DNA of 64,000 bases from a bacterium HR10 (GTDB lineage: Bacteria > Acidobacteriota > Blastocatellia > HR10). The position numbers were made by a program, and so were the translations under genes. Numbering within the stretch: the stretch's first letter is position 1; every line of letters begins with the position of its first letter. This document shows positions 1 to 64,000 of this stretch, piece by piece. Location of the stretch: the NCBI GenBank assembly GCA_002923315.1, contig BEHM01000013.1, positions 1 to 64,000 on the forward strand, read 5' to 3'. A model generated the notes under the pieces. That model saw only the letters and a list, made by a program, of their open reading frames with translations, did not search any database and was not told where the DNA came from.

Positions 1-63
1 TCCCTCCATGATGGCGATCACCGAGTTCGTCGTCCCAAGATCAATGCCCACTGCCTTGGCCAT
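1..63 (-). CDS. dnaK: DnaK (Hsp70) N-terminus, cut by window edge
   Basis: The first 21 codons of the chaperone DnaK, read leftward off the window edge. The translation MAKAVGIDLGTTNSVIAIME is the invariant Hsp70 start, including the phosphate-1 loop DLGTTNS of the ATPase domain. DnaK uses ATP to bind and release unfolded proteins in the cytoplasm with DnaJ and GrpE. A purine-rich GAGGAGGGAGG lies just before the ATG. It follows rpoZ by 43 bases in the same direction, so the two genes should share the promoter at 502-530. Only this fragment is visible, but the identity is not in doubt. Confidence 0.95.
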   Translation of the reverse strand, partial: MAKAVGIDLGTTNSVIAIMEG

Positions 64-106
64 GGTCCCTCCCTCCTCTGCGAGATTTCACCAGCTGTCC
101 GCCCTC

Positions 107-346
107 TCAGCGAGAGGCCCGAGTCCGCCGTCCGCGACGGGCCTGCGGCCTCTCCAGCTCCGGCAGCTCGAAAGGAATCTTCCCTTCGTTCAGCTCTCTC
201 ATCGCCTGGTTGATGGCCCACGCCAACCCCTGGCTCTCCGGATGCTTCACCAGCTGCTTGGCGCGTTTGGCCACAACCGAACAGATCAAGTAGCGACTGT
301 CAAACTTCGAGAGGGCTTCCTCAGCCAATTTCACCCGCGTCGTCAT
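107..346 (-). CDS. rpoZ: DNA-directed RNA polymerase omega subunit
   Basis: A 79-residue protein matching the omega subunit, which helps fold and assemble the beta-prime subunit of RNA polymerase. The core motif DSRYLICSVVAKRAKQL (about residues 16-32) is typical of the family, followed by a helical segment and a basic tail. The ATG at 346 is chosen because GGAGGGGAGAAGG lies just upstream and the resulting N-terminus (MTTRVKLAEEAL) fits the family; an upstream GTG at 409 would add 21 unconserved residues. It precedes dnaK and lies about 150 bases downstream of the promoter. Its placement in a dnaK transcription unit is unusual. Confidence 0.9.
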   Translation of the reverse strand: MTTRVKLAEEALSKFDSRYLICSVVAKRAKQLVKHPESQGLAWAINQAMRELNEGKIPFELPELERPQARRGRRTRASR

Positions 347-465
347 TGCCCTTCTCCCCTCCTGGCCGTGAAATTTCGAAAGGGCCCATTCCGAACCCCC
401 TTCACGCACCAGGAGATTATAGCACTACGCGCACACCCTGCCTACGTTCAAATATCCGCTGCGGA

Positions 466-493
466 GCTAAAAGCCCAAAGCCGAGCTTTTAGC
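466..493. promoter_or_regulatory. 9-bp perfect inverted repeat in the rpoZ-dnaK leader
   Basis: GCTAAAAGC at 466-474 and GCTTTTAGC at 485-493 form a perfect 9-bp stem with a 10-base loop. It lies just downstream of the leftward -10 box, so in the rpoZ-dnaK transcript it would be near the 5' end of the leader. There is no T-tract on either strand after it, so a terminator is unlikely; an mRNA-stabilising 5' hairpin or a protein-binding site is possible. Confidence 0.4.
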
Positions 494-501
494 CGAATCC
501 T

Positions 502-530
502 ATAATAAAATATGAGTCCGTGCATGTCAA
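502..530 (-). promoter_or_regulatory. Sigma-70 promoter of rpoZ-dnaK
   Basis: Read leftward, TTGACA (525-530) and TATTAT (502-507) are separated by exactly 17 bases. Transcription would start near 495, giving a leader of about 150 bases before rpoZ. The HAIR-like site at 511-531 covers the -35 box and spacer, so a bound repressor would block polymerase. Confidence 0.8.
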
Positions 531-531
531 G
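511..531 (-). promoter_or_regulatory. HAIR-like operator, dnaK side
   Basis: Read leftward the site is CTTGACA-N7-ACTCATA. The HspR-associated inverted repeat known from Streptomyces is CTTGAGT-N7-ACTCAAG; this site keeps the 7-base spacing and 5 of 7 bases in each half. An identical pair of half-sites, in the opposite orientation, lies at 593-613. Binding by the neighbouring HspR is inferred, not shown. Confidence 0.7.
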
Positions 532-592
532 TATCGCCACCAAACATCCCGCATCCCTTCGGTTCAATAGAGAAGATACCGGTGACGAGAAA

Positions 593-613
593 CTTGACAA
601 AGCAAGACTCATA
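593..613 (+). promoter_or_regulatory. HAIR-like operator, hspR side
   Basis: CTTGACA-N7-ACTCATA, with half-sites identical to those of the leftward copy at 511-531 but a different 7-base spacer. It overlaps the -35 box and spacer of the hspR promoter, the position expected for autorepression. The two sites are 82 bp apart centre to centre. Confidence 0.7.
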
Positions 614-622
614 TATTAGCAT
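594..622 (+). promoter_or_regulatory. Sigma-70 promoter of hspR-infA
   Basis: TTGACA (594-599), a 17-base spacer and TAGCAT (617-622). It drives hspR rightward and, because infA follows hspR after 15 bases, probably infA as well. The HAIR-like operator at 593-613 overlaps it. Confidence 0.75.
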
Positions 623-670
623 ACGCTTCGGAAGTATTTCAGCGCGCATATCTTGAGGAAAGCCGATGGG

Positions 671-1126
671 GTGAAGAAGCGGAAAGAGAAAGGCTACACG
701 ATCAGCGCCGTATCTGAGGCGTATGGGATTCACCCGCAGACTCTGCGCCTATATGAGCGGCATGGCCTGTTGAAACCATCGCGCTCAAAGGGGAACACGC
801 GATACTATTCAGAGCAGGATTTGCAGCGATTGGAATTCATTTTGACGCTCACGCGCGAGTTGGGGGTGAATCTGGCGGGGGTCGAGATCATCCTCAACAT
901 GCGCGACAAGATGGATGCCATGCAGCGGGAGATCCAGCGGTTCTTGGAGTTCCTGCGGATGGAGCTGGGAGAGCGCTTGGTCTCACAGGTGACGGAGAAG
1001 TTCGCTCTGGTTCCGTTCAGCTATGGGGCGCTTCTGCGTGCGCCCTCCGCGAAGGCGGAGGACGAGCGCGATGTCCCGTTCACATATATTGAGGAAACCT
1101 CATGGGAATCCACAGACCACGGATGA
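671..1126 (+). CDS. hspR: MerR-family heat-shock repressor HspR
   Basis: A 151-residue MerR-type regulator. The N-terminal winged helix-turn-helix carries HPQTLRLYERHGLLKPSR and a second segment GNTRYYSEQDLQRLEFI, followed by the LTRELGVNLAGVEIIL stretch typical of HspR rather than metal-sensing MerR proteins. HspR represses dnaK operons by binding HAIR repeats, with DnaK as co-repressor. It sits divergently from rpoZ-dnaK, and both promoters carry HAIR-like sites. The start is uncertain: GTG at 671 is preferred because GAGGAA (655-660) precedes it, but TTG at 653 is also open. The C-terminal 35 residues are unconserved in appearance. Confidence 0.85.
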   Translation: MKKRKEKGYTISAVSEAYGIHPQTLRLYERHGLLKPSRSKGNTRYYSEQDLQRLEFILTLTRELGVNLAGVEIILNMRDKMDAMQREIQRFLEFLRMELGERLVSQVTEKFALVPFSYGALLRAPSAKAEDERDVPFTYIEETSWESTDHG

Positions 1127-1141
1127 AGGAGGTGAACGCCT

Positions 1142-1366
1142 ATTAGCAAAGAGGACATGATTCCCGTCGATGGAACGGTCGTGGAGGCGTTGCCCAATGC
1201 GACCTTCCGCGTGAAGCTCGATGGAGACGGTCATGAAGTGCTCGCCCATCTCTCTGGGAAGATGCGGAAGAACTATATCCGCGTTCTTCCGGGAGATCGC
1301 GTTCGCGTGGAACTCTCCCCCTATGACCTGACGCGGGGACGGATCACCTACCGCTACAGCAAATAG
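1142..1366 (+). CDS. infA: Translation initiation factor IF-1, probable ATT start
   Basis: IF-1 occupies the ribosomal A site during initiation. The protein is a single OB-fold with the family motif [15 protein letters not shown] and [13 protein letters not shown]. The first ATG (1157) would remove the conserved start; in frame upstream is ATT AGC AAA GAG GAC ATG, giving (M)[12 protein letters not shown], which aligns with the usual IF-1 N-terminus MAKED-I. The only good Shine-Dalgarno, AAGGAGGTG (about 1127-1134), lies 7 bases before the ATT but 22 before the ATG. I therefore annotate an ATT start and 74 residues. ATT starts are known for infC, where IF-3 controls its own translation; for infA this would be unusual. 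A sequencing error at the first codon is the alternative. Confidence 0.85.
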
Positions 1367-1468
1367 CGCGCGCTCGCGTCCGGACGTGGCGTCTCCCGGT
1401 GAGGGAGGTCTCTGAAGATGGCGATCGCTCGTCGCCCGCTATTGGTTCCCGGCGGCTTCACATCCGGC

Positions 1469-1497
1469 TTGACACATGCGGGCGTCGTGTGATACGA
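1469..1497 (+). promoter_or_regulatory. Candidate promoter of the TetR regulator
   Basis: TTGACA at 1469-1474 is followed after 16 to 17 bases by GATACG or ATACGA (1491-1497). The -35 box is perfect and the -10 box is weak. The rest of the 175-base gap between infA and the TetR gene shows no other clear signal. Confidence 0.4.
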
Positions 1498-1541
1498 ATA
1501 CCGCCTGGCGCGGGGAGAAACCGGCTTGGAGGAAAGGCGGG

Positions 1542-2156
1542 GTGGTTGTTCAGAAAGAGCTGAAGGAAGCGCGGCGGAATCAGATCCTCTTCTTCGCTAA
1601 GCACGTCTTCTCGCAAAAGGGCTATCACAACGCCAGCGTCTCCGACATCATCGAGAGCGCCGGGATTGCGCGCGGCACGTTTTATCTCTATTTCACGAGC
1701 AAGCGTGACATCTTCGATAGCCTCCTGGAGGAGGTCCTCAAAGAGTTGCGCCAGCGGATCAAGCCGATTGATCTCAACCCGGGCGCGCCGGATCCTCTGG
1801 AGCAGGTCAAAGCGAACATCGGTCGCGTTCTGGAATTTCTGGTTCGAGACCCGGAACTGACCAAGATTCTCCTCCATCAGGCGGCGGGCTTGGACGAACG
1901 CTCGGCGGCCGTCTTGCAAGCCTTTTATGACCGCGTCCTCTCGCTCATTGAGCGTTCATTGGAACACGGCATTCGCATGGGCCTGGTGCGCCCCTGTCAA
2001 ACGCGCATCGTCGCCTCCTGCATCTTGGGGACGATGAAAGAAGTGGCGGATCAACTGACGACGCGTCGCGAGGACATGCCTCCGCTGGAGACCGTCGTCG
2101 AGGAGCTCTTCAACTTCGGCTTGCGAGGAGTCTTCGCTCGCTCGGCCACATCGTGA
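1542..2156 (+). CDS. TetR-family transcriptional regulator
   Basis: A 204-residue TetR/AcrR-type repressor. The N-terminal DNA-binding domain is clear: a first helix ending FAKHVFSQKGYHNASVSDI and the recognition segment AGIARGTFYLYFTSKRDIF (about residues 35-55). The helical C-terminal ligand domain is variable, so the inducer cannot be read. GTG at 1542 is chosen because GGAGGA (1528-1533) lies 8 bases upstream; a longer form would add an Arg-rich unconserved leader. It is followed by a perfect 32-bp palindrome and then a three-gene operon of dehydratase-activase-like proteins. TetR proteins of this type often control acyl-CoA metabolism and could sense an acyl-CoA here, but that is inference. 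Confidence 0.85.
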   Translation: MVVQKELKEARRNQILFFAKHVFSQKGYHNASVSDIIESAGIARGTFYLYFTSKRDIFDSLLEEVLKELRQRIKPIDLNPGAPDPLEQVKANIGRVLEFLVRDPELTKILLHQAAGLDERSAAVLQAFYDRVLSLIERSLEHGIRMGLVRPCQTRIVASCILGTMKEVADQLTTRREDMPPLETVVEELFNFGLRGVFARSATS

Positions 2157-2171
2157 ATTTTTTTTTTGCCT

Positions 2172-2203
2172 CCCCACTAGACTGACATGTCAGTCTAGTG
2201 GGG
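2172..2203. promoter_or_regulatory. Perfect 32-bp palindrome, probable TetR operator
   Basis: Each 16-base arm (2172-2187, 2188-2203) is the exact reverse complement of the other with no spacer; the centre reads ACTGACATGTCAGT, the style of TetR-family operators. It lies between the TetR gene and the start of the next gene at 2227. A T-tract (about 2157-2167) precedes rather than follows it on the plus strand, so it does not look like an intrinsic terminator in either direction. Binding by the neighbouring TetR protein is inferred. Confidence 0.65.
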
Positions 2204-2226
2204 ATTCGACGGAGGGGGGAACGCCT

Positions 2227-3759
2227 ATGGAGACGATCACGAGGATCAACCATTACACGGCCTACCGACCGCGTCCCTTCACGCGCGAGGAGCGCGCGAC
2301 GGTGACGATCCTCTTCGGAGGGCTGACGTGGAAGCATGAGCGGTTGATTCAAGGGGTGATGCACAACTTGGGCTACAAGGCCCAGCCGCTCCCGAACATC
2401 ACGCGGGCGGACCTGGACGCGGGGAAGGAGCTGATTGACGTCGGCGCGTGTTGTCCGACGATCTTCACGACGGGGAATCTGGTGAACTTCCTCAAGTCGG
2501 AGATGGCCGCGCACGGTCGAGATGAGGTCGTGAAGCGGTATGTCTTCTTGACCGCGGGGGCATGCGGTCCGTGCCGCTTCGGTCAGTATCATGAATCGTA
2601 CACGATGGCGCTCGATGGGCTCGGATTGCGAGACTTCCGCCTCTTTCTCCTGGCGCAGAACCAGCTGGACCAAGGGGCGACCCATGGTGGGGGGTTGGAG
2701 ATCAACCTCCCGCTGAGTTTGGGGCTCGTCTGGGCTATCCTGTGCGCCGATGTGTTGACTGATCTGGAGTACATGACGCGCCCGTATGAGGTCATTCCCG
2801 GAGAGACGGATCGCGTTCTGAGGGAGAGCATCGAGTATCTCTACGACGTTTTTCGGAATCGGCCTCAGGCGAAGCTCCGAGGGGGGAAGCTGAAGATCTT
2901 CGCCTGGCACGTCCTGACAGATTACTTCACCGATGCCCTGCGCGAGGTCAGGAGGCGATGGGCGAGCATTCGGGTGGATCGGCTCCGGGTCAAACCGAAG
3001 GTGAAGATCACCGGCGAGTTCTGGCTCCAGACGCACGAGGGGGAAGGTAATTACAACATCAAGCGCTGGCTCGAACAGGAAGGCGCCGAGGTTATCCCGC
3101 CGCCGATCGCCGTCTGGCTCGACTATCTGCTGCACTCGCCGATCACCTCCGAAGAATGGAAGGGCGCCGAGCGCGATCGCAAGAAGATCGCGCTCATCCG
3201 CGCGTTGGAGCACATCTATCATTTCGTCTACAATCGCTTTCGCAAGGCGCTTGGAGGTCTCCCTTATGAACTTCCCGATCAGGAGGAGCTCAAGCAGTTG
3301 GCGAAGCCCTTCTATCACTACGAGCTGCGGGGCGGGGAGGGACACATGCTCGTGGGGAAAGCGCTCTACGCCTATCGGCACAAGAAGGCGCATATGATTT
3401 GCGAGCTATCGCCCTATTCCTGCATGCCGAACACGATGTCCATCGGAGCGATGGCCAATGTGCTCGGGCGCTATCCGGATCTGCTCTACGCGCCGATCGA
3501 GGTGAAAGGCGATGCGGAGGTGCACGCGCTCTCCCGATGCCAGATGATCTTGACCGAGGCCAAGCGACGCGCGCAGGCGGAATTCGAGGAGGTGCTCGCC
3601 AAGACCGGCCTCACCCTGGAGGCGATTCGGCGCTACGAAGAGCGGCATCCGGAGGTCCAACGCAGCACCTATCGCATCCCTCACTACGGATACGCGGGCA
3701 CGGCGGCGAACTACATCATCCATTTGGCGCGGAAGATGGGGCGCTCGGTCGCCGCGTGA
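2227..3759 (+). CDS. 2-hydroxyacyl-CoA dehydratase-like protein (HgdB/COG3581 type)
   Basis: A 510-residue cytoplasmic protein of the superfamily that includes the HgdB/BcrB-type subunits of radical CoA-dehydratases and benzoyl-CoA reductases. It resembles the uncharacterised branch found beside large activase proteins. Candidate Fe-S ligands are GACCPT (Cys75/76), GACGPCRFG (Cys113/116) and CELSPYSCMPN near residue 400. The start follows GGAGGGGGGAAC. It is the first gene after the palindrome and is followed after 29 bases by the tandem ATPase and then a DUF2229 protein, the same set that is fused into one very long polypeptide in some anaerobes. By analogy it may hold an Fe-S cluster that receives electrons from the ATPase; the substrate is unknown. 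Confidence 0.7.
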   Translation: METITRINHYTAYRPRPFTREERATVTILFGGLTWKHERLIQGVMHNLGYKAQPLPNITRADLDAGKELIDVGACCPTIFTTGNLVNFLKSEMAAHGRDEVVKRYVFLTAGACGPCRFGQYHESYTMALDGLGLRDFRLFLLAQNQLDQGATHGGGLEINLPLSLGLVWAILCADVLTDLEYMTRPYEVIPGETDRVLRESIEYLYDVFRNRPQAKLRGGKLKIFAWHVLTDYFTDALREVRRRWASIRVDRLRVKPKVKITGEFWLQTHEGEGNYNIKRWLEQEGAEVIPPPIAVWLDYLLHSPITSEEWKGAERDRKKIALIRALEHIYHFVYNRFRKALGGLPYELPDQEELKQLAKPFYHYELRGGEGHMLVGKALYAYRHKKAHMICELSPYSCMPNTMSIGAMANVLGRYPDLLYAPIEVKGDAEVHALSRCQMILTEAKRRAQAEFEEVLAKTGLTLEAIRRYEERHPEVQRSTYRIPHYGYAGTAANYIIHLARKMGRSVAA

Positions 3760-3788
3760 TGAAGACAGTTCGGTGAGGAGGGGAGGCG

Positions 3789-5972
3789 ATGATCTGTGGC
3801 ATTGATGTCGGCAGCACGACGTGCAAGTATGTCTTGGCCTCGTCCGAGGGCGAGCTTCTCGCCCACGCCTATGAGCGACACAACACGCGGCAAGCGGAGA
3901 AGGTCCTCGAATTCCTCACCCGCTTGGAGCGCGAGCATGGACTGACACCGGGGCGGGATCGCATCTTCTTCACGGGTTCCGGCGCGGGGCTGATCGCCGC
4001 GCTCGTGGGCGCCCGGGTTGTCCAGGAAGTCGTCGCCGTGGCGGCGGCTGTCGAGCGCTTGCATCCGGCCGTTCGATTCGTCAGCGAGATCGGCGGCGAG
4101 GACATGAAGACGATCTTCTTCACCGGCGATGGGCAGTCCAAGAGCAAGCAGGTCCTCATGCAGAGTGCGTGCTCGGGCGGCACCGGCACGTTCATTGAGA
4201 AGACGGCGCGGAAACTGCAGATCCCTCTGGAACGCCTCGCGGAGATGCGCTACGAGGGGTATCCGCTCCACAAGATCAGCAGCAAATGTGGCATCTTCGC
4301 CGAAGCGGATGCCAACACGCTGCTCAAGGCGGGCGTCCCCGTCGAAGAGATCATCGCCTCGCTCTTTGAGGCCGTCGTCTATCAGAATCTGGCGACGCTC
4401 ACGCGCGGCAATACGCCGATGCCCGAAGTCTTGCTGCTGGGCGGACCGAACCTCTTCTTCAAGGGACTGCAGGAGGCGTGGCGCCATCACCTGACCAAGA
4501 TCTGGAAGGAGCGTAAGGTCCCACTGCCGGAGGATCGCGATCCGGCCTCGCTCATCTGCGTCCCCAAAGATGCGCTCTACTATGCAGCCCTCGGATGCAT
4601 CGAGATCGCGCGGCGCGAACCGGAAGAGACGGGGATCTACCAGGGCACGGAGAAGCTCCGATGGTGGATCGAGGAGGGACAGTATGAGGAGAAGAAGCGG
4701 GAGGGGCGAAAGGGATTGTGGACGACGCCGGAGGAATTAGAGGCGTTCGCGCGCGCGTATGGGAATGGGACTAATGGCCGGGCCGCTGCGCGGCTCGCGC
4801 TCCGGCGCGCGGCGCCCGACCTCTCGCGCGTGATCCTCGGCTGTGATTTCGGCTCGACCACGGCCAAGGCCGTGTGCCTCTCCCCGGAGAAAGAGCTGGT
4901 CTTCTCGTGCTATGCCCTCAGTCGAGGCAACCCCATTGAGGATGCGAAGGCGCTCTTTCGCCAGATTCGCGAGGCGATCGGCGAGGGGGAGGTTCTGGCC
5001 GTCGGCATCACCGGCTATGGGAAAGACCTGCTCAAGGAGATCATCGGCGCCGACTGCGCCATTGTGGAGACGATCGCGCATGCCACGGCCGGCCTCTATT
5101 TCTTCCCCGATGCCGATTGCATCTGCGATGTCGGCGGCGTGGACGTCAAGATCATGATCCTCAAAAACGGCACGGTCTCGGACTTCCGGCTCAATTCGCA
5201 ATGCTCCTCGGGCAACGGCGCCTTCCTTCAGGGGGTGGCGGAGCGCTTCGGGATCCCGCTTGATCAAATCGCCGACTACGCCTTTCGCGCGCAGGCGATG
5301 CCGCAATTGACGATGGGCTGTGGCGTCTTCCTGCAAAGCGATATCGTCAACCAGCAGCGCAAGGGCTGGCAGGCGGAGGAGATTCTCGCCGGGCTCTGCG
5401 CCATTCTCCCGCTGAACGTGTGGATTTACGCGGGGGGGCTGAACAATCTCGCGCAGATCGGTCGGAAATTCATCCTGCAGGGAGGGACCCACAAGAACCT
5501 GGCCGTCGTCAAAGCGCAGGTGGACTTCATCAAGTCGAAGGTCCCGGATGCTGAGATCGTCGTCCATCCCTATTCGGGCGAGGCGGGTGCGATCGGCGCG
5601 GCGCTGCTGGCCCACGAATGGTGGGAGCGCGGCGGGCGCACGCGATTCCGCGGCTTCGATGTCATCGAGAGCCTCACCTACAAGACGACGACCTCTCCCG
5701 ACACGGTCTGCAAGTGGTGTCCGGTGAATTGCCAGCGCAGTTTCATTGATGTGGAACTGCCGGGCGGGAAGGGGCGTCCCTGGAGCAAAGTCCCTCTCCC
5801 TGAAGGGTGGGAGCGAGTGATCGTCAACAACTCCTGCCCCAAGGGGCTTGTGGAAGACGTCAACGAGATGAAGGTCATCAAGGCCGAATTGGAGAAGACC
5901 AAAGATGCGTATCCCAATATTGCGGACCTGGTTCGGAAAGAGGGCTTCCGGCGCATCCCCCACGCGGTCTGA
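3789..5972 (+). CDS. Tandem BadF/BadG/BcrA/BcrD-type ATPase (dehydratase activase, duplicated)
   Basis: A 727-residue protein with two ASKHA ATPase modules. The first begins GIDVGSTTCK (residues 4-13), the second GCDFGSTTAK (351-360). In known activases a homodimer holds one [4Fe-4S] cluster with two cysteines per subunit and uses ATP to inject a low-potential electron. Here each half keeps both positions: Cys128 in CSGGTG and Cys167 in KCGIF; Cys472 in CSSGNG and Cys511 in GCGVF. One chain could thus form a pseudo-dimer with a bridging cluster. A C-terminal extension adds CKWCPVNC (641-648) and SCPKG (683), a possible extra Fe-S or zinc site. It overlaps the next gene by 68 bases. Partner and substrate are unknown. 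Confidence 0.8.
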   Translation: MICGIDVGSTTCKYVLASSEGELLAHAYERHNTRQAEKVLEFLTRLEREHGLTPGRDRIFFTGSGAGLIAALVGARVVQEVVAVAAAVERLHPAVRFVSEIGGEDMKTIFFTGDGQSKSKQVLMQSACSGGTGTFIEKTARKLQIPLERLAEMRYEGYPLHKISSKCGIFAEADANTLLKAGVPVEEIIASLFEAVVYQNLATLTRGNTPMPEVLLLGGPNLFFKGLQEAWRHHLTKIWKERKVPLPEDRDPASLICVPKDALYYAALGCIEIARREPEETGIYQGTEKLRWWIEEGQYEEKKREGRKGLWTTPEELEAFARAYGNGTNGRAAARLALRRAAPDLSRVILGCDFGSTTAKAVCLSPEKELVFSCYALSRGNPIEDAKALFRQIREAIGEGEVLAVGITGYGKDLLKEIIGADCAIVETIAHATAGLYFFPDADCICDVGGVDVKIMILKNGTVSDFRLNSQCSSGNGAFLQGVAERFGIPLDQIADYAFRAQAMPQLTMGCGVFLQSDIVNQQRKGWQAEEILAGLCAILPLNVWIYAGGLNNLAQIGRKFILQGGTHKNLAVVKAQVDFIKSKVPDAEIVVHPYSGEAGAIGAALLAHEWWERGGRTRFRGFDVIESLTYKTTTSPDTVCKWCPVNCQRSFIDVELPGGKGRPWSKVPLPEGWERVIVNNSCPKGLVEDVNEMKVIKAELEKTKDAYPNIADLVRKEGFRRIPHAV

Positions 5973-7137
5973 GGACGCGCGTCCGGACCGCTCGCACCTT
6001 CGGGTGGGGATCCCGAAGGTCCTCAACATCTGGAGCACGCATCAATTCTGGGTGGGATTTCTGACGGCTCTGGGGATCGCCCCGGAGAACATCGTCTTCA
6101 GCTCGGACACCTCCGAGGAGCAATATCGCGAGTACGGCAAGGGGCGCGGCACGGTGGATTGCTGTTACCCGGTCAAATGCATGAGCGGGCACTATGGGGA
6201 GCTGATCTTCGGGCAGAAGAAGAAGATCGACATCCTGCTGAGCCCGATGATCTACTCCCTCCCCTCCTTCCTGCGCGGGCATGTGCTCGATACCCTCACC
6301 TGCACGCGCGTGATGGCCGGACCGGAGAACATCAAGGCGGGTTTCCTCAAAGAGCGCGACGTCTTCGCCGAGAATGGGATTCGCTATGTCTCGCCGTTTG
6401 TCTCACTCGGAGAGCCGCAGAAGGTCCCGAAGCAACTCTATCTGGCGCTGAAGGACGTGCTCGATCTGAGTGAAGACGAGACGGCGCGCGCCGTCGAGGC
6501 GGGATACCGCGCCCTGGAAGCCTTCAATCAGAAGATGCGGCAGAAGAGTCGGGAGATCCTCACCTGGTGCGCGCGCCACGATCACCCGTGCATCCTCGTG
6601 CTGGCGCGCCCGTATCACATGGACCCCGGCATCGGACACGAGATCGAGGCCGAACTGCAGGCGCACGGCTTCCCGATCCTCTGGATGCAGTACTTCCCCA
6701 TTGACGATGACCTCATGCAGTGGCTCTTCGGCGAAGAGATTCGCGCTGGGCGGATCAAGAGTCCCTTCGATATCTCGGACGTGTGGCCCTCCTCCTACAG
6801 CAGCAACACGAACGAGATCCTCTGGGGGGCGAAAGTCGCGGCCCGCTTCCCGTGGATCACGTGCGTCCTCCGATTCTCCAGCTACGAATGCGGGATGGAT
6901 CAGCCGACCTACACGCCGACGCAGAAGATCGTCGAGGCCTCGGGCACGCTCTATTTCAAGTTCGGCGATCTGGATGCGACCAAGCCGGCCGGCAGCATCA
7001 AGATTCGCGTCGAGACGATCGTGCACTACGTCGGGAAATATTCGCCCGACATCATCCGGCGCAAGCTCGCTGCACTGCCGCCCGGCTGTCCGCTTCTCGA
7101 AGAGACGACGCCGGAGAGCGCGCCGCTGGCGGCTTGA
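5905..7137 (+). CDS. DUF2229-family CoA-enzyme activase-like protein
   Basis: A 410-residue protein. The start of the conserved region, VGIPKVLNIWSTHQFWVGF, and the downstream TVDCCYPVKCMSGHYGEL are characteristic of DUF2229, a domain usually fused to or encoded beside duplicated BcrA-type ATPases. Cys86, Cys87 and Cys92 in that motif and Cys in SSYECGMDQP could bind a metal cluster. The ATG at 5905 has GGAGAAG nine bases upstream but lies inside the previous gene in another frame; GTG at 6004 would begin exactly at the conserved domain. The overlap suggests translational coupling. It ends 3 bases before the convergent DUF4139 gene. Biochemical role unknown. Confidence 0.75.
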   Translation: MRIPILRTWFGKRASGASPTRSEDARPDRSHLRVGIPKVLNIWSTHQFWVGFLTALGIAPENIVFSSDTSEEQYREYGKGRGTVDCCYPVKCMSGHYGELIFGQKKKIDILLSPMIYSLPSFLRGHVLDTLTCTRVMAGPENIKAGFLKERDVFAENGIRYVSPFVSLGEPQKVPKQLYLALKDVLDLSEDETARAVEAGYRALEAFNQKMRQKSREILTWCARHDHPCILVLARPYHMDPGIGHEIEAELQAHGFPILWMQYFPIDDDLMQWLFGEEIRAGRIKSPFDISDVWPSSYSSNTNEILWGAKVAARFPWITCVLRFSSYECGMDQPTYTPTQKIVEASGTLYFKFGDLDATKPAGSIKIRVETIVHYVGKYSPDIIRRKLAALPPGCPLLEETTPESAPLAA

Positions 7138-7140
7138 CGA

Positions 7141-8598
7141 TCACGATCTCACCCGCACCCGATAGACGAGTTTAGCCTCAGCGCCGCGCGCAACAGGGAC
7201 GGTGAAGCGAATGGCGAAAGCCCCCGCCCGCTCCCAGGGGAAGGTCGAATGCATGACTTCCCAGTCTCCCCCGACGGCTTCGAGGACCGTGATGGTGATG
7301 TCTTCATCCTTGCGATTCCGGAGGAGCAGCTCGTACTCAGATTCGTAGACGTCGCGACCGATCCGCTGGAACGCCGTCTGCCGGCGCTCGGCGATCACAT
7401 CGAAAGCTCTCCCCACGGTCACCCGCACCCACTCATCGCGAGGGACGTGCGCGATGCGATCTTCGCCGAGGAATTGCGGGCCTGCCTGCGGATCCCTCTT
7501 GTACACCCGTACGATGCCGGCCGGCAGCGGAAGCCCCAGGCCCGCGTCCTTCGCGTTCTTGAAACTGAGCGTCACGCGCACGGGCTCCCGGATCGGCTGT
7601 CCGGGCTCGATCGGTTGGCGATAATAATATGCCTGTCCGGTCACCACGTATTCCTTCCGCAAGGTCACCCCGCGAGCGGCGGCCAGAGCCAGCTGCTTCG
7701 TCTCATTTTGTTCGAGCGTCACCGGGCGATCGAACGTGTAGAGGTGGTACTCGAAGATCTCCTGCTCCCGCGCCTCGGGCTGTTGAACCTGCGCCTCGCG
7801 AGCGAGCGCGTACACCTCGACGCTGCGCGGACGCGATGGGCCGACGCGCTGAATCTCGCCGGCCAGTAGCCGCAGCTCAGCTTGACGGAAGGCGATGCCA
7901 CTTTGGTTGGTGACCGTCGCCCAGGCGCTCAGATCGGCCGCGCGTTCGGCCTCGTCCACCATCAGGACGTAATGCGCTTCCCATCGAAGACCGCCGGCCA
8001 GATAGGACAACTCCACCTCGCGCTCGCTCCCAGCTTCGTTTCTCACGGTCCAGATGAGCGCCGGCTGAGCCCCTAATCCCTCCGGGATGGAGGGGAAGCG
8101 GATCTCTGCGATCGCCGGGTGAATGACGACCTCATCGCCGATCTTCCACACAGCCTGGCCATCGCGGTAGGCGAGCAGCACGGCTTTGACTGGGACCAAT
8201 TGTTCCACACCGTTCGCCATGAGGCGGCGCACGAGCGTCAGCTCTTTCCCCACTGACCGTTCGAGCAACCGCTCGGGCTTGAGGACATCGTGCGCGTACT
8301 CCTGCTCCAGCACCACGAAGGGACCCTCGCGATCACGTACCGTCACGACGACGGTCGCCGGATCCAGCGTGCTGGCGATGTCCTGAACGTGAATGCGCAC
8401 GACCCCGCGCGGCAGGCGCAGACGGCGCACCTCGCGCACGAGGCCGACGTCGTTGCTGTAGATGGTCAGCGTGACGCGCTGCCGATCCTCCTGCGTCATG
8501 GCGACGCTCTGAGAGAGGGCGAGGGGGGATGGAACCCTCCCCACCGAAGCGCAGAGTACGCCGACACCGAGAAGACGAGACCATGGATGCTCTCTCAT
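7141..8598 (-). CDS. Secreted DUF4139 domain protein
   Basis: A 485-residue protein with a probable N-terminal signal peptide (MREHPWSRLLGVGVLCASVG, then an Ala/Ser-rich cleavage region), so periplasmic or cell-surface. The body resembles DUF4139 proteins: an N-terminal beta-rich part (TLTIYSNDVGLVREVRRLRL), a middle segment with SYLAGGLRWEAHYVLMVDE, and a C-terminal beta-rich region. No catalytic motif is recognised and the family has no firm function. The ATG at 8598 follows GAGGAGGGAACG; an upstream start at 8712 would place 38 unconserved residues before the signal peptide. The 234 bases to the divergent PhzF gene show no promoter I can defend. Confidence 0.7.
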   Translation of the reverse strand: MREHPWSRLLGVGVLCASVGRVPSPLALSQSVAMTQEDRQRVTLTIYSNDVGLVREVRRLRLPRGVVRIHVQDIASTLDPATVVVTVRDREGPFVVLEQEYAHDVLKPERLLERSVGKELTLVRRLMANGVEQLVPVKAVLLAYRDGQAVWKIGDEVVIHPAIAEIRFPSIPEGLGAQPALIWTVRNEAGSEREVELSYLAGGLRWEAHYVLMVDEAERAADLSAWATVTNQSGIAFRQAELRLLAGEIQRVGPSRPRSVEVYALAREAQVQQPEAREQEIFEYHLYTFDRPVTLEQNETKQLALAAARGVTLRKEYVVTGQAYYYRQPIEPGQPIREPVRVTLSFKNAKDAGLGLPLPAGIVRVYKRDPQAGPQFLGEDRIAHVPRDEWVRVTVGRAFDVIAERRQTAFQRIGRDVYESEYELLLRNRKDEDITITVLEAVGGDWEVMHSTFPWERAGAFAIRFTVPVARGAEAKLVYRVRVRS

Positions 8599-8832
8599 CG
8601 TTCCCTCCTCCTCGAGCCTCATGCCCATAGGGATGTTCGGAACCGGGCGCCCGTTGTCCGCCTCGGCCGCGCTCGAGGTGAGTGCGTCCACACCGACGGC
8701 GCGATCCGCCACGAGGGAGGCTGAGGTGCCGCGCGTGCTCTGCGTCTCATCTGAATCGCCCGTGGCGCCTCGACTTCAGGAAGGGATTCGGCTAGTTTCC
8801 TTCTGCTGGAGGCCGTGCGGAGGGCGAAGGCG

Positions 8833-9624
8833 ATGGGCGTGCCTCTCTTTCAGGTTGATGCGTTCGCGGAGGTGCCGTTCTCGGGCAATCCCGCAGCCGT
8901 GTGCGTTCTCTCGCAGCCCGCCGATGAGGCGTGGATGCAGCACGTCGCGCGAGAGATGAACCTCTCGGAGACGGCCTTCCTCTGGCCGAGCGAAGAGGGG
9001 TTTCAGCTCCGGTGGTTCACGCCCATCACCGAAGTCGAGCTGTGCGGCCATGCGACGCTGGCGAGCGCGCACGTCCTCTGGACCGAGGGGTATGTCCGAT
9101 CGGACGAGCCGATTCGCTTCGCGACGCGCAGCGGTGTGCTCGCGGCCATACGCCATGGCGAATGGATCGAGCTGGATTTCCCGGCGACGCCGGCTGAACC
9201 GGCCGCAGCTCCCCCTGCCCTGCTGGAGGGATTAAACGTGACGCCGGTTTTCGTGGGGCGGAGCCGATTCGATTACCTCGTGGAGGTCGAATCCGAGGAT
9301 GCAGTGCGACGGCTCGCTCCGAACCTCGCCGTTCTGGAGACGATCCCGACGCGCGGCATCATCGTCACGAGTCGAGCGACCACGCCACCGTTTGATGTCG
9401 TCTCTCGCTTTTTTGCCCCGCGCGTTGGTGTCCCCGAGGATCCGGTCACGGGATCAGCGCACTGTTGCCTGGGGCCATTCTGGAGCCGGCGATTGGGGCG
9501 AACGGAGCTTCTCGCCTACCAGGCCTCCCCGCGTGGAGGCATCATTCGCGTTCGCGTAGCGGGCGAGCGCGTGCATCTGGGCGGGCGCGCTGTCACCGTA
9601 TGGCGCGGAGAACTGCTGTGGTGA
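8833..9624 (+). CDS. PhzF-family isomerase
   Basis: A 263-residue protein of the PhzF/diaminopimelate-epimerase fold. It begins PLFQVDAFAEVPFSGNPAAV, the family hallmark; the catalytic glutamate is in MNLSETAFLW, and the two half-barrels carry ELCGHATLASAHV and PEDPVTGSAHC. PhzF itself isomerises a phenazine precursor, but most family members act on unknown small molecules and no phenazine genes are nearby. ATG 8833 is chosen because it has GGAGGG upstream and begins at the conserved strand. It is followed by a DinB-like protein, with no obvious functional link. Confidence 0.85.
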   Translation: MGVPLFQVDAFAEVPFSGNPAAVCVLSQPADEAWMQHVAREMNLSETAFLWPSEEGFQLRWFTPITEVELCGHATLASAHVLWTEGYVRSDEPIRFATRSGVLAAIRHGEWIELDFPATPAEPAAAPPALLEGLNVTPVFVGRSRFDYLVEVESEDAVRRLAPNLAVLETIPTRGIIVTSRATTPPFDVVSRFFAPRVGVPEDPVTGSAHCCLGPFWSRRLGRTELLAYQASPRGGIIRVRVAGERVHLGGRAVTVWRGELLW

Positions 9625-9694
9625 GCACTCACGATGCACAGGAGCACCCGGGATGAACCCGGTGCGCACATGATCGTCTGTGGAGGGCATGAAG

Positions 9695-10195
9695 ATGCGA
9701 CTGAGCGATCTCTTCCTCACCGAGTTGCAGCAAGAAGCTCAAACGACGCGAAAGCTTCTGGAGCGAGTGCCGGAAGCGGCCCTCACCTGGGCTCCGCACG
9801 AGAAGTCCATGACGTTGGGGCGATTGGCCGGACACCTGGCGGAGTTGCCCGGTCTGGTGGAAGCGATCGTGACCCAGCCGGAATTCGACTTCGTGACGGC
9901 CGGATTCACGCCCTATGTGGCGACGAATGTCGCCGAGCTGCTTCGCGTCTACGATGAGAACATCCGCCGAGCGGAAGCGGCTTTGAAGGGGCCGAGCGAC
10001 GAGCATCTGCTCGCCTCATGGCGACTTCTTCGCGGCGGGCAAGTGCTCTATGAGATGCCGCGCTTGTCCTTCCTCCGCACGCTCGTCCTCAATCACAGCG
10101 TTCACCATCGCGGGCAGCTCTCGGTCTATCTCCGGATGCAGAACGTCCCGCTGCCGTGGATCTACGGGCCGACGGCCGATGAGCCCCGGACGTGA
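9695..10195 (+). CDS. DinB-family protein
   Basis: A 166-residue four-helix-bundle protein of the DinB/YfiT type. The likely metal-binding histidines are in GRLAGHLAEL and in NHSVHHRGQLSVYLR near the C-terminus, the pattern shared by DinB-like thiol-dependent transferases. Specific substrate unknown; such proteins are abundant in Acidobacteria, Firmicutes and Actinobacteria. GGAGGG (9682-9687) sits 7 bases before ATG 9695; an in-frame GTG at 9680 would overlap that site. The gene ends 50 bases from the convergent VWFA gene. Confidence 0.8.
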   Translation: MRLSDLFLTELQQEAQTTRKLLERVPEAALTWAPHEKSMTLGRLAGHLAELPGLVEAIVTQPEFDFVTAGFTPYVATNVAELLRVYDENIRRAEAALKGPSDEHLLASWRLLRGGQVLYEMPRLSFLRTLVLNHSVHHRGQLSVYLRMQNVPLPWIYGPTADEPRT

Positions 10196-10245
10196 ATCCG
10201 GGGAGTGAGATCGGCGCGCCACGCGCAGCAGTGTGAGGGATCGCC

Positions 10246-11346
10246 TCATCGAGACGGCGATTTCGTCGGAGGGGAAGCGCCCCTTTTGAGGGCATAATAC
10301 CCGGCGCGCGTTCGCGCCGTGAGCGGCCCGCGCTCTTTATCCGAGAGGACCTCGACGCGAACGGTCCGCCAGCTCCCGTCGCGCTCGGGAGAGCTCGGAT
10401 AGTAGCCGATGGCATATTGCGTGCGCAGCTCCCGCGCGATGGTGCTGGCGATGGTGTCCAATTCGTCCAGGCTCTGCGGGAAGAAGGCGCGCCCGCCGGA
10501 TTCGCGGGCCAAGTCTTCCAGAAGCTTGCGCGCTTTCTTCTCCTGGCCGCTCAGGCGGCGGCTCTCCGTCTGCCGGAAGATCGCGGCCTCGCCCAGGCCC
10601 TCGGTGAATCCGACGGTATAGACCTGCACGTCGGACCCGCGCAACCGCTCGAGCACCTGCTCCCGCGTGTAGTAACTGTTGCGTTCCTCCCCATCGGTGA
10701 TGACGACGATCGCCTTGCGCCGATGCTTGCCGTATTTCTGCGCATGCTCGACCGAGAGATAGATGGCGTCTAAGAGGGCCGTCTGCCCGCTCGCGATCAG
10801 ATTATCGAGGGCATCGTGAATGAGGGCGACATCCTGCGTGAAGTCCTCCAGCAACTCCGCTTCTCCCTTGAATGCCACCAGAAAATACTCGTCCTCAGGA
10901 TGGCTCTGGCGCATGAGGCTCTTGGCGGCGGCGATGACCCGAGTGAGCTTGCGCCGCATGCTGCCGCTGGTATCGAGCACCAGGCCGAGGCTCACCGGCG
11001 TCTCCTCCCGACTGAAGAAGGCGATCTCCTGACGCACGCCGTTCTCATAGACGAGGAACCGATCCTTCTCCAGATCGGCGACCACGTGATTTCGGCGATC
11101 CACGACGGTGACGTCGAGGACGACCAGCTCGGCCGTCAGGGCGACGACATCTCCGGCCTCCTCGCCGCGCGGCTGAGGCTGTGGTCTCTGAGGAGGGGCC
11201 TGCTGCGGCCACACTGCGAGGCTCGCGCCGATCCAGAGAACGAGCGCCGCTGCGAATCCCCCCCCGCGCGACAGCCAGCGCTCCGCGCGGAGGGGCCGCT
11301 TCTTCGCCTCGCCGCTCACGCTCGAATCATTGTGGCGGAATCGCAT
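10246..11346 (-). CDS. Secreted VWFA protein, Acidobacterial type (copy 2)
   Basis: A 366-residue exported protein: basic N-terminus, hydrophobic segment FAAALVLWIGASLAVW, Pro/Gln-rich linker, then a von Willebrand A domain with the metal-ion site DTSGSM (about residue 129) and VITDGEER. The sequence between the linker and domain (VVLDVTVVDRRNHVVADLEKDRFLVYENG) and the end (LRTQYAIGYYPS) are diagnostic of the VWFA-related Acidobacterial family. Function is unknown; VWA domains usually bind proteins through a bound divalent ion. Its start overlaps the end of the upstream paralogue by 20 bases, so the two are co-translated. Confidence 0.85.
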   Translation of the reverse strand: MRFRHNDSSVSGEAKKRPLRAERWLSRGGGFAAALVLWIGASLAVWPQQAPPQRPQPQPRGEEAGDVVALTAELVVLDVTVVDRRNHVVADLEKDRFLVYENGVRQEIAFFSREETPVSLGLVLDTSGSMRRKLTRVIAAAKSLMRQSHPEDEYFLVAFKGEAELLEDFTQDVALIHDALDNLIASGQTALLDAIYLSVEHAQKYGKHRRKAIVVITDGEERNSYYTREQVLERLRGSDVQVYTVGFTEGLGEAAIFRQTESRRLSGQEKKARKLLEDLARESGGRAFFPQSLDELDTIASTIARELRTQYAIGYYPSSPERDGSWRTVRVEVLSDKERGPLTARTRAGYYALKRGASPPTKSPSR

Positions 11347-12334
11347 AATACCCCTCGCGCGCTCGAACGGTCAGCCGGGGGAGTCCGCGCGGGGGATTGA
11401 CGCGCACGCGAATGCGGCGCCACTCACCCTCGCGCGAGGCGTTGGTCGGATAGAAGCCGAGGCTGTACTGGTGGCGCAGCTCGAGCGCAATGCGGGTGAG
11501 CACATCATCGAGTTCGACGGGCGTATCGGGGAAGAACGCTCGTCCTCCGGTGAGCGAGGTGATCTCCTCCAGGATCGAGCGCCCGAGCGCCTCGTTGGAG
11601 GTCGCCCGCTCGTTCAAACCGAAGATGCCGATGGCGTAAATCTGCACCTCGGATTCTTTCACCAGCTCGCGCAATTGGCCGTAGGTGTATCGCGAGGAAT
11701 TGTCTTGCCCATCGCTGATGATGAGCACGGCCTTGCGCGCGTGCTTGCCCTGCCGCACCTTCTCGATCCCGAGATACGCGGCATCATAGAGGGCCGTGCG
11801 GCCCTCGGGCGCGATCAGCATCAATTTGGACATGATCGTCTCGGCACTCGTGGTGAAGTCCTGAACCAGCTGCACCTCGTGATTGAAGGCGATGACGAAG
11901 AATTCATCATCGGGGTGACTGGTGTCCAGGAACCGCCGCAAAGCCGTGCGAGCCCGAGTGATCTTCTCCCGCATGCTCCCAGAGACATCGAAGACGATAC
12001 CGATCGAGATGGGTGCGTCCTCCTCGCTGAAGAAGACGATCTCTTGCTTCACCTTCTCGTCGTAGATCTCGAAGTGCTCTTTCCGAAGCCCGGTGACGAA
12101 TCGGTCGTAGGGGTCCATGACCGTGACGGGGACGATGACGAGATTGGCGCCGAGCCGAACGGCCGGGACCTGCTCGGCCGAGGTGCGCTGGCTCCGCGCG
12201 CCGACGTCCTGCGCGAAGGCGAAAAGACCGGCTGGAGTGCCCATAGCCATCAGGAGCCACAGGATGAGGAGCGATGGGACGCCGACACCCGATCGGAGGA
12301 GAAAGCCAAGAGCGGCGCGCAGGGTGTGCCTCAT
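11327..12334 (-). CDS. Secreted VWFA protein, Acidobacterial type (copy 1)
   Basis: A 335-residue paralogue of the following gene. It has a hydrophobic export segment (SLLILWLLMAMGTPAGLFAF), the strand-rich entry VIVPVTVMDPYDRFVTGL, a VWA domain with the metal site DVSGSM and IISDGQDNSS, and the family ending LRHQYSLGFYPT. The two proteins share domain order and most landmarks but clearly differ in sequence, so the duplication is old. The pair may form a heteromeric surface complex; that is inference. A 124-base gap separates it from dnaB; no clear promoter is seen there. Confidence 0.85.
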   Translation of the reverse strand: MRHTLRAALGFLLRSGVGVPSLLILWLLMAMGTPAGLFAFAQDVGARSQRTSAEQVPAVRLGANLVIVPVTVMDPYDRFVTGLRKEHFEIYDEKVKQEIVFFSEEDAPISIGIVFDVSGSMREKITRARTALRRFLDTSHPDDEFFVIAFNHEVQLVQDFTTSAETIMSKLMLIAPEGRTALYDAAYLGIEKVRQGKHARKAVLIISDGQDNSSRYTYGQLRELVKESEVQIYAIGIFGLNERATSNEALGRSILEEITSLTGGRAFFPDTPVELDDVLTRIALELRHQYSLGFYPTNASREGEWRRIRVRVNPPRGLPRLTVRAREGYYAIPPQ

Positions 12335-12458
12335 CTCTCCTCTCCCCTTCTCTCACGTGCGATCAATCGGCGTCACCGGCCGCCTTCCCCCCCGGCGCGA
12401 CGATTGACCCGAAGGGTATTTTAGCACGCCTCCCCTCGACTGACCATCCGCGCGCGGA

Positions 12459-13796
12459 TCACTCCTGCCAGAGATTCTCGAAGCGCGTGAACTCCTTCAC
12501 GAAGGCGAGCTGCACGCTGCCTGTAGGCCCATTGCGCTGCTTCCCGATGATGATCTCAGCGATGCCCTCATTCTCCTCGGTCGGATGATACATCTCCTCG
12601 CGGTAGACGAACAGGACGACGTCGGCATCCTGTTCGATGGAGCCGCTATCCCGCAGATCCGAGAGCTGCGGGCGGTGGCTCGTGCGCGTCTCGGGCGCGC
12701 GCGAGAGTTGGCTGACGGCCAAAAGAGGCACGTTCAAATCCTTGGCGATCTGCTTCAGCTCGCGCGAGATGTGGGAGACCTCCTGCTGACGGTTCTCGAA
12801 ACGCCCGCGCGTCGTCATCATCTGGAGATAGTCCACGATGAGCAGATCCAGGCCCTTCTCGTGCTTGAGGCGTCGGGCCTTGGCGCGCAACTCCAGCGCT
12901 GTCATAGCGGGCGTATCGTCAATGAAGATCCGGCATTCGGCCAGGCGACCGAGCGCTTCGGCCAAGCGTCCCCACTCCTCCCGGCTCAGGAATCCCCCGC
13001 GAAAGCGGTGCAGATTGATCCGCGCGGCCGAACACAACATGCGCTGCACCAGCTGCTCCTTGCTCATCTCGAGGCTGGCGATCCCCACGACGTATCCCTT
13101 CTCGGCGACGTTCTGAGCGATCGAGAGGGCGAAGCTCGTCTTCCCCGAACTCGGTCGTCCGGCGACGACGATCATATCGCCGGGCTGCAACCCCGAGGTC
13201 ATCTGATCCAGATCCGTGAATCCCGTCGGCAGCCCTGTGATCATCTGCGGCCGACCGGCCATCTGCTCGACCGCATCCAGTTGCCGCCGCGCGATCTCGC
13301 CGATGCCGACGAATCCTCGCGTCAGACGCTCTTCGGCGATGCGCAGGATCGTGGCTTGCGCGCGATCCAGGACGTCTTCCGGATCCTCTGGCGCGGCGAG
13401 GCAATCGGTGACGATCTGATGAGCCGCGCGGATCAATTTTCTGAGCAGCGATTTCTCCCGAATGATGCGGACGTAATGCTCGACGTTCTGAAGCTGCGGC
13501 AATCCGCTCATCAACGCGGCGATCGTCGCCACGCCGCCGACCTGTTCCAGCTCGCCCGCGGCCTCCAGCTCCTCCCGCAGCGTGATCGGATCCACCGGAC
13601 GCCCCTTCTCGTAGAGGGCGATCATCTTCTCGAAGATGCGCCGATGCGCCTCCACATAGAAGTCATCGCGATCGAGCACCCCCAGCACTTGGCTGAGCGC
13701 CGCATTATCCAGCAAGATGAGGCCGAGGATCGAGCGCTCGGTCTCGGCCGAGTGCGGCAGCGAGCGATCCAGCAGCTCTTCGTACACTCCCGACAT
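12459..13796 (-). CDS. dnaB: Replicative DNA helicase DnaB
   Basis: A 445-residue hexameric helicase that unwinds DNA ahead of the replication fork. The N-terminal domain (PHSAETERSILGLILLD; about residues 1-110) binds primase; the C-terminal RecA-like domain has Walker A GRPSSGKTSFAL (about residues 201-212), Walker B DLLIVDYLQMM and the arginine-finger region LSDLRDSGSIEQDADVVLF. Length and order are normal and no intein is present. A -10 box TATAAT (leftward) lies 23 bases before the start at 13819-13824. The gene is divergent from the propeller protein at 13928. Confidence 0.97.
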   Translation of the reverse strand: MSGVYEELLDRSLPHSAETERSILGLILLDNAALSQVLGVLDRDDFYVEAHRRIFEKMIALYEKGRPVDPITLREELEAAGELEQVGGVATIAALMSGLPQLQNVEHYVRIIREKSLLRKLIRAAHQIVTDCLAAPEDPEDVLDRAQATILRIAEERLTRGFVGIGEIARRQLDAVEQMAGRPQMITGLPTGFTDLDQMTSGLQPGDMIVVAGRPSSGKTSFALSIAQNVAEKGYVVGIASLEMSKEQLVQRMLCSAARINLHRFRGGFLSREEWGRLAEALGRLAECRIFIDDTPAMTALELRAKARRLKHEKGLDLLIVDYLQMMTTRGRFENRQQEVSHISRELKQIAKDLNVPLLAVSQLSRAPETRTSHRPQLSDLRDSGSIEQDADVVLFVYREEMYHPTEENEGIAEIIIGKQRNGPTGSVQLAFVKEFTRFENLWQE

Positions 13797-13818
13797 GAGC
13801 CGACGTTCCGGCAGTGGG

Positions 13819-13824
13819 ATTATA
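13819..13824 (-). promoter_or_regulatory. -10 box of dnaB
   Basis: A consensus TATAAT read leftward, with transcription predicted to start about 15 bases before the dnaB ATG. No good -35 box lies 16 to 18 bases upstream, so the promoter assignment rests on the -10 box alone. Confidence 0.45.
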
Positions 13825-13857
13825 GCGCGAGGGGGCGATGCGCAAAAGGCTCTCCCG

Positions 13858-13887
13858 TAGACAAAGGCGGAGCCTTCGCCGTATGAT
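13858..13887 (+). promoter_or_regulatory. Promoter of the IPT/propeller gene
   Basis: TAGACA (13858-13863), an 18-base spacer and TATGAT (13882-13887). The predicted transcript begins near 13894, which rules out the earlier in-frame starts at 13838 and 13883 and supports the ATG at 13928. Confidence 0.6.
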
Positions 13888-13927
13888 TATACGTCGCATC
13901 GGGAGACCCGGTGCCGATGGCGCGAGT

Positions 13928-14962
13928 ATGAAACCGGTGATCTTGGACGTCTCACCGTCGGCGGGCGTTGAGGGCGGTGAGGTGATCATCACATGTCGGA
14001 ATTTGGACACGAGCCGATTCGGACGCTTTCGCGTCCTTTTCGGCGACGTGGAGGGGCGCATCATTGGCGCCTCGCCCCACCGCGTGACGGTGGCTGTCCC
14101 GGGTGAGGCCGGGCGAGAACCGCAGCCGGTCCCTCTGGTGATCGAAGTCAACGGCGAGCGCAGCCCGAGCGTCCCTTTCCTCGTCGGCCGCTTGATCGCC
14201 ACTGAACTGCATCCGGTGACCAACCCCGCCTACGACATCGAGAGCGGGTACATCTACGTCACCTACAGCGGCAGTCGCGGGCAGAAGGTCCCCTGCTCGA
14301 TCTACCGCATCTCGCCTTTGGGGGAGAAGAGCGAATTCCTGCACGACATCATGAACGCGACGGCCATCGCCTTCGATCGCGAGGGGATGATGTTCGTGAC
14401 GAGCCGATATGACGGCACGGTCTATCGGATCTCGCCCTTCAAGGAGGCGGAGCCATTTGCGCGCGACTTGGGCATCGCGACGGGTTTGGCCTTCGATCGT
14501 CACGGTCGCATGTTCGTCGGCGATCGCAGTGGGACGATCTTCACCGTGAATGAGATCGGCGAGGCGAAGCCCTTCGTCGAACTGGAGCCGAGCGTCTCCG
14601 CATATCATCTGGCATTCGGCCCGGACGATCATCTCTACGTGACGGGGCCGACGGCTTCCAGCAATGAATCTGTTTATCGGATCTCGCCCGAAGGCGAGGT
14701 GAACGCCTTCTTCACCGGACTCGGGCGACCGCAGGGGCTCGCCTTCGATGTGGAGGGGAATCTCTACGTGGCGGCCAGTTGGCGGGGGCGTCGGGGGATT
14801 GTCAAGATCACGCCGCGAGGGGAGGCGAGCCTCTTCGTGGCGGGAAAGACGCTGGTCGGACTGGCCTTCGACGATGCGGGCCACATGATCCTGGCGAGCA
14901 CGCAAGGGGAGATCTATCTGCTCCCCATCGGGATCCGGGGGTATCTGCTCGAGCTATGGTGA
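13928..14962 (+). CDS. IPT/TIG domain plus NHL/SMP-30-like beta-propeller protein
   Basis: A 344-residue protein. Residues 1-85 form an immunoglobulin-like IPT/TIG domain (ILDVSPSAGVEGGEVIITC). The rest is a repeat array: blades of the form YRISP-G-x-FxxG-x-GLAFDxxGxMFV recur about six times, giving a propeller like NHL or SMP-30 proteins. No signal peptide or membrane segment is visible, odd for a TIG domain, so either it is cytoplasmic or it is exported by another route. No catalytic residues are evident. The start is set by the promoter at 13858-13887. The gene is followed after 35 bases by the site-2 protease gene. Confidence 0.7.
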   Translation: MKPVILDVSPSAGVEGGEVIITCRNLDTSRFGRFRVLFGDVEGRIIGASPHRVTVAVPGEAGREPQPVPLVIEVNGERSPSVPFLVGRLIATELHPVTNPAYDIESGYIYVTYSGSRGQKVPCSIYRISPLGEKSEFLHDIMNATAIAFDREGMMFVTSRYDGTVYRISPFKEAEPFARDLGIATGLAFDRHGRMFVGDRSGTIFTVNEIGEAKPFVELEPSVSAYHLAFGPDDHLYVTGPTASSNESVYRISPEGEVNAFFTGLGRPQGLAFDVEGNLYVAASWRGRRGIVKITPRGEASLFVAGKTLVGLAFDDAGHMILASTQGEIYLLPIGIRGYLLELW

Positions 14963-14997
14963 ACCCAAAGGGACGGCGAGAAAAGGAGTGAAGGACC

Positions 14998-15672
14998 TTG
15001 CTGGAACGAAGCCTGGGCGATTTCATCCTCTGGTTCGTCGTCTTCCTCTTCTCTCTCTCGCTGCATGAGGCAGCGCATGCGTGGACGGCGAACCGCTTCG
15101 GAGATTACACGGCCTATTATCTGGGGCGGGTGACGCTCAATCCGGCCGCGCACGTGGACCTGTTCGGGACCATTCTCTTCCCGATCTTCAGCTTCTTCTC
15201 GGGCGTGCCGTTGATCGGCTGGGCGAAGCCGGTTCCGGTGAATCCCCTGCATCTGCGGGAGACGCGGAAGCATCACATTTTGGTCTCGCTGGCCGGTCCG
15301 GGGAGCAATCTGCTGCTGGCCGGAGGCTTCCTCGCGCTCATTCTGCTTCTGGGCACCAACTGGGAGGCGATGGCGCGGGCGCTCGGGCAGTTCTTCGTCC
15401 CGCTGGGGAAGATGCTGCTCATCGGCCTCATCCTCAACGTCGCCTTGGCGGTCTTCAACCTGATCCCGATCCCGCCGCTGGATGGGCATTGGGTTCTGTA
15501 TCATCTGCTGCCGGAGGGCGCGGCCGATGTGCTGGATCAGATCCGTCCCCTGGGCATCTTCCTGCTGTACGGGTTGATGCTGCTGGGTGTGCTGCGGCTC
15601 GTCTTCGCCCCCGTCTTCTGGATGATCACGACCATCCGGCCGGTAACCGAACTGTATCTCCTCGTGCACTGA
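14998..15672 (+). CDS. Site-2 protease family (M50) membrane protein
   Basis: A 224-residue integral membrane metalloprotease of the small rhomboid-like M50 group without PDZ domain. The zinc site is HEAAH (SLHEAAHAW, about residues 21-29) in the first helix; the third ligand is in NLIPIPPLDGHW (about residues 153-164). Hydrophobic segments are near residues 8-25, 50-70, 98-120, 137-155 and 180-212. Such proteases cut substrates within the membrane; the target is not known. TTG at 14998 is preceded by AAGGAG nine bases upstream. It is likely co-transcribed with trpS, 10 bases downstream; this pairing with trpS-scpAB is common in bacteria. Confidence 0.9.
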   Translation: MLERSLGDFILWFVVFLFSLSLHEAAHAWTANRFGDYTAYYLGRVTLNPAAHVDLFGTILFPIFSFFSGVPLIGWAKPVPVNPLHLRETRKHHILVSLAGPGSNLLLAGGFLALILLLGTNWEAMARALGQFFVPLGKMLLIGLILNVALAVFNLIPIPPLDGHWVLYHLLPEGAADVLDQIRPLGIFLLYGLMLLGVLRLVFAPVFWMITTIRPVTELYLLVH

Positions 15673-15682
15673 AGGAGGCGAT

Positions 15683-16666
15683 ATGCCGCGCGTGGTGAGC
15701 GGAATGCGACCGACGGGAAAGTTGCACCTCGGGCATCTGGAGGGCGCGCTGAAGAATTGGAATCGGCTTCAGCACGAATACGACTGCTTCTTCTTCGTCG
15801 CCGATTGGCATGCGCTCACGACCGATTATGCGGATCCCTCGCAGATTCGCCCGAACACGCTGCTGATGGTCGGGGATTGGCTCGCGGCGGGATTGGATCC
15901 GAATCGGGCGACGCTCTTCGTCCAATCCCTCGTGCCGGAGCATGCCGAGCTGCATCTGCTGCTGTCCTGCGTGACGCCGCTCGGGTGGCTGGAGCGCGTC
16001 CCGACCTATAAGGAGCAGCGGGAGAACATCCGGGACAAGGACTTGGGGAACTACGCCTTCCTCGGCTATCCGGTCTTGCAAGCGGCGGACATCCTGATCT
16101 ATCAGGCGCATTTCGTCCCGGTGGGGGAAGATCAGGTACCGCACATCGAGCTGACGCGCGAGATCGCGCGGCGATTCAACAAGCTCTATGGGGAGGTCTT
16201 CCCGGAGCCGCAAGCGCTCCTGACGCAGGCTCCGCGATTGCCCGGCACCGATGGCCGGAAGATGAGCAAGAGCTACGGGAACGACATCCGCCTGACCGAT
16301 CCCCCCGACGTCATGTGGGAGAAGCTGCGGACGATGGTGACCGATCCGGCCCGCGTGCGGCGGACGGATCCGGGGAATCCGGACGTATGCCCCGTCTACA
16401 CGTTGCACCGGGTCTTCAGCCCACCGGAGCATCAGCAACAGGTGAACGTGGAGTGCCGCCGGGCTGGGATCGGGTGTGTGGAGTGCAAGCGCCTCCTCTA
16501 CGAGAACCTGCGCGAGCGGCTCGCCCCGATCGCCGACAAGAGCGCGTATTATGAGAGCCGCCCTGAAGAGGTGCGCGAGTTGTTGATCGAGGGATCGCGT
16601 CGAGCCCGTCAGCGCGCCGCTCAGACGATGGAATGCGTGCGCGCGGCCATGCGAATAGCGGTGTAA
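15683..16666 (+). CDS. trpS: Tryptophanyl-tRNA synthetase
   Basis: A 327-residue class I aminoacyl-tRNA synthetase that charges tRNA-Trp. The HIGH-like motif is KLHLGHLEG (about residues 13-21) in the typical start SGMRPTGKLHLGHL, and the KMSKS loop is GRKMSKSYGND (about residues 192-202). The tryptophan pocket segment GYPVLQAADILIYQA and DQVPHIELTREIARRFN are intact. The gene starts 10 bases after the protease gene with GGAGGCG before the ATG, and ends 8 bases before scpA, so it belongs to one operon running to at least rluB. Confidence 0.97.
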   Translation: MPRVVSGMRPTGKLHLGHLEGALKNWNRLQHEYDCFFFVADWHALTTDYADPSQIRPNTLLMVGDWLAAGLDPNRATLFVQSLVPEHAELHLLLSCVTPLGWLERVPTYKEQRENIRDKDLGNYAFLGYPVLQAADILIYQAHFVPVGEDQVPHIELTREIARRFNKLYGEVFPEPQALLTQAPRLPGTDGRKMSKSYGNDIRLTDPPDVMWEKLRTMVTDPARVRRTDPGNPDVCPVYTLHRVFSPPEHQQQVNVECRRAGIGCVECKRLLYENLRERLAPIADKSAYYESRPEEVRELLIEGSRRARQRAAQTMECVRAAMRIAV

Positions 16667-16674
16667 CGGAGGCC

Positions 16675-17484
16675 ATGGTGCGCGAGGGCGAGTGGCCGGA
16701 CCAAGGCGAGGAGATCCCTCTCCACGAGCGAGAGTCGGAGCGCGTCTCCTCCGCCCGTTACACGGTCAAACTCGAGGTCTTCGAAGGCCCGCTCGACCTT
16801 CTGCTCCATCTCATCAAGCAGGAGCGGGTGAGCATCTACGACATCCCCATCGCGCGCATCACCGAGCAATATCTCGACTATCTGCGCCGTATGGAGGCGC
16901 TGGATTTGACGATCGCGAGCGAGTATCTGGTCATGGCGGCGACGCTGATCTACATCAAGTCGAAGATGCTGCTGCCGGCACCAGCACGCGCGGCGGATGA
17001 GGCGGAAGAGGAGGATCCGCGGCGGGAGCTCGTCCGACGCCTCCTCGAATACCAGAAGTACAAGGCGGCGGCTGAACTCCTCTGGTCGAGAGCCGAGCGG
17101 GAGCAGGCCACCTTCACGCGCGGGCGATTGGAGACGGACGAGGCGAATCCCGAGGTGAACGCCACGGTGTTCGATCTCTTCCGCGCGTTCCAACGGGCGA
17201 TGGAGCGGCTCAAGGAGCGGCGAGAGCTGGTGATCGCTCGTGAGCAGATCACGCTGGCCGAGAAGATCGCCGAGCTGCGCGCGCTCTTTCGGGAGCGGGA
17301 GCGCGTGGACATCACGGCGCTCTTCGAAACGGCGCGCTCGCGGCGCGAATTGCTGATCCTCTTTCTGGCCGTGCTAGAATTAGTACGCATCGCGCTCATT
17401 CGACTTGTGCAGACGGAGCGGTTCGGTCGCATCCTGGCGCTCCGGACCTCCGACGTGGACCCGGAGGCGGATGCGGCCGGATGA
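16675..17484 (+). CDS. scpA: Segregation and condensation protein ScpA
   Basis: A 269-residue kleisin that bridges the SMC dimer and recruits ScpB during chromosome condensation and segregation. The N-terminal SMC-neck-binding part is characteristic: KLEVFEGPLDLLLHLIKQER followed by YDIPIARITEQYL and YLVMAATLIYIKSKMLLP. The C-terminal winged helix (LEKI-type AEKIAELRALFRERERVDITALFE) binds the SMC head. ATG 16675 follows ACGGAGG; GTG 16678 is possible. About 30 residues precede the first conserved motif. It is followed 6 bases later by scpB. Confidence 0.93.
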   Translation: MVREGEWPDQGEEIPLHERESERVSSARYTVKLEVFEGPLDLLLHLIKQERVSIYDIPIARITEQYLDYLRRMEALDLTIASEYLVMAATLIYIKSKMLLPAPARAADEAEEEDPRRELVRRLLEYQKYKAAAELLWSRAEREQATFTRGRLETDEANPEVNATVFDLFRAFQRAMERLKERRELVIAREQITLAEKIAELRALFRERERVDITALFETARSRRELLILFLAVLELVRIALIRLVQTERFGRILALRTSDVDPEADAAG

Positions 17485-17490
17485 CGCGGG

Positions 17491-18042
17491 ATGACCATGC
17501 GGGCTGAGGAGTTGAAGCCGATCCTGGAGGCCCTGATCTTCACGGCCTCAGAGCCGATCACCGAGGAGGAGCTGGCGCAGATCCTGCCGGAGGCGGATCG
17601 GGCGACTCTGGCGGCGGCCCTGGAGGCGCTGCGGCGCGACTATGAGGCCGAAGGACGCGGATTGGAGCTGCGGCGGATCGCCGGGGGGTATCGGATCTGC
17701 ACGCGCCCGGAGCATCACGAGTATATCCGGCGATACCTGAAGACCCGCCCTTCGGCCCGCCTCTCGATGGCGGCCCTGGAGACGCTGGCCGTCATCGCGT
17801 ACAGACAACCGATCACGCTGCCGGAGATTCAGGAGATTCGAGGCGTCAACTCCGCGCGCGCGGTGCGAACGCTCCTGGAGAAACGGCTCATCGAGCCGAA
17901 GGGGCGAAAGCCGGTCGTCGGTCGTCCGATCCTCTACGGCACCTCGCGAGAGTTCCTGATCCAATTCGGACTCAATGACCTGAGCGAGCTGCCGACGATC
18001 GAGGACTTCGAGGAACTGACCGAGGGAGCCTCAGCCTCATGA
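17491..18042 (+). CDS. scpB: Segregation and condensation protein ScpB
   Basis: A 183-residue partner of ScpA. Two winged-helix domains are visible: LKPILEALIFTASEPITEEELAQIL at the start and SMAALETLAVIAYRQPIT with EIQEIRGVNSARAVRTLLE (about residues 88-125), followed by GRPILYGTSREFLIQFGL. ScpB dimers bind the central part of ScpA in the SMC complex. The operon order scpA-scpB-rluB is the classical one. Its stop is 6 bases before rluB. Confidence 0.95.
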   Translation: MTMRAEELKPILEALIFTASEPITEEELAQILPEADRATLAAALEALRRDYEAEGRGLELRRIAGGYRICTRPEHHEYIRRYLKTRPSARLSMAALETLAVIAYRQPITLPEIQEIRGVNSARAVRTLLEKRLIEPKGRKPVVGRPILYGTSREFLIQFGLNDLSELPTIEDFEELTEGASAS

Positions 18043-18048
18043 ACGGAT

Positions 18049-18828
18049 ATGGAAGTGCGCCTGCAAAAGCTGATCGCGGAGGCAGGGATCGCCTCTCGGC
18101 GAAAGGCTGAGGAGTTGATCCGTCTGGGCTTGGTGACCGTCAACGGACAAGTCGTCACGAAGCTGGGGGCGAAGGCTGATCCCGAACGGGATCACATCAA
18201 GGTCCAGGGGAAGCTCATCAACCCGCTCCTGCGCTCGCGCAAGAAGGTCTATATTCTGCTCAACAAACCGAAGGGATATCTCTCGAGCCTCTTCGATCCG
18301 CAGGGGCGACCGCTGGTGACGAAGCTGCTGCCGCCACTTCCGGCGCGCGTGCACCCGGTGGGGCGTTTGGACTTCAACACGGAAGGGTTGCTGCTGCTGA
18401 CTAATGACGGGGAGTTCACCCACCTGATCACCTCGGCGAAGTTCCGCATCCCCAAGGTCTACCACGTGAAGGTCAAAGGCATCCCGGATGAGAAGGCGAT
18501 CAAGCGCCTGCAGCGCGGCGTCGTCATTGATGGCAAGCGCACGGCTCCATGCGAGATCATCGAGATCGAGCGGACTCGGACGAATGCCTGGTATGCTGTG
18601 ACGCTCTATCAAGGGCTCAGCCGCCAGATTCGCAAGATGTTCGATCTGATCGGCCACTCCGTCATCAAGCTGCGGCGGGTGGCGATCGGATTTCTCACCG
18701 ACGAAGGGCTGAAGCCGGGCATGTGGCGATACCTGACGCCGGAGGAAGTCCGCCGGTTCTTCGCCGTGCGCGAGGGGAAACAGATCACGCCGGTCGTCCC
18801 CCTGAAGGTGCGACGAACGGAGAGGTGA
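18049..18828 (+). CDS. rluB: 23S rRNA pseudouridine synthase, RluB/RsuA family
   Basis: A 259-residue pseudouridine synthase. An N-terminal S4 RNA-binding domain (RLQKLIAEAGIASRRKAEELI) is followed by the catalytic domain, with the nucleophilic aspartate in HPVGRLDFNTEGLLLLTNDGE (Asp in GRLD, about residue 106). LNKPKGYLSS and the closing YQGLSRQIRKMFDLIGHSV are family motifs. Its place after scpB fits RluB, which modifies 23S rRNA; RluE/F or RsuA specificity cannot be excluded by sequence alone. A CoA carboxylase gene begins 4 bases later. Confidence 0.92.
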   Translation: MEVRLQKLIAEAGIASRRKAEELIRLGLVTVNGQVVTKLGAKADPERDHIKVQGKLINPLLRSRKKVYILLNKPKGYLSSLFDPQGRPLVTKLLPPLPARVHPVGRLDFNTEGLLLLTNDGEFTHLITSAKFRIPKVYHVKVKGIPDEKAIKRLQRGVVIDGKRTAPCEIIEIERTRTNAWYAVTLYQGLSRQIRKMFDLIGHSVIKLRRVAIGFLTDEGLKPGMWRYLTPEEVRRFFAVREGKQITPVVPLKVRRTER

Positions 18829-18832
18829 GCAT

Positions 18833-20521
18833 ATGACCGAACGCCATCGAGAGCGCTCCGCGGACATGGCCCCGCCCTCGCGCGGTGCGGACGATCGCGC
18901 CCCGGTATCCCCGACTGGGCCCCTGACCTTGCGCCAACGGGTTGAGGAGCTACGCGCATTAGAAGCGCGCTTGCGCCTGGGCGGGGGTCCGGAGAAGATC
19001 GCGCGCCAGCATCAGCAGGGTAAGCTGACGGCGCGCGAGCGCATTGAGCGATTGCTGGACCCGGGCAGCGATTTCCTGGAGATCGGTCTCCTGGTCGCCT
19101 ACGATCAATACGGCGGGGAAGCGCCGGCGGCGGGCGTCGTCACCGGCATCGGCTTCGTTCACGGTCGTCCGATCGTCATTGTCGCCAACGACGCGACGGT
19201 CAAAGCGGGCGCCTGGTGGCCGGAGACGATCAAGAAGATCCTGCGCATGCAGGAGATCGCCATGCGCAATCGCGTCCCGATCGTCTACCTGGTGGATTCG
19301 GCGGGCGTCAACTTGCCGTATCAAAGCGGTGTCTTCCCCGGACAGTATGGCGCCGGACGCATCTTCTACTACAACTCGATCATGCGGCGGTATTTGAAGG
19401 TCCCGCAGATCGCGGCCGTCATGGGACCGTGCATTGCGGGCGGCGCCTACCTGCCGGCCCTGAGCGACGTGATCCTCATGGTCGAGAAGACGTCGTTCAT
19501 GGGGCTGGGCGGTCCGAACCTCGTCAAAGGGGCGACCGGTCAAACCGTGGAGAGCGAGACGCTCGGCGGCGCGTGGGTGCATAATGCCGTGAGCGGCGTC
19601 GCGCACTACCGCACCAAGGATGACGACGCGTGCCTGGCGAAGATTCGCGAGCTCATCGCGCTGCTCCCGACTCCTCCGCCGCCGCGAGTGCCGATCGTTG
19701 AGCCCCGTCCCCCACTTCACCCACCGGAGGAGATCTACGACATCCTGCCCGCCGATCACCGACAAGCCTACGACATGTATCAAATCCTCGTGCGGCTCTT
19801 CGATGGCGGCGAGATCACCGAGTTTCAGGCCGACTACGCGCGCGAGATGATCTGCGGATATGCCCGCATCGAGGGCATCCCCGTCGGCTTCCTCGCGAAT
19901 CAGCGAGGGCTCATTAAGAACCCGAAAGGGGGACCGCCGCGCCTGGGCGGGATCCTCTACACCGAGAGCGCGGAGAAGTCGGCCTACTTCATCGAGACGT
20001 GCAATCGCGAGGGGGTGCCCATTCTCTTCATCCAGGACGTCTCCGGCTTCATGGTCGGTCCTGAGGCCGAGCAGAGTGGGATCATTCGCGCCGGCGCGCG
20101 CATGGTCGAGGCCATGGCGACGGCGACCGTCCCCCGCTTGGTCCTCACCATCAATCACGCCAGCGGGGCGGGCTACTACGCGATGGCCGGCCAGGGCTTC
20201 GATCCCGATTTCATCTTCACCTGGCCGACCGGTCGCATGGGCGTGATGGAAGGGGACACGGCCATCTACGCCGTGCTCGGTCCGCAGTTGGAGCGCGCGA
20301 AGGAGACGGGGCAGATGAGCGACGAGCTTCGCGCCGCCATTCAGCGCATGCACGCCGAATATGAGCAGACGCTCGACGCGCGCTTCGCGGCTGCGCGCGG
20401 GTTCGTGGACGCCATCATCACGCCGGAGGAGACGCGGCGCGTCCTGGCGCTGGCGCTGCGCGTGACGTTCCACAATCCGGGCCCACACATCGGTCCCTTC
20501 CACATCCCATCGCTGGAGTGA
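18833..20521 (+). CDS. Acyl-CoA carboxylase beta subunit (carboxyltransferase)
   Basis: A 562-residue biotin-dependent carboxyltransferase. It transfers CO2 from carboxybiotin to an acyl-CoA. Two crotonase-like halves are visible, with oxyanion-hole segments around GPCIAGGAYLPALSD and INHASGAGYYAMAGQGFDPDFIFTWPTGRMGVM. The length and the motif GQYGAGRIFYYNS resemble methylcrotonyl-CoA and related carboxylases more than AccD; propionyl-CoA or another acyl-CoA is also possible. The biotin carboxylase/carrier subunit is not in the window. Residues 1-35 are a poorly conserved leader; ATG 18866 is an alternative start. It is 10 bases upstream of a sugar-kinase gene and continues the rluB transcription unit. 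Confidence 0.87.
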   Translation: MTERHRERSADMAPPSRGADDRAPVSPTGPLTLRQRVEELRALEARLRLGGGPEKIARQHQQGKLTARERIERLLDPGSDFLEIGLLVAYDQYGGEAPAAGVVTGIGFVHGRPIVIVANDATVKAGAWWPETIKKILRMQEIAMRNRVPIVYLVDSAGVNLPYQSGVFPGQYGAGRIFYYNSIMRRYLKVPQIAAVMGPCIAGGAYLPALSDVILMVEKTSFMGLGGPNLVKGATGQTVESETLGGAWVHNAVSGVAHYRTKDDDACLAKIRELIALLPTPPPPRVPIVEPRPPLHPPEEIYDILPADHRQAYDMYQILVRLFDGGEITEFQADYAREMICGYARIEGIPVGFLANQRGLIKNPKGGPPRLGGILYTESAEKSAYFIETCNREGVPILFIQDVSGFMVGPEAEQSGIIRAGARMVEAMATATVPRLVLTINHASGAGYYAMAGQGFDPDFIFTWPTGRMGVMEGDTAIYAVLGPQLERAKETGQMSDELRAAIQRMHAEYEQTLDARFAAARGFVDAIITPEETRRVLALALRVTFHNPGPHIGPFHIPSLE

Positions 20522-20531
20522 CGCCACCACG

Positions 20532-21470
20532 ATGCGCGACGATCTCGAGCCTCGGCCTCCCACGGGCAAGCCCTTTGATGCCGTCGGCTTCGGCCTGAAC
20601 GCCGTGGATCATCTGATCACGGTCCCGCACTACCCGCCCTTCAACACGAAGGTGCAACTCCGCGAATACGTCGTGCGACCTGGCGGCCAAGTGGCGACGG
20701 CGATGGTGGCGCTGGCGCGATTGGGCTGTCGCACGCGCTACATCGGCAAGGTCGGCGATGATGAGTTCGGACGGCTGCAATTGCGCTCGCTCGCCGAAGC
20801 GGGCGTGGAGCACTCCCAGGTGAAGGTCGTCCCCGGGGCCACGAGCCAACTGGCCTTCATCCTCATTGACGAGCCGAGTGGCGAGCGGACGATCATCTGG
20901 GGGCGTGATCCTCGCCTGATCATGCGCCCAGAAGAATTGGATCGCGAAGCCATCACTTCAGGACGCGTCCTGCACCTGGACGGACACGATGTCGCCGCTG
21001 CCATTCAAGCCGCTCGATGGGCGCGCGAAGCCGGCATTCCCGTCGTCATTGACGTGGACAATTTCTACCCGGGGGTCGAAGAGCTATTGCCGCTGGTGGA
21101 TTATCTGATCACGTCGGCGGAGTTCCCGAAGCGATTCCTGGGCATCGCCGAGCCCGAGGAGGCGCTGCGCGCGCTCAAGCGTCGGTACCAAAACCCCTTC
21201 GTCGCCATCACGCTCGGCGATCAGGGGGCGATCGCTTACTGTCACGGTGTCTTCATCCACTCGCCGGCCTTTCGCGTCCCCTGCCGGGATACGACGGGCG
21301 CGGGCGACGCCTTCCGCGGCGGATTCATCTACGGACTCCTGAACGGCTTGAGCGTGACCGAGACCCTGCGCTTCGCCAACGCCGTCGCGGGATTGAACTG
21401 TCGCGGTGTGGGCGCGCGCGGGGGACTGCCGACGCTCGCTGAAGTCCAGGAGCTGCTCCGCACGCAGTGA
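20532..21470 (+). CDS. PfkB-family carbohydrate kinase
   Basis: A 312-residue ribokinase-fold kinase. The substrate-binding start GLNAVDHLITV and the glycine pair RPGGQVATAMVALARLG are present, and the ATP/catalytic motif DTTGAGDAFRGGF (about residues 255-267) holds the catalytic aspartate. Known substrates of this family include ribose, fructose, 2-keto-3-deoxygluconate and nucleosides; the sequence alone does not decide. It is transcribed with the carboxyltransferase, 10 bases upstream, and the glycosyltransferase, 13 bases downstream. Confidence 0.85.
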   Translation: MRDDLEPRPPTGKPFDAVGFGLNAVDHLITVPHYPPFNTKVQLREYVVRPGGQVATAMVALARLGCRTRYIGKVGDDEFGRLQLRSLAEAGVEHSQVKVVPGATSQLAFILIDEPSGERTIIWGRDPRLIMRPEELDREAITSGRVLHLDGHDVAAAIQAARWAREAGIPVVIDVDNFYPGVEELLPLVDYLITSAEFPKRFLGIAEPEEALRALKRRYQNPFVAITLGDQGAIAYCHGVFIHSPAFRVPCRDTTGAGDAFRGGFIYGLLNGLSVTETLRFANAVAGLNCRGVGARGGLPTLAEVQELLRTQ

Positions 21471-21483
21471 GTCAGCGCGCGTC

Positions 21484-22791
21484 ATGAATCGAACGATTCA
21501 CCTGGCCGTGATCTCCCCGGAATTCCCCGCGCCGCTCACCAGTGGGGGGAGGAAGCGCACGTTCCATCTGCTTCGCGCGCTGGCGCGCGCCGGGCCTGTG
21601 GACCTCATCACGTTCTCGGAGCGCCCGGAGGCCGAGCCGACATCCCTCGTGCACCCCCTCTGTCAGCGTCTGGACATCATCCGTCTGCCGACGCATTCGC
21701 CGAAGCTCTTCCCCTTCCTTTGCCGCAATCTCCGACGCGCCGCGCAGGGCGTGAATCCCCTGATTGATCGCTTCTCGGAGGACGCTGTGCGCGAAGCCGT
21801 AGAGCGCGACCTGCAGCATCAGGCCTACGATGTCATCATCCTGGAACATTCCTGGATCGCGCATTACATCCCGATGGCGCGCCGGTGGCAGCCGCACGCC
21901 AAGATCATCCTCGATTGCCACAACATCGAGTCCGATCTCTGGCACCAGTACTACGAGCGCCCGCGGAAGTTCTGGCACAAGCCGGCGGCCTATCGGTTCT
22001 GGCGATCGGCGCTCGAGCAAGAACGGGCCTACCTTCCACGCGCTGATCAGGTCTGGGTCGTCTCAGAAACAGATGCCCGCCGCGCTCGCGCGCTCGCTCC
22101 CTCGGCCCGTCTTCGCGTGATTCCCAATGGGACGACGCCGGTGGAAATGTGGGGGCGACCCGCCCATCCGCCGATCATCGGATTCCTCGGCTCCCTGATG
22201 TATCCTCCGAATGAAAGCGGCCTGCGATTCTTCCTGGATCGCATCTGGCCGAAGATTCGAGAAGCCGCGCCCGACGTGCGGATGATGGTCATCGGCCGGC
22301 CGACGCCCGCCCTCCTTCGGCGCGCGCGCGCGGATGAGCGCTTGCTCGTCGTCGGCGAGGTCACGGACATCACGCCGTATCTTCAGCAGTGGACGCTCAT
22401 GGTCGTCCCTCTGCTTCACGGGGGCGGAACGCGAATGAAGATCCTCGACGCGTGGGCGCATGGGATCGCCGTCGTCTCCACGAGCCGAGGGGCCGAAGGT
22501 CTTTGCGCTGCGCCCGGCGAAGGGCTCTGGATCGCGGATTCCCCGCAGGAGTTCGCTGAGGCCGTCCTCCACCTCCTCCGCGATGAGGCGGAACGTCTGC
22601 GCCTCGCTCGCCGAGGATACGAACTGGTGAGGCGCTGCTACAGTTGGGACGTGATCGCCGAACGCGCGCTCGATGCCCTCACTTCGCTTCTCGCCGAAGA
22701 CGCCGCTCCGCCCGAGAAGCCGCCCGGCGTGGGCCGGAATTCGGGGATTCGCGCCGACGATCGCTCGCCGAACGAGCTGTCCTCCGAGTGA
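21484..22791 (+). CDS. Glycosyltransferase, GT4 type
   Basis: A 435-residue GT-B fold glycosyltransferase. The N-terminal domain begins IHLAVISPEFPAPLTSGGRKR, with the nucleotide-loop glycine pattern; the C-terminal domain has GFLGSLMYPPNESG and the donor-binding segment GGGTRMKILDAWAHGIAVVS. It probably transfers a sugar to a lipid-linked or surface glycan at the inner membrane. ATG 21484 starts the conserved first strand. The last 113 bases overlap the end of the convergent SufR-like gene. This is an isolated glycosyltransferase, away from the large cluster at 49-64 kb. Confidence 0.85.
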   Translation: MNRTIHLAVISPEFPAPLTSGGRKRTFHLLRALARAGPVDLITFSERPEAEPTSLVHPLCQRLDIIRLPTHSPKLFPFLCRNLRRAAQGVNPLIDRFSEDAVREAVERDLQHQAYDVIILEHSWIAHYIPMARRWQPHAKIILDCHNIESDLWHQYYERPRKFWHKPAAYRFWRSALEQERAYLPRADQVWVVSETDARRARALAPSARLRVIPNGTTPVEMWGRPAHPPIIGFLGSLMYPPNESGLRFFLDRIWPKIREAAPDVRMMVIGRPTPALLRRARADERLLVVGEVTDITPYLQQWTLMVVPLLHGGGTRMKILDAWAHGIAVVSTSRGAEGLCAAPGEGLWIADSPQEFAEAVLHLLRDEAERLRLARRGYELVRRCYSWDVIAERALDALTSLLAEDAAPPEKPPGVGRNSGIRADDRSPNELSSE

Positions 22792-23464
22792 TCGGGATCG
22801 GGGCCGATTCATGAATGACGTAGGAGCAGCAGGTCCCGCCGCTGGCGATGTGATTGACGCGCGTCACCTCGACGCCGAGCAATTCCCGAAAGAACGCCAG
22901 CTCCGTGCGGCATGGCTGCGGATAGGCGCGCGCGACGTGGGCGATGGCGCAATTATGCTCGGTGAGGACGTATCCTCTCTCCGTCTTCTGCCATCGCGCC
23001 ATGTATCCGTTCTCGCTCATGATGCGCGCGACCTCGGCCACGCGCTCCTCGAGCGTCTTCCCCTCAAGGCGTGGCGCGTAGGTCGCGATCCATCGTTCCT
23101 TCCGCCGTTCGAACAGCTCATCCACGCGCTCCATGCCCTCACGAGCCGCCACGCACTCCAGCAAATCCAAAACCAGGTGATGATACCCCTTCGGGAAGAG
23201 CGCCTCCGCCTCCTCGGTGAGCTTATAGACGTAGGTCGGGCGCCCCATCGGACGACGCTCGATCTCGATCCGCACCAGGGCCGCGTTCTCGAGCGCCAGC
23301 AGATGTCGCCGCACGCCCATCGGCGTGATGTTCAAGGCCGCGGCCATCTCCTCGACCGTCGCGCGCCCGCGCCGCTTGAGCAGATCGAGGATCTGACGTC
23401 GCGTCGAATCTTTGATCCACCGGTCCGTCTGGATCTCATTGATCTCGCGGAGTTCGAGCACCAT
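22679..23464 (-). CDS. SufR-like winged-helix regulator with cysteine motif
   Basis: A 261-residue regulator. Residues 18-80 are a DeoR/ArsR-type winged helix (STRRQILDLLKRRGRATVEE, AAALNITPMGVRRHLLALE). The C-terminal half has the SufR-type ligand pattern: Cys in EHNCAIAHVARAYPQPC, then HIASGGTCCSY. SufR senses [4Fe-4S] clusters and controls suf genes in cyanobacteria and actinobacteria. No suf gene is in the window. After CSYVI the chain runs 45 more basic, low-complexity residues that lie opposite the end of the convergent glycosyltransferase gene. A leftward -10 box TATAAT is at 23553-23558. Confidence 0.8.
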   Translation of the reverse strand: MVLELREINEIQTDRWIKDSTRRQILDLLKRRGRATVEEMAAALNITPMGVRRHLLALENAALVRIEIERRPMGRPTYVYKLTEEAEALFPKGYHHLVLDLLECVAAREGMERVDELFERRKERWIATYAPRLEGKTLEERVAEVARIMSENGYMARWQKTERGYVLTEHNCAIAHVARAYPQPCRTELAFFRELLGVEVTRVNHIASGGTCCSYVIHESAPIPITRRTARSASDRRRESPNSGPRRAASRAERRLRREAK

Positions 23465-23575
23465 GTCTCTCCTCTCATCCGTTCACCGCGGAAAGCTCCC
23501 TCGGCTCTCCTCGCACGCCTTTCCCGCGCGGTCCCCCAATCACCACGCCCCCATTATACGCCAATCCTCCCCGTT

Positions 23576-24163
23576 CTACCAGGAGCCCGCTTGCTTTCCC
23601 ACATCGCCTGACGCCCCCCGAGCGGGAGCGCGAGCGCGCCATAAGAGCATCAGCGCCAGACTCGCACCGCAGAGATCAATCCCCCAGTCTCGAATCGAGC
23701 CCGTCCGTACAGGCGAGAGGCTCTGCCGATATTCGTCCACAGCCGCCACGAGGGCGACTCCGAGCAAGATGCGCCCCCCCTGATGAAGGAGCACCTCTCG
23801 AGCGCCTCCCTCCAGACGAAACCGCCCGCTCACGGCGCGGGCGTAGAGCGCCGCCAGAATGGCATACTCGACGGCATGAGCGAGCTTCCGCAACCCCAGA
23901 TGCAGCGCCTCGAGTGTCTCCGGATCAGCCGAAGGGAAGACGATACGAAGCAGCGGCAGGAGCACGCGAGAGGTCTGTGCCGCCGCCAACGCATCCGAAG
24001 AGAAGCCCAGGACCACGCCCGTCCAGATCACGGCCGGAAGCCATCGCCGGACAAGCGCCCGCAGACGCGAAGCTCCTTCCACCGATGTTCCGTGAGGGAG
24101 CTCAGGCACCCCAGGCGATCTACAGATCGCCTGGGGATCCCGCGCGGTGCGCCTCCTTGTCAC
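23576..24163 (-). CDS. VanZ-like family membrane protein carrying a palindromic repeat
   Basis: A 195-residue protein with VanZ-like features: WLPAVIWTGVVLGFSSD, the KLAHAVEYAILAALYARAV segment and VDEYRQSLSPVRTGSIRDWGID, with about four hydrophobic segments. VanZ of enterococci gives teicoplanin resistance; most homologues have unknown roles. The GTG start overlaps the RNase R stop (GTGA), so translation is coupled. Residues 8-21 (RDPQAICRSPGVPE) are encoded by a 38-bp palindromic element also present in nrdJ, so the N-terminus is partly repeat-derived. Confidence 0.7.
   Translation of the reverse strand: MTRRRTARDPQAICRSPGVPELPHGTSVEGASRLRALVRRWLPAVIWTGVVLGFSSDALAAAQTSRVLLPLLRIVFPSADPETLEALHLGLRKLAHAVEYAILAALYARAVSGRFRLEGGAREVLLHQGGRILLGVALVAAVDEYRQSLSPVRTGSIRDWGIDLCGASLALMLLWRARAPARGASGDVGKQAGSW
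24105..24142. repeat. 38-bp palindromic element, copy A
   Basis: Two 13-base arms, CCCCAGGCGATCT (24109-24121) and AGATCGCCTGGGG (24124-24136), form a perfect stem around AC. The full 38-bp unit matches the copy at 29470-29507 at 36 of 38 positions. It lies in frame in the N-terminal codons of the VanZ-like gene. Confidence 0.85.
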
Positions 24164-26451
24164 GAAGCCCTCCTTCTGGATTCCGGCATCCCCACCAGGA
24201 CGAAATCCACCAGATGATGATCCACATCCACGCGCGCGACGCGCACGCGCACGACATCGCCCAAGCGAAATCGTCGTCTCCCTCGCCTCCCCACAAGAGC
24301 GTACCGCCGTGGATCGAAGTCGTACCGATCGTCCGTGAGCGTCGAGATATGCACCAAGCCCTCGATGAAGACCTCCTCCAACTCCACGTAGAACCCATAT
24401 TCCTTCACGCTGACGATGATCCCCTCATATTCCTGGCCGACCCGCTCAGCCATGAAACGCGCTCGCTTCCACGCGAGGATCTCGCGCTCGGCCTCATCCG
24501 CGAGGCGCTCGCGCTCGGTGCACTGTTCGGCGATCCGTTCCAGAGCCTCCCGCTCCTTCGGACGCACGGACGCCCTCGGTCGCGCCAGAGCGCGCCGGAG
24601 CAACCGATGAACGACCAGATCGGGATAGCGACGGATGGGCGAGGTGAAGTGCGTGTAGTGCTCCAGGGCGAGACCGAAATGGCCCCGATTCTCCGTCGAG
24701 TAGATGGCCGGTCGAAACGACCGCAACATCATCAGCGAGAGGACGCGGCCCTCGCGCCGCTTGGCGAATTGCTGCACGAGATGCTGGAAATCTCGCGGCG
24801 TGCGAAGGCCCTGGCGCGGGATTGAGAAGCCGAGCGCTTTCACGAGGGCGAGGAACTCCCGCACGCGCTCCGCCTCCGGCGGCTCGTGGACGCGATAAAT
24901 CATGGGCATCGGCCCTCGCGCCAGATGTCGGGCGACCGTCTCATTGGCCAGAATCATGAACTCCTCGATCATACGATGCGCGAGGTTCCGCTCCGCGCGG
25001 ATGATCCCACCGATCCGTCCCTCATCGTCGAAGAGCACGACCGGCTCCGGAAGATCGAACGTGATGGCGCCGCGCTTGTGCCGCCGCTCGATCAAAATCT
25101 CTCCCAACTCGGCCATCGTCCTCAGGGCGTCGGCGATGTGCGCGAAGGACGCTTCGGCACTCAGCTCGAGCCTGCCACTCGGACGCAATGCCTCAATGCG
25201 CCCACTGAGCAGCTCGTTGACGAAGGTATAGGTCAACCGCGCCTGACTCCGGATCAGGCTCGGACACAACTCGTACGCCAGCACGTCCCCACGCCGGTTG
25301 ATCTTCATGAGAACGGAGAGCGCCACGCGATCCACTCCGGGTTTGAGCGAACAGAGGTCTTCCGAGAGCCTCTCCGGCAGCATGGGCAGGACGCGATCCG
25401 GGAAATAGACCGACGTGCCGCGCTCGCGAGCTTCGATGTCGAGCGCGCTCCCCTCCGGCACATAGGTGCTCACGTCGGCGATGTGGACGCCCAGCAGGAA
25501 CGATCCATCCGGCAAGCGCTCGACGCTCACGGCATCATCGAAATCCCGAGCGGATTCCCCATCAATGGTCACCGTCACCCATCCGCGGAAATCGCGCCGC
25601 TTCAGCTCGTCCCGCGCGAGGCGCTCTCGCCACAGAGCGCGATCGTGGACCGAATCGGGGAGCGCCGCCGCCTCTCGGAGCGCGCTCTCGGAGAAGCGGT
25701 ACGGAAGCCGATACTTGCGAATGACGATCTCTTCATCCAGGCCGGGATCGCCATCCCTCCCGAGGATCTCGACGATGCGCCCGACCGGTGGATGGTGCGC
25801 CGTGGGGGGACGAAGGAGCTCGACCGCGACGATCTGTCCGTCCTCCGCCTCCAGGGCCTCCCCCGGCGCGATCTCGATCTCGTACAAGAAGCGCTCATCG
25901 AGCGGGAGTACATACCCCGCATACGGCGCGCGCATGAAGCGCCCGACCACGATCGCTTGAGCGCGCTCCAGGATTTTCTCCACGCGCCCCTCCCAGGTGC
26001 AGTGAGCGCGCGCCGGAGCCTCCGCCGGCAATCGCCCGAGCACGCGCACGAGCACGCGATCTCCGTGAAGAGCCGTCCCCGCGGACGATTCACGCACGTG
26101 GATGTCCCCATACTTCTGACGAGCGCGCTCTCCCTCGGGCGCCACCAGGAGGAACCCTCGCCGATGTCGCTTCAACGTTCCCACCACGAAGATCGCACGT
26201 GGAGAACGGATGTAGCGCCGCCCACGTCGGAGGAGCGCGCCCAGCATTACAAGCTCTCGCACCAGACGGGCCACTTCGCGTCTGGGGATTCTCGGAAAGC
26301 CCGTCGAGAGCTGACGGGCCAACTCCTGCAGCGTCCATCCTCGCGGCGACCGTCGAGGGCGCCTGCTCCGTCCGGGCGATGCCCGCTCCAGTATGTCCAA
26401 CAGCTCCGCGTACACGCGCCACGTCATGCCGAGGCTCCGGGCGAGCGCCAT
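24160..26451 (-). CDS. rnr: Ribonuclease R
   Basis: A 763-residue 3'-to-5' exoribonuclease that degrades structured RNA. Domains in order: N-terminal winged helix (TLQELARQLSTGFPRIPRREV), cold-shock domains (GTLKRHRRGFLLV and GYVLPLDERFLYE), the RNB catalytic domain with the metal-binding ARDFDDAVSVERL, RGTSVYFPDRVLPMLPE and HYTHFTSPIRRYPDLVVHR, an S1 domain (GQEYEGIIVSVKEYGFYVEL) and a short basic tail. ATG 26451 is chosen over a TTG at 26496; ATG 26427 is also possible. Its stop overlaps the start of the VanZ-like gene by 4 bases. It is divergent from nrdJ across a 405-base gap. Confidence 0.93.
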   Translation of the reverse strand: MALARSLGMTWRVYAELLDILERASPGRSRRPRRSPRGWTLQELARQLSTGFPRIPRREVARLVRELVMLGALLRRGRRYIRSPRAIFVVGTLKRHRRGFLLVAPEGERARQKYGDIHVRESSAGTALHGDRVLVRVLGRLPAEAPARAHCTWEGRVEKILERAQAIVVGRFMRAPYAGYVLPLDERFLYEIEIAPGEALEAEDGQIVAVELLRPPTAHHPPVGRIVEILGRDGDPGLDEEIVIRKYRLPYRFSESALREAAALPDSVHDRALWRERLARDELKRRDFRGWVTVTIDGESARDFDDAVSVERLPDGSFLLGVHIADVSTYVPEGSALDIEARERGTSVYFPDRVLPMLPERLSEDLCSLKPGVDRVALSVLMKINRRGDVLAYELCPSLIRSQARLTYTFVNELLSGRIEALRPSGRLELSAEASFAHIADALRTMAELGEILIERRHKRGAITFDLPEPVVLFDDEGRIGGIIRAERNLAHRMIEEFMILANETVARHLARGPMPMIYRVHEPPEAERVREFLALVKALGFSIPRQGLRTPRDFQHLVQQFAKRREGRVLSLMMLRSFRPAIYSTENRGHFGLALEHYTHFTSPIRRYPDLVVHRLLRRALARPRASVRPKEREALERIAEQCTERERLADEAEREILAWKRARFMAERVGQEYEGIIVSVKEYGFYVELEEVFIEGLVHISTLTDDRYDFDPRRYALVGRRGRRRFRLGDVVRVRVARVDVDHHLVDFVLVGMPESRRRAS

Positions 26452-26612
26452 AGTGCGGCGAACCTTTAGTGTGACAGATTCCCCCGATTCTGGCAAAGCT
26501 GACCGGAGCGCCCGAGCCTCTCGGGAGGGAACGCCTCAAGGGCCTCGCGCGGGACGATCCGCTGTCGCCGGAGCGAGGCGGCATCCCCTTGAGGCGGTGG
26601 CGGTTAGAGGAA

Positions 26613-26628
26613 CCACAACATCTTGTGA
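26613..26628 (+). promoter_or_regulatory. NrdR box 1
   Basis: The 12-base core CAACATCTTGTG (26616-26627) fits the NrdR consensus CWATATATWGTG style of ribonucleotide reductase promoters. It lies just upstream of the -35 box of nrdJ. NrdR, an ATP/dATP-sensing repressor, is not encoded in the window. Confidence 0.75.
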
Positions 26629-26637
26629 TCTTTTCTC

Positions 26638-26666
26638 TTGACAAGCCAGGATATTGTGCTTACACT
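26638..26666 (+). promoter_or_regulatory. Sigma-70 promoter of nrdJ
   Basis: TTGACA (26638-26643), a 17-base spacer and TACACT (26661-26666). Transcription should begin near 26673, giving a leader of about 184 bases before nrdJ. The leader has a GGGGGA-TTTC-TCCCCC hairpin at 26738-26753 but no cobalamin-riboswitch B12 box that I can find. The rest of the 405-base gap back to RNase R shows nothing else. Confidence 0.8.
26644..26659 (+). promoter_or_regulatory. NrdR box 2
   Basis: The core CAGGATATTGTG (26647-26658) matches the NrdR consensus at about 10 of 12 positions and begins exactly 31 bp after the core of box 1, the three-helical-turn spacing known for tandem NrdR sites. It fills the spacer between -35 and -10. 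Confidence 0.7.
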
Positions 26667-26856
26667 AGGGGCCGTCGCGCCGGAGCAGAAGCGGGTCGAC
26701 CGGCGCCGCGATCAAAGGAAGAACATTCAGGAGAATGGGGGGATTTCTCCCCCGGAGGCCCTCGGGCTGCGCGGGCGGGATTGTGCCCCGGCTGATGCGA
26801 GGACCGATCCTTCAAAGCTGTGCGCGAGGAACGACGAGGAAAGGAGGACGCGACCT

Positions 26857-29673
26857 ATGCAGAGGCGGGAGGAGATCAGCGGCGTGTCTCTCGGATATGC
26901 TGGTGAAGTGTGGCTTCGACGATTCTTCACGCGCCCGGGCGTCCATCCCTTCGACGAAGTCGCCTGGGAGCGCCGAACCGCGCGGATTCTCGGCGGCGAC
27001 GGCGCAGTCGTCTTCGAGCAAACGAACGTCGAGTTCCCGGCATTCTGGTCGCAACTGGCCACGGACATCGTCGCACAGAAGTATTTCCGCGGGCGACTCG
27101 GCTCTCCCGAACGCGAATCCAGCGTGCGCCAACTGATCGGCCGCGTCGTCAACACGCTCACCGAATGGGGGATCAAGGACGGGTACTTCGCGTCCGTCGA
27201 GGTCGCGGAGACCTTTCGTGCGGAACTGACCTACCTCTTGCTGCATCAGATGGCCTCGTTCAACAGCCCCGTGTGGTTCAACGTCGGTGTGGAGCCGCAG
27301 CCGCAATGCTCGGCGTGCTTCATCCTCTCCATCGAGGACAACATGGACTCCATCCTGGAATGGTACAAGACCGAGGGCAAGATCTTTCAGGGGGGATCGG
27401 GATCGGGGATCAACCTCTCCCCCTTGCGCTCCTCGAAGGAATATCTCTCGAAAGGAGGACGAGCATCGGGCCCCGTCTCTTTCATGCGCGGAGCGGACGC
27501 GATCGCGGGGACGATCAAAAGCGGGGGGAAGACGCGGCGGGCGGCCAAGATGGTCGTGCTCAATGTGGACCATCCCGACATCCTCGAATTCATCTGGTGC
27601 AAGGCGAAGGAGGAGCGCAAGGCCTATGCCCTGGCCGAAGCCGGATACGACATGTCCTCACTCGATTCCGAAGGCTGGATCTCCATCCAATATCAGAACG
27701 CCAATAACTCTGTGCGCGTGACGGATGAGTTCATGCGGGCGGTGCTCGGGGATCGCGAGTGGCCGCTGCGCGCCGTCACCACGGGGGAGGTCCTGGAGGT
27801 GCACCGTGCGCGGGACATCTTGCGGCAGATCGCGCAAGCGGCCTGGGAGTGCGGCGATCCGGGCCTGCAGTTCGACACGACGATCAACGACTGGCATACG
27901 TGTCCCAACAGCGGACGGATCAACGCGAGCAATCCCTGCTCGGAGTACATGCATCTGGACGACAGCGCGTGCAATCTGGCGAGCCTCAATCTCCTCAAAT
28001 TCCTCACTCCGGATGGAGAGTTCGACATCGAGGCCTTTCGGCATGCGGTCTCGGTCATGATCTTGGCGCAGGAGATCATCGTCGGGAATTCGAGCTACCC
28101 GACGCCGAAGATCGCCCACAACGCCACCGCGTTTCGCCAATTGGGCCTGGGCTACGCCAACCTCGGTGCCCTGCTCATGTCGCGGGGTCTCCCCTACGAT
28201 TCCGAGGCGGGGAGAGCCTATGCGGCGGCGATCACGGCGCTCATGACCGGGCAGGCGTACCTGACCTCGGCGCGCATCGCCGAGCGCATGGGGCCCTTCG
28301 CCGGATTCGCGCTCAATCGCGAGCCCATGCTGCGCGTCATTCGCAAGCATCGCGACAGCCTCGCCCGGATTGACGCGCGGTTGGTCCCACAGGATCTGCT
28401 GGAGGCCGCGCACGAGGTGTGGGAGGAAGCCCTGCGCCTGGGCCAAATCTATGGATACCGCAACGCGCAGGTGACGGTGCTCGCCCCCACGGGGACGATC
28501 TCCTTCATGATGGATTGCGACACGACGGGGATCGAGCCCGACATCGCACTGGTCAAGTACAAGAAGCTCGTCGGCGGCGGCGTCATCAAGATCGTCAATC
28601 AAACGGTCCCGCGAGCGCTCCGCCGATTGGGATACGAGGAGGGGCAGATCCGCGAGATCATGGCCTATCTCGAAGAGCACGGGACGATCGAGGGCGCCCC
28701 GCACCTGCGGGAAGAGCACCTGCCGGTCTTCGACTGCGCGTTCCGCCCGGCCAATGGTCGGCGTTCGATCCACTACATGGGCCACGTGAAGATGATGGCC
28801 GCCGTGCAACCGTTCTTGAGCGGCGCTATCAGCAAGACGTGTAATCTCCCGCATGACATCACCGTGGAGGAGATCGAGCAGCTCTTCATTGACGCGTGGA
28901 AGATGGGACTCAAAGCCATCGCCATTTACCGCGATGGCTCCAAACGCACGCAACCGCTCTCGACGGGCGCGGGGGAGAAAGAGCGCTCCAAAGAGGCCGC
29001 CGCTCCATCGGGAGAACCGCGCGTCGAATCCGCCGTCGAAGCGCCTCGCCGTCCGATTCGACGTCGGCTGCCGGACACGCGTCGAGCGATCACGCACCAC
29101 TTCACCATCACGACGCAAGACGGATCGGTCCACGATGGATACATCACCGTCGGCATGTACGAAGACGGAAGCCCGGGCGAGATCTTCGTCACTGTCGCCA
29201 AGGAGGGGAGTACGATCTCCGGCTTGATGGACGCGTTCGCGACGGCGATCTCCATCGCGCTGCAGTACGGCGTGCCGCTTGAAGTGCTCGTGCGGAAGTT
29301 CAGCCACATGCGGTTCGAGCCGTCGGGCGTGACGACGAATCCGGAGATCCGCGTGGCGAAGTCGCTCGTGGACTATATTTTCCGTTGGCTCGCCTCGCAG
29401 TTCCTGGACGCGGAGACGCAAGCGCAACTGGGCGTGTTGACGCCACAAGCACGCGCGCGACTCGCCTCGGGCACCCCAGGCGATCTACAGATCGCTTGGG
29501 GACCCCGTGCCGAAGCCTCCCCGCCGGAGGATCCAACGGAGACCTTCGGCGCGCGCGACACCTACATCAATCAGGCGGACGCCCCCGCATGTCCGGACTG
29601 CGGCGCCATCATGGTGCGGAACGGCTCCTGCTACCGCTGTTTCAATTGCGGAGGGACGACCGGATGCTCGTGA
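26857..29673 (+). CDS. nrdJ: Adenosylcobalamin-dependent (class II) ribonucleotide reductase
   Basis: A 938-residue enzyme making deoxyribonucleotides with coenzyme B12, so it works with or without oxygen. Motifs include SFNSPVWFNVG, the active-site cysteine segments PQCSACFIL and NPCSEYMHLDDSACNLASLN, and the phosphate-binding LAPTGTISFMMDCDTTGIEPD. The end has a four-cysteine zinc ribbon (CPDCG ... CYRCFNCGG) that may re-reduce the active site. ATG 26857 follows AAAGGAGG by 9 bases; a TTG at 26638 would lie in the promoter. Codons 872-884 (GTPGDLQIAWGPR) come from a 38-bp palindromic element, between the catalytic body and the ribbon. Confidence 0.95.
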   Translation: MQRREEISGVSLGYAGEVWLRRFFTRPGVHPFDEVAWERRTARILGGDGAVVFEQTNVEFPAFWSQLATDIVAQKYFRGRLGSPERESSVRQLIGRVVNTLTEWGIKDGYFASVEVAETFRAELTYLLLHQMASFNSPVWFNVGVEPQPQCSACFILSIEDNMDSILEWYKTEGKIFQGGSGSGINLSPLRSSKEYLSKGGRASGPVSFMRGADAIAGTIKSGGKTRRAAKMVVLNVDHPDILEFIWCKAKEERKAYALAEAGYDMSSLDSEGWISIQYQNANNSVRVTDEFMRAVLGDREWPLRAVTTGEVLEVHRARDILRQIAQAAWECGDPGLQFDTTINDWHTCPNSGRINASNPCSEYMHLDDSACNLASLNLLKFLTPDGEFDIEAFRHAVSVMILAQEIIVGNSSYPTPKIAHNATAFRQLGLGYANLGALLMSRGLPYDSEAGRAYAAAITALMTGQAYLTSARIAERMGPFAGFALNREPMLRVIRKHRDSLARIDARLVPQDLLEAAHEVWEEALRLGQIYGYRNAQVTVLAPTGTISFMMDCDTTGIEPDIALVKYKKLVGGGVIKIVNQTVPRALRRLGYEEGQIREIMAYLEEHGTIEGAPHLREEHLPVFDCAFRPANGRRSIHYMGHVKMMAAVQPFLSGAISKTCNLPHDITVEEIEQLFIDAWKMGLKAIAIYRDGSKRTQPLSTGAGEKERSKEAAAPSGEPRVESAVEAPRRPIRRRLPDTRRAITHHFTITTQDGSVHDGYITVGMYEDGSPGEIFVTVAKEGSTISGLMDAFATAISIALQYGVPLEVLVRKFSHMRFEPSGVTTNPEIRVAKSLVDYIFRWLASQFLDAETQAQLGVLTPQARARLASGTPGDLQIAWGPRAEASPPEDPTETFGARDTYINQADAPACPDCGAIMVRNGSCYRCFNCGGTTGCS
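29470..29507. repeat. 38-bp palindromic element, copy B
   Basis: Arms CCCCAGGCGATCT (29474-29486) and AGATCGCTTGGGG (29489-29501) around AC; one C-to-T change in the right arm keeps a G-U pair in RNA. It matches copy A (24105-24142) at 36 of 38 bases and is read in frame in nrdJ. Flanking GGCAC and GTGCC could extend the stem in this copy. Confidence 0.85.
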
Positions 29674-29686
29674 GCCCCGCCGCGAG

Positions 29687-30316
29687 ATGAAGGCGAATGC
29701 GATCGGCATGATCCTCGCCGCCAGTGCGAGCGCGCACGGCGTCCTCTGGATCGCCACGTGGAGCGTCCTCCGGCGCGCTCAACGCGGATGGACGAAGGTG
29801 GTCATCGCACGGGCTGACATGCCGACGATGGGGCTCGCGCTCTCGCTCCTCGGATACGCCGGGTGGTGGCTCGGTTCCGCAGGGTATGCGGCGAGCCCCA
29901 CCGCGTTCCCCTTTCACAGGCTCTCCTCGGCGCTCTACTTCCCGCGCGTGGGACTCGGGCTGCTCCTGCTCGGTCATGGATTGATCCTCTGGGCGACTCT
30001 CTCCTTAGGACCTTCCTTCGGCCTTCGTCCTCACATCATCGCCGAGCATCGGTTGATTCGACATGGTCCGTATCGCTTCATGCGACATCCTCTGTACACG
30101 GGGCTGCACGCTCTTTATCTGGGGACCTTCTTGCTCGTCCCCTGCGGACTCTTTCTCCTCAGCCTCATCGCCGCGCTCATTGGGAACATGCAGCGGGCGC
30201 GCGCTGAGGAATGCGCCCTCCGCGCGCGCTATGGCGATGCCTATCAGGCATATGCCCGTTCCACGGGACGATTCTTCCCCCGAGTATTCAGGGGATCAGG
30301 CGCACGAGGAACTTGA
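29687..30316 (+). CDS. Isoprenylcysteine/phospholipid methyltransferase-like membrane protein
   Basis: A 209-residue membrane protein of the ICMT/PEMT methyltransferase family. Hydrophobic segments lie near residues 5-27, 45-62, 83-108 and 150-172. The SAM-binding signature is the C-terminal RHGPYRFMRHPLYTGLH (about residues 127-143) followed by a closing helix with a glutamate (RARAEECALRARYGDAYQAY). Bacterial members methylate unknown lipids or small molecules. ATG 29687 is 13 bases after nrdJ, with a weak ribosome site; it is probably co-transcribed. A 63-base gap follows before the convergent cmk. Confidence 0.75.
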   Translation: MKANAIGMILAASASAHGVLWIATWSVLRRAQRGWTKVVIARADMPTMGLALSLLGYAGWWLGSAGYAASPTAFPFHRLSSALYFPRVGLGLLLLGHGLILWATLSLGPSFGLRPHIIAEHRLIRHGPYRFMRHPLYTGLHALYLGTFLLVPCGLFLLSLIAALIGNMQRARAEECALRARYGDAYQAYARSTGRFFPRVFRGSGARGT

Positions 30317-30379
30317 AGGCATCAGGGGCGAAGGCCATCTGCGCGTGCTGTGGAACGGCATCTGACGCCTTGCAGGGGT

Positions 30380-31081
30380 TCATTTCGATTCCCGCTCACG
30401 GGAGGATGCCGAGGGCATCCGCTGTCGGATGATCTCCAACATACGCTCGACGACCTGCTCCACGCTCAGCTCGGAGGAATCGAGATAGATGGCATCCTCC
30501 GCCTGGCGGAGCGGTGAGGCCGAGCGCTCGGCATCCCGGCGATCACGCTCTTCGGTCTCGCGAAGTATCTCCTCGAAAGAGACCTCCCTCCCCCGCGCGC
30601 GCTCTTGCTCGAAACGCCGTCGGGCGCGCACCTCAAGACGCGCATCGAGGAAGAATTTCACATCGGCATCGGGGAAGACCACAGTCCCCGTATCTCGCCC
30701 TTCAAGCACGACGCGCCCGCGCCGTCCCATCTCTCGCTGCTTGGCCACAATGGCGCGGCGGACGCCGAGGATCGCCGCGATGATGGAAGCGGCGCGGCTG
30801 ATCTCTGGAGCGCGAATGGCATCGGTCACATCCTGACCATCAATCGCGACGCGCACGGCATCGGGATCTCCGGAGAGGGTGATGTGCACGCGCTCGGCCA
30901 GATGCGTCAGCGCCTCCTCATCATCGAGGGGGATCCCCAAACTCAACGCCTTCCACGCGAGCGCGCGGTACATGGCGCCTGTGTCCATGTAGAGATAACC
31001 GAGCCGCTTGGCCAAGAGCTTGCCCACCGTGCTCTTGCCTGACCCGGCCGGTCCATCTATGGCGATGATCCCTCTCTCCAC
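30380..31081 (-). CDS. cmk: Cytidylate kinase
   Basis: A 233-residue nucleoside-monophosphate kinase that converts CMP and dCMP to the diphosphates. The P-loop is DGPAGSGKST (residues 9-18); YMDTGAMYRALAW and RDTGTVVFPDADVKFFLDA are family motifs, and the arginine-rich lid is RRRFEQERARGREV. It lies 12 bases downstream of the threonine aldolase gene in the same direction. The C-terminal 15 residues are not conserved. Confidence 0.95.
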   Translation of the reverse strand: MERGIIAIDGPAGSGKSTVGKLLAKRLGYLYMDTGAMYRALAWKALSLGIPLDDEEALTHLAERVHITLSGDPDAVRVAIDGQDVTDAIRAPEISRAASIIAAILGVRRAIVAKQREMGRRGRVVLEGRDTGTVVFPDADVKFFLDARLEVRARRRFEQERARGREVSFEEILRETEERDRRDAERSASPLRQAEDAIYLDSSELSVEQVVERMLEIIRQRMPSASSRERESK

Positions 31082-31093
31082 CGGTCCGAGCCC

Positions 31094-32155
31094 TCACGCG
31101 CGCGCGGGGCGGAGTCGGGGCGCCTCTTGAAGAACTTCGCGAATGCGGCGGAGCGCCTCGGCGCAATCCTCGTGGCTGACGTCGTAATGCGTCACCAGGC
31201 GGACGGTCGTCGGCCCGAGGCTTCCGACCAGGACGCCTCGCGCTTTGAGCCGTCCGGCGAACTCCTCCGCCGTCCATCCGGTCGCCGCGACATCCACGAT
31301 GACGATGTTCGTCTGGACCTTCTCGGGATCGAGCGCCAGCCCCGGAAGCTCGGCCAGGCCGAAGGCCAGAAGGCGCGCTTTCTCGTGATCCTCAACAAGC
31401 CGCGCGGGCATCTTCTCCAGAGCGATCAGCCCCGCCGCGGCGAGCACACCCACTTGCCGCATCCCGCCGCCGAGCATCTTCCGCACGGCGCGCGCTTCCT
31501 CGATGAAGGCGCGAGATCCGAGAATCAGCGACCCCACCGGAGCCCCGAGCCCTTTCGAGAGGCAGACCATCACCGAATCGAATGGCTCGGCCAATTCGGC
31601 CACCGATCGCGCGCACGCGACGGCGGCATTGAACACGCGCGCCCCATCCAAATGCACGGGCACGCCCCGCTCATGCGCGCGCGCGCAGATCTCGCGCGCC
31701 ACTTCCAAGGGCAGGACCGTCCCTCCCGCCAGATTGTGCGTGTTCTCCAGACAGATCAATCCCGTCGGCGCGCGATAGTAGACGTTCGGACTCAAGGCCA
31801 CCTCGATCGTCGGCCAATCCACGATCCCATCCCGCCCGCGCACGACGCGCGGCAGCGTCCCGGAGATCACGGCCATGGCCGCCATCTCGAAGTTGTAGAT
31901 GTGGCTCTTCTCCTCCAGGATCACTTCCTGCCCCGGCCGCGTGTGCACCTTCACGCAGATCTGGTTCCCCATTGTGCCCGAGGGGACAAAGAGCGCCGCC
32001 TCTTTCTGGAAGATCTCGGCCGCGCGCTCCTGCAACCGATTCACCGTCGGGTCTTCCCCGTAGACATCGTCGCCGACCTCGGCGCGCGCCATCGCCTCGC
32101 GCATCTCCGGCGTCGGCCGCGTCACCGTATCGCTGCGCAGGTCAATGAATCGCAT
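31094..32155 (-). CDS. ltaE: Low-specificity threonine aldolase
   Basis: A 353-residue fold-type I PLP enzyme that cleaves L-threonine or L-allo-threonine to glycine and acetaldehyde. It begins [20 protein letters not shown], the family signature, with [16 protein letters not shown] next. The PLP lysine is in [10 protein letters not shown] (about residue 199) and the cofactor aspartate in [12 protein letters not shown]. Length and motifs are complete. It sits between hemW (43 bases upstream) and cmk, probably in the same leftward transcript. Confidence 0.92.
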
Positions 32156-32197
32156 CCCGTCCTCCCACCAGATAGCGGGGGGTAAATGTACCCGATC

Positions 32198-33325
32198 TCA
32201 CACGAAGACGGCAAACACCTCATTGGCCAGGACCAAACCTCGCCGCGTGAGGCGCAGCCATCCCTCGCTGATCTCGATCAGTCCGGCTTCGCCCAGCGGC
32301 GCGAGCTGATCGCCATAGAGATCGAGGACCTCCACGCCATAGCGCTCTCGAAAGGCGCGCAGATTCACCCCCGAACGTCGGCGCAGCCCGAGCATGAGGG
32401 CCTCCTCGATCCGTCGGCGCTCGGTCATGGCGATGCGCCCGGCCACCGCCTCCCCCCGCTCGCGCATGGCGGCGATATACGCCTGCGGCGTCGCGAGATT
32501 CCACCGCCGCTCTCGGAAATCGTAGGAGTGCGCGCTGCACCCGAACCCGAGATAGGGCTCGTCAGACCAATATTTCAGATTGTGCCGAGAGGCGAACCCC
32601 GGCTGACAGAAATTGGAGATCTCATACTGCTCATACCCCTCTTCCTCCGCGCGTTCCAGGAACCGATGGTACATCGCGACCGTGAGCGCCTCGTCCGGCT
32701 CCACCACGCGCCCCTGAGCTAACTGCGTCGCCAACGGCGTCCCCTCATGAACCTCCAGCATGTAGACCGAGAGATGGGTCGGTCGCAACGAGAACGCGCG
32801 ATCCATCGTCCGCTCCCAGCTCGCCAGGGTCTGTCCGGGGATCCCGATGATCAGGTCCAGGTTCAGGTTCTCCATGCCAGCCGCGCGCAGCAGGGCCACC
32901 GACTCGCCGATCTGCTCCACCGTATGCCGACGCCCGAGCGCGCGAAGTTCACCTGCCTCAAAGGTCTGCGCCCCGAGGCTCACGCGATTCACCCCGAGCG
33001 CGCGAAACGCGCGGGCCTTCTCCGCTGTGATCGTCCCCGGATTCGCCTCGAGCGTGATCTCCGCCTCCGGACACACAGCGAACGTCCGACGCACGGTTTG
33101 GAGAAGCCCCCCAAGCACATCCGGGTCCAGGAGCGACGGCGTCCCCCCGCCGAAATAGATCGTGTCCACCGAGAGGGGGTCGGCGCCCGCCCGCGCGATC
33201 TCCTCCCGCAGAGCCGCGACGTAAGCCGCCATCACCTCCTGCGGGTGAACCCCGGAATCGAAATCACAATAGGCGCACTTGTACGGACAAAACGGGATGT
33301 GCACGTAGATCCCCCACGGCACCAT
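32198..33325 (-). CDS. hemW: HemW-type radical SAM protein (heme chaperone)
   Basis: A 375-residue radical SAM protein related to coproporphyrinogen dehydrogenase HemN. The cluster motif is HIPFCPYKCAYCDF (C-x3-C-x2-C, residues 11-18), then TIYFGGGTPSLL and the C-terminal HemW domain with NLKYWSDEPYLGFGCSAHSY. HemW inserts heme into proteins; it lacks the N-terminal arm of true HemN. The start at 33325 is set by the conserved N-terminus and by an extended -10 promoter only 8 bases upstream, implying a leaderless mRNA. An earlier start at 33553 would run through that promoter. Confidence 0.88.
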   Translation of the reverse strand: MVPWGIYVHIPFCPYKCAYCDFDSGVHPQEVMAAYVAALREEIARAGADPLSVDTIYFGGGTPSLLDPDVLGGLLQTVRRTFAVCPEAEITLEANPGTITAEKARAFRALGVNRVSLGAQTFEAGELRALGRRHTVEQIGESVALLRAAGMENLNLDLIIGIPGQTLASWERTMDRAFSLRPTHLSVYMLEVHEGTPLATQLAQGRVVEPDEALTVAMYHRFLERAEEEGYEQYEISNFCQPGFASRHNLKYWSDEPYLGFGCSAHSYDFRERRWNLATPQAYIAAMRERGEAVAGRIAMTERRRIEEALMLGLRRRSGVNLRAFRERYGVEVLDLYGDQLAPLGEAGLIEISEGWLRLTRRGLVLANEVFAVFV

Positions 33326-33332
33326 ACCCCAC

Positions 33333-33341
33333 AGTATAGCA
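33333..33341 (-). promoter_or_regulatory. Extended -10 promoter of hemW
   Basis: Read leftward: TG-C-TATACT, a consensus extended -10 element with no -35 needed. Transcription would start about 1 to 3 bases before the hemW ATG at 33325, so the message would have almost no leader and no Shine-Dalgarno. Confidence 0.55.
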
Positions 33342-33409
33342 TGGGCGGGCCGGGATCGGGTCGGCAGAAGGGGCGCAAACGATGGCAGGTGATCCTCCGG
33401 CCTCCCCGC

Positions 33410-33438
33410 TTGACGCCCGGTGGGAGAGGGCCTATCAT
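33410..33438 (+). promoter_or_regulatory. Sigma-70 promoter of korAB
   Basis: TTGACG (33410-33415), 17-base spacer, TATCAT (33433-33438). Start predicted near 33445, leaving a leader of about 158 bases before korA. It is divergent from hemW. Confidence 0.75.
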
Positions 33439-33490
33439 TGTGGCTTGATTGTGAAGCGAGGTGAGGTGCACAGAGTGCGATCGCGACGGT

Positions 33491-33519
33491 CCGGGGATTC
33501 TCCTGTGTATCATCCCCGG
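33491..33519 (+). promoter_or_regulatory. Stem-loop in the korAB leader
   Basis: CCGGGGAT (33491-33498) and ATCCCCGG (33512-33519) form a perfect 8-bp stem with a 13-base loop in the korAB 5' leader. No T-tract follows, so an attenuator is not indicated; it may stabilise mRNA or bind a protein. Confidence 0.4.
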
Positions 33520-33603
33520 TGCGTTCCTCTCGGGCGAGGCGCGATCCACCCACTTCGCGAGTTCTCCCCGGGATTCCACATCTTGGAATAAGGAGAAGGC
33601 GCC

Positions 33604-35592
33604 ATGCGAGAAGTCACCGTCGGCATTGGCGGAGCGGCGGGCGATGGTCTGGATAAGACGGGGGATACCCTCGCCAAGACGGCCGCTCGGCTGGGGTTGT
33701 ACGTCTACGCGTACAACAGCTATCAATCCGTCATCCGCGGCGGGCACATCTGGCTGCGGGTCCGGATCGGGGAACGGAAACTGACGTCTCATGGGGACCA
33801 CCTGAACGTCCTCATCGCCCTGAACCAAGATTCGATCGAGAGACACGCGCGCGAGGTCGAATCGGGTGGAGCCGTCCTCTACAACTCCGATCGGTTGAAG
33901 CTCGATCCGACGTTGCTGCGGGATCATGTGCTCCCGGTTCCGCTGCCGGTCTCCGCGATCACGAAGCCGCTCGGGAAGGTCCCTCCGGTCATGCAGAACA
34001 CGGTGGCGCTGGGCGCCCTGCTCTTTCTGATCGGCCTGGACTTCGAGACAGCAGCGGGCGTGCTCACCGACACCTTCAAGCATAAAGGGCAAGCCGTCAT
34101 TGACCAGAACGTCGCCATCTTGCGCGCGGGATACGAGTATGCCAAGGAGCACTTCGTCCCGCTCGGCTACAGATGGACGTTCACTCATGTTCGTCGGCCA
34201 TTCATCACTGGCAATGAGGCCTTCGCCATCGGCGCGGTGACGGCCGGATGCAAGTTCTACTCGGCGTATCCGATGACGCCCGCCTCCTCGATCCTGCACT
34301 GGATGGCCGCGCATGCCGACCGGTGCGGCATCGTCGTCAAACAGTGCGAGGATGAATTGGCCGTCGTGAATATGGCCATCGGCGCGGGATACGCGGGGGT
34401 TCGCGCCATGTGCGGGACCTCTGGCGGCGGCTTCGCCCTGATGACCGAAGCGATCGGACAGGCGGGGATGATCGAAGCTCCCGTGGTCGTCATCGAAGTG
34501 CAGCGCGGAGGCCCCTCGACGGGCCTGCCCACGAAGACCGAACAAGGCGATCTCAATCAGGTCTTCGGCGCTTCGCAAGGCGACTATCCCCGAGTCATCA
34601 TCGCGCCGGGGGACGTGGCCGAGTGCTTCTCGGCAGTCGTCACGGCCTTCAATCTCGCTGAGAAGTACCAACTCCCGGTGATCATCATGAGCGACCTGTT
34701 GCTCAGCGAGCACCCGGAGACGATCGAGCCCGAGGATCTGCGCTACGATGTTCCCATCGAGCGCGGCGAGCTGGTGACCGAATGGGATGAGTCCAAAGGG
34801 AGATACAAGCGCTATGCCTTCACCCGCTCGGGCGTCTCTCCGCGAGCGCTGCCGGGGACGGAAGGGGCCATGCACACGGCGGCGACCGATGATCACGATG
34901 AGGAGGGGATTCTGATCAGCGACGTCTTCACCTCTCCGCCTGTGCGGCGCAAGATTCACGAGAAGCGGATGCGCAAGCTCGAGGCCGTCCTGCGCGAGCT
35001 GCCGCCACCGGTGCTCGAAGGCCCCGAGGACGCCGAGGTCACGCTGATCGGGTGGGGCTCGACCAAAGGCGTGATTCGAGAGGCCGTGGAGAAGCTCGCC
35101 GAGGAGGGGATTCGCGCCAATCACCTGCACATCACGTATCTCTTCCCCTTCCACGCTCGTGAGGTGGCCGAGATCTTACGCCGCTGCCGGAAGACGATCT
35201 GCGTCGAGGCCAATTACAGCGGACAGTTCGCTCGTTACCTCCGGGCGGAGACGGGCATCTCCGTGGACGCGCACATCCGCAAATATGACGGAGAGCCCTT
35301 CGAGCCGCGCTACATCGTCGAGCGGGTGAAGGCGATCCTCGACGGGCGACCGCTCAGTCTGGAGGTCACGGAAGAGGAAGCGCGCGAGATCGCGTATCAC
35401 TACATTCGCACCCATCTGGACGAGGATGCGCGTCCCGGACGCATCTCCCGTCTCGAACGCGATGGATTCGAAGAGCCCATCTGGAACGTGGAGATCGTCT
35501 CCCGCGAGACGGGGCGGAAGCGGGGGCGCGTGCTCATCGGCATCGAAACCGGCTCGACCTATCGGTGGGAGCCGGAGGAAGCCGCGTCTTGA
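33604..35592 (+). CDS. korA: 2-oxoacid:ferredoxin oxidoreductase, fused gamma-alpha subunit
   Basis: A 662-residue subunit. Residues 1-190 form the gamma domain (VGIGGAAGDGLDKTGDTLAK, NSYQSVIRGGHIWLRVR); residues 200-450 the alpha pyrimidine-binding domain with FYSAYPMTPASSIL and MCGTSGGGFALMTEA; then the C-terminal domain with VTLIGWGSTKGVIREA. With the beta subunit it oxidises a 2-oxoacid to an acyl-CoA while reducing ferredoxin. This two-subunit architecture is shared by Kor and related Vor/Ior-like enzymes; 2-oxoglutarate is the most likely substrate but is not proven. No separate ferredoxin subunit is encoded nearby. The start follows AAGGAGAAGG. Confidence 0.9.
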   Translation: MREVTVGIGGAAGDGLDKTGDTLAKTAARLGLYVYAYNSYQSVIRGGHIWLRVRIGERKLTSHGDHLNVLIALNQDSIERHAREVESGGAVLYNSDRLKLDPTLLRDHVLPVPLPVSAITKPLGKVPPVMQNTVALGALLFLIGLDFETAAGVLTDTFKHKGQAVIDQNVAILRAGYEYAKEHFVPLGYRWTFTHVRRPFITGNEAFAIGAVTAGCKFYSAYPMTPASSILHWMAAHADRCGIVVKQCEDELAVVNMAIGAGYAGVRAMCGTSGGGFALMTEAIGQAGMIEAPVVVIEVQRGGPSTGLPTKTEQGDLNQVFGASQGDYPRVIIAPGDVAECFSAVVTAFNLAEKYQLPVIIMSDLLLSEHPETIEPEDLRYDVPIERGELVTEWDESKGRYKRYAFTRSGVSPRALPGTEGAMHTAATDDHDEEGILISDVFTSPPVRRKIHEKRMRKLEAVLRELPPPVLEGPEDAEVTLIGWGSTKGVIREAVEKLAEEGIRANHLHITYLFPFHAREVAEILRRCRKTICVEANYSGQFARYLRAETGISVDAHIRKYDGEPFEPRYIVERVKAILDGRPLSLEVTEEEAREIAYHYIRTHLDEDARPGRISRLERDGFEEPIWNVEIVSRETGRKRGRVLIGIETGSTYRWEPEEAAS

Positions 35593-35610
35593 GCAAAGGA
35601 GAAGGGGGGT

Positions 35611-36492
35611 ATGGCAACCGTCATTGAACTTCCGATCGAGACGTACGCCGGCCCGGTGGATCCCGATTGGTGTCCGGGCTGCGGCGATTTCGGCGTCCTG
35701 AAGGCTGTGAAGATGGCGGCCGGCAGGCTCGGCATCCAACCGAAGGATCTGGTGATCGTGTCCGGCATCGGCTGTTCCTCGAACCTGCCAGGCTTCATCC
35801 ATGCCTATGGCGTGCACAGCCTGCATGGGCGAGCGGTCGCCGTGGCGGAAGGGATCAAGCTGGCCAACCATGCGCTGCATGTCGTCGTCACCGGGGGCGA
35901 TGGAGATGGGTATGGCATTGGCGTCGGCCATTTCATCCATGCCATGCGCCGGAACATTGACATCACCTACGTCGTGATGAACAACCAAATCTACGGTCTC
36001 ACCACGGGGCAGGCCTCGCCGACGACGATGAAAGAGGTGCGCACGAAATCCACGCCTCGGGGGAATCCGGAGCCGCCGATCAATCCCATCGCCCTGGCGC
36101 TCGTCTCCGGAGCGACCTACGTCGCGCGCGGCTTCTCCGGTGATCCCGATCATCTCGCGCAGTTGATCGCCGGAGGGATCGCGCATCGAGGGTTCGCGCT
36201 CATTGATGTCTTCAGCCCGTGCGTGACCTACAACAAGGTTAACACCTATCCCTGGTTCAAGCAGCGCGTCTACAAGTTAGAGGAGGAGGCCGGCTATGAT
36301 CCCTCCGACGTCATGGCGGCGCTCCATAAGTCCTTCGAGTGGGGGGATCGCATCCCCATCGGTCTCTTCTACCGGGACGAGCACCCGATTTACGAGGACA
36401 GCGAACCGGCCTTGCGCCGAGGCCCTCTGGTGCGCCACCCGCTCCGGCCGGAGCGCGCTGTCTTCGAGGAGTTGATCGAAGAGTTGATGTAG
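35611..36492 (+). CDS. korB: 2-oxoacid:ferredoxin oxidoreductase, beta subunit
   Basis: A 293-residue thiamine-diphosphate subunit. The Fe-S and TPP features are PDWCPGCGDFGVL, SGIGCSSNLPGF, the metal-binding TGGDGDGYGIGVGHF and NNQIYGLTTGQ. Cysteines in WCPGCG, GIGCSS and SPCVTYN provide the four ligands of the [4Fe-4S] cluster. It follows the alpha subunit by 18 bases with AAAGGAGAAGGGG before the ATG. The C-terminal EEHP-like segment YRDEHPIYED is typical of the 2-oxoglutarate group. The next gene starts 2 bases after its stop. Confidence 0.93.
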   Translation: MATVIELPIETYAGPVDPDWCPGCGDFGVLKAVKMAAGRLGIQPKDLVIVSGIGCSSNLPGFIHAYGVHSLHGRAVAVAEGIKLANHALHVVVTGGDGDGYGIGVGHFIHAMRRNIDITYVVMNNQIYGLTTGQASPTTMKEVRTKSTPRGNPEPPINPIALALVSGATYVARGFSGDPDHLAQLIAGGIAHRGFALIDVFSPCVTYNKVNTYPWFKQRVYKLEEEAGYDPSDVMAALHKSFEWGDRIPIGLFYRDEHPIYEDSEPALRRGPLVRHPLRPERAVFEELIEELM

Positions 36493-36494
36493 CG

Positions 36495-37295
36495 GTGCCG
36501 ACGGTTCGCGCCAACGGTGTCCGGCTCTATTACGAAGCTCACGGCGCGGGGGCCCCGCTGCTGCTGATCGCCGGGCTCGGCGTGGGGGGCTGGATCTGGT
36601 ACAAACAGATCCCGGCCTTCTCCCGCCATTTTCGCACGATCGTCTTCGATCATCGCGGAATTGGAGCCTCCGAGTCTGGGGAGGCCCCACTGACGATCCG
36701 CACGCTCGCCGAGGATGCCGCTGCCCTGCTCAGGGAGCTGGGGATCGAACGGGCTCACGTCCTGGGCGCTTCCATGGGAGGATTCATCGCGCAAGAGCTC
36801 GCTCTGGCTCACCCGGAGCTCATCCACCGGCTCGTTCTCGTCTGCACGAGTTTCGGTGGCCCTCAACATGTTCCGGCGGCACCGGAGATCATCCGAGCTT
36901 TCCTCTCGCCGGAAGGCCTGAACACCGAAGAGCGCGTGCGCGCCGGTCTGCCCATCGCCTTCACCGCGCGCTTTCTGGCCGAACGCCCGGATGACGTGGA
37001 AGACCTCGTTCGGCGCCGACTCGCGCATCCCGTCTCCGAGCAGACGTTCCTCGCGCAGATTCAGGCGGTGATGGCGTTCGACGCCGCCGATCGTGTCTCC
37101 GCCATCCGCGCGCCCACGCTCATCGTCACCGGAGACGAGGACATACTGATTCCCCCGGAGAATTCACGGAACCTCGCCGCGCGAATCCCCGGTGCGCGCT
37201 TGGCGATCATCGAGGGCGCCGGACACGCGGTCTTCATCGAGCAGGCCGAAGCGTTCAACCGTCTGGTCCTCGACTTCCTGAGCGAGACGCCGTGA
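36495..37295 (+). CDS. Alpha/beta-fold hydrolase
   Basis: A 266-residue hydrolase. The nucleophile elbow is LGASMGGFI (Ser about residue 93), the acid in TGDEDILIPPEN and the histidine in GAGHAVFIEQ; the oxyanion loop is LLLIAGLGVGGWIWY. The fold resembles 3-oxoadipate enol-lactonase and haloperoxidase-like esterases; the substrate is unknown. GTG 36495 is chosen because the first strand begins there; a longer form would run inside korB. The gene starts 2 bases after korB stops, so it is translated from the kor transcript, and ends 2 bases from the convergent GT2 gene. Confidence 0.82.
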   Translation: MPTVRANGVRLYYEAHGAGAPLLLIAGLGVGGWIWYKQIPAFSRHFRTIVFDHRGIGASESGEAPLTIRTLAEDAAALLRELGIERAHVLGASMGGFIAQELALAHPELIHRLVLVCTSFGGPQHVPAAPEIIRAFLSPEGLNTEERVRAGLPIAFTARFLAERPDDVEDLVRRRLAHPVSEQTFLAQIQAVMAFDAADRVSAIRAPTLIVTGDEDILIPPENSRNLAARIPGARLAIIEGAGHAVFIEQAEAFNRLVLDFLSETP

Positions 37296-37297
37296 GC

Positions 37298-38077
37298 CTA
37301 CGAGGGAGCGGAAGGAACCCCCCACCCCTCGGGGAAATGCGCGCGCTCCCAGAGCTTCGCGGACTTGAGGAAGACGTAATAGGCGGCGAAGCCGGAGATC
37401 ACGAGCCCGGGGATTCCATCGCGAAACCCTTGCCGCAGCACGTAACTCCGCAAGAACGCCAGAAACGGGCGGACGCATAAGGCGAACCATCCGGCACGCT
37501 TCCCCTGAACGAAGGCTTCTTCGGCCGCCAGCGTCGTGTAGCGATTCAACACCTCATGATGCTCGCTCAAGCTCCGCCGCGTCAGATGCCAGAGATCCCC
37601 CTCCAGCGTCCCCACGCTCCCCTCGACGCGCACGGATTCATGGACGAAGGCGCCGACCCACCGCGCGCGATCGCGGCGATAGAGCCGAAGTTGATAATCG
37701 GGATACCATCCGCCATGATGAATCCACCGCCCGAGGTACCACGCGCGCCGCGCCACGCGATATCCATCATGGCGTGGCCCCTCGCGTTTCAACCGTTCGA
37801 TCGAGCGCCGCAATTGCGGGGAGACGCGCTCATCGGCATCGAGGGAGAAGATCCACTCGCACGTGGCCTGCTGATCGGCGAAATTCTTCTGCTCGGCATA
37901 GCCGGACCAGGGGCGCACGAAGACGCGATCCGTGTACTGTCGGGCGATCTCCGCCGTACGATCCGTGCTCCGCGCATCTACGACGACGATGATCTCATCG
38001 GCCCAGGCGACCGATGCCAGCGCCTCGCCGATGCGGTCCTCCTCATTGCAGGCGATGAGCGTGGCCGAGATCTTCAT
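37298..38077 (-). CDS. Glycosyltransferase family 2 (LPS-core type)
   Basis: A 259-residue GT-A transferase close to the WaaE/KdtX group that decorates lipopolysaccharide core. It starts KISATLIACNEEDRIGEALAS, has the donor site FSLDADERVSPQL (DxD-type) and the acceptor region GGWYPDYQLRLYRRDRARW. The C-terminal hydrophobic segment FLAFLRSYVLRQGF and PGLVISGFAAYYVFLK would attach it to the inner membrane. Acceptor and sugar cannot be read. It lies 83 bases downstream of the TolC gene in the same direction; no signal is seen between them. Confidence 0.85.
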   Translation of the reverse strand: MKISATLIACNEEDRIGEALASVAWADEIIVVVDARSTDRTAEIARQYTDRVFVRPWSGYAEQKNFADQQATCEWIFSLDADERVSPQLRRSIERLKREGPRHDGYRVARRAWYLGRWIHHGGWYPDYQLRLYRRDRARWVGAFVHESVRVEGSVGTLEGDLWHLTRRSLSEHHEVLNRYTTLAAEEAFVQGKRAGWFALCVRPFLAFLRSYVLRQGFRDGIPGLVISGFAAYYVFLKSAKLWERAHFPEGWGVPSAPS

Positions 38078-38160
38078 AGGCAGATGGAAAGCGCACGAAT
38101 GTCCATCGCGCCGAAGGCCCCGGCGTCAGGCAGTGAGGACCGAGGCCTCGGCGATGGTCT

Positions 38161-39933
38161 TCACCTTCCAGACTGCGCGGAGATCTTGATGTTGTACACA
38201 TCCAGCGTCGTGGACATCACGCGCTGGAGATTAGCGATCGCCTTGTTGTAGTTGACCAGCGCTTGCAGCTCCTGGGCGCGCGCGGCGGCCAGGAAGTTCT
38301 GGAATTGCAGGACGAAGTAGGTCGTCGAGAGCCCAGCCTCGAACTTCCTCTGCTCCCCCTCCAACTGACGCTCACGCGCGATGCGTTCGGCGCGCGCGGC
38401 TTCGATATTCTGGCGAGCGACCTCCACCTGCTGCAAGGCGTTTCGGACCTCGACGCTGATCTGCTGGATCAACTGCCGCTCCTGGAAATCGAGGCTGCGT
38501 CGTTGCGCCAGCGCCGCCCCGAAATTCCCCTCGGCCGTTCGATTCCGCAAGGGGAAGCTGAAGGAGAGACCGAAGCTGTAAGACCGGAAGTCGTTGGAGA
38601 ACGCCGTGCGCAGCGCCTTGGCCGCTCCGCCAATGAAGCGCGGCGGCACCTCGCGCGGCACGCGCTCCAAGACCGGTTCTCCCGTCTCCGGGTCCGTGAC
38701 GGGATTCCCATCCTCATCCAGCTTGATGCGCGTCACCAGCGTCGGCGTCCCCGCCAAGCCGGAACTCCCATACGTGGCCACCAGGTCAATCTGCGGCCGC
38801 ATCTGGTTGCGGAAGTACTTCAGGTCAATCTCATTCTGCGCCTTCCGAAAGCGCAATTGCTCCAGCTCCGGCCGATTCATCAGGGCGATCCGAATGGCGC
38901 TCTCGAAATCAATGGGCGGCGGGAGGAACTCGATGCTCTCGGTCGGGACGATGTTGGCCGACCACTCGGGCGAATTCGGATCGCCGAGGATCAGATTCTT
39001 GAGCGCGTTCTCGGCGATGGTGACCTGCCCGATGGCCGCCGTCACCTCCTGCGTCCGACGCTGAACCTCAGCCTCCGATTGCGCCAGCTCAATGGGGGCG
39101 AGCGTCCCCGCCTGCACCTGCCGCCGATTGTTCTCCAAATTCGCCTTCGCCAATTCGAGCGATTGCTGCGCGATCTCCACATTGCGAATGGCGAAGACGA
39201 GGTCCCAATACGCGTTCTGCACCTGCGTGATGATCTCGATCACGCGCTGGCGGAATTGACTGTCGGAGAGATCGAGCGCCTTCTTCGCGATCTCGATCTG
39301 CCGCCGCGTTTGATCCATGCGGAGGTTCCGCAGCAGCGGCTGGCGCAACTCGAATTGCACGGTGCTCACGAAGGAGGGGTTGAAGGCGACGGCCGAATCG
39401 CGACTCTCGATGCCCAGGAAGCGGGAGACGAAGACCTGATCGGTCGTCTGTCGCGTGTTCAGGATCTGGAAGCGCCAGTTCCCCCCGGTCGGCAGCAGTT
39501 GCTGCACCGTCAGATTGTAGGTGAGCTGCCGATTCGTGAAGGCCGGATTGTCGGCCCCAGTGGTGAAGGAGCTGGTGCTCGGCCGCGTGGCCGTCGTCCC
39601 ATTGGTATCGAAGCCGAAGAGAATATCGTAAGCGCCACGCGCGGCCAGCAGGCTCCGCTCATTGGCCTGAACGGCCATGCGCTCGATCTGAATCTGATTG
39701 TTGTTCTCGAGCGCCTTCAAGATCGCATCGTGCAGGGAGAGATAGAGCAACTGATCCGGATTCACGCCGACGCGCGGCACCCGAAGCGGTTGCACGCGTT
39801 CCAAAATGACCTGGGGCCGAGGGGTCTGCGGCGTCCCCGGCGCGGACGACGGCTGCTGCGCCCACACCGTCCCCAACATCAAGACCAGGCTCCCGACCCC
39901 GGCGAACAGTCGCCGACTCATCCTATCCCGCAT
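38161..39933 (-). CDS. TolC-family outer-membrane efflux protein
   Basis: A 590-residue exported protein with a signal peptide (RRLFAGVGSLVLMLGTVWAQ) and two outer-membrane-efflux repeats of long coiled helices (about residues 70-320 and 350-585). Polar heptad-rich helices such as RNVEIAQQSLELAKANLENN and the second-copy VEVARQNIEAARAERIARE are typical. TolC trimers span the outer membrane and periplasm, joined to an inner-membrane pump or type I secretion system. No pump or adaptor is adjacent. An acidic loop with DEDGNPVTDPETGEPV is an unusual insertion between strands. The 256 bases behind its start hold no promoter I can defend. Confidence 0.88.
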   Translation of the reverse strand: MRDRMSRRLFAGVGSLVLMLGTVWAQQPSSAPGTPQTPRPQVILERVQPLRVPRVGVNPDQLLYLSLHDAILKALENNNQIQIERMAVQANERSLLAARGAYDILFGFDTNGTTATRPSTSSFTTGADNPAFTNRQLTYNLTVQQLLPTGGNWRFQILNTRQTTDQVFVSRFLGIESRDSAVAFNPSFVSTVQFELRQPLLRNLRMDQTRRQIEIAKKALDLSDSQFRQRVIEIITQVQNAYWDLVFAIRNVEIAQQSLELAKANLENNRRQVQAGTLAPIELAQSEAEVQRRTQEVTAAIGQVTIAENALKNLILGDPNSPEWSANIVPTESIEFLPPPIDFESAIRIALMNRPELEQLRFRKAQNEIDLKYFRNQMRPQIDLVATYGSSGLAGTPTLVTRIKLDEDGNPVTDPETGEPVLERVPREVPPRFIGGAAKALRTAFSNDFRSYSFGLSFSFPLRNRTAEGNFGAALAQRRSLDFQERQLIQQISVEVRNALQQVEVARQNIEAARAERIARERQLEGEQRKFEAGLSTTYFVLQFQNFLAAARAQELQALVNYNKAIANLQRVMSTTLDVYNIKISAQSGR

Positions 39934-40189
39934 AGGCCTTCCCCCTTCCCGATGGGATCATGCCCGTAATTACGCTGATGCGCGCTGCGAAGTTTCAAGA
40001 GATCACGAGCCACGCGCGCGAGCGATCGCCCCCTCCACGCCGTGAGCGCGCAGAGGGACGCCCCCGCTGTCGCACAAAAGGGGAGATCCACATCCAAGAC
40101 TCGCCGCTTGAGCCTCACCCGATCACCTCAGCTTGAACGCTCGCATCGCTCGTGTGCTCACGTGCATCGCGAATTCGCGCGATAGCGTA

Positions 40190-41062
40190 TCACACCGACG
40201 CCGCGGAAGCAACCCAGGCCCTCACGCGCGCGAGATTGCGCCGATCGTCCTCCAGCGACCGCCTCGGCGTTTCGAGGATGAACGAACGAGCGGGAAAAAG
40301 CGCACCGCTGACGATCCGGCGAAAGGCCTCCGCGCCGATATGCCCCTCGCCCACGTGCCAATGCCGATCCACGCGCCCGCCGCGCGGCACGCGCGTATCG
40401 TTCAGATGCAGGACATAGACGCGCTCTATTCCGACCGTCGCCCGTATCTCGGCGAGCGTCCGAGCAAGTCCTGCCTCAGTCACCAGATCATACCCCGCGG
40501 CGAACGCATGCGCGGTGTCCACACAAACCCCGATCGGCACGTCCTCCAGCTCATCCAAGAGCGCGGCCAGATGCTCAAATCGCCATCCGATCTGATGCCC
40601 CTGACCCGCCGTGTTCTCCAGGAGAATGCGCAGAGCGCCCATTCGCATCCCCCGCACCGCCCGCCGAATCGCGCGCGCGCACAAGTTGATCCCCTCCTCC
40701 AGAGAGCGACCGCGCGCACTCCCCGGATGGACGACGAGATAATCCGCTCCCAACCGAACGGCGCGCCGGATCTCGTGCCGGAAGGCGCGAACGGATCGTT
40801 CGCGCACGGTCGGATCCACCGCCGCGAGATTGATCAGATAAGGCGCGTGAATGACGACCGGGTCGAGCCCCAACCGCTCGCGCTCTCGACGAAACGCCAA
40901 CACCTCGGCCCGCGCGAGAGCGCGGGCTTCCCATCCGCGGGGATTCCGGGAGAAGAGCTGCACCGTCTGGCATCCCAGTTCGGCCGCCTCCCGCAGCGCA
41001 TGGGCCAACTCTCCGGAGATCGAGGCGTGTATGCCGAGGCGAATCCCGTCCTCCGCGATCAT
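40190..41062 (-). CDS. nfo: Endonuclease IV (AP endonuclease)
   Basis: A 290-residue TIM-barrel DNA-repair enzyme that cuts 5' of abasic sites. The metal-ligand motifs are complete: GIHASISGEL at the start, VVHPGSA, ENTAGQGHQIG, CVDTAHAFAAGYD and LNDTRVPRGGRVDRHWHVGEGHIG. The nine zinc ligands of the family can be placed on these segments. Two upstream signals are seen 72 bases and more away: the small membrane peptide gene and the mutase genes, all leftward. Downstream, the gap to TolC is empty. Confidence 0.94.
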   Translation of the reverse strand: MIAEDGIRLGIHASISGELAHALREAAELGCQTVQLFSRNPRGWEARALARAEVLAFRRERERLGLDPVVIHAPYLINLAAVDPTVRERSVRAFRHEIRRAVRLGADYLVVHPGSARGRSLEEGINLCARAIRRAVRGMRMGALRILLENTAGQGHQIGWRFEHLAALLDELEDVPIGVCVDTAHAFAAGYDLVTEAGLARTLAEIRATVGIERVYVLHLNDTRVPRGGRVDRHWHVGEGHIGAEAFRRIVSGALFPARSFILETPRRSLEDDRRNLARVRAWVASAASV

Positions 41063-41134
41063 GCCTCACCGCGCTCCAGGCAGCTGCGTGTCGCTGGCTC
41101 TTGGCCGATCCTCGGCACACGAGGGCCGCCCGAG

Positions 41135-41224
41135 TCAGGTCGGCACGCCCAACCGAGGAAGAACGTACCGCATGAGGAGGACATACCCGATGGCGAGAAG
41201 GACGAACGACAGAAGGTCCGTCAT
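41135..41224 (-). CDS. 29-residue single-span membrane peptide
   Basis: A short open frame: M-T-D-L-L-S then a hydrophobic helix (FVLLAIGYVLLMRYVLP, residues 7-23) and the tail RLGVPT. GAGAGGAG lies 7 bases before the ATG, a strong ribosome-binding site. Codon use is normal for the region (CTC, GTC, GCC, ATC). One helix with a basic tail predicts a small inner-membrane peptide. It sits between the mutase small subunit (125 bases upstream) and nfo (72 bases downstream), all leftward. I do not recognise the family and cannot assign a role. Length alone makes it uncertain. Confidence 0.5.
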   Translation of the reverse strand: MTDLLSFVLLAIGYVLLMRYVLPRLGVPT

Positions 41225-41348
41225 CCGGCTGCTCCTCTCATTGCTGTCGCGTGCCCGTGTGCTCCCTCACCTTCAGTTCCAAGGCGCGAGGACACAGCAC
41301 ACCCCTCTTTCGGGATCGCGCGCTCGTCGGCGCGCGGGCGGATCGCGC

Positions 41349-41765
41349 TCACTCCGCTGTCTCCAGCGGCCGCTTCACGCTCTGTCGCACCGTCGAGACG
41401 ATCTGCTCCAGCAGCGTCCCCGGCAGGAAGACCTCCGCCACGCCCAGTGCCTTCAACTTCGGGATATCCTCCTGCGGGATGATCCCGCCGACGAAGACGA
41501 CAACATCGTGCAACCCCTTCTCCCGCAGCAGCTGCATCACCCGGGGGACGAGCGTCATGTGCGCTCCGGAGAGGATGGAGAGACCAATGACATCCACATC
41601 CTCTTGGAGCGCGGCCGTGACGATCTGCTCCGGCGTCTGTCGCAACCCCGTGTAGATCACTTCCATGCCCGCATCGCGCAAGGCCCGCGCGACGACTTTG
41701 GCGCCTCGGTCATGCCCGTCCAATCCGGGCTTCGCGATGAGGACTCGAATCTTTCGTTCTCCCAT
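41349..41765 (-). CDS. B12-binding small subunit of acyl-CoA mutase
   Basis: A 138-residue cobalamin-binding domain. The histidine that ligates cobalt is in [13 protein letters not shown] (DxHxxG; His about residue 18), with [10 protein letters not shown] (SxL motif) and [16 protein letters not shown] (GG motif), all required for base-off/His-on binding. It pairs with the catalytic subunit encoded 34 bases upstream. In two-subunit isobutyryl-CoA mutase this is IcmB; in archaeal methylmalonyl-CoA mutase it is the small subunit. The large subunit's signature residues favour the former. Confidence 0.9.
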
Positions 41766-41799
41766 AGCTCGTCGTGAGGCGAGGCCTCGGACGATGGGC

Positions 41800-43479
41800 T
41801 TAAAACGGCGGTTCTTGATATTCGCCGAAGACCTCCTTCAAGGCATCGCAGATCTCCCCGAGCGTCGCATACGCGCGCACGCACTCGAGGATATACGGCA
41901 TCGTGTTCTCGGTGCCGCGCGCGGCCTCCTTCAAGGCCTCCAGCGCGCGCTGCACCTTCGCGTTATCCCGCCGCGCGCGCAGGCGCCGCAACCGCTCCTT
42001 CTGAATCTCCGCCACCGATTCGTCAATGTAGAGAATAGGGACCTCGACCGGCTCCTTCTCGACCACATATTCGTTGACGCCGACGATGATCTTCTCCCGC
42101 CGATCCACGGCCTGCTGATAACGATAGGCCGCCTCCTGAATCTCTTTCTGCGGGAAGCCTCGCTCGATAGCGGCGATCATCCCCCCCATGGCGTCAATCT
42201 TCTCGAAGTATTCGTAGCAGCCCTGCTCCATCTCGCTCGTCAACTTCTCGACGAAGTAGCTCCCGGCCAGGGGATCCACCGTGTTCACGACCCCCGATTC
42301 ATGCGCGATGATCTGCTGCGTGCGAAGCGCGAGCATGGCCGTGAATTCCGTGGGCAGGGCCAGAGCTTCATCAAGGGCATTCGTGTGCAGGCTCTGCGTC
42401 CCTCCGAGCACCGCCGCCAGGGCTTGAATCGTCGTGCGCACGACGTTGTTGTACGGTTGCTGCGCCGTCAGACTGCATCCGGCCGTCTGCGTGTGGAACC
42501 GACACATCCAGGAGCGCGGATCGCGCGCGCCGAATCGCTCGCGCATGACGCGCGCCCAGACTTTGCGCGCCGCGCGGAACTTCGCGATCTCCTCGAAGAA
42601 GTCATTGTGGCAATTGAAGAAGAAGGAGAGCCGCGGGGCGAACTCGTCCACCTGCAATCCCGCTTGAACGCACCACTCCACATATTCAATCCCATCGCGC
42701 AAGGTGAACGCCAGCTCCTGCAACGCCGTCGCCCCCGCCTCGCGGATGTGATAGCCCGAGATCGAGATGGGATGCCAGCGCGGCACCTCCCGCGTGCAGA
42801 AGGCGATCGTGTCCACGATCAACCGCATCGAGGGCCGAGGGGGATAGATCCACTCCTTCTGCGCGATGTATTCCTTCAGGATGTCGTTCTGGATCGTCCC
42901 CGAGATCTTCTTCCAATCCGCGCCTTGCTTCTCAGCGACCACCAGATACATGGCGAAGATGACGGCCGCCGGCGCGTTGATCGTCATCGAGGTCGTCACC
43001 TCTTCGAGCGGGATGCCGTCGAAGAGGACCTCCATGTCCTCGAGGCTGGAGACAGCTACGCCACACTTCCCCACTTCACCTTCGGCCAGGGGATGATCCG
43101 AATCCAGCCCCATGAGCGTCGGCAGATCGAAGGCGACCGAGAGCCCCGTCTGCCCTTGCTCCAGGAGATACTTGAACCGCTTGTTGGTATCGAAGGCCGT
43201 GCCGAAGCCGGCGAACTGCCGCATCGTCCAGAGCTTCCCCCGATACATCGTCGGATGAATGCCGCGCGTGAACGGATACTCACCAGGGAAGCCGATATCT
43301 CGCTCGAAGTCGAGATGCTGAATGTCGAGCGGCGTATACAATCGCTGGATCGGGCGCAACGAGGTCGTCGTGAACTCCGCCGCGCGCTCGGGCAGACGCG
43401 CGAGCGTCGGCTTGAGCGTCTGCTCCTCCCATCGGGCGAGGGCTTCCTCCAGATGGCTGGTGGCTTCTCTCGTCGTCAT
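41800..43479 (-). CDS. Acyl-CoA mutase large subunit, isobutyryl-CoA mutase-like
   Basis: A 559-residue TIM-barrel catalytic subunit that rearranges the carbon skeleton of an acyl-CoA using adenosylcobalamin bound to the small subunit. Family motifs: [34 protein letters not shown] and [19 protein letters not shown]. It would usually be called methylmalonyl-CoA mutase, but the two specificity residues differ: Tyr89 is Phe89 (RQFAGFG) and Arg207 is Gln207 (YIAQKEW). Phe/Gln is the signature of isobutyryl-CoA mutase (IcmA), which interconverts isobutyryl- and n-butyryl-CoA. Arg207 is the residue that binds the methylmalonyl carboxylate, so its loss is informative. A good promoter precedes it; no meaB G-protein is nearby. 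Confidence 0.9.
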
Positions 43480-43510
43480 AGATCTCCCCCTTCCTGACGT
43501 CGGAGTGTAA

Positions 43511-43540
43511 ATGGTAGGGCAGCGCGCCAGACAGTGTCAA
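43511..43540 (-). promoter_or_regulatory. Promoter of the acyl-CoA mutase genes
   Basis: Read leftward: TTGACA (43535-43540), an 18-base spacer and TACCAT (43511-43516). Transcription would begin near 43504, about 25 bases before the mutase start, and could continue through the small subunit, the 29-residue peptide and nfo. Confidence 0.65.
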
Positions 43541-43567
43541 ACGCTCGGCCAACACACGTCGCGCGCC

Positions 43568-44806
43568 TCAGATCCCATTCACCTGAGCAGAGCGGTGCTC
43601 TTCGAAGACGATGCGTTCCTCAAGCGAAGGTGCGTGAACCCATCGTGCCCAGGCGGCGAGCGCTCCGAAGAACAGAAAGCTCACGCCGTATTCGGCCAGC
43701 GAGAGATCGAGCCGCCCGGCTTGAACCGTCGCGAGGATGAGCCCACTCACAATGGGGAACGCGAGTATCAATGCCCCATCTCGGAAGAGAGCGCTCGCGT
43801 CGGCACGCGCCCGCGCACGGACGAGCGCATACCCCCCAGCTCCCAGGGGGAGGAGAAGGCTCGCGTGAGCGAGGATCCCGTCGAAGCGCGCGAACTTGTT
43901 CTGCATGAGGAAAGGTGAAAGCCCATGCGGATCGTGAAGGGCGAAGGGAAGCGTGACTCCCACAAGAACACCGCTGGCGAGCCCCACGAGCCCGAGCGCC
44001 GATCGCCGCCCGATCCTCTGATCCAGCAAGACGTAGACAAGAGGGATCAGGAGCAGGAAATTCACCCGCCACGCCCATGCGAGCCCCAGAAGGAGAGCCA
44101 CAACCGGTCTCCACCCTGGAGGGGCGCGAAGCAACAGCCAGCAGAATGTCAGGACGGCGATGCTATTGGCCGGGAGGTCGCCACCGGTGACGATCTGCTG
44201 CAGAAGGACGGGAGAGAACAGCAGAAGGCTCCACAGCAAGAGCAGCGCCCGCCGGGTATCGTCCAGGACCTCTCGCGCGACGAGGAAGAAGATGGCCAGC
44301 CAGAAGAAGTTCTGATAGGCGCTGTTTCCCAACACGACGAAGGGGAGGGAGAGCAGGAGACCTCCGGGGAGCGGAGCGATCGGATTCCCCAAGTAGGTGG
44401 TGACGTGGTACGGGCATCGTCCTCGAAGGAGCTCTCGGACGCCGAGATTCAAGGCGTCGTCGCGATCACTCCCGCCACCGATGATCCCCGCATCGGCGAT
44501 GGGATAAACGACGGAGAAGAGGATAAGGAGCACGAGCCCTGTCGCCAATGCGAGTCCGTAAGCCCAACGCCCCGGTACCAGAGCTTCCGCCTTGCGCAGG
44601 AACCGATGCGCGACGCTCCAAAATCCGAGAACCAGGAGGGCGTAGAAAAGCGTCCCCCACATCCCGGCGTATTTCTGCACCTGCCCCAGGGAGGGAACGA
44701 CGAAAGCGAAGGCCACGCCGAGGGCCGCGCGCCCTTGATGACTCCACAGGCCTGTCCCCTGTCGCGGGAACATCCATGGCAGAGCCGAGCGCCACCTCAT
44801 GCGCAC
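43568..44806 (-). CDS. Multi-pass membrane protein, possibly GT-C-like
   Basis: A 412-residue protein with about ten hydrophobic segments (for example FYALLVLGFWSVAHRFL, LALATGLVLLILFSVVYPIA, PVVALLLGLAWAWRVNFLLL and LALVGLASGVL-like stretches). A long first loop carries GGGSDRDDALNLGVRELLRGRCPY; the Asp-rich loop after the first helices is reminiscent of DUF2029/GT-C polyprenyl-phosphate sugar transferases, but there is no firm match. It probably acts at the inner membrane. It follows the beta-helix gene after 19 bases and could be co-transcribed with it. Confidence 0.6.
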   Translation of the reverse strand: MRMRWRSALPWMFPRQGTGLWSHQGRAALGVAFAFVVPSLGQVQKYAGMWGTLFYALLVLGFWSVAHRFLRKAEALVPGRWAYGLALATGLVLLILFSVVYPIADAGIIGGGSDRDDALNLGVRELLRGRCPYHVTTYLGNPIAPLPGGLLLSLPFVVLGNSAYQNFFWLAIFFLVAREVLDDTRRALLLLWSLLLFSPVLLQQIVTGGDLPANSIAVLTFCWLLLRAPPGWRPVVALLLGLAWAWRVNFLLLIPLVYVLLDQRIGRRSALGLVGLASGVLVGVTLPFALHDPHGLSPFLMQNKFARFDGILAHASLLLPLGAGGYALVRARARADASALFRDGALILAFPIVSGLILATVQAGRLDLSLAEYGVSFLFFGALAAWARWVHAPSLEERIVFEEHRSAQVNGI

Positions 44807-44825
44807 CGTCCGCGCGGAGAGAGCC

Positions 44826-46040
44826 TCACGCTCCAGCGAACCGATTCGGAGCCGTTCGGATCGGACAGGTCCTCACCGATCCGAGCCCGGAGGTCGAGCA
44901 ATCTACAGCTCCATCGGCATTGATCGGCAAGCCGGCTCCCCCTCCCGCCGGCCCCGCGCAGTTCGATCCCGTGGCTTCGGGACACGTTGAATTGCCGGGA
45001 GCAGGGTCTTCGGCCGAATCTGGTCCCGTGCTCGCTCCCCAGTAGTTATTCCGCGCGTCCAATGTATAGGTCCCTCCGGCGAAGTAGAGCCCCACCGCAC
45101 CGGCGACGCGACAAGCAGCCAGACTCGTGCACATGATGTTGTTGTCGTTGATCACAAGTGTCGCCCCACTCGGCGCCTCCGCATCTACCACAATCCCGAC
45201 ACCATTATCCTGAAGGTGGTTGGCCAGGATCTTGCTTCCCGGCGAACCATCCACGCGAATCCCAGTGCCGAAATTCAGGATCGTGTTGCGCTGCACGGTG
45301 ACGCCGTTACTTCCCGGATTGAGAAAGATCCCCACCGCTCCTCTCCCCAGGTCTCCTCCATCCAGGATATTCCGCTCGATCACGACCGCGCTCCCCGATG
45401 GGATATCCGAGACGATGATCCCAGCCGTCACATCGCTCCCAATGCGGTTCCCGCGTACGATCGCCTGCAGCGGCTGAGTGCCTCGACCACCAACGAAGAT
45501 GGCTGCGCTCACCAACTGATTCGTGATCTGATTCCCCTGGATGAGGAACGGTCCTCCGAACTCATTCACCAAGGCGATACCGGAGAAGAGCGCCGATCGG
45601 TCGCGCCCGATGAGCCGACAATTCCGCACGGTGAGGGGACGCCCACTATCGCCGGAGAGGATGCCGTAACATCCGGGAGGAACTTCGATCGTGATTCCAA
45701 TGATCTGAACGCGCCCCTGCCGACCTCGCGTATCAATGACGGCCAGATTCGGTGGGCACGTCTCCAGGGTGATCACCGCGGGGATCCCCCCATTCGCCCT
45801 CCCGATCAAGGTGACCCCACCAGGAGCCAGGGAGAAGTCCACCGCCCCCTCGACCTTCCCGATGACCAGCAGCGTATCCCCATTTCGCGACTGCGCCAAG
45901 GCCTCATTCACCGTCGCATAGGTCCGCCGCAACCGCGGGTTGTACACGCGTCCCGTTCCCTGCGGGAAGACGAATCCCGGAAGGATGAGCCCGCCGAGGA
46001 TTCCCAGCACCACCAACCACGCGAACACGTTCAACCGCAT
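44826..46040 (-). CDS. Secreted right-handed beta-helix protein
   Basis: A 404-residue exported protein. Signal peptide MRLNVFAWLVVLGILGGLIL, then a body of short turns rich in Asn, Gly, Ile and Val with recurring G-N-x-I and N-x-I-x-x elements (for example IVIERNILDGG, VTVQRNTILNFGTGI), the pattern of parallel beta-helix (pectin-lyase-like, NosD-type) folds. A TLLVIGKVEGAVDFSLAPGG segment starts the helix. Such proteins often bind or cut polysaccharides; no catalytic site is identified. It has five or so cysteines, including a pair near the C-terminus. GGAGGTG lies 7 bases before the ATG, and a strong promoter is at 46223-46251. Confidence 0.75.
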   Translation of the reverse strand: MRLNVFAWLVVLGILGGLILPGFVFPQGTGRVYNPRLRRTYATVNEALAQSRNGDTLLVIGKVEGAVDFSLAPGGVTLIGRANGGIPAVITLETCPPNLAVIDTRGRQGRVQIIGITIEVPPGCYGILSGDSGRPLTVRNCRLIGRDRSALFSGIALVNEFGGPFLIQGNQITNQLVSAAIFVGGRGTQPLQAIVRGNRIGSDVTAGIIVSDIPSGSAVVIERNILDGGDLGRGAVGIFLNPGSNGVTVQRNTILNFGTGIRVDGSPGSKILANHLQDNGVGIVVDAEAPSGATLVINDNNIMCTSLAACRVAGAVGLYFAGGTYTLDARNNYWGASTGPDSAEDPAPGNSTCPEATGSNCAGPAGGGAGLPINADGAVDCSTSGLGSVRTCPIRTAPNRFAGA

Positions 46041-46222
46041 GATCGTCCACCTCCTTTCCGAGAACATTCGCTCGCTGCGGCACATGCGCGCGCACACGCG
46101 CCGACGACTTCAGCTCGTCATCCGCACGATACCCAGCATGGGAATGCGGACGAGGACATGGCCTCGAAGATGGCTTCTCAAAGAGCTTCTCCCGCGACTC
46201 CGCATTACCGTCGCTATCGGGG

Positions 46223-46251
46223 AGTGTAGTCGAAGTGGAAAGCTCTGTCAA
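46223..46251 (-). promoter_or_regulatory. Sigma-70 promoter of the beta-helix gene
   Basis: Read leftward: TTGACA (46246-46251), 17-base spacer, TACACT (46223-46228). The transcript would have a leader of about 175 bases. The gap to the tRNA gene also contains the rightward tRNA promoter; I see nothing else in it. Confidence 0.75.
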
Positions 46252-46308
46252 GCCGAGGTTAGAACCGCCGTCCGCTCGCCGTATGCGGAGCCCCCAGCGC
46301 GCATGACG

Positions 46309-46337
46309 TTGACAACTCGCAGGAGGGAGCATATGAT
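46309..46337 (+). promoter_or_regulatory. Promoter of tRNA-Pro and acyP-apt
   Basis: TTGACA (46309-46314), 17-base spacer, TATGAT (46332-46337), 16 bases before the mature tRNA. With no terminator after the tRNA, read-through into acyP and apt is likely. Confidence 0.8.
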
Positions 46338-46353
46338 TGTGAATCTGCTCTGT

Positions 46354-46431
46354 CGGGGCGTAGCTCAGCCTGGTGAGAGCGCACGGTTCGGGACCGTGAG
46401 GTCGGTGGTTCAAATCCACTCGCCCCGACCA
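46354..46431 (+). tRNA. tRNA-Pro (anticodon CGG)
   Basis: A complete cloverleaf: acceptor CGGGGCG/CGCCCCG, D-arm GCTC/GAGC, anticodon stem CACGG/CCGTG with loop TTCGGGA (anticodon CGG, reading CCG proline codons), and T-arm GGTGG-TTCAAAT-CCACT. The 3' CCA (46429-46431) is encoded in the gene, unlike the tRNA-Arg at 47286. Confidence 0.95.
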
Positions 46432-46445
46432 GCTCTTGTCCTTAT

Positions 46446-46721
46446 ATGCGCATCGCGCGTCGCTTTTTGATCAGCGGGATTGTGCAAGGTGTGGGCTACC
46501 GATATTTCGCCCTCCGCGCGGCCGAACGCCATGGGATCGTCGGTTACGTGCGCAACCTGCAGGATGGGCGCGTGGAGGTGGTCGCCGAGGGCGAATCCGA
46601 AGCCATGGAGGCCTTCAAACGCGAATTGCATCGCGGCCCGGCCGCGGCTCGCGTGACGCAGATCGTCGAGGAGGTTCTTGAGCCGACGGGTCGCTATCAC
46701 CATTTCGGCGTCGCCTATTGA
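46446..46721 (+). CDS. acyP: Acylphosphatase
   Basis: A 91-residue enzyme hydrolysing carboxyl-phosphate bonds. The catalytic core is [29 protein letters not shown], here with the phosphate-binding Arg in GYRYF (about residue 19) and the catalytic Asn in VRNLQDG (about residue 37). It starts 14 bases after the tRNA. The stop overlaps nothing; apt follows after 38 bases. Confidence 0.93.
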
Positions 46722-46759
46722 GATGGCCGCCCGAGGACAGCGCGAGCGGAGTGACGTTC

Positions 46760-47281
46760 ATGGAGAAACTCAAACGCCTGATCCGAGAGATCCCGGATTT
46801 CCCCAAACCGGGCATCCTCTTCTATGACATCACGACGCTTTTGAAAGATCCCGAGGGGTTCCGCACGACGGTGGATCTGCTCTCGGAAGCGTTCGCGGGC
46901 GAGCGCGTCGATCGCGTCGTCGGCATCGAAGCGCGCGGGTTCATCTTCGCGCCTGCTCTGGCCTATAAGCTCGGCGCCGGCTTCATCCCGATGCGCAAGT
47001 CGAATAAACTCCCGGCTCCTACTGAGAGCGTGACCTACACGCTCGAATACGGAACCGATCGCCTGGAGATTCATAAAGATGCCATCGAACCAGGCCATCG
47101 CGTCCTGATCATCGACGATCTGTTGGCGACGGGAGGGACGGCGAAAGCGGCGATCGAATTGGTGGAGAAGCTTGGCGGGCACGTCGTCGGCGCAGGGTTC
47201 GTCATCGAGCTGGAGTTCCTCAAAGGGCGCGAGCGGCTGGCTGGCTATCGTGTCGTCTCCCTGCTAAAATACCCGTCGTGA
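46760..47281 (+). CDS. apt: Adenine phosphoribosyltransferase
   Basis: A 173-residue purine-salvage enzyme that makes AMP from adenine and PRPP. The start [20 protein letters not shown] is typical, followed by [10 protein letters not shown], the hood [21 protein letters not shown], and the PRPP-binding motif [17 protein letters not shown] (about residues 114-130). ATG 46760 is preferred; an upstream start at 46718 would overlap acyP. It is followed 4 bases later by tRNA-Arg. Confidence 0.95.
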
Positions 47282-47285
47282 CGGT

Positions 47286-47359
47286 GCTCCCGTAGCTCAG
47301 TTGGATAGAGCGAGCGCCTCCTAAGCGCTAGGTCGCAGGTTCGATTCCTGCCGGGAGCA
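47286..47359 (+). tRNA. tRNA-Arg (anticodon CCT)
   Basis: Acceptor GCTCCCG/CGGGAGC, D-arm GCTC/GAGC, anticodon stem AGCGC/GCGCT with loop CTCCTAA (anticodon CCT, reading AGG), T-arm GCAGG-TTCGATT-CCTGC. The discriminator is A47359 and CCA is not encoded. A short TTTT follows. Confidence 0.95.
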
Positions 47360-47388
47360 TTTTCTCCCACCGGCGGATGAGGACGCTC

Positions 47389-49215
47389 TCATTCCACAGT
47401 GACCGATTTGGCGAGGTTCCGGGGCTGATCCACATCGCAGCCGCGTCGCCGCGCGATGTGATAGGCCAGAAGTTGCAACGGGACGATGGCCAATAGCGGC
47501 AGCAGCCAGCGATGGGTCGAGGGGATAGCCAGAATCCGCGCTCCCGCCTCCTCCCGACAGGCCCGAATGGCCTCCTCATCCTCCTCATTCACCACCGCAA
47601 TTGCCGGTGCACCGCGCGCCCGCACCTCCAGGAGATTAGCGAACGTCTTCTCATACAACACCCGCCCCAACTCCTCCCCCCGATCGTACGGCAACAGCAC
47701 CACGACGGGCAGTCGCTCCTCCAGCAGCGCATTCACTCCATGCTTCATCTCCCCGGCCGCACACCCCTCCGCGGGAATATAGCTCAGCTCCTTCAGCTTC
47801 AATGCTCCCTCCAGCGCGATCGGATACAATACCCCCCGCCCCAGATAGAGCACATGGTGCGCCCGCCACAATCGCCGCGCCAGCTCGGCGATTTCCCCCT
47901 CCCGCTCCAAGATTCGCTCCATCCGCAGGGGCAGATGCGTCAACTCGTGCAGTCGCTCCCGCACCGCCGCCTCCGTCAGCGTCCCTCGTTGTCGCCCTAG
48001 CTCCAGCCCGAGCCGCAGCAGCATCACCATCTGGGCCACAAAGGTCTTAGTGGCCGCCACGCCAATCTCTGGCCCGGCCCGTGTTCGCATGACGGCATCG
48101 GCCTCCCGCTCCGCGCTCGATCCCGGCACGTTCGTCAGCGCCACCACGCGCGCCCCTCGTTGCTTCGCCTCCCGCACCGCCCCCAGCGTATCGGCCGTCT
48201 CCCCCGATTGCGTGATCGCCACCACCAGAGTCTTCGCGCCCACCACCGGCCGCCGATACCGAAACTCGCTCGCCACCTCCACTTCCACTCGCACCCTGGC
48301 TGCCTCCTCTATCACATACTTCCCATACAACCCCGCGTGATAACTCGTCCCGCAGCCCACCAGCACAAGCTCCTCCACATCCTCCAGCCGAATCCCCTCG
48401 TATGCGCTCGCTGTCTCTCGCACCACGCGCGGCTGCTCGTGAATCTCCTTCAACATGAAGTGGGGATACCCCCCCTTCTCCACCCACAGCGGATCCCACC
48501 CGATCTGCTCCACCCGCAGAGGGCGCTCCCGACCCTCTCCATCCCATACTCGAACGCCATCGGGTCTGAGCTCCACCAGCTCTCCATCCTCCAGCACCCG
48601 CACCCGCCGCGTGAACGGCACAAGGGCCGCTATATCCGAAGCCACCCACGCCTCCCCTTCTCCCACGCCGATGACCAGCGGCGCTCCCCGTCTCACCCCC
48701 ACCACGACCCCAGGTTCTCCTGTCCACACCAGCGCGAAGGCGAAAAGCCCCTCCAGCTGCGCTGCCGCTCGTCGCACCGCCTCCGAAAGCGAGGCCTCCC
48801 TCAGCTCCCGCTCCACCAGATGCCCGATCACCTCCGTGTCCGTCTCCGATATGAACCGATGTCCTTCTTGCTCCAACTCACGCCGCAGCGCGAGATAGTT
48901 CTCGATGATGCCGTTGTGCACCACTGCCACCTGACCGCTGCAATCCCGATGTGGATGCGCATTCTCCTCAGCCGGCCGCCCATGCGTCGCCCACCGCGTA
49001 TGCCCCACGCCAAAGGTCCCCTCCACCGCGCGCCCTTCCAGCACTTCCTCCAACTGCCGCACCTTTCCCACAACCCGAACCACCTCCAATCTCCCTCGCT
49101 CATCCCCCACGGCTATCCCCGCCGAATCGTACCCTCGATACTCCAGACGCCGCAGCCCCTCCAGCAGCACGGCCATGGCCGACCGGCTTCCCGTATATCC
49201 GATGATCCCGCACAT
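47389..49215 (-). CDS. glmS: Glutamine-fructose-6-phosphate aminotransferase
   Basis: A 608-residue enzyme that makes glucosamine-6-phosphate, the first step to UDP-GlcNAc and hence to peptidoglycan and surface glycans. After Met removal Cys1 is the glutaminase nucleophile (MCGIIGYTGS); RRLEYRGYDSAGIAV and GHTRWATHG complete that domain. Two SIS sugar-isomerase domains follow (VGCGTSYHAGLYGKYVIEEA; ITQSGETADTLGAV), ending AKSVTVE. The start at 49215 is fixed by the family's Met-Cys. The central part (about 47600-49100) uses AGA, ATA, GTA and GTG codons more than its neighbours and is purine-rich. No glmS ribozyme fits the 18-base leader. Confidence 0.96.
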   Translation of the reverse strand: MCGIIGYTGSRSAMAVLLEGLRRLEYRGYDSAGIAVGDERGRLEVVRVVGKVRQLEEVLEGRAVEGTFGVGHTRWATHGRPAEENAHPHRDCSGQVAVVHNGIIENYLALRRELEQEGHRFISETDTEVIGHLVERELREASLSEAVRRAAAQLEGLFAFALVWTGEPGVVVGVRRGAPLVIGVGEGEAWVASDIAALVPFTRRVRVLEDGELVELRPDGVRVWDGEGRERPLRVEQIGWDPLWVEKGGYPHFMLKEIHEQPRVVRETASAYEGIRLEDVEELVLVGCGTSYHAGLYGKYVIEEAARVRVEVEVASEFRYRRPVVGAKTLVVAITQSGETADTLGAVREAKQRGARVVALTNVPGSSAEREADAVMRTRAGPEIGVAATKTFVAQMVMLLRLGLELGRQRGTLTEAAVRERLHELTHLPLRMERILEREGEIAELARRLWRAHHVLYLGRGVLYPIALEGALKLKELSYIPAEGCAAGEMKHGVNALLEERLPVVVLLPYDRGEELGRVLYEKTFANLLEVRARGAPAIAVVNEEDEEAIRACREEAGARILAIPSTHRWLLPLLAIVPLQLLAYHIARRRGCDVDQPRNLAKSVTVE

Positions 49216-49239
49216 CGCTCCCTCGCCAAGCGCACACTC

Positions 49240-49268
49240 ACTGTACCGGCAGAGACTCACCGCGTCAA
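49240..49268 (-). promoter_or_regulatory. Sigma-70 promoter of glmS
   Basis: Read leftward: TTGACG (49263-49268), 17-base spacer, TACAGT (49240-49245). The transcript starts about 18 bases before the glmS ATG and its purine-rich ribosome site. It separates glmS from the polysaccharide cluster. Confidence 0.75.
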
Positions 49269-49282
49269 GAAGGGGATCCGCG

Positions 49283-50305
49283 TCAGCACGTCGAAAAGAG
49301 CCGAGGGCGTCGCTCCTCCATCCGATCTCGAAGCTCGCTCTCCATGAGGTGGTGATGGTGAGCGATCACGCGCTTCAGGATCTCCTCAAGACGGACCGTT
49401 GGTCGGTACCCGATGAGCGTCCGAATCTTGGTGAGATCGGGCACGCGCCGCGGCATATCCTCGAAGTCCTCCCCGTAGATCCGATCATACGGGACGAAGA
49501 CGACCTCCGACGGACTCCCGGTCAGCGCCTTGACCCGCAAGGCGACATCCACAATGCGCACCTCCTCATCGCTCCCGACGTTGAAGACCTGTCCCACAGC
49601 TTCCGGATGTTCGGCCAGCGCCACCAGAGCGCGCACCACGTCCCCCACCCAGCAGAAGCTCCGCGTCTGCCGCCCATCTCCGTGCACGGTGATCGGCTCC
49701 CCACGCAATGCCTGCCGGACGAATGTCGGAATGACCATCCCGTAACGATTCGTCTGCCGCGGCCCGACCGTATTGAACAGCCGAACGATCACCACCGGCA
49801 CCCCATACATCCGCCAATACGCCAGAGCGAGGAACTCCCCCAGCGCCTTCGAGCACGCATAGCCCCATCGGGGCCGCCACGTCGCCCCCAGGACCAGATC
49901 ATCGTCTTCCCGAAAGGGCACTTTCGAGGTCTTGCCGTACACTTCGCTCGTGGAGGCGAACAGCACCTTCTTCCCCCTGGCCGCCGCCATCTCCAGGACG
50001 ACCTCCGTCGCGCGCACGTTCGTCTCCATAGCCCGAATGGGCTCCTCGACAACGAGCTTCACTCCGACGGCTGCCGCCAGGTGAAAGATGACGTCCGCCC
50101 ACTCCACCAGCTCCGCCATGAGCCGGCGATTCAGGACCGTGTCGAGGACGAATCGGAATCGCGCCTCTGATTCCAAATGCGCGATGTTCGCCAGGCTCCC
50201 CGTCGAGAGATCATCAATGACGGTCACCACATGACCAGCGCGCAGCAATTCCTCAGCCAGATGGGAACCGATGAATCCAGCCCCTCCCGTGATCAAGCAC
50301 CGCAT
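49283..50305 (-). CDS. NAD-dependent sugar epimerase/dehydratase
   Basis: A 340-residue extended short-chain dehydrogenase. The NAD site is TGGAGFIGSHLAEELL (residues 6-21) and the catalytic Y-x3-K is YACSK (about residue 150). SFCWVGDVVRALV and the C-terminal MPRRVPDLTKIRTLIGYRPT resemble UDP-glucuronate decarboxylases and related nucleotide-sugar enzymes; the exact product is not assignable. GGAGGGAGG precedes the ATG. It is the last gene of the glycan cluster before glmS. The 179 bases between its start and the next upstream gene are empty. Confidence 0.8.
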   Translation of the reverse strand: MRCLITGGAGFIGSHLAEELLRAGHVVTVIDDLSTGSLANIAHLESEARFRFVLDTVLNRRLMAELVEWADVIFHLAAAVGVKLVVEEPIRAMETNVRATEVVLEMAAARGKKVLFASTSEVYGKTSKVPFREDDDLVLGATWRPRWGYACSKALGEFLALAYWRMYGVPVVIVRLFNTVGPRQTNRYGMVIPTFVRQALRGEPITVHGDGRQTRSFCWVGDVVRALVALAEHPEAVGQVFNVGSDEEVRIVDVALRVKALTGSPSEVVFVPYDRIYGEDFEDMPRRVPDLTKIRTLIGYRPTVRLEEILKRVIAHHHHLMESELRDRMEERRPRLFSTC

Positions 50306-50484
50306 ATCGGCCTCCCTCCTTCATCAACGCGAGCAATCTTTACCGCACGGAGTCAGAGGAGAGGGCGCGCCCGAATGGCCGTTCATCGGGCGCTCTCCGT
50401 ATCCGCTCCCCTCTTCGCGCCTCACGCTTCGGCGAAAGGGAACCGCTGCACTCAGCACGCTTCCCGGCATCTTCCGCGACCGCG

Positions 50485-51627
50485 TCAGGACGCGCCGGAC
50501 GACGAAGCGCCGAGCGCGCGCCCACATCGGCGATTCCGAACCGAGTGGAAGACCTCCTCCAATTTCAGTCGAACTCTCGCCGGATCGTGAACCGCGAGAT
50601 ATCGCCGCCGCGCATTCTCCTGGAATTGTCGGAGCAGGGCGCGATGAGTGATCAAGACGTCGAGCCGCTCAATCAATCCCCGCACATCCCCAGGCGCGAC
50701 CGTGAACCCCACCTCCGCATCGGGGAACAGCTCCGGCAACGGATCGAAGTTCGAGACGATGAGGGCGCACCGATGGGCCATCGCCTCGACGGCGGAAAGG
50801 GCGTACGTATCGGCATGTGTGGGCAACACGAAGAGATCGGCCTCTCGCATCAGCGCGAGCACGCGCTCATGAGGGAGCGGAGGATGAACTCGAATCCCCT
50901 GCGCCAGCAACGAGCTGTCCTGCTTCTTCCAATCCTCCGACGCTCGCGTCACGACCTCCAGCCGAAGATGGGGATGCTTCCGCCTCACCTGCTCGTAAGC
51001 TCGCAGCAGCTCGGGCAACCCCTTCAGGCTGGGATCGAGCCCGACAAACAGCAACCGGATGATCCCGTCCGTTTGCGAGGGTTTCCATTCGACATCTCGC
51101 GAAGGGGCGATGACCGGGACCGGAACGACGTGGACTTTCGCCTCCAGTTCGGGGCACCACCGAAGGAGACTCCGCGCCCCGGATTCCGTGGCGATCAGCA
51201 ACGCGTCCGCCCGCGGACCGAAAAAGCGATAGAGGAAAACGACGTCCTCCAAGGTCCATCGCCCGCCACGTTCGTAATACGGCGGCGGCGCAATGCCCTG
51301 CGAGCTCCAGATCACGGGGACAGGCGGCTGCGGGAGCGGAAAGCAGATATGAGAGAGGATGAGATCCATGCCGCGAGCGGCGCGCCGAGGAAGAACGAGA
51401 GCGCGAGCGGCGACGTGAAGCATCTGTCGAACGCGCGCCGGCTCCCACGTTCGGGCGAGCTTCTCGCACGCCTTTCGCACAACGGCTTGCGCCCGCCGCC
51501 GCCACGATGAGGGGAGCAGGTGGAACCGGAGACGCTCATCGCTCAAGCGCATCCAGTTTCGATAGAGCGCGAGATCGCCTCCCGGTCCGTGCAGCTCCCC
51601 GGCCGTCACGTTCAGCAGAACGCGCAT
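50485..51627 (-). CDS. Glycosyltransferase, GT4-like
   Basis: A 380-residue GT-B transferase. The C-terminal donor domain has LLFVGLDPSLKGLPELLRAY and FVLPTHADTYALSAVEAMAH, with the E-x7-E pattern of GT4 enzymes (VEAMAHRC). The N-terminal half is less conserved; it begins RVLLNVTAGELHGPGGDLAL. It lies 10 bases downstream of the next GT4 gene and may be the final glycosyl step of the cluster. The last 20 residues are low-complexity. Confidence 0.78.
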   Translation of the reverse strand: MRVLLNVTAGELHGPGGDLALYRNWMRLSDERLRFHLLPSSWRRRAQAVVRKACEKLARTWEPARVRQMLHVAARALVLPRRAARGMDLILSHICFPLPQPPVPVIWSSQGIAPPPYYERGGRWTLEDVVFLYRFFGPRADALLIATESGARSLLRWCPELEAKVHVVPVPVIAPSRDVEWKPSQTDGIIRLLFVGLDPSLKGLPELLRAYEQVRRKHPHLRLEVVTRASEDWKKQDSSLLAQGIRVHPPLPHERVLALMREADLFVLPTHADTYALSAVEAMAHRCALIVSNFDPLPELFPDAEVGFTVAPGDVRGLIERLDVLITHRALLRQFQENARRRYLAVHDPARVRLKLEEVFHSVRNRRCGRALGASSSGAS

Positions 51628-51636
51628 GGTCGGTCG

Positions 51637-55552
<3,916 letters not shown>

Positions 55553-55556
<4 letters not shown>

Positions 55557-56761
55557 CGTACCTCCCCCCTCTCTTCCCCGTCCGCGGAGAGATCGCGCGG
55601 CGCCCGACGGACGATCTCCGCGTAAAGGCTTTCCAGTTGCCGCACCGGCTCATCCCAGGAGAGCGCGGCCCGCAACCGAAGCGCCTCCTCGGCGAAGCGT
55701 CGGCGCTGCGCCTCGTCCGCCAACAGGAGGCGCAAGGCGCGTTTCAAGGCCTCCTTCTCCGGCTCGATCACGATCCCGGCGCGCCCTTCGACCAGAGGAG
55801 CCACCCCGCACCGATTCGTCACGATGACGGGCGTCCCACTGGCGAGGGCCTCGACCACCACGTTGCCGAAATTCTCGTGGACAGAAGGTAAGACCATCAC
55901 ATCCGCATCCACGAGCGCACTCACCCGCTCGCGCCCATAGAGCGGTCCCAGCACCCGAACGGCATCCCCCAGACGCGTGCGCGCGATCGCGCGCGCGATG
56001 GCCGAACGCGTTCCGTCCCCATCGTCCGGACCGATGATCAGAAGCACATCCTCCGGCCCGCGCGCCTCGGCGAAGGCTTCGATCAGAAGCGGAATGTTCT
56101 TCTTCACCGCGAGCCGACCCAGATAGAGCACCACGCGCTGATTCTCGCCGATACCCAAGCGCGCGCGAAAGGCTCCGCGCGGCGGCAGCGGATCGAACTC
56201 CGAGAGATCGAGCCCATTTCGACGCACGACGATCTTCTCGCGGGGAATCCCCCAGGCGTGGGCCTCCCCCGCCTCCTGCACCGATGTCACGATCACGCGC
56301 GCCGCCCGCGCCAGGAGCGTGCGTCCGAAGAATCGGTCGTACGCTCGCTTCTTCCGAAGACTCCGACCGATGGGCACGAGCATCCCCATCGGCTCCACGA
56401 CGTAGGGGAGACCACGTCGCCGAGCCGCCCAACAGACGACCGTCGAGAGGAAATCCCTCACGCCGTAGACGTGAATGAGATCGAACTCCGCGAGTGTGCC
56501 AAGATGCCGGAAGACGTCCGGTTGCACCCCATCCCACCGATACCGCACGACGGTGTGGAAGTAAACGACGCGAACCCCCTCCCACTGGCTCACCAGCGTT
56601 CGATCCGACAACCGCCGGGTGGCATCCAGGAGGTTCGAGGTGTAGACGGTCACCTCATGCCCGCGGCGAACCAACTCGCGCGCCAGATGAGCGACCGTCT
56701 GACTCATCCCCCCTCCGGCCAGAGCCGGATAGAAGCAGCGCGTGATCTTCAAAATGCGCAT
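55553..56761 (-). CDS. Glycosyltransferase, GT4
   Basis: A 402-residue GT-B transferase. It starts RILKITRCFYPALAGGGMSQT, with the loop that binds the acceptor; the C-terminal donor site includes RVVLYLGRLAVKKNIPLLIEAF and LPSVHENFGNVVVEALASGTPV (E-x7-E). ATG 56761 is chosen for its conserved start; an earlier start at 56821 would add 20 residues. Its first 107 bases overlap the end of the next glycosyltransferase in another frame. The stop overlaps the carbamoyltransferase start by 4 bases. Confidence 0.85.
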
Positions 56762-57908
56762 CGGAGTCTCCACCCTCGAACGGAGGGACAAGCGCCCGGC
56801 GAGGCCCACGACCACGCCCATCAGGAGGCATCACTTCCCTCAGGATCGCCGCCAGATCCCGTCGAAACTGTTCGAGCGTGAAGTCTCGCCACGCGCGCTC
56901 GCGCGCGCGCTCGCCCAGGGACTGCCGCCGAGCCTCATCCTGCAAGAGCTCGAGGATCGCCCGAGCGACCTCCTCCGGGTCGGCCGCATTGACGAGCACG
57001 CCGGTCACGCCATCGAGAACGGCTTCGGCACTCCCCCCCTCGCGACCCGCGATGGCCGGCTTGCCGAAAGCTGCCGCCTCCAGATACGCGATCCCAAAGC
57101 CTTCGCCCTCGCAGGGGTCCTCCAGCCGCGTCCGACTCGGCATCACGAAGAGATCGCAACTGCGGTAATAGGCGGGAAGCCAAGCCTCCTCCACGTTGCC
57201 CGCGAAGTGGACGGCCTCGCTGAGGCCCAGCTCGACAGCCAGCCGTTCCAAACGCGGCCGATCATCTCCGTCGCCGACGATCACGTAGACGACCTCGGAC
57301 AGGACGCGTCGAACCTGAACGAGAGCGCGCATCACGACCTCGTGCCCTTTGTAGCGTCCCCGCGCCGTCAGACGACTGACGGTGAGGAGCACGCGCTTGC
57401 CGTGAAGCCCGTGCCGCTCGATCACCCGTTGCGACGAGATCGGCGAGCGAAAGAGCTCGGGATCAAGAGCCGGTGGGAGGAGCCGAATCCTCCGCGCCTC
57501 CACACCATGTCGGCGGATGAGGCGCTCGGCCGTGAAGCGGCTGACGCTGAGCACGGCGTCCGCAGCTCGGAGTGCATATGACGGCGCGCTCCCCCACACC
57601 TCGTCCCCATGCGCGAGGACGACGTACGGAATGCCCCAGATCCTTTTCATGACCGCCGCCACGCGCGCAATCCCCACATGCGTGCTGATGATGAGCGACG
57701 GCGGCCTCCGCCGCACTTCGCCAATCCCGAAGCGAACGAATGCGAGCTTCTCCCAAAAGCTCGGCGGAGCGGTCGTCCTCCAGAGGAAGAGCACGCGCAC
57801 GGCCTGGGGGCCGCACAGCGCGTGAAGGCTCTCCACCACGTGCCGCGCGTACCGTTGTATCCCCCCGCGCGTCTGAGCATCCGTGGCCAAGACGAGAATG
57901 TCAGGCAT
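56655..57908 (-). CDS. Glycosyltransferase, GT4, with a run-on C-terminus
   Basis: A 417-residue GT-B transferase, ILVLATDAQTRGGIQRYARH at the start and the donor motif EGEGFGIAYLEAAAFGKPA (E-x7-E) late in the protein. The conserved domain ends near residue 365 (RRDLAAILREV); the last ~50 residues (DGRGRGPRRALVPP onward) are basic, unconserved and lie over the start of the next gene in a different frame. This may be a lost stop codon, a frameshift, or a real overlap. It lies 18 bases downstream of the polymerase-like gene. Confidence 0.8.
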   Translation of the reverse strand: MPDILVLATDAQTRGGIQRYARHVVESLHALCGPQAVRVLFLWRTTAPPSFWEKLAFVRFGIGEVRRRPPSLIISTHVGIARVAAVMKRIWGIPYVVLAHGDEVWGSAPSYALRAADAVLSVSRFTAERLIRRHGVEARRIRLLPPALDPELFRSPISSQRVIERHGLHGKRVLLTVSRLTARGRYKGHEVVMRALVQVRRVLSEVVYVIVGDGDDRPRLERLAVELGLSEAVHFAGNVEEAWLPAYYRSCDLFVMPSRTRLEDPCEGEGFGIAYLEAAAFGKPAIAGREGGSAEAVLDGVTGVLVNAADPEEVARAILELLQDEARRQSLGERARERAWRDFTLEQFRRDLAAILREVMPPDGRGRGPRRALVPPFEGGDSDAHFEDHALLLSGSGRRGDESDGRSSGARVGSPRA

Positions 57909-57926
57909 TCTGCTCTCCCCCGAAGA

Positions 57927-59576
57927 TCAGACGGTGAGCGCTTCCGACCTTCCCCCGGTCAGCTTCGGCAAGCGAAAGAGCACGCCGACGAGGAACCAGT
58001 GATAGGCATTGTTCACGTAGTTCTGGTACACGGACAGCCCCAAGAAGAAATAGGGGACGTGCAGAAGCGCCAGAAAGAGCACGAGCGCCGCGGCGAGTCC
58101 GAAGAATCGGGAGGACGCGAGCCGTCGCGCCGTGTGTCCGGCGACCCAGATCAGAGCCAGCGTCCACCACATCCAGAGCCCGACCCCGACGATCCCCCAC
58201 TCCCAAATGACGGAGGCATATCCGCCCTCGACGCGATAGGGCGACCACGTCGCTCCGGAGTAGAAGTCGTCCAGACCGTAGAGATAGGTGAGCCCGAGCG
58301 AGGCCGTCCCCGTCCCATGCCCGAAGGCGCGCGATTCCCGCAGCGCCACGAGGATGTCCGTCCAGTAGACCTGAGGACGCCATGTCACTTCCGATGCCCG
58401 CGCCACGGGCGAGAGCGTCTCCGCGCAGAACCGGTAGAGGGCGACCAGACGCTCCGCGTGAAACATAGCCAATCCCGAGAGAGCGAGCATCATCCCCACC
58501 ACGATCTTCCCCAGCGGGAAGGCCGATCTCCGATACCGAGCGACCCAGGACGCAAACCGCTCGCGACACGCCATCCCCACCAGGAGGAGGAGCGCCGCGC
58601 CCGCCAGTACGAGCGCGGCGCGTTGCGCGCTCACGATGAGCCCCGCGCTGATCATCCCGAACGCGATCCACACCAGATGCTCCTGACGGCGCAGCGCCGA
58701 CGGCGTCCGACGCACGGCCCCCAAGAGCGTCCGCATCTTCTGACGGCCGCCTCCGGCCTCCTCTCCCTCCCTTCTCCACCCTTCTTGCTCGCCTCGAAGA
58801 GCATGCCAATAGGAGATCGCGCCCAGCCCGAGGAAGAACAGGATGAAGAGATAGTGGGCGAACCGCCCGGCGTCCACGAAAACCGACGTCGGCCGGGGGA
58901 CAGCCATCTGGCTCTCCGGAGCCACGCGAATCAGTTCCAGTCGAAGCCCGGGGACGAACCCCTTCGGGTTCAGGAAATCCAATCCGATCACGGCCTGGAT
59001 CACCCCGAGTCCGGAGACCACGCTTCCGAGCGCCAGAGTGAACAGAAGGAAGCGGCGCAGCCGTTCCTCGGAGTCAATATATGCATAGCCGAGATAGAGG
59101 AGCGGGACGTAGAGGAAATACATGCGCATCCCGATCACGGGCATCAGCGGATGCTCGATCTGCGGATTGAAACATTCGGCCACCGCCAGTGCGATCAGCG
59201 CGATCAGCGGCGCGCGGATCGGATTGCGAAAATCCCAAGGTCGCCGCCTCACCGCTTGAGCGAAGAGGAAGCTGACATAGGTCAGCCCGATCAACACATC
59301 CTTCGCCCCGTAGAGGATGATCCGATTGCCGAGGTACTTTCGGATCGCATCCTCCAGGACGATCCACACGAAGAAGCTCACGATGCCGAATCGCCAATCC
59401 CTCAGGATCTGCAGGCCCACCACGCCGGCCCCGACGAAGATGAAGGCGATGACCGCCGTCCTCCAATCGGCCCGGAGCAGAAGATGCGCCAGGCCGAGCC
59501 CCGCGAGCACGGCAACGGCGAAGGTCGCCGCCGAGGCTCGGATCAGGAATCCATGATGGGGAGTCGCCCGCAGCAT
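57927..59576 (-). CDS. O-antigen polymerase/ligase-like membrane protein
   Basis: A 549-residue integral membrane protein with about a dozen hydrophobic segments. The large periplasmic loop near residues 355-430 contains TWRPQVYWTDILVALRESRAFGHGTGTAS, the region expected for Wzy/WaaL-type enzymes, which polymerise or ligate lipid-linked glycans. A GGYASVIWEWGIVGVGLWMWWTL segment fits this family. Starts at 59669, 59633 and 59576 are possible; 59576 is used because it begins just before the first helix, and it overlaps the GT2 stop by 34 bases. Polymerase or ligase cannot be distinguished by sequence. Confidence 0.75.
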   Translation of the reverse strand: MLRATPHHGFLIRASAATFAVAVLAGLGLAHLLLRADWRTAVIAFIFVGAGVVGLQILRDWRFGIVSFFVWIVLEDAIRKYLGNRIILYGAKDVLIGLTYVSFLFAQAVRRRPWDFRNPIRAPLIALIALAVAECFNPQIEHPLMPVIGMRMYFLYVPLLYLGYAYIDSEERLRRFLLFTLALGSVVSGLGVIQAVIGLDFLNPKGFVPGLRLELIRVAPESQMAVPRPTSVFVDAGRFAHYLFILFFLGLGAISYWHALRGEQEGWRREGEEAGGGRQKMRTLLGAVRRTPSALRRQEHLVWIAFGMISAGLIVSAQRAALVLAGAALLLLVGMACRERFASWVARYRRSAFPLGKIVVGMMLALSGLAMFHAERLVALYRFCAETLSPVARASEVTWRPQVYWTDILVALRESRAFGHGTGTASLGLTYLYGLDDFYSGATWSPYRVEGGYASVIWEWGIVGVGLWMWWTLALIWVAGHTARRLASSRFFGLAAALVLFLALLHVPYFFLGLSVYQNYVNNAYHWFLVGVLFRLPKLTGGRSEALTV

Positions 59577-60763
59577 CGCTCTGGATTCCGCGCGATGTTT
59601 CGCCACCGCCAGTAGGTCCGAATCCCGTGCCATTTCCCCAGGAACGCCGCGCGCGCCTCCTCGCGCCATGAGGAGCGAGGGGAGCGCATCATCGCCCAGA
59701 AGAGCGTCGCCACCCCCAGCGATCGCCGCTCCCCCCTCACGAAGAAGTAGAGGAGAAACGCGAGCTTCTGCAAAAGCGGCAGATGCTTCAGCATGAGATA
59801 CGTGTGATTGTGACTGTAGGCGTAGATCAGCCGCGTGAGATCCTCGCGGGCTTCCTCAGGGATGGGCCGCGGAGCTTCAAAATGGTGCACGCGACACTCG
59901 GGATCAAAGAGAATGCGGTAGCCGAGTCGCCGAACTTGAAGGGCGAGATCCAACTCGAACTGAATGCCATAGCCGACGACCAGTGTGTCCACGTCCATGC
60001 GCTCAAGCAGCGCGCGTCGGATGGCGGCATTGCCGCCTTGAAATCCGACGACCGGTATCGGTCCGCGAGTGCCTCCCGACCGGTCAAATCCTCCCACGTA
60101 TCGGCCATACCAGGTGAGCTGCCCGACGCGCTTCACCGGAGGTGAGATCGCCGGACGGCCATCCCGATGCGGGATGAGGCGGCCGGCGACAATCCCGACC
60201 GTCGGATCGGCGAAATGACGGCTCCCTCGCTCAATCCACTCCGGCTCCGCTGCGGCGTCATCATCTGTGATGAAGACGAGATCAATGTCCGCGCGCGCGC
60301 GAAGGACCTCGATCCCCAGCTTGAAGGCCCATACCGGACCGGGCAGCGCGACGCTCACCATCTGAATCTCCACGCCCGATCCCCGGAAGCGCTGCGAATC
60401 CTCGGATGAATGCGCACGGAGATCCAGCGAAGCAGCGTCCGTCGCCCCCATCTCCTGCGCTTCTCGGTGAAATCGGCGTACAACTGCCTTGGACTCCTCA
60501 TCCTCCTCCCGCACGACGACGACGATACAGTGCGGACGATGCGTCTGATGAAGGACGGCGCGCAGGCAACGCTCTAAATATGCCGGCCGACGATATGTCG
60601 GAATGAGGACGGCTACGCGCGGAGCGCGTCGCGCTCGTCCATCCGAGGATTCCACGCACTGTTCCCCGGCCGTGTCACAAGAGCGCTCTGCGCCGAACGA
60701 CGGCGGCGCCTCGCTCACTTCTGTCCGAGGAGCGAGATGGCTCTCAGCGAATTCAACCGCCAT
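59543..60763 (-). CDS. Glycosyltransferase family 2
   Basis: A 406-residue GT-A transferase. After a ~45-residue leader it has VAVLIPTYRRPAYLERCLRA, the donor Asp motif ITDDDAAAEPEW (DxD-type), and the catalytic region FQGGNAAIRRALLERMDV. A C-terminal hydrophobic segment (LQKLAFLLYFFVRGERR) probably anchors it at the inner membrane. The ATG at 60763 lies within the last 49 bases of the flippase gene. Further upstream the frame is an unconserved shadow of that gene. Confidence 0.8.
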   Translation of the reverse strand: MAVEFAESHLAPRTEVSEAPPSFGAERSCDTAGEQCVESSDGRARRAPRVAVLIPTYRRPAYLERCLRAVLHQTHRPHCIVVVVREEDEESKAVVRRFHREAQEMGATDAASLDLRAHSSEDSQRFRGSGVEIQMVSVALPGPVWAFKLGIEVLRARADIDLVFITDDDAAAEPEWIERGSRHFADPTVGIVAGRLIPHRDGRPAISPPVKRVGQLTWYGRYVGGFDRSGGTRGPIPVVGFQGGNAAIRRALLERMDVDTLVVGYGIQFELDLALQVRRLGYRILFDPECRVHHFEAPRPIPEEAREDLTRLIYAYSHNHTYLMLKHLPLLQKLAFLLYFFVRGERRSLGVATLFWAMMRSPRSSWREEARAAFLGKWHGIRTYWRWRNIARNPERCCGRLPIMDS

Positions 60764-62208
60764 ACCCGCAGATGCCGAAAGAGCAATTCTCCGACTTCGC
60801 TCCATCCCCCGACGAGGAGAACGTAGACGGCGCTCCCCAAAGCCGCTGCCGCGATCAGCTCCGCCAGGCTGGAGATGTGCGGACTGACCCCGTGCAGAAC
60901 GCCGCCCACGATCCCGCCGATGATCACCGGCTTGCCCACCACCTCCCCGAACCTCAGGCGCACGCCGCGCCCTGACAAAAGCGCATTCACCCGGCGCGCG
61001 AGCCAGAACGCCGGAGGCCACACGGCGAGAGCCGAGGCCGCGGCGATGCCGGAGAAGCCCAGACGCGGCGCCAAGACCAACGCCAGTCCCACCTCCAGAG
61101 CCGTCCACGCGGCGACCGTCCTCGACGCGAGGCGAAACTGCCCCATCCCGTTCGCCAGGAAGACGAAGAGGCTCAGCAGACCGCCGCCGAGCATCCGCAT
61201 GCCGAAGAGATACAGGGCCGGGAGAGCCGGCGCCCACTTCTCCGTATACAGCACGGCCACTACAGGATGCGCCAAGCCCAGCAGGAGTACGAGCATGACT
61301 ACCAAGATGTTCGTCAACGCCGACACCATCCCTTCGATGATCCGACCGATCGAAGGAGACGGCGAGCGCTCCGACGATCGCGCCATGAGCGAGAATCCCA
61401 CGCGCGTGAACGCGGAGGCGAAGATATAGTGGCCCACGTAAGTGAGATTTCGCGCCCACACCAGGTACCCCACAGCAGTCGGTCCGAAAATCGGTCCGGC
61501 GATCAACGGGGGCGTCTGCTCGCGAAGGAATCCGAGCAGATCCGTGAGCTGGCAATACCGCCCGCGCTTCATCACTTCCCCAAGGAACGCGCTCTTGATG
61601 CCCAAGCCGAGCGGCCAACGGGCCATGCGCACGCTCACGAGCGCGCGTCCGATGCCCGCGGCGAGTGTTCCCGCGACCAAGCTCCAGAGGCCGAATCCGC
61701 TCCACGCCAGGAGCACCGCCACTGTCGTCTGGAGCCCGCCCCCTACGAGCGCGATGACACTGAGGGTGCTATAGGCCATCCGACGCTCCAACACAGCGCT
61801 GGAGACCCGCTCCAGGGGCGCCACGATCACCAGCAGCAGAGACCAGGCCAGTGCGCGAACGAAATCCGCGCCCAGATCGAACATCTGCGCCAGGAATCGA
61901 GCGAGCCCTTGCAAAAGGAGTGCCATCGAAGCCGCTCCGATGAGCTGAACGGTGAATGCCGTTCGCCATTCGTCCGCTCGCGGCTCCTGAGGTCGTTGCA
62001 CGAGCACTGTCCCCTGGCCGAAATCACTCAACACATGTGCCAGCGCGATCAGAAACAGGACGATGGCGAACGTCCCGAACTCGGTCGGGCTCAATCTCCG
62101 CGCGAGGATCACACTGCCCGCGACTTGGAAGATGAGCCCCGCCGCTTGACCGAGGGCGATCGCGATGACGCCGGTGACAGCTCTCCGGCTCAGGGAGGAC
62201 GACATCAT
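60715..62208 (-). CDS. Wzx-type polysaccharide flippase
   Basis: A 497-residue membrane protein of the MATE/polysaccharide transporter superfamily with about 12 hydrophobic helices. It opens VTGVIAIALGQAAGLIFQVAGS and RLSPTEFGTFAIVLFLIAL, typical of Wzx/RfbX/MurJ-like flippases. Such proteins move undecaprenyl-pyrophosphate-linked glycans across the inner membrane. With the polymerase/ligase-like neighbours this marks the cluster as Wzx-dependent. It starts 31 bases after the epimerase gene ends. Confidence 0.88.
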   Translation of the reverse strand: MMSSSLSRRAVTGVIAIALGQAAGLIFQVAGSVILARRLSPTEFGTFAIVLFLIALAHVLSDFGQGTVLVQRPQEPRADEWRTAFTVQLIGAASMALLLQGLARFLAQMFDLGADFVRALAWSLLLVIVAPLERVSSAVLERRMAYSTLSVIALVGGGLQTTVAVLLAWSGFGLWSLVAGTLAAGIGRALVSVRMARWPLGLGIKSAFLGEVMKRGRYCQLTDLLGFLREQTPPLIAGPIFGPTAVGYLVWARNLTYVGHYIFASAFTRVGFSLMARSSERSPSPSIGRIIEGMVSALTNILVVMLVLLLGLAHPVVAVLYTEKWAPALPALYLFGMRMLGGGLLSLFVFLANGMGQFRLASRTVAAWTALEVGLALVLAPRLGFSGIAAASALAVWPPAFWLARRVNALLSGRGVRLRFGEVVGKPVIIGGIVGGVLHGVSPHISSLAELIAAAALGSAVYVLLVGGWSEVGELLFRHLRVWRLNSLRAISLLGQK

Positions 62209-62239
62209 GCGAGGAGATTCACTCTGCGCGCACGTCCGA

Positions 62240-63178
62240 TCATCGCGCGCGTGTGGCGAAGAACTCCACCGTGTGGCGCAGTCCCTCCTCGAACGAGATC
62301 CGCGGACGATAGCCGAGCTTCCGCTCGGCCTCGCTCAGATCCGCCTGCGTGTGGCGCACATCACCCGGCCGAGGAGGGGTATGCCGCGCCGGAAGCGGGC
62401 GGCCCAGGATCTGCTCCAAGTGAGCCTTCACCTCGAGCACGGAATAGCGTCGCCCGCACCCGATGTTGAAGACCTCTCCGGCGAGGCCGGGCAGCACCGC
62501 GGCTCGAAGGTTCGCATCCACGACGTTCTCCACATAGGTGAAATCCCGCGACTGATGGCCGTCGCCATGAATCTCCAGCGGCTCCCCGCGCAACGCCGCG
62601 AGGATGAAGCGCGCGATCACCGCCGCGTATTCCGAACGAGGATCCTGCCGCGGTCCGAAGACGTTGAAATATCGCAGGCTCACGGTCTCCAATCCATAGA
62701 GCTTCGTGAAGACCCGACAATAGTGCTCCCCTGCGAGCTTCGAGACGGCATACGGCGAGATCGGATGCGGCGGCTGCGATTCGCGCAACGGCAACGCCGA
62801 CGCCTCGCCATACACGGATGAGGATGAAGCGAAGACGACGCGCCGCACGCCCGCTTCGCGCGCCGCCTCCAACAGAGTCACCGTCCCCAGCACGTTCACC
62901 TCCGTCGTCGTCACCGGGTCCTCGACCGAGCGCGGGACCGAACGCAGCGCCGCCTGATGCAAGACGTATTCCACATCCCGAACGGCGCGGCGCACAAGCG
63001 CCGGATCACGCACATCCCCTTCGAGGAATTCGATCTGATCCCACACCGATGCGAGATTCTCCTTCCGCCCCTCGGAGAGGTCATCAAGAACGCGCACCCG
63101 ATGTCCCAACGCCACCAATCGCTCCACCAAGTGCGATCCGATGAACCCCGCGCCTCCTGTGACCAAATACGTCGCCAT
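62240..63178 (-). CDS. UDP-sugar 4-epimerase (WbpP/Gne-like)
   Basis: A 312-residue extended SDR. NAD site LVTGGAGFIGSHLVERL (residues 5-21), catalytic Ser in FASSSSVYG and Y-x3-K in SPYAVSKLAGE, with the substrate region YFNVFGPRQDPRSEYAAVIARF. This combination is typical of UDP-GlcNAc(A) or UDP-glucose 4-epimerases of the WbpP/Gne type. It would supply an epimerised sugar for the glycan. The gap to the next upstream gene is 113 bases, with nothing obvious in it. Confidence 0.85.
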   Translation of the reverse strand: MATYLVTGGAGFIGSHLVERLVALGHRVRVLDDLSEGRKENLASVWDQIEFLEGDVRDPALVRRAVRDVEYVLHQAALRSVPRSVEDPVTTTEVNVLGTVTLLEAAREAGVRRVVFASSSSVYGEASALPLRESQPPHPISPYAVSKLAGEHYCRVFTKLYGLETVSLRYFNVFGPRQDPRSEYAAVIARFILAALRGEPLEIHGDGHQSRDFTYVENVVDANLRAAVLPGLAGEVFNIGCGRRYSVLEVKAHLEQILGRPLPARHTPPRPGDVRHTQADLSEAERKLGYRPRISFEEGLRHTVEFFATRAR

Positions 63179-63291
63179 AGGGGGGTATCCTACACGGGTT
63201 CAGCGCTGCCGAACAAGAGCGGCTTCCTGCCCGAACAGGCTACCGCCGATCAGGCCAACGGCCTGCCACAGGCGCATTCGAGGCGCGCTCT

Positions 63292-64000
63292 TCATCGCCC
63301 GCGATCCAGGCGCAGGAGCACGACGAGCAGGCTCAGGAAAACGAGCCCGTTCGCCGGGACCCGCAGCCCGAAGTCCACGATGCTGTGAATCAGGATCGCG
63401 AGGATCCCCACACTCGCCCCCACGGCTGCGGGTTCCGCCGCGCGCGAGAGCGAGCGTCGTATGGTTCCCACCAAAACGCTGAGAAAGGCCGCGCCGATGA
63501 GGCCGCCCACGATCCCCGCTTCGGCGAGCAGTTGCAAGTAGTCGTTGTGCGCTTCGGCCGTGTACCGCAATCCAGGACTCGCGTCATAGCGCGGATACAC
63601 AGTCGCGAAGGCCCCGAGCCCGACGCCGAAGACGGGATGATCACCGATCATCCGAAGCGTCGCTCGCCAGATCTCACCCCGAACAGTGAGCGCATCCTCG
63701 CGGAATCGCTCCAGGACGCGTTGGTGCAGGAACTCGCCTCCGATCCACATCCCTCCGCCGATCACCAGACTCATGAGCACACACGCGCGGAGGAAGGTCG
63801 AGCGGAGATGCGCTCGGTCTCTTCCTCTCCACACGAGCCAGGGCACTACCACCCACTGCAGGGCGACGAGCGTCATCCCGGCTCGCGAAGCCGCTACGCC
63901 GACGGCTGCCCCCATGACGACAAGAGCCGGCACCAACAACACTGAAGCGCCTCGACGACCCCATCCCTCTGAGAACACGCGCGCCAGTCCGAGCGGCATG
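63292..64000 (-). CDS. O-antigen ligase-like membrane protein, cut by window edge
   Basis: The C-terminal 235 or so residues of a membrane protein that continues beyond the right edge. Six hydrophobic segments are visible, with ASRAGMTLVALQWVVVPWLV and a periplasmic loop containing GDHPVFGVGLGAFATVYPRY and AHNDYLQLLAEAGIVG, the hallmark of O-antigen ligase/polymerase (Wzy_C) proteins. This is the second such protein in the cluster, the other being at 57927-59576; one may polymerise and the other ligate. The Met at the window edge is internal, not a start. Confidence 0.85.
   Translation of the reverse strand, partial: MPLGLARVFSEGWGRRGASVLLVPALVVMGAAVGVAASRAGMTLVALQWVVVPWLVWRGRDRAHLRSTFLRACVLMSLVIGGGMWIGGEFLHQRVLERFREDALTVRGEIWRATLRMIGDHPVFGVGLGAFATVYPRYDASPGLRYTAEAHNDYLQLLAEAGIVGGLIGAAFLSVLVGTIRRSLSRAAEPAAVGASVGILAILIHSIVDFGLRVPANGLVFLSLLVVLLRLDRGR

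Follow-up and report, generated by a model that had tools for sequence, protein, structure and literature searches.

Does the product of the hspR gene control both of the promoters that diverge from the intergenic region between hspR and the rpoZ-dnaK block of this genome, and does it do so through a site built into the promoters themselves? The window is the opening 64-kb stretch of contig C13, which belongs to an assembly of 3.13 Mb. To the left of the intergenic region, rpoZ comes first, followed by dnaK, both on the minus strand, which refines the earlier annotation; a comparison of the relatives' loci placed DnaK at the equivalent position, with the block running on into dnaK. To the right, the expected hspR neighbour was confirmed as a MerR-family gene, whose start is most likely GTG 671 rather than TTG 653, as judged by comparison with relatives. 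The features are collected in Table 1.

Table 1. Coordinates of genes, promoters and operators at the left end of the window.
Feature	Position	Strand	Basis and remarks
dnaK start, truncated by contig end	1..63	-	first 21 codons; NCBIfam DnaK 27.4 bits over 21 aa
rpoZ (RNA polymerase omega subunit)	107..343	-	Pfam RNA_pol_Rpb6 39.1 bits, cut-off 26
Possible second, operator-free rpoZ promoter, TAGGCA-17-TATAAT	416..444	-	promoter scan
CTAA of third conserved element	489..492	-	38 nt downstream of first T of TTGACA
-10 box TATTAT, rpoZ-dnaK promoter, 17-bp spacer	502..507	-	promoter scan; relatives TATTAT/TATTCT
Operator over rpoZ-dnaK promoter, CTTGACA-N7-ACTCATA	511..531	-	exact match; kept in 9 of the order's 10 genomes
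-35 box TTGACA, rpoZ-dnaK promoter, within left half-site	525..530	-	promoter scan
Operator over hspR promoter, CTTGACA-N7-ACTCATA	593..613	+	exact match; kept in all 10 of the order's genomes
-35 box TTGACA, hspR promoter, within left half-site	594..599	+	promoter scan
-10 box TAGCAT, hspR promoter, 17-bp spacer	617..622	+	promoter scan; relatives TAGCAT/TACGAT/TAGGAT
hspR	671..1126	+	homologue of MerR-family heat-shock repressors; 151 aa from a GTG start; Pfam MerR_1, NCBIfam HspR
infA	1142-1366	+	IF-1 gene, 3' of hspR

The original prediction held that CTTGACA-N7-ACTCATA occurs once on each strand, and that each copy contains the TTGACA of a -35 box, 17 bases from TATTAT or TAGCAT. Both statements proved correct. 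A 103-bp segment (511-613) contains the two copies, each with 0 mismatches and pointing outward, and the promoter scan returned TTGACA-17-TATTAT on the minus strand (530 to 502, 11/12) and TTGACA-17-TAGCAT on the plus strand (594 to 622, 10/12), among four promoter-like sites in 2 kb, where 0.6 would be expected. The rpoZ gene may have a further promoter lacking an operator at 444-416, of which the TATAAT is kept in five genus members and the -35 box is not. The genome-wide search that had been proposed for CTTGACA-N7-ACTCATA found exact matches only at the two intergenic sites. All other matches in this genome carried two or three mismatches and were not commoner than those of a reversed control pattern (41+23 versus 39+40), and a search allowing three mismatches ran at chance level.

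Two further observations were made at this end of the window. The infA gene appears to begin with ATT, given that no codons other than ACG, CCT and ATT separate the in-frame stop from the conserved IF-1 start. The putative start is closely preceded by AGGAGGTGA and is kept in the order's other genomes in which infA was found, and three of the loci (L038, L039 and L040) have no in-frame ATG shortly downstream as an alternative; the titles and abstracts covered by our literature search held no report of AUU as an infA start. In addition, a perfect 32-bp palindrome, CCCCACTAGACTGACATGTCAGTCTAGTGGGG, lies at 2172-2203 between a TetR-family gene (~1476-2156) and a gene beginning at 2227, and is likely a TetR operator.

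Conservation was then assessed within the order. TTGACA-N7-ACTCATA was present in all ten genomes, and the reversed-pattern control in none. Conserved half-sites with variable centres had been expected in relatives that keep hspR, and this is what the order displayed: between genera, identity was 0.36-0.43 in the N7 centre and 0.19-0.41 in the flanks, with TTGACA and ACTCA unchanged, at the hspR promoter in ten of ten genomes and at the divergent promoter in nine. This invariance is partly by construction, since the sites were found with TTGAC-N9-CTCA, yet every genome had such a site there. The N7 spacing was found in all sites of the order. Depending on the genus, 63-67, 84 or 104-106 bp separate the two divergent -35 boxes (L031-L040), and these steps of about two helical turns might reflect contact between both operators.

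To follow the site beyond the order, a sequence-only profile trained exclusively on 16 intergenic sites was run against 118 genomes of the class, of which 68 had a match at E up to 0.05, compared with none for a decoy read backwards. Of the sites outside the training set, 81 were classified by BLAST (hsp20, dnaK, groES and lon) and Pfam (clpB and dnaJ). Heat-shock genes followed 78 of them (73 hsp20, dnaK, groES or lon, 3 clpB and 2 dnaJ); of the other three, one is at the end of a contig and two do not precede heat-shock genes. Additional sites within the order stand before hsp20, hsp20-dnaK, lon and groESL. Across the phylum, the profile had matches at E up to 0.01 in 45 of 297 genomes; of 17 sites inspected beyond the class, 16 stand before dnaK or hsp20. 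In the genome of the window, the two-mismatch match at G000:C6:75103, ~70 bp before groES, is a real site; the groESL operon there carries the operator variant CTTGACAGTATGAGACGCAGATTATATAAT, a weaker version with ACGCA, and the same design recurs genus-wide and in G005. The composite site is very probably the switch of the heat-shock response across this branch of the Acidobacteriota; the literature searched described no HspR site or regulon for that phylum. Conservation in the order and recurrence before heat-shock genes throughout the class and the phylum also support the original view of a diverged HAIR element with the -35 box inside the operator.

The hspR product scored 70.7 bits against Pfam MerR_1 (cut-off 21.6), which identifies a MerR-type DNA-binding domain, and 99.6-99.7 bits against the HspR family NF047375, ~5 bits under its curated cut-off of 105. 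Two relatives from the class (G031 and G015), with 67-71% identity to the window protein over 100-115 aa, scored above that cut-off (106.4 and 105.9). By homology, the window protein is an HspR homologue. Of the 297 phylum genomes, 248 have HspR; among the 45 that carry the motif, 43 do (Fisher P 0.016, uncorrected for shared ancestry); motif-bearing G285 and G307 (92% and 84% complete) returned no HspR match.

Linkage to hspR takes two forms. The gene is divergent to rpoZ-dnaK here, where the site overlies the gene's own promoter, and follows a dnaJ-like gene in other orders, where in many families the site is 3.1-3.6 kb upstream of hspR and heads a dnaK..dnaJ-hspR operon. An exact-motif search beside hspR in the other orders gave no match because in those orders hspR comes last, behind dnaJ, and the site is ~3 kb further upstream. 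A motif-free test was also made, in which regions upstream of high-scoring hspR genes of the phylum were inspected and genomes already having a motif match were left out. Ten of 13 dnaK starts had TTGAC-N8-[AG]CTCA, and thus the N7 spacing, two others had ACTAA at the same position, likewise at N7, and one had nothing. The 127 N7 sites compiled overall come from loci mostly fetched by N7 patterns and hence do not constitute independent evidence for the spacing.

The canonical HAIR, the HspR operator of Streptomyces, is CTTGAGT-N7-ACTCAAG (PMC7464140, PMC6102357). The window sites agree with it at 10 of 14 half-site positions (CTTGAca, ACTCAta), four of which are expected from any TTGACA box. 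Relative to the Streptomyces consensus, the left half keeps its five outer bases (CTTGA) and exchanges GT for CA, which creates a consensus -35 box, whereas the right half keeps its five inner bases (ACTCA) and loses AG, so that the near-symmetry is gone and the dyad is reduced to a TGA-N11-TCA core (3/7 pairs). Over 130 sites, ACTCA is followed by TA (63), GA (22), AA (13), CA (8) or AG (7). Some outgroup dyads are near-complete, for example CTTGA-N11-TCAA in L278, L291 and L294, and several outgroup sites, among them CTTGACAATAATTAACTCAA, itself nearly symmetrical, and CTTGATAGAAGTCTACTCAA, are closer to canonical HAIR. Genome-wide searches for the palindrome CTTGA-N11-TCAAG were uninformative, with counts near the control in many genomes and too high for inspection. 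By sequence, the site is a HAIR-like variant and not HAIR by definition.

Other features are shared with known systems. As in Streptomyces, whose HspR targets include dnaK, clpB and lon (PMC2687793), two half-sites flank an N7 centre in dnaK, clpB and lon promoters, and the repressor gene adjoins; unlike there, hsp20 and groESL are additional targets. The HspR sites of Campylobacter jejuni and Helicobacter pylori are likewise imperfect, HAIR-like and 21 bp long, with a left arm that is well kept and a right arm that is AT-rich, and these regulators also include groESL in their regulons and make contacts beyond the core site (PMC7464140, PMC6102357). In both species, however, HspR sites at groESL and hrcA are located 5' of the core promoter, with the start itself occupied by HrcA, whereas here the site is locked in register with the promoter and HrcA is mostly absent.

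The strongest competing explanation is that a different heat-shock regulator binds the conserved site and HspR is merely a neighbour. The weak dyad and the two of 45 motif-bearing genomes with no detected HspR would agree with this, but the site lies on the hspR promoter or on an operon ending in hspR in many families, and its half-sites and N7 spacing fit HAIR, which makes another regulator unlikely. Less likely still is a pure promoter, in which TTGACA, ACTCA and the -10 box would together be recognised by an alternative heat-shock sigma factor and no repressor takes part. TTGACA and the -10 box do belong to the conserved unit, and ATATTTTATTAT is common to many sites; yet the hexamers are the standard housekeeping-sigma consensus at 17-bp spacing, for which a special sigma factor is unnecessary, and the -10 box varies (TATTAT, TAGCAT, TACGAT, TATAAT) while ACTCA is constant. 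That these are ordinary strong promoters whose spacers are alike by chance deserves hardly any credence: the original finding was picked by eye, and one profile match (L240, E 0.04) precedes an apparent tRNA and prs and no heat-shock gene, but the comparative data refute this reading through the order-wide presence, the empty decoy search and the 78 of 81 sites before heat-shock genes.

HrcA was also considered, as its operator, CIRCE, has the form TTAGCACTC-N9-GAGTGCTAA and HrcA/CIRCE likewise represses groESL and dnaK operons, with a different sequence and position and, in this order, only in G007. The proposal that the sites are CIRCE, to which the same target genes and the resemblance of its GCACTC to CACTC might point, is refuted to the extent of retaining practically no probability, as the GAGTGCTAA partner arm is missing, HrcA was not found in nine of the ten genomes of the order, including that of the window (assembly 87.5% complete), and in other orders a CIRCE-like TTAGCACTC stands beside, not within, the groES site. 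Reading the sequence at 471-640 revealed no CIRCE. HrcA was thus ruled out as the binder; G007, the only HrcA-bearing genome of the ten, has CIRCE at groES instead, where the operator is missing. In the same genome, the left-hand operator beside hspR (L036) has decayed to CTTGACATAGTGTGGCTAAGATTTTATTATG. In another order, L213 and L226 carry before groES an HspR-type site and a second promoter ending in CIRCE-like TTAGCACTC or CTAGCACTC, which suggests dual control of groES by HspR and HrcA.

We therefore favour, with a probability of about 0.88, an operator of the HspR type, in which the -35 box forms the left half of a variant HAIR and which would silence the divergent promoters and a chaperone regulon until heat. 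The anatomy of the site, its conservation, its association with heat-shock genes, its linkage to hspR and the exclusion of HrcA are results of the analysis; HspR as the binder, repression as the outcome of binding and feedback by DnaK are parts that we infer. A dimer of HspR, the adjacent MerR-family repressor, would sit on the operator of a housekeeping-sigma promoter and keep RNA polymerase off. Bound at 593-613 or 511-531, it would mask the -35 box together with all of the spacer except the three bases next to the -10 box, which makes simple occlusion of the polymerase the likely mode. The separate copies would silence hspR, as autoregulation, and the divergent rpoZ-dnaK operon. The prediction that one repressor shuts both directions is compatible with an operator on each promoter, and stands with one qualification: the two operators are self-contained, with none shared. 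DnaK is the corepressor of HspR in Streptomyces, according to a title cited by PMC2687793. By analogy, the repressor would release on heat as DnaK is drawn away, both directions would fire, and DnaK and HspR would afterwards re-establish repression. The same operator would govern groESL here, and hsp20, dnaK-dnaJ, clpB, lon and groESL in relatives.

A third conserved element accompanies many sites. In 77 of 130 sites, [CT]T[AC]A is found at a distance of exactly 38 nt from the first T of TTGACA, as CTAA at hsp20 and rpoZ; at many dnaK promoters the form is TCAA, one base further. The element was noted in L163-L202 and other operator-bearing promoters. It is absent on the hspR side. The element falls at the expected transcription start and resembles a half-site; both a second repressor contact and a role at the start site are possible. 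Separately, the very start of the rpoZ-dnaK leader (466-493, minus strand) contains the inverted repeat GCTAAAAGC-N10-GCTTTTAGC, which five members of the genus retain while its loop changes, and which is absent outside the genus; the hairpin was not unusually stable compared with shuffled sequences (z -1.27).

A wider scenario can be put forward tentatively, at somewhat less than even odds. HspR may have taken over the general heat-shock regulon, including groESL, throughout the Acidobacteriota, with the -35 box as the left half in fixed register, the third half-site-like element ~24 bp on at the transcription start serving a second dimer, and the operator replacing CIRCE at groESL where HrcA was lost. 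The related genomes offer what would be a clear swap from HrcA to HspR at groESL. The putative operator provides an example of a repressor site and a promoter sharing bases; it can now be searched for, and a regulon is predicted for a large phylum in which genetic tools are scarce.
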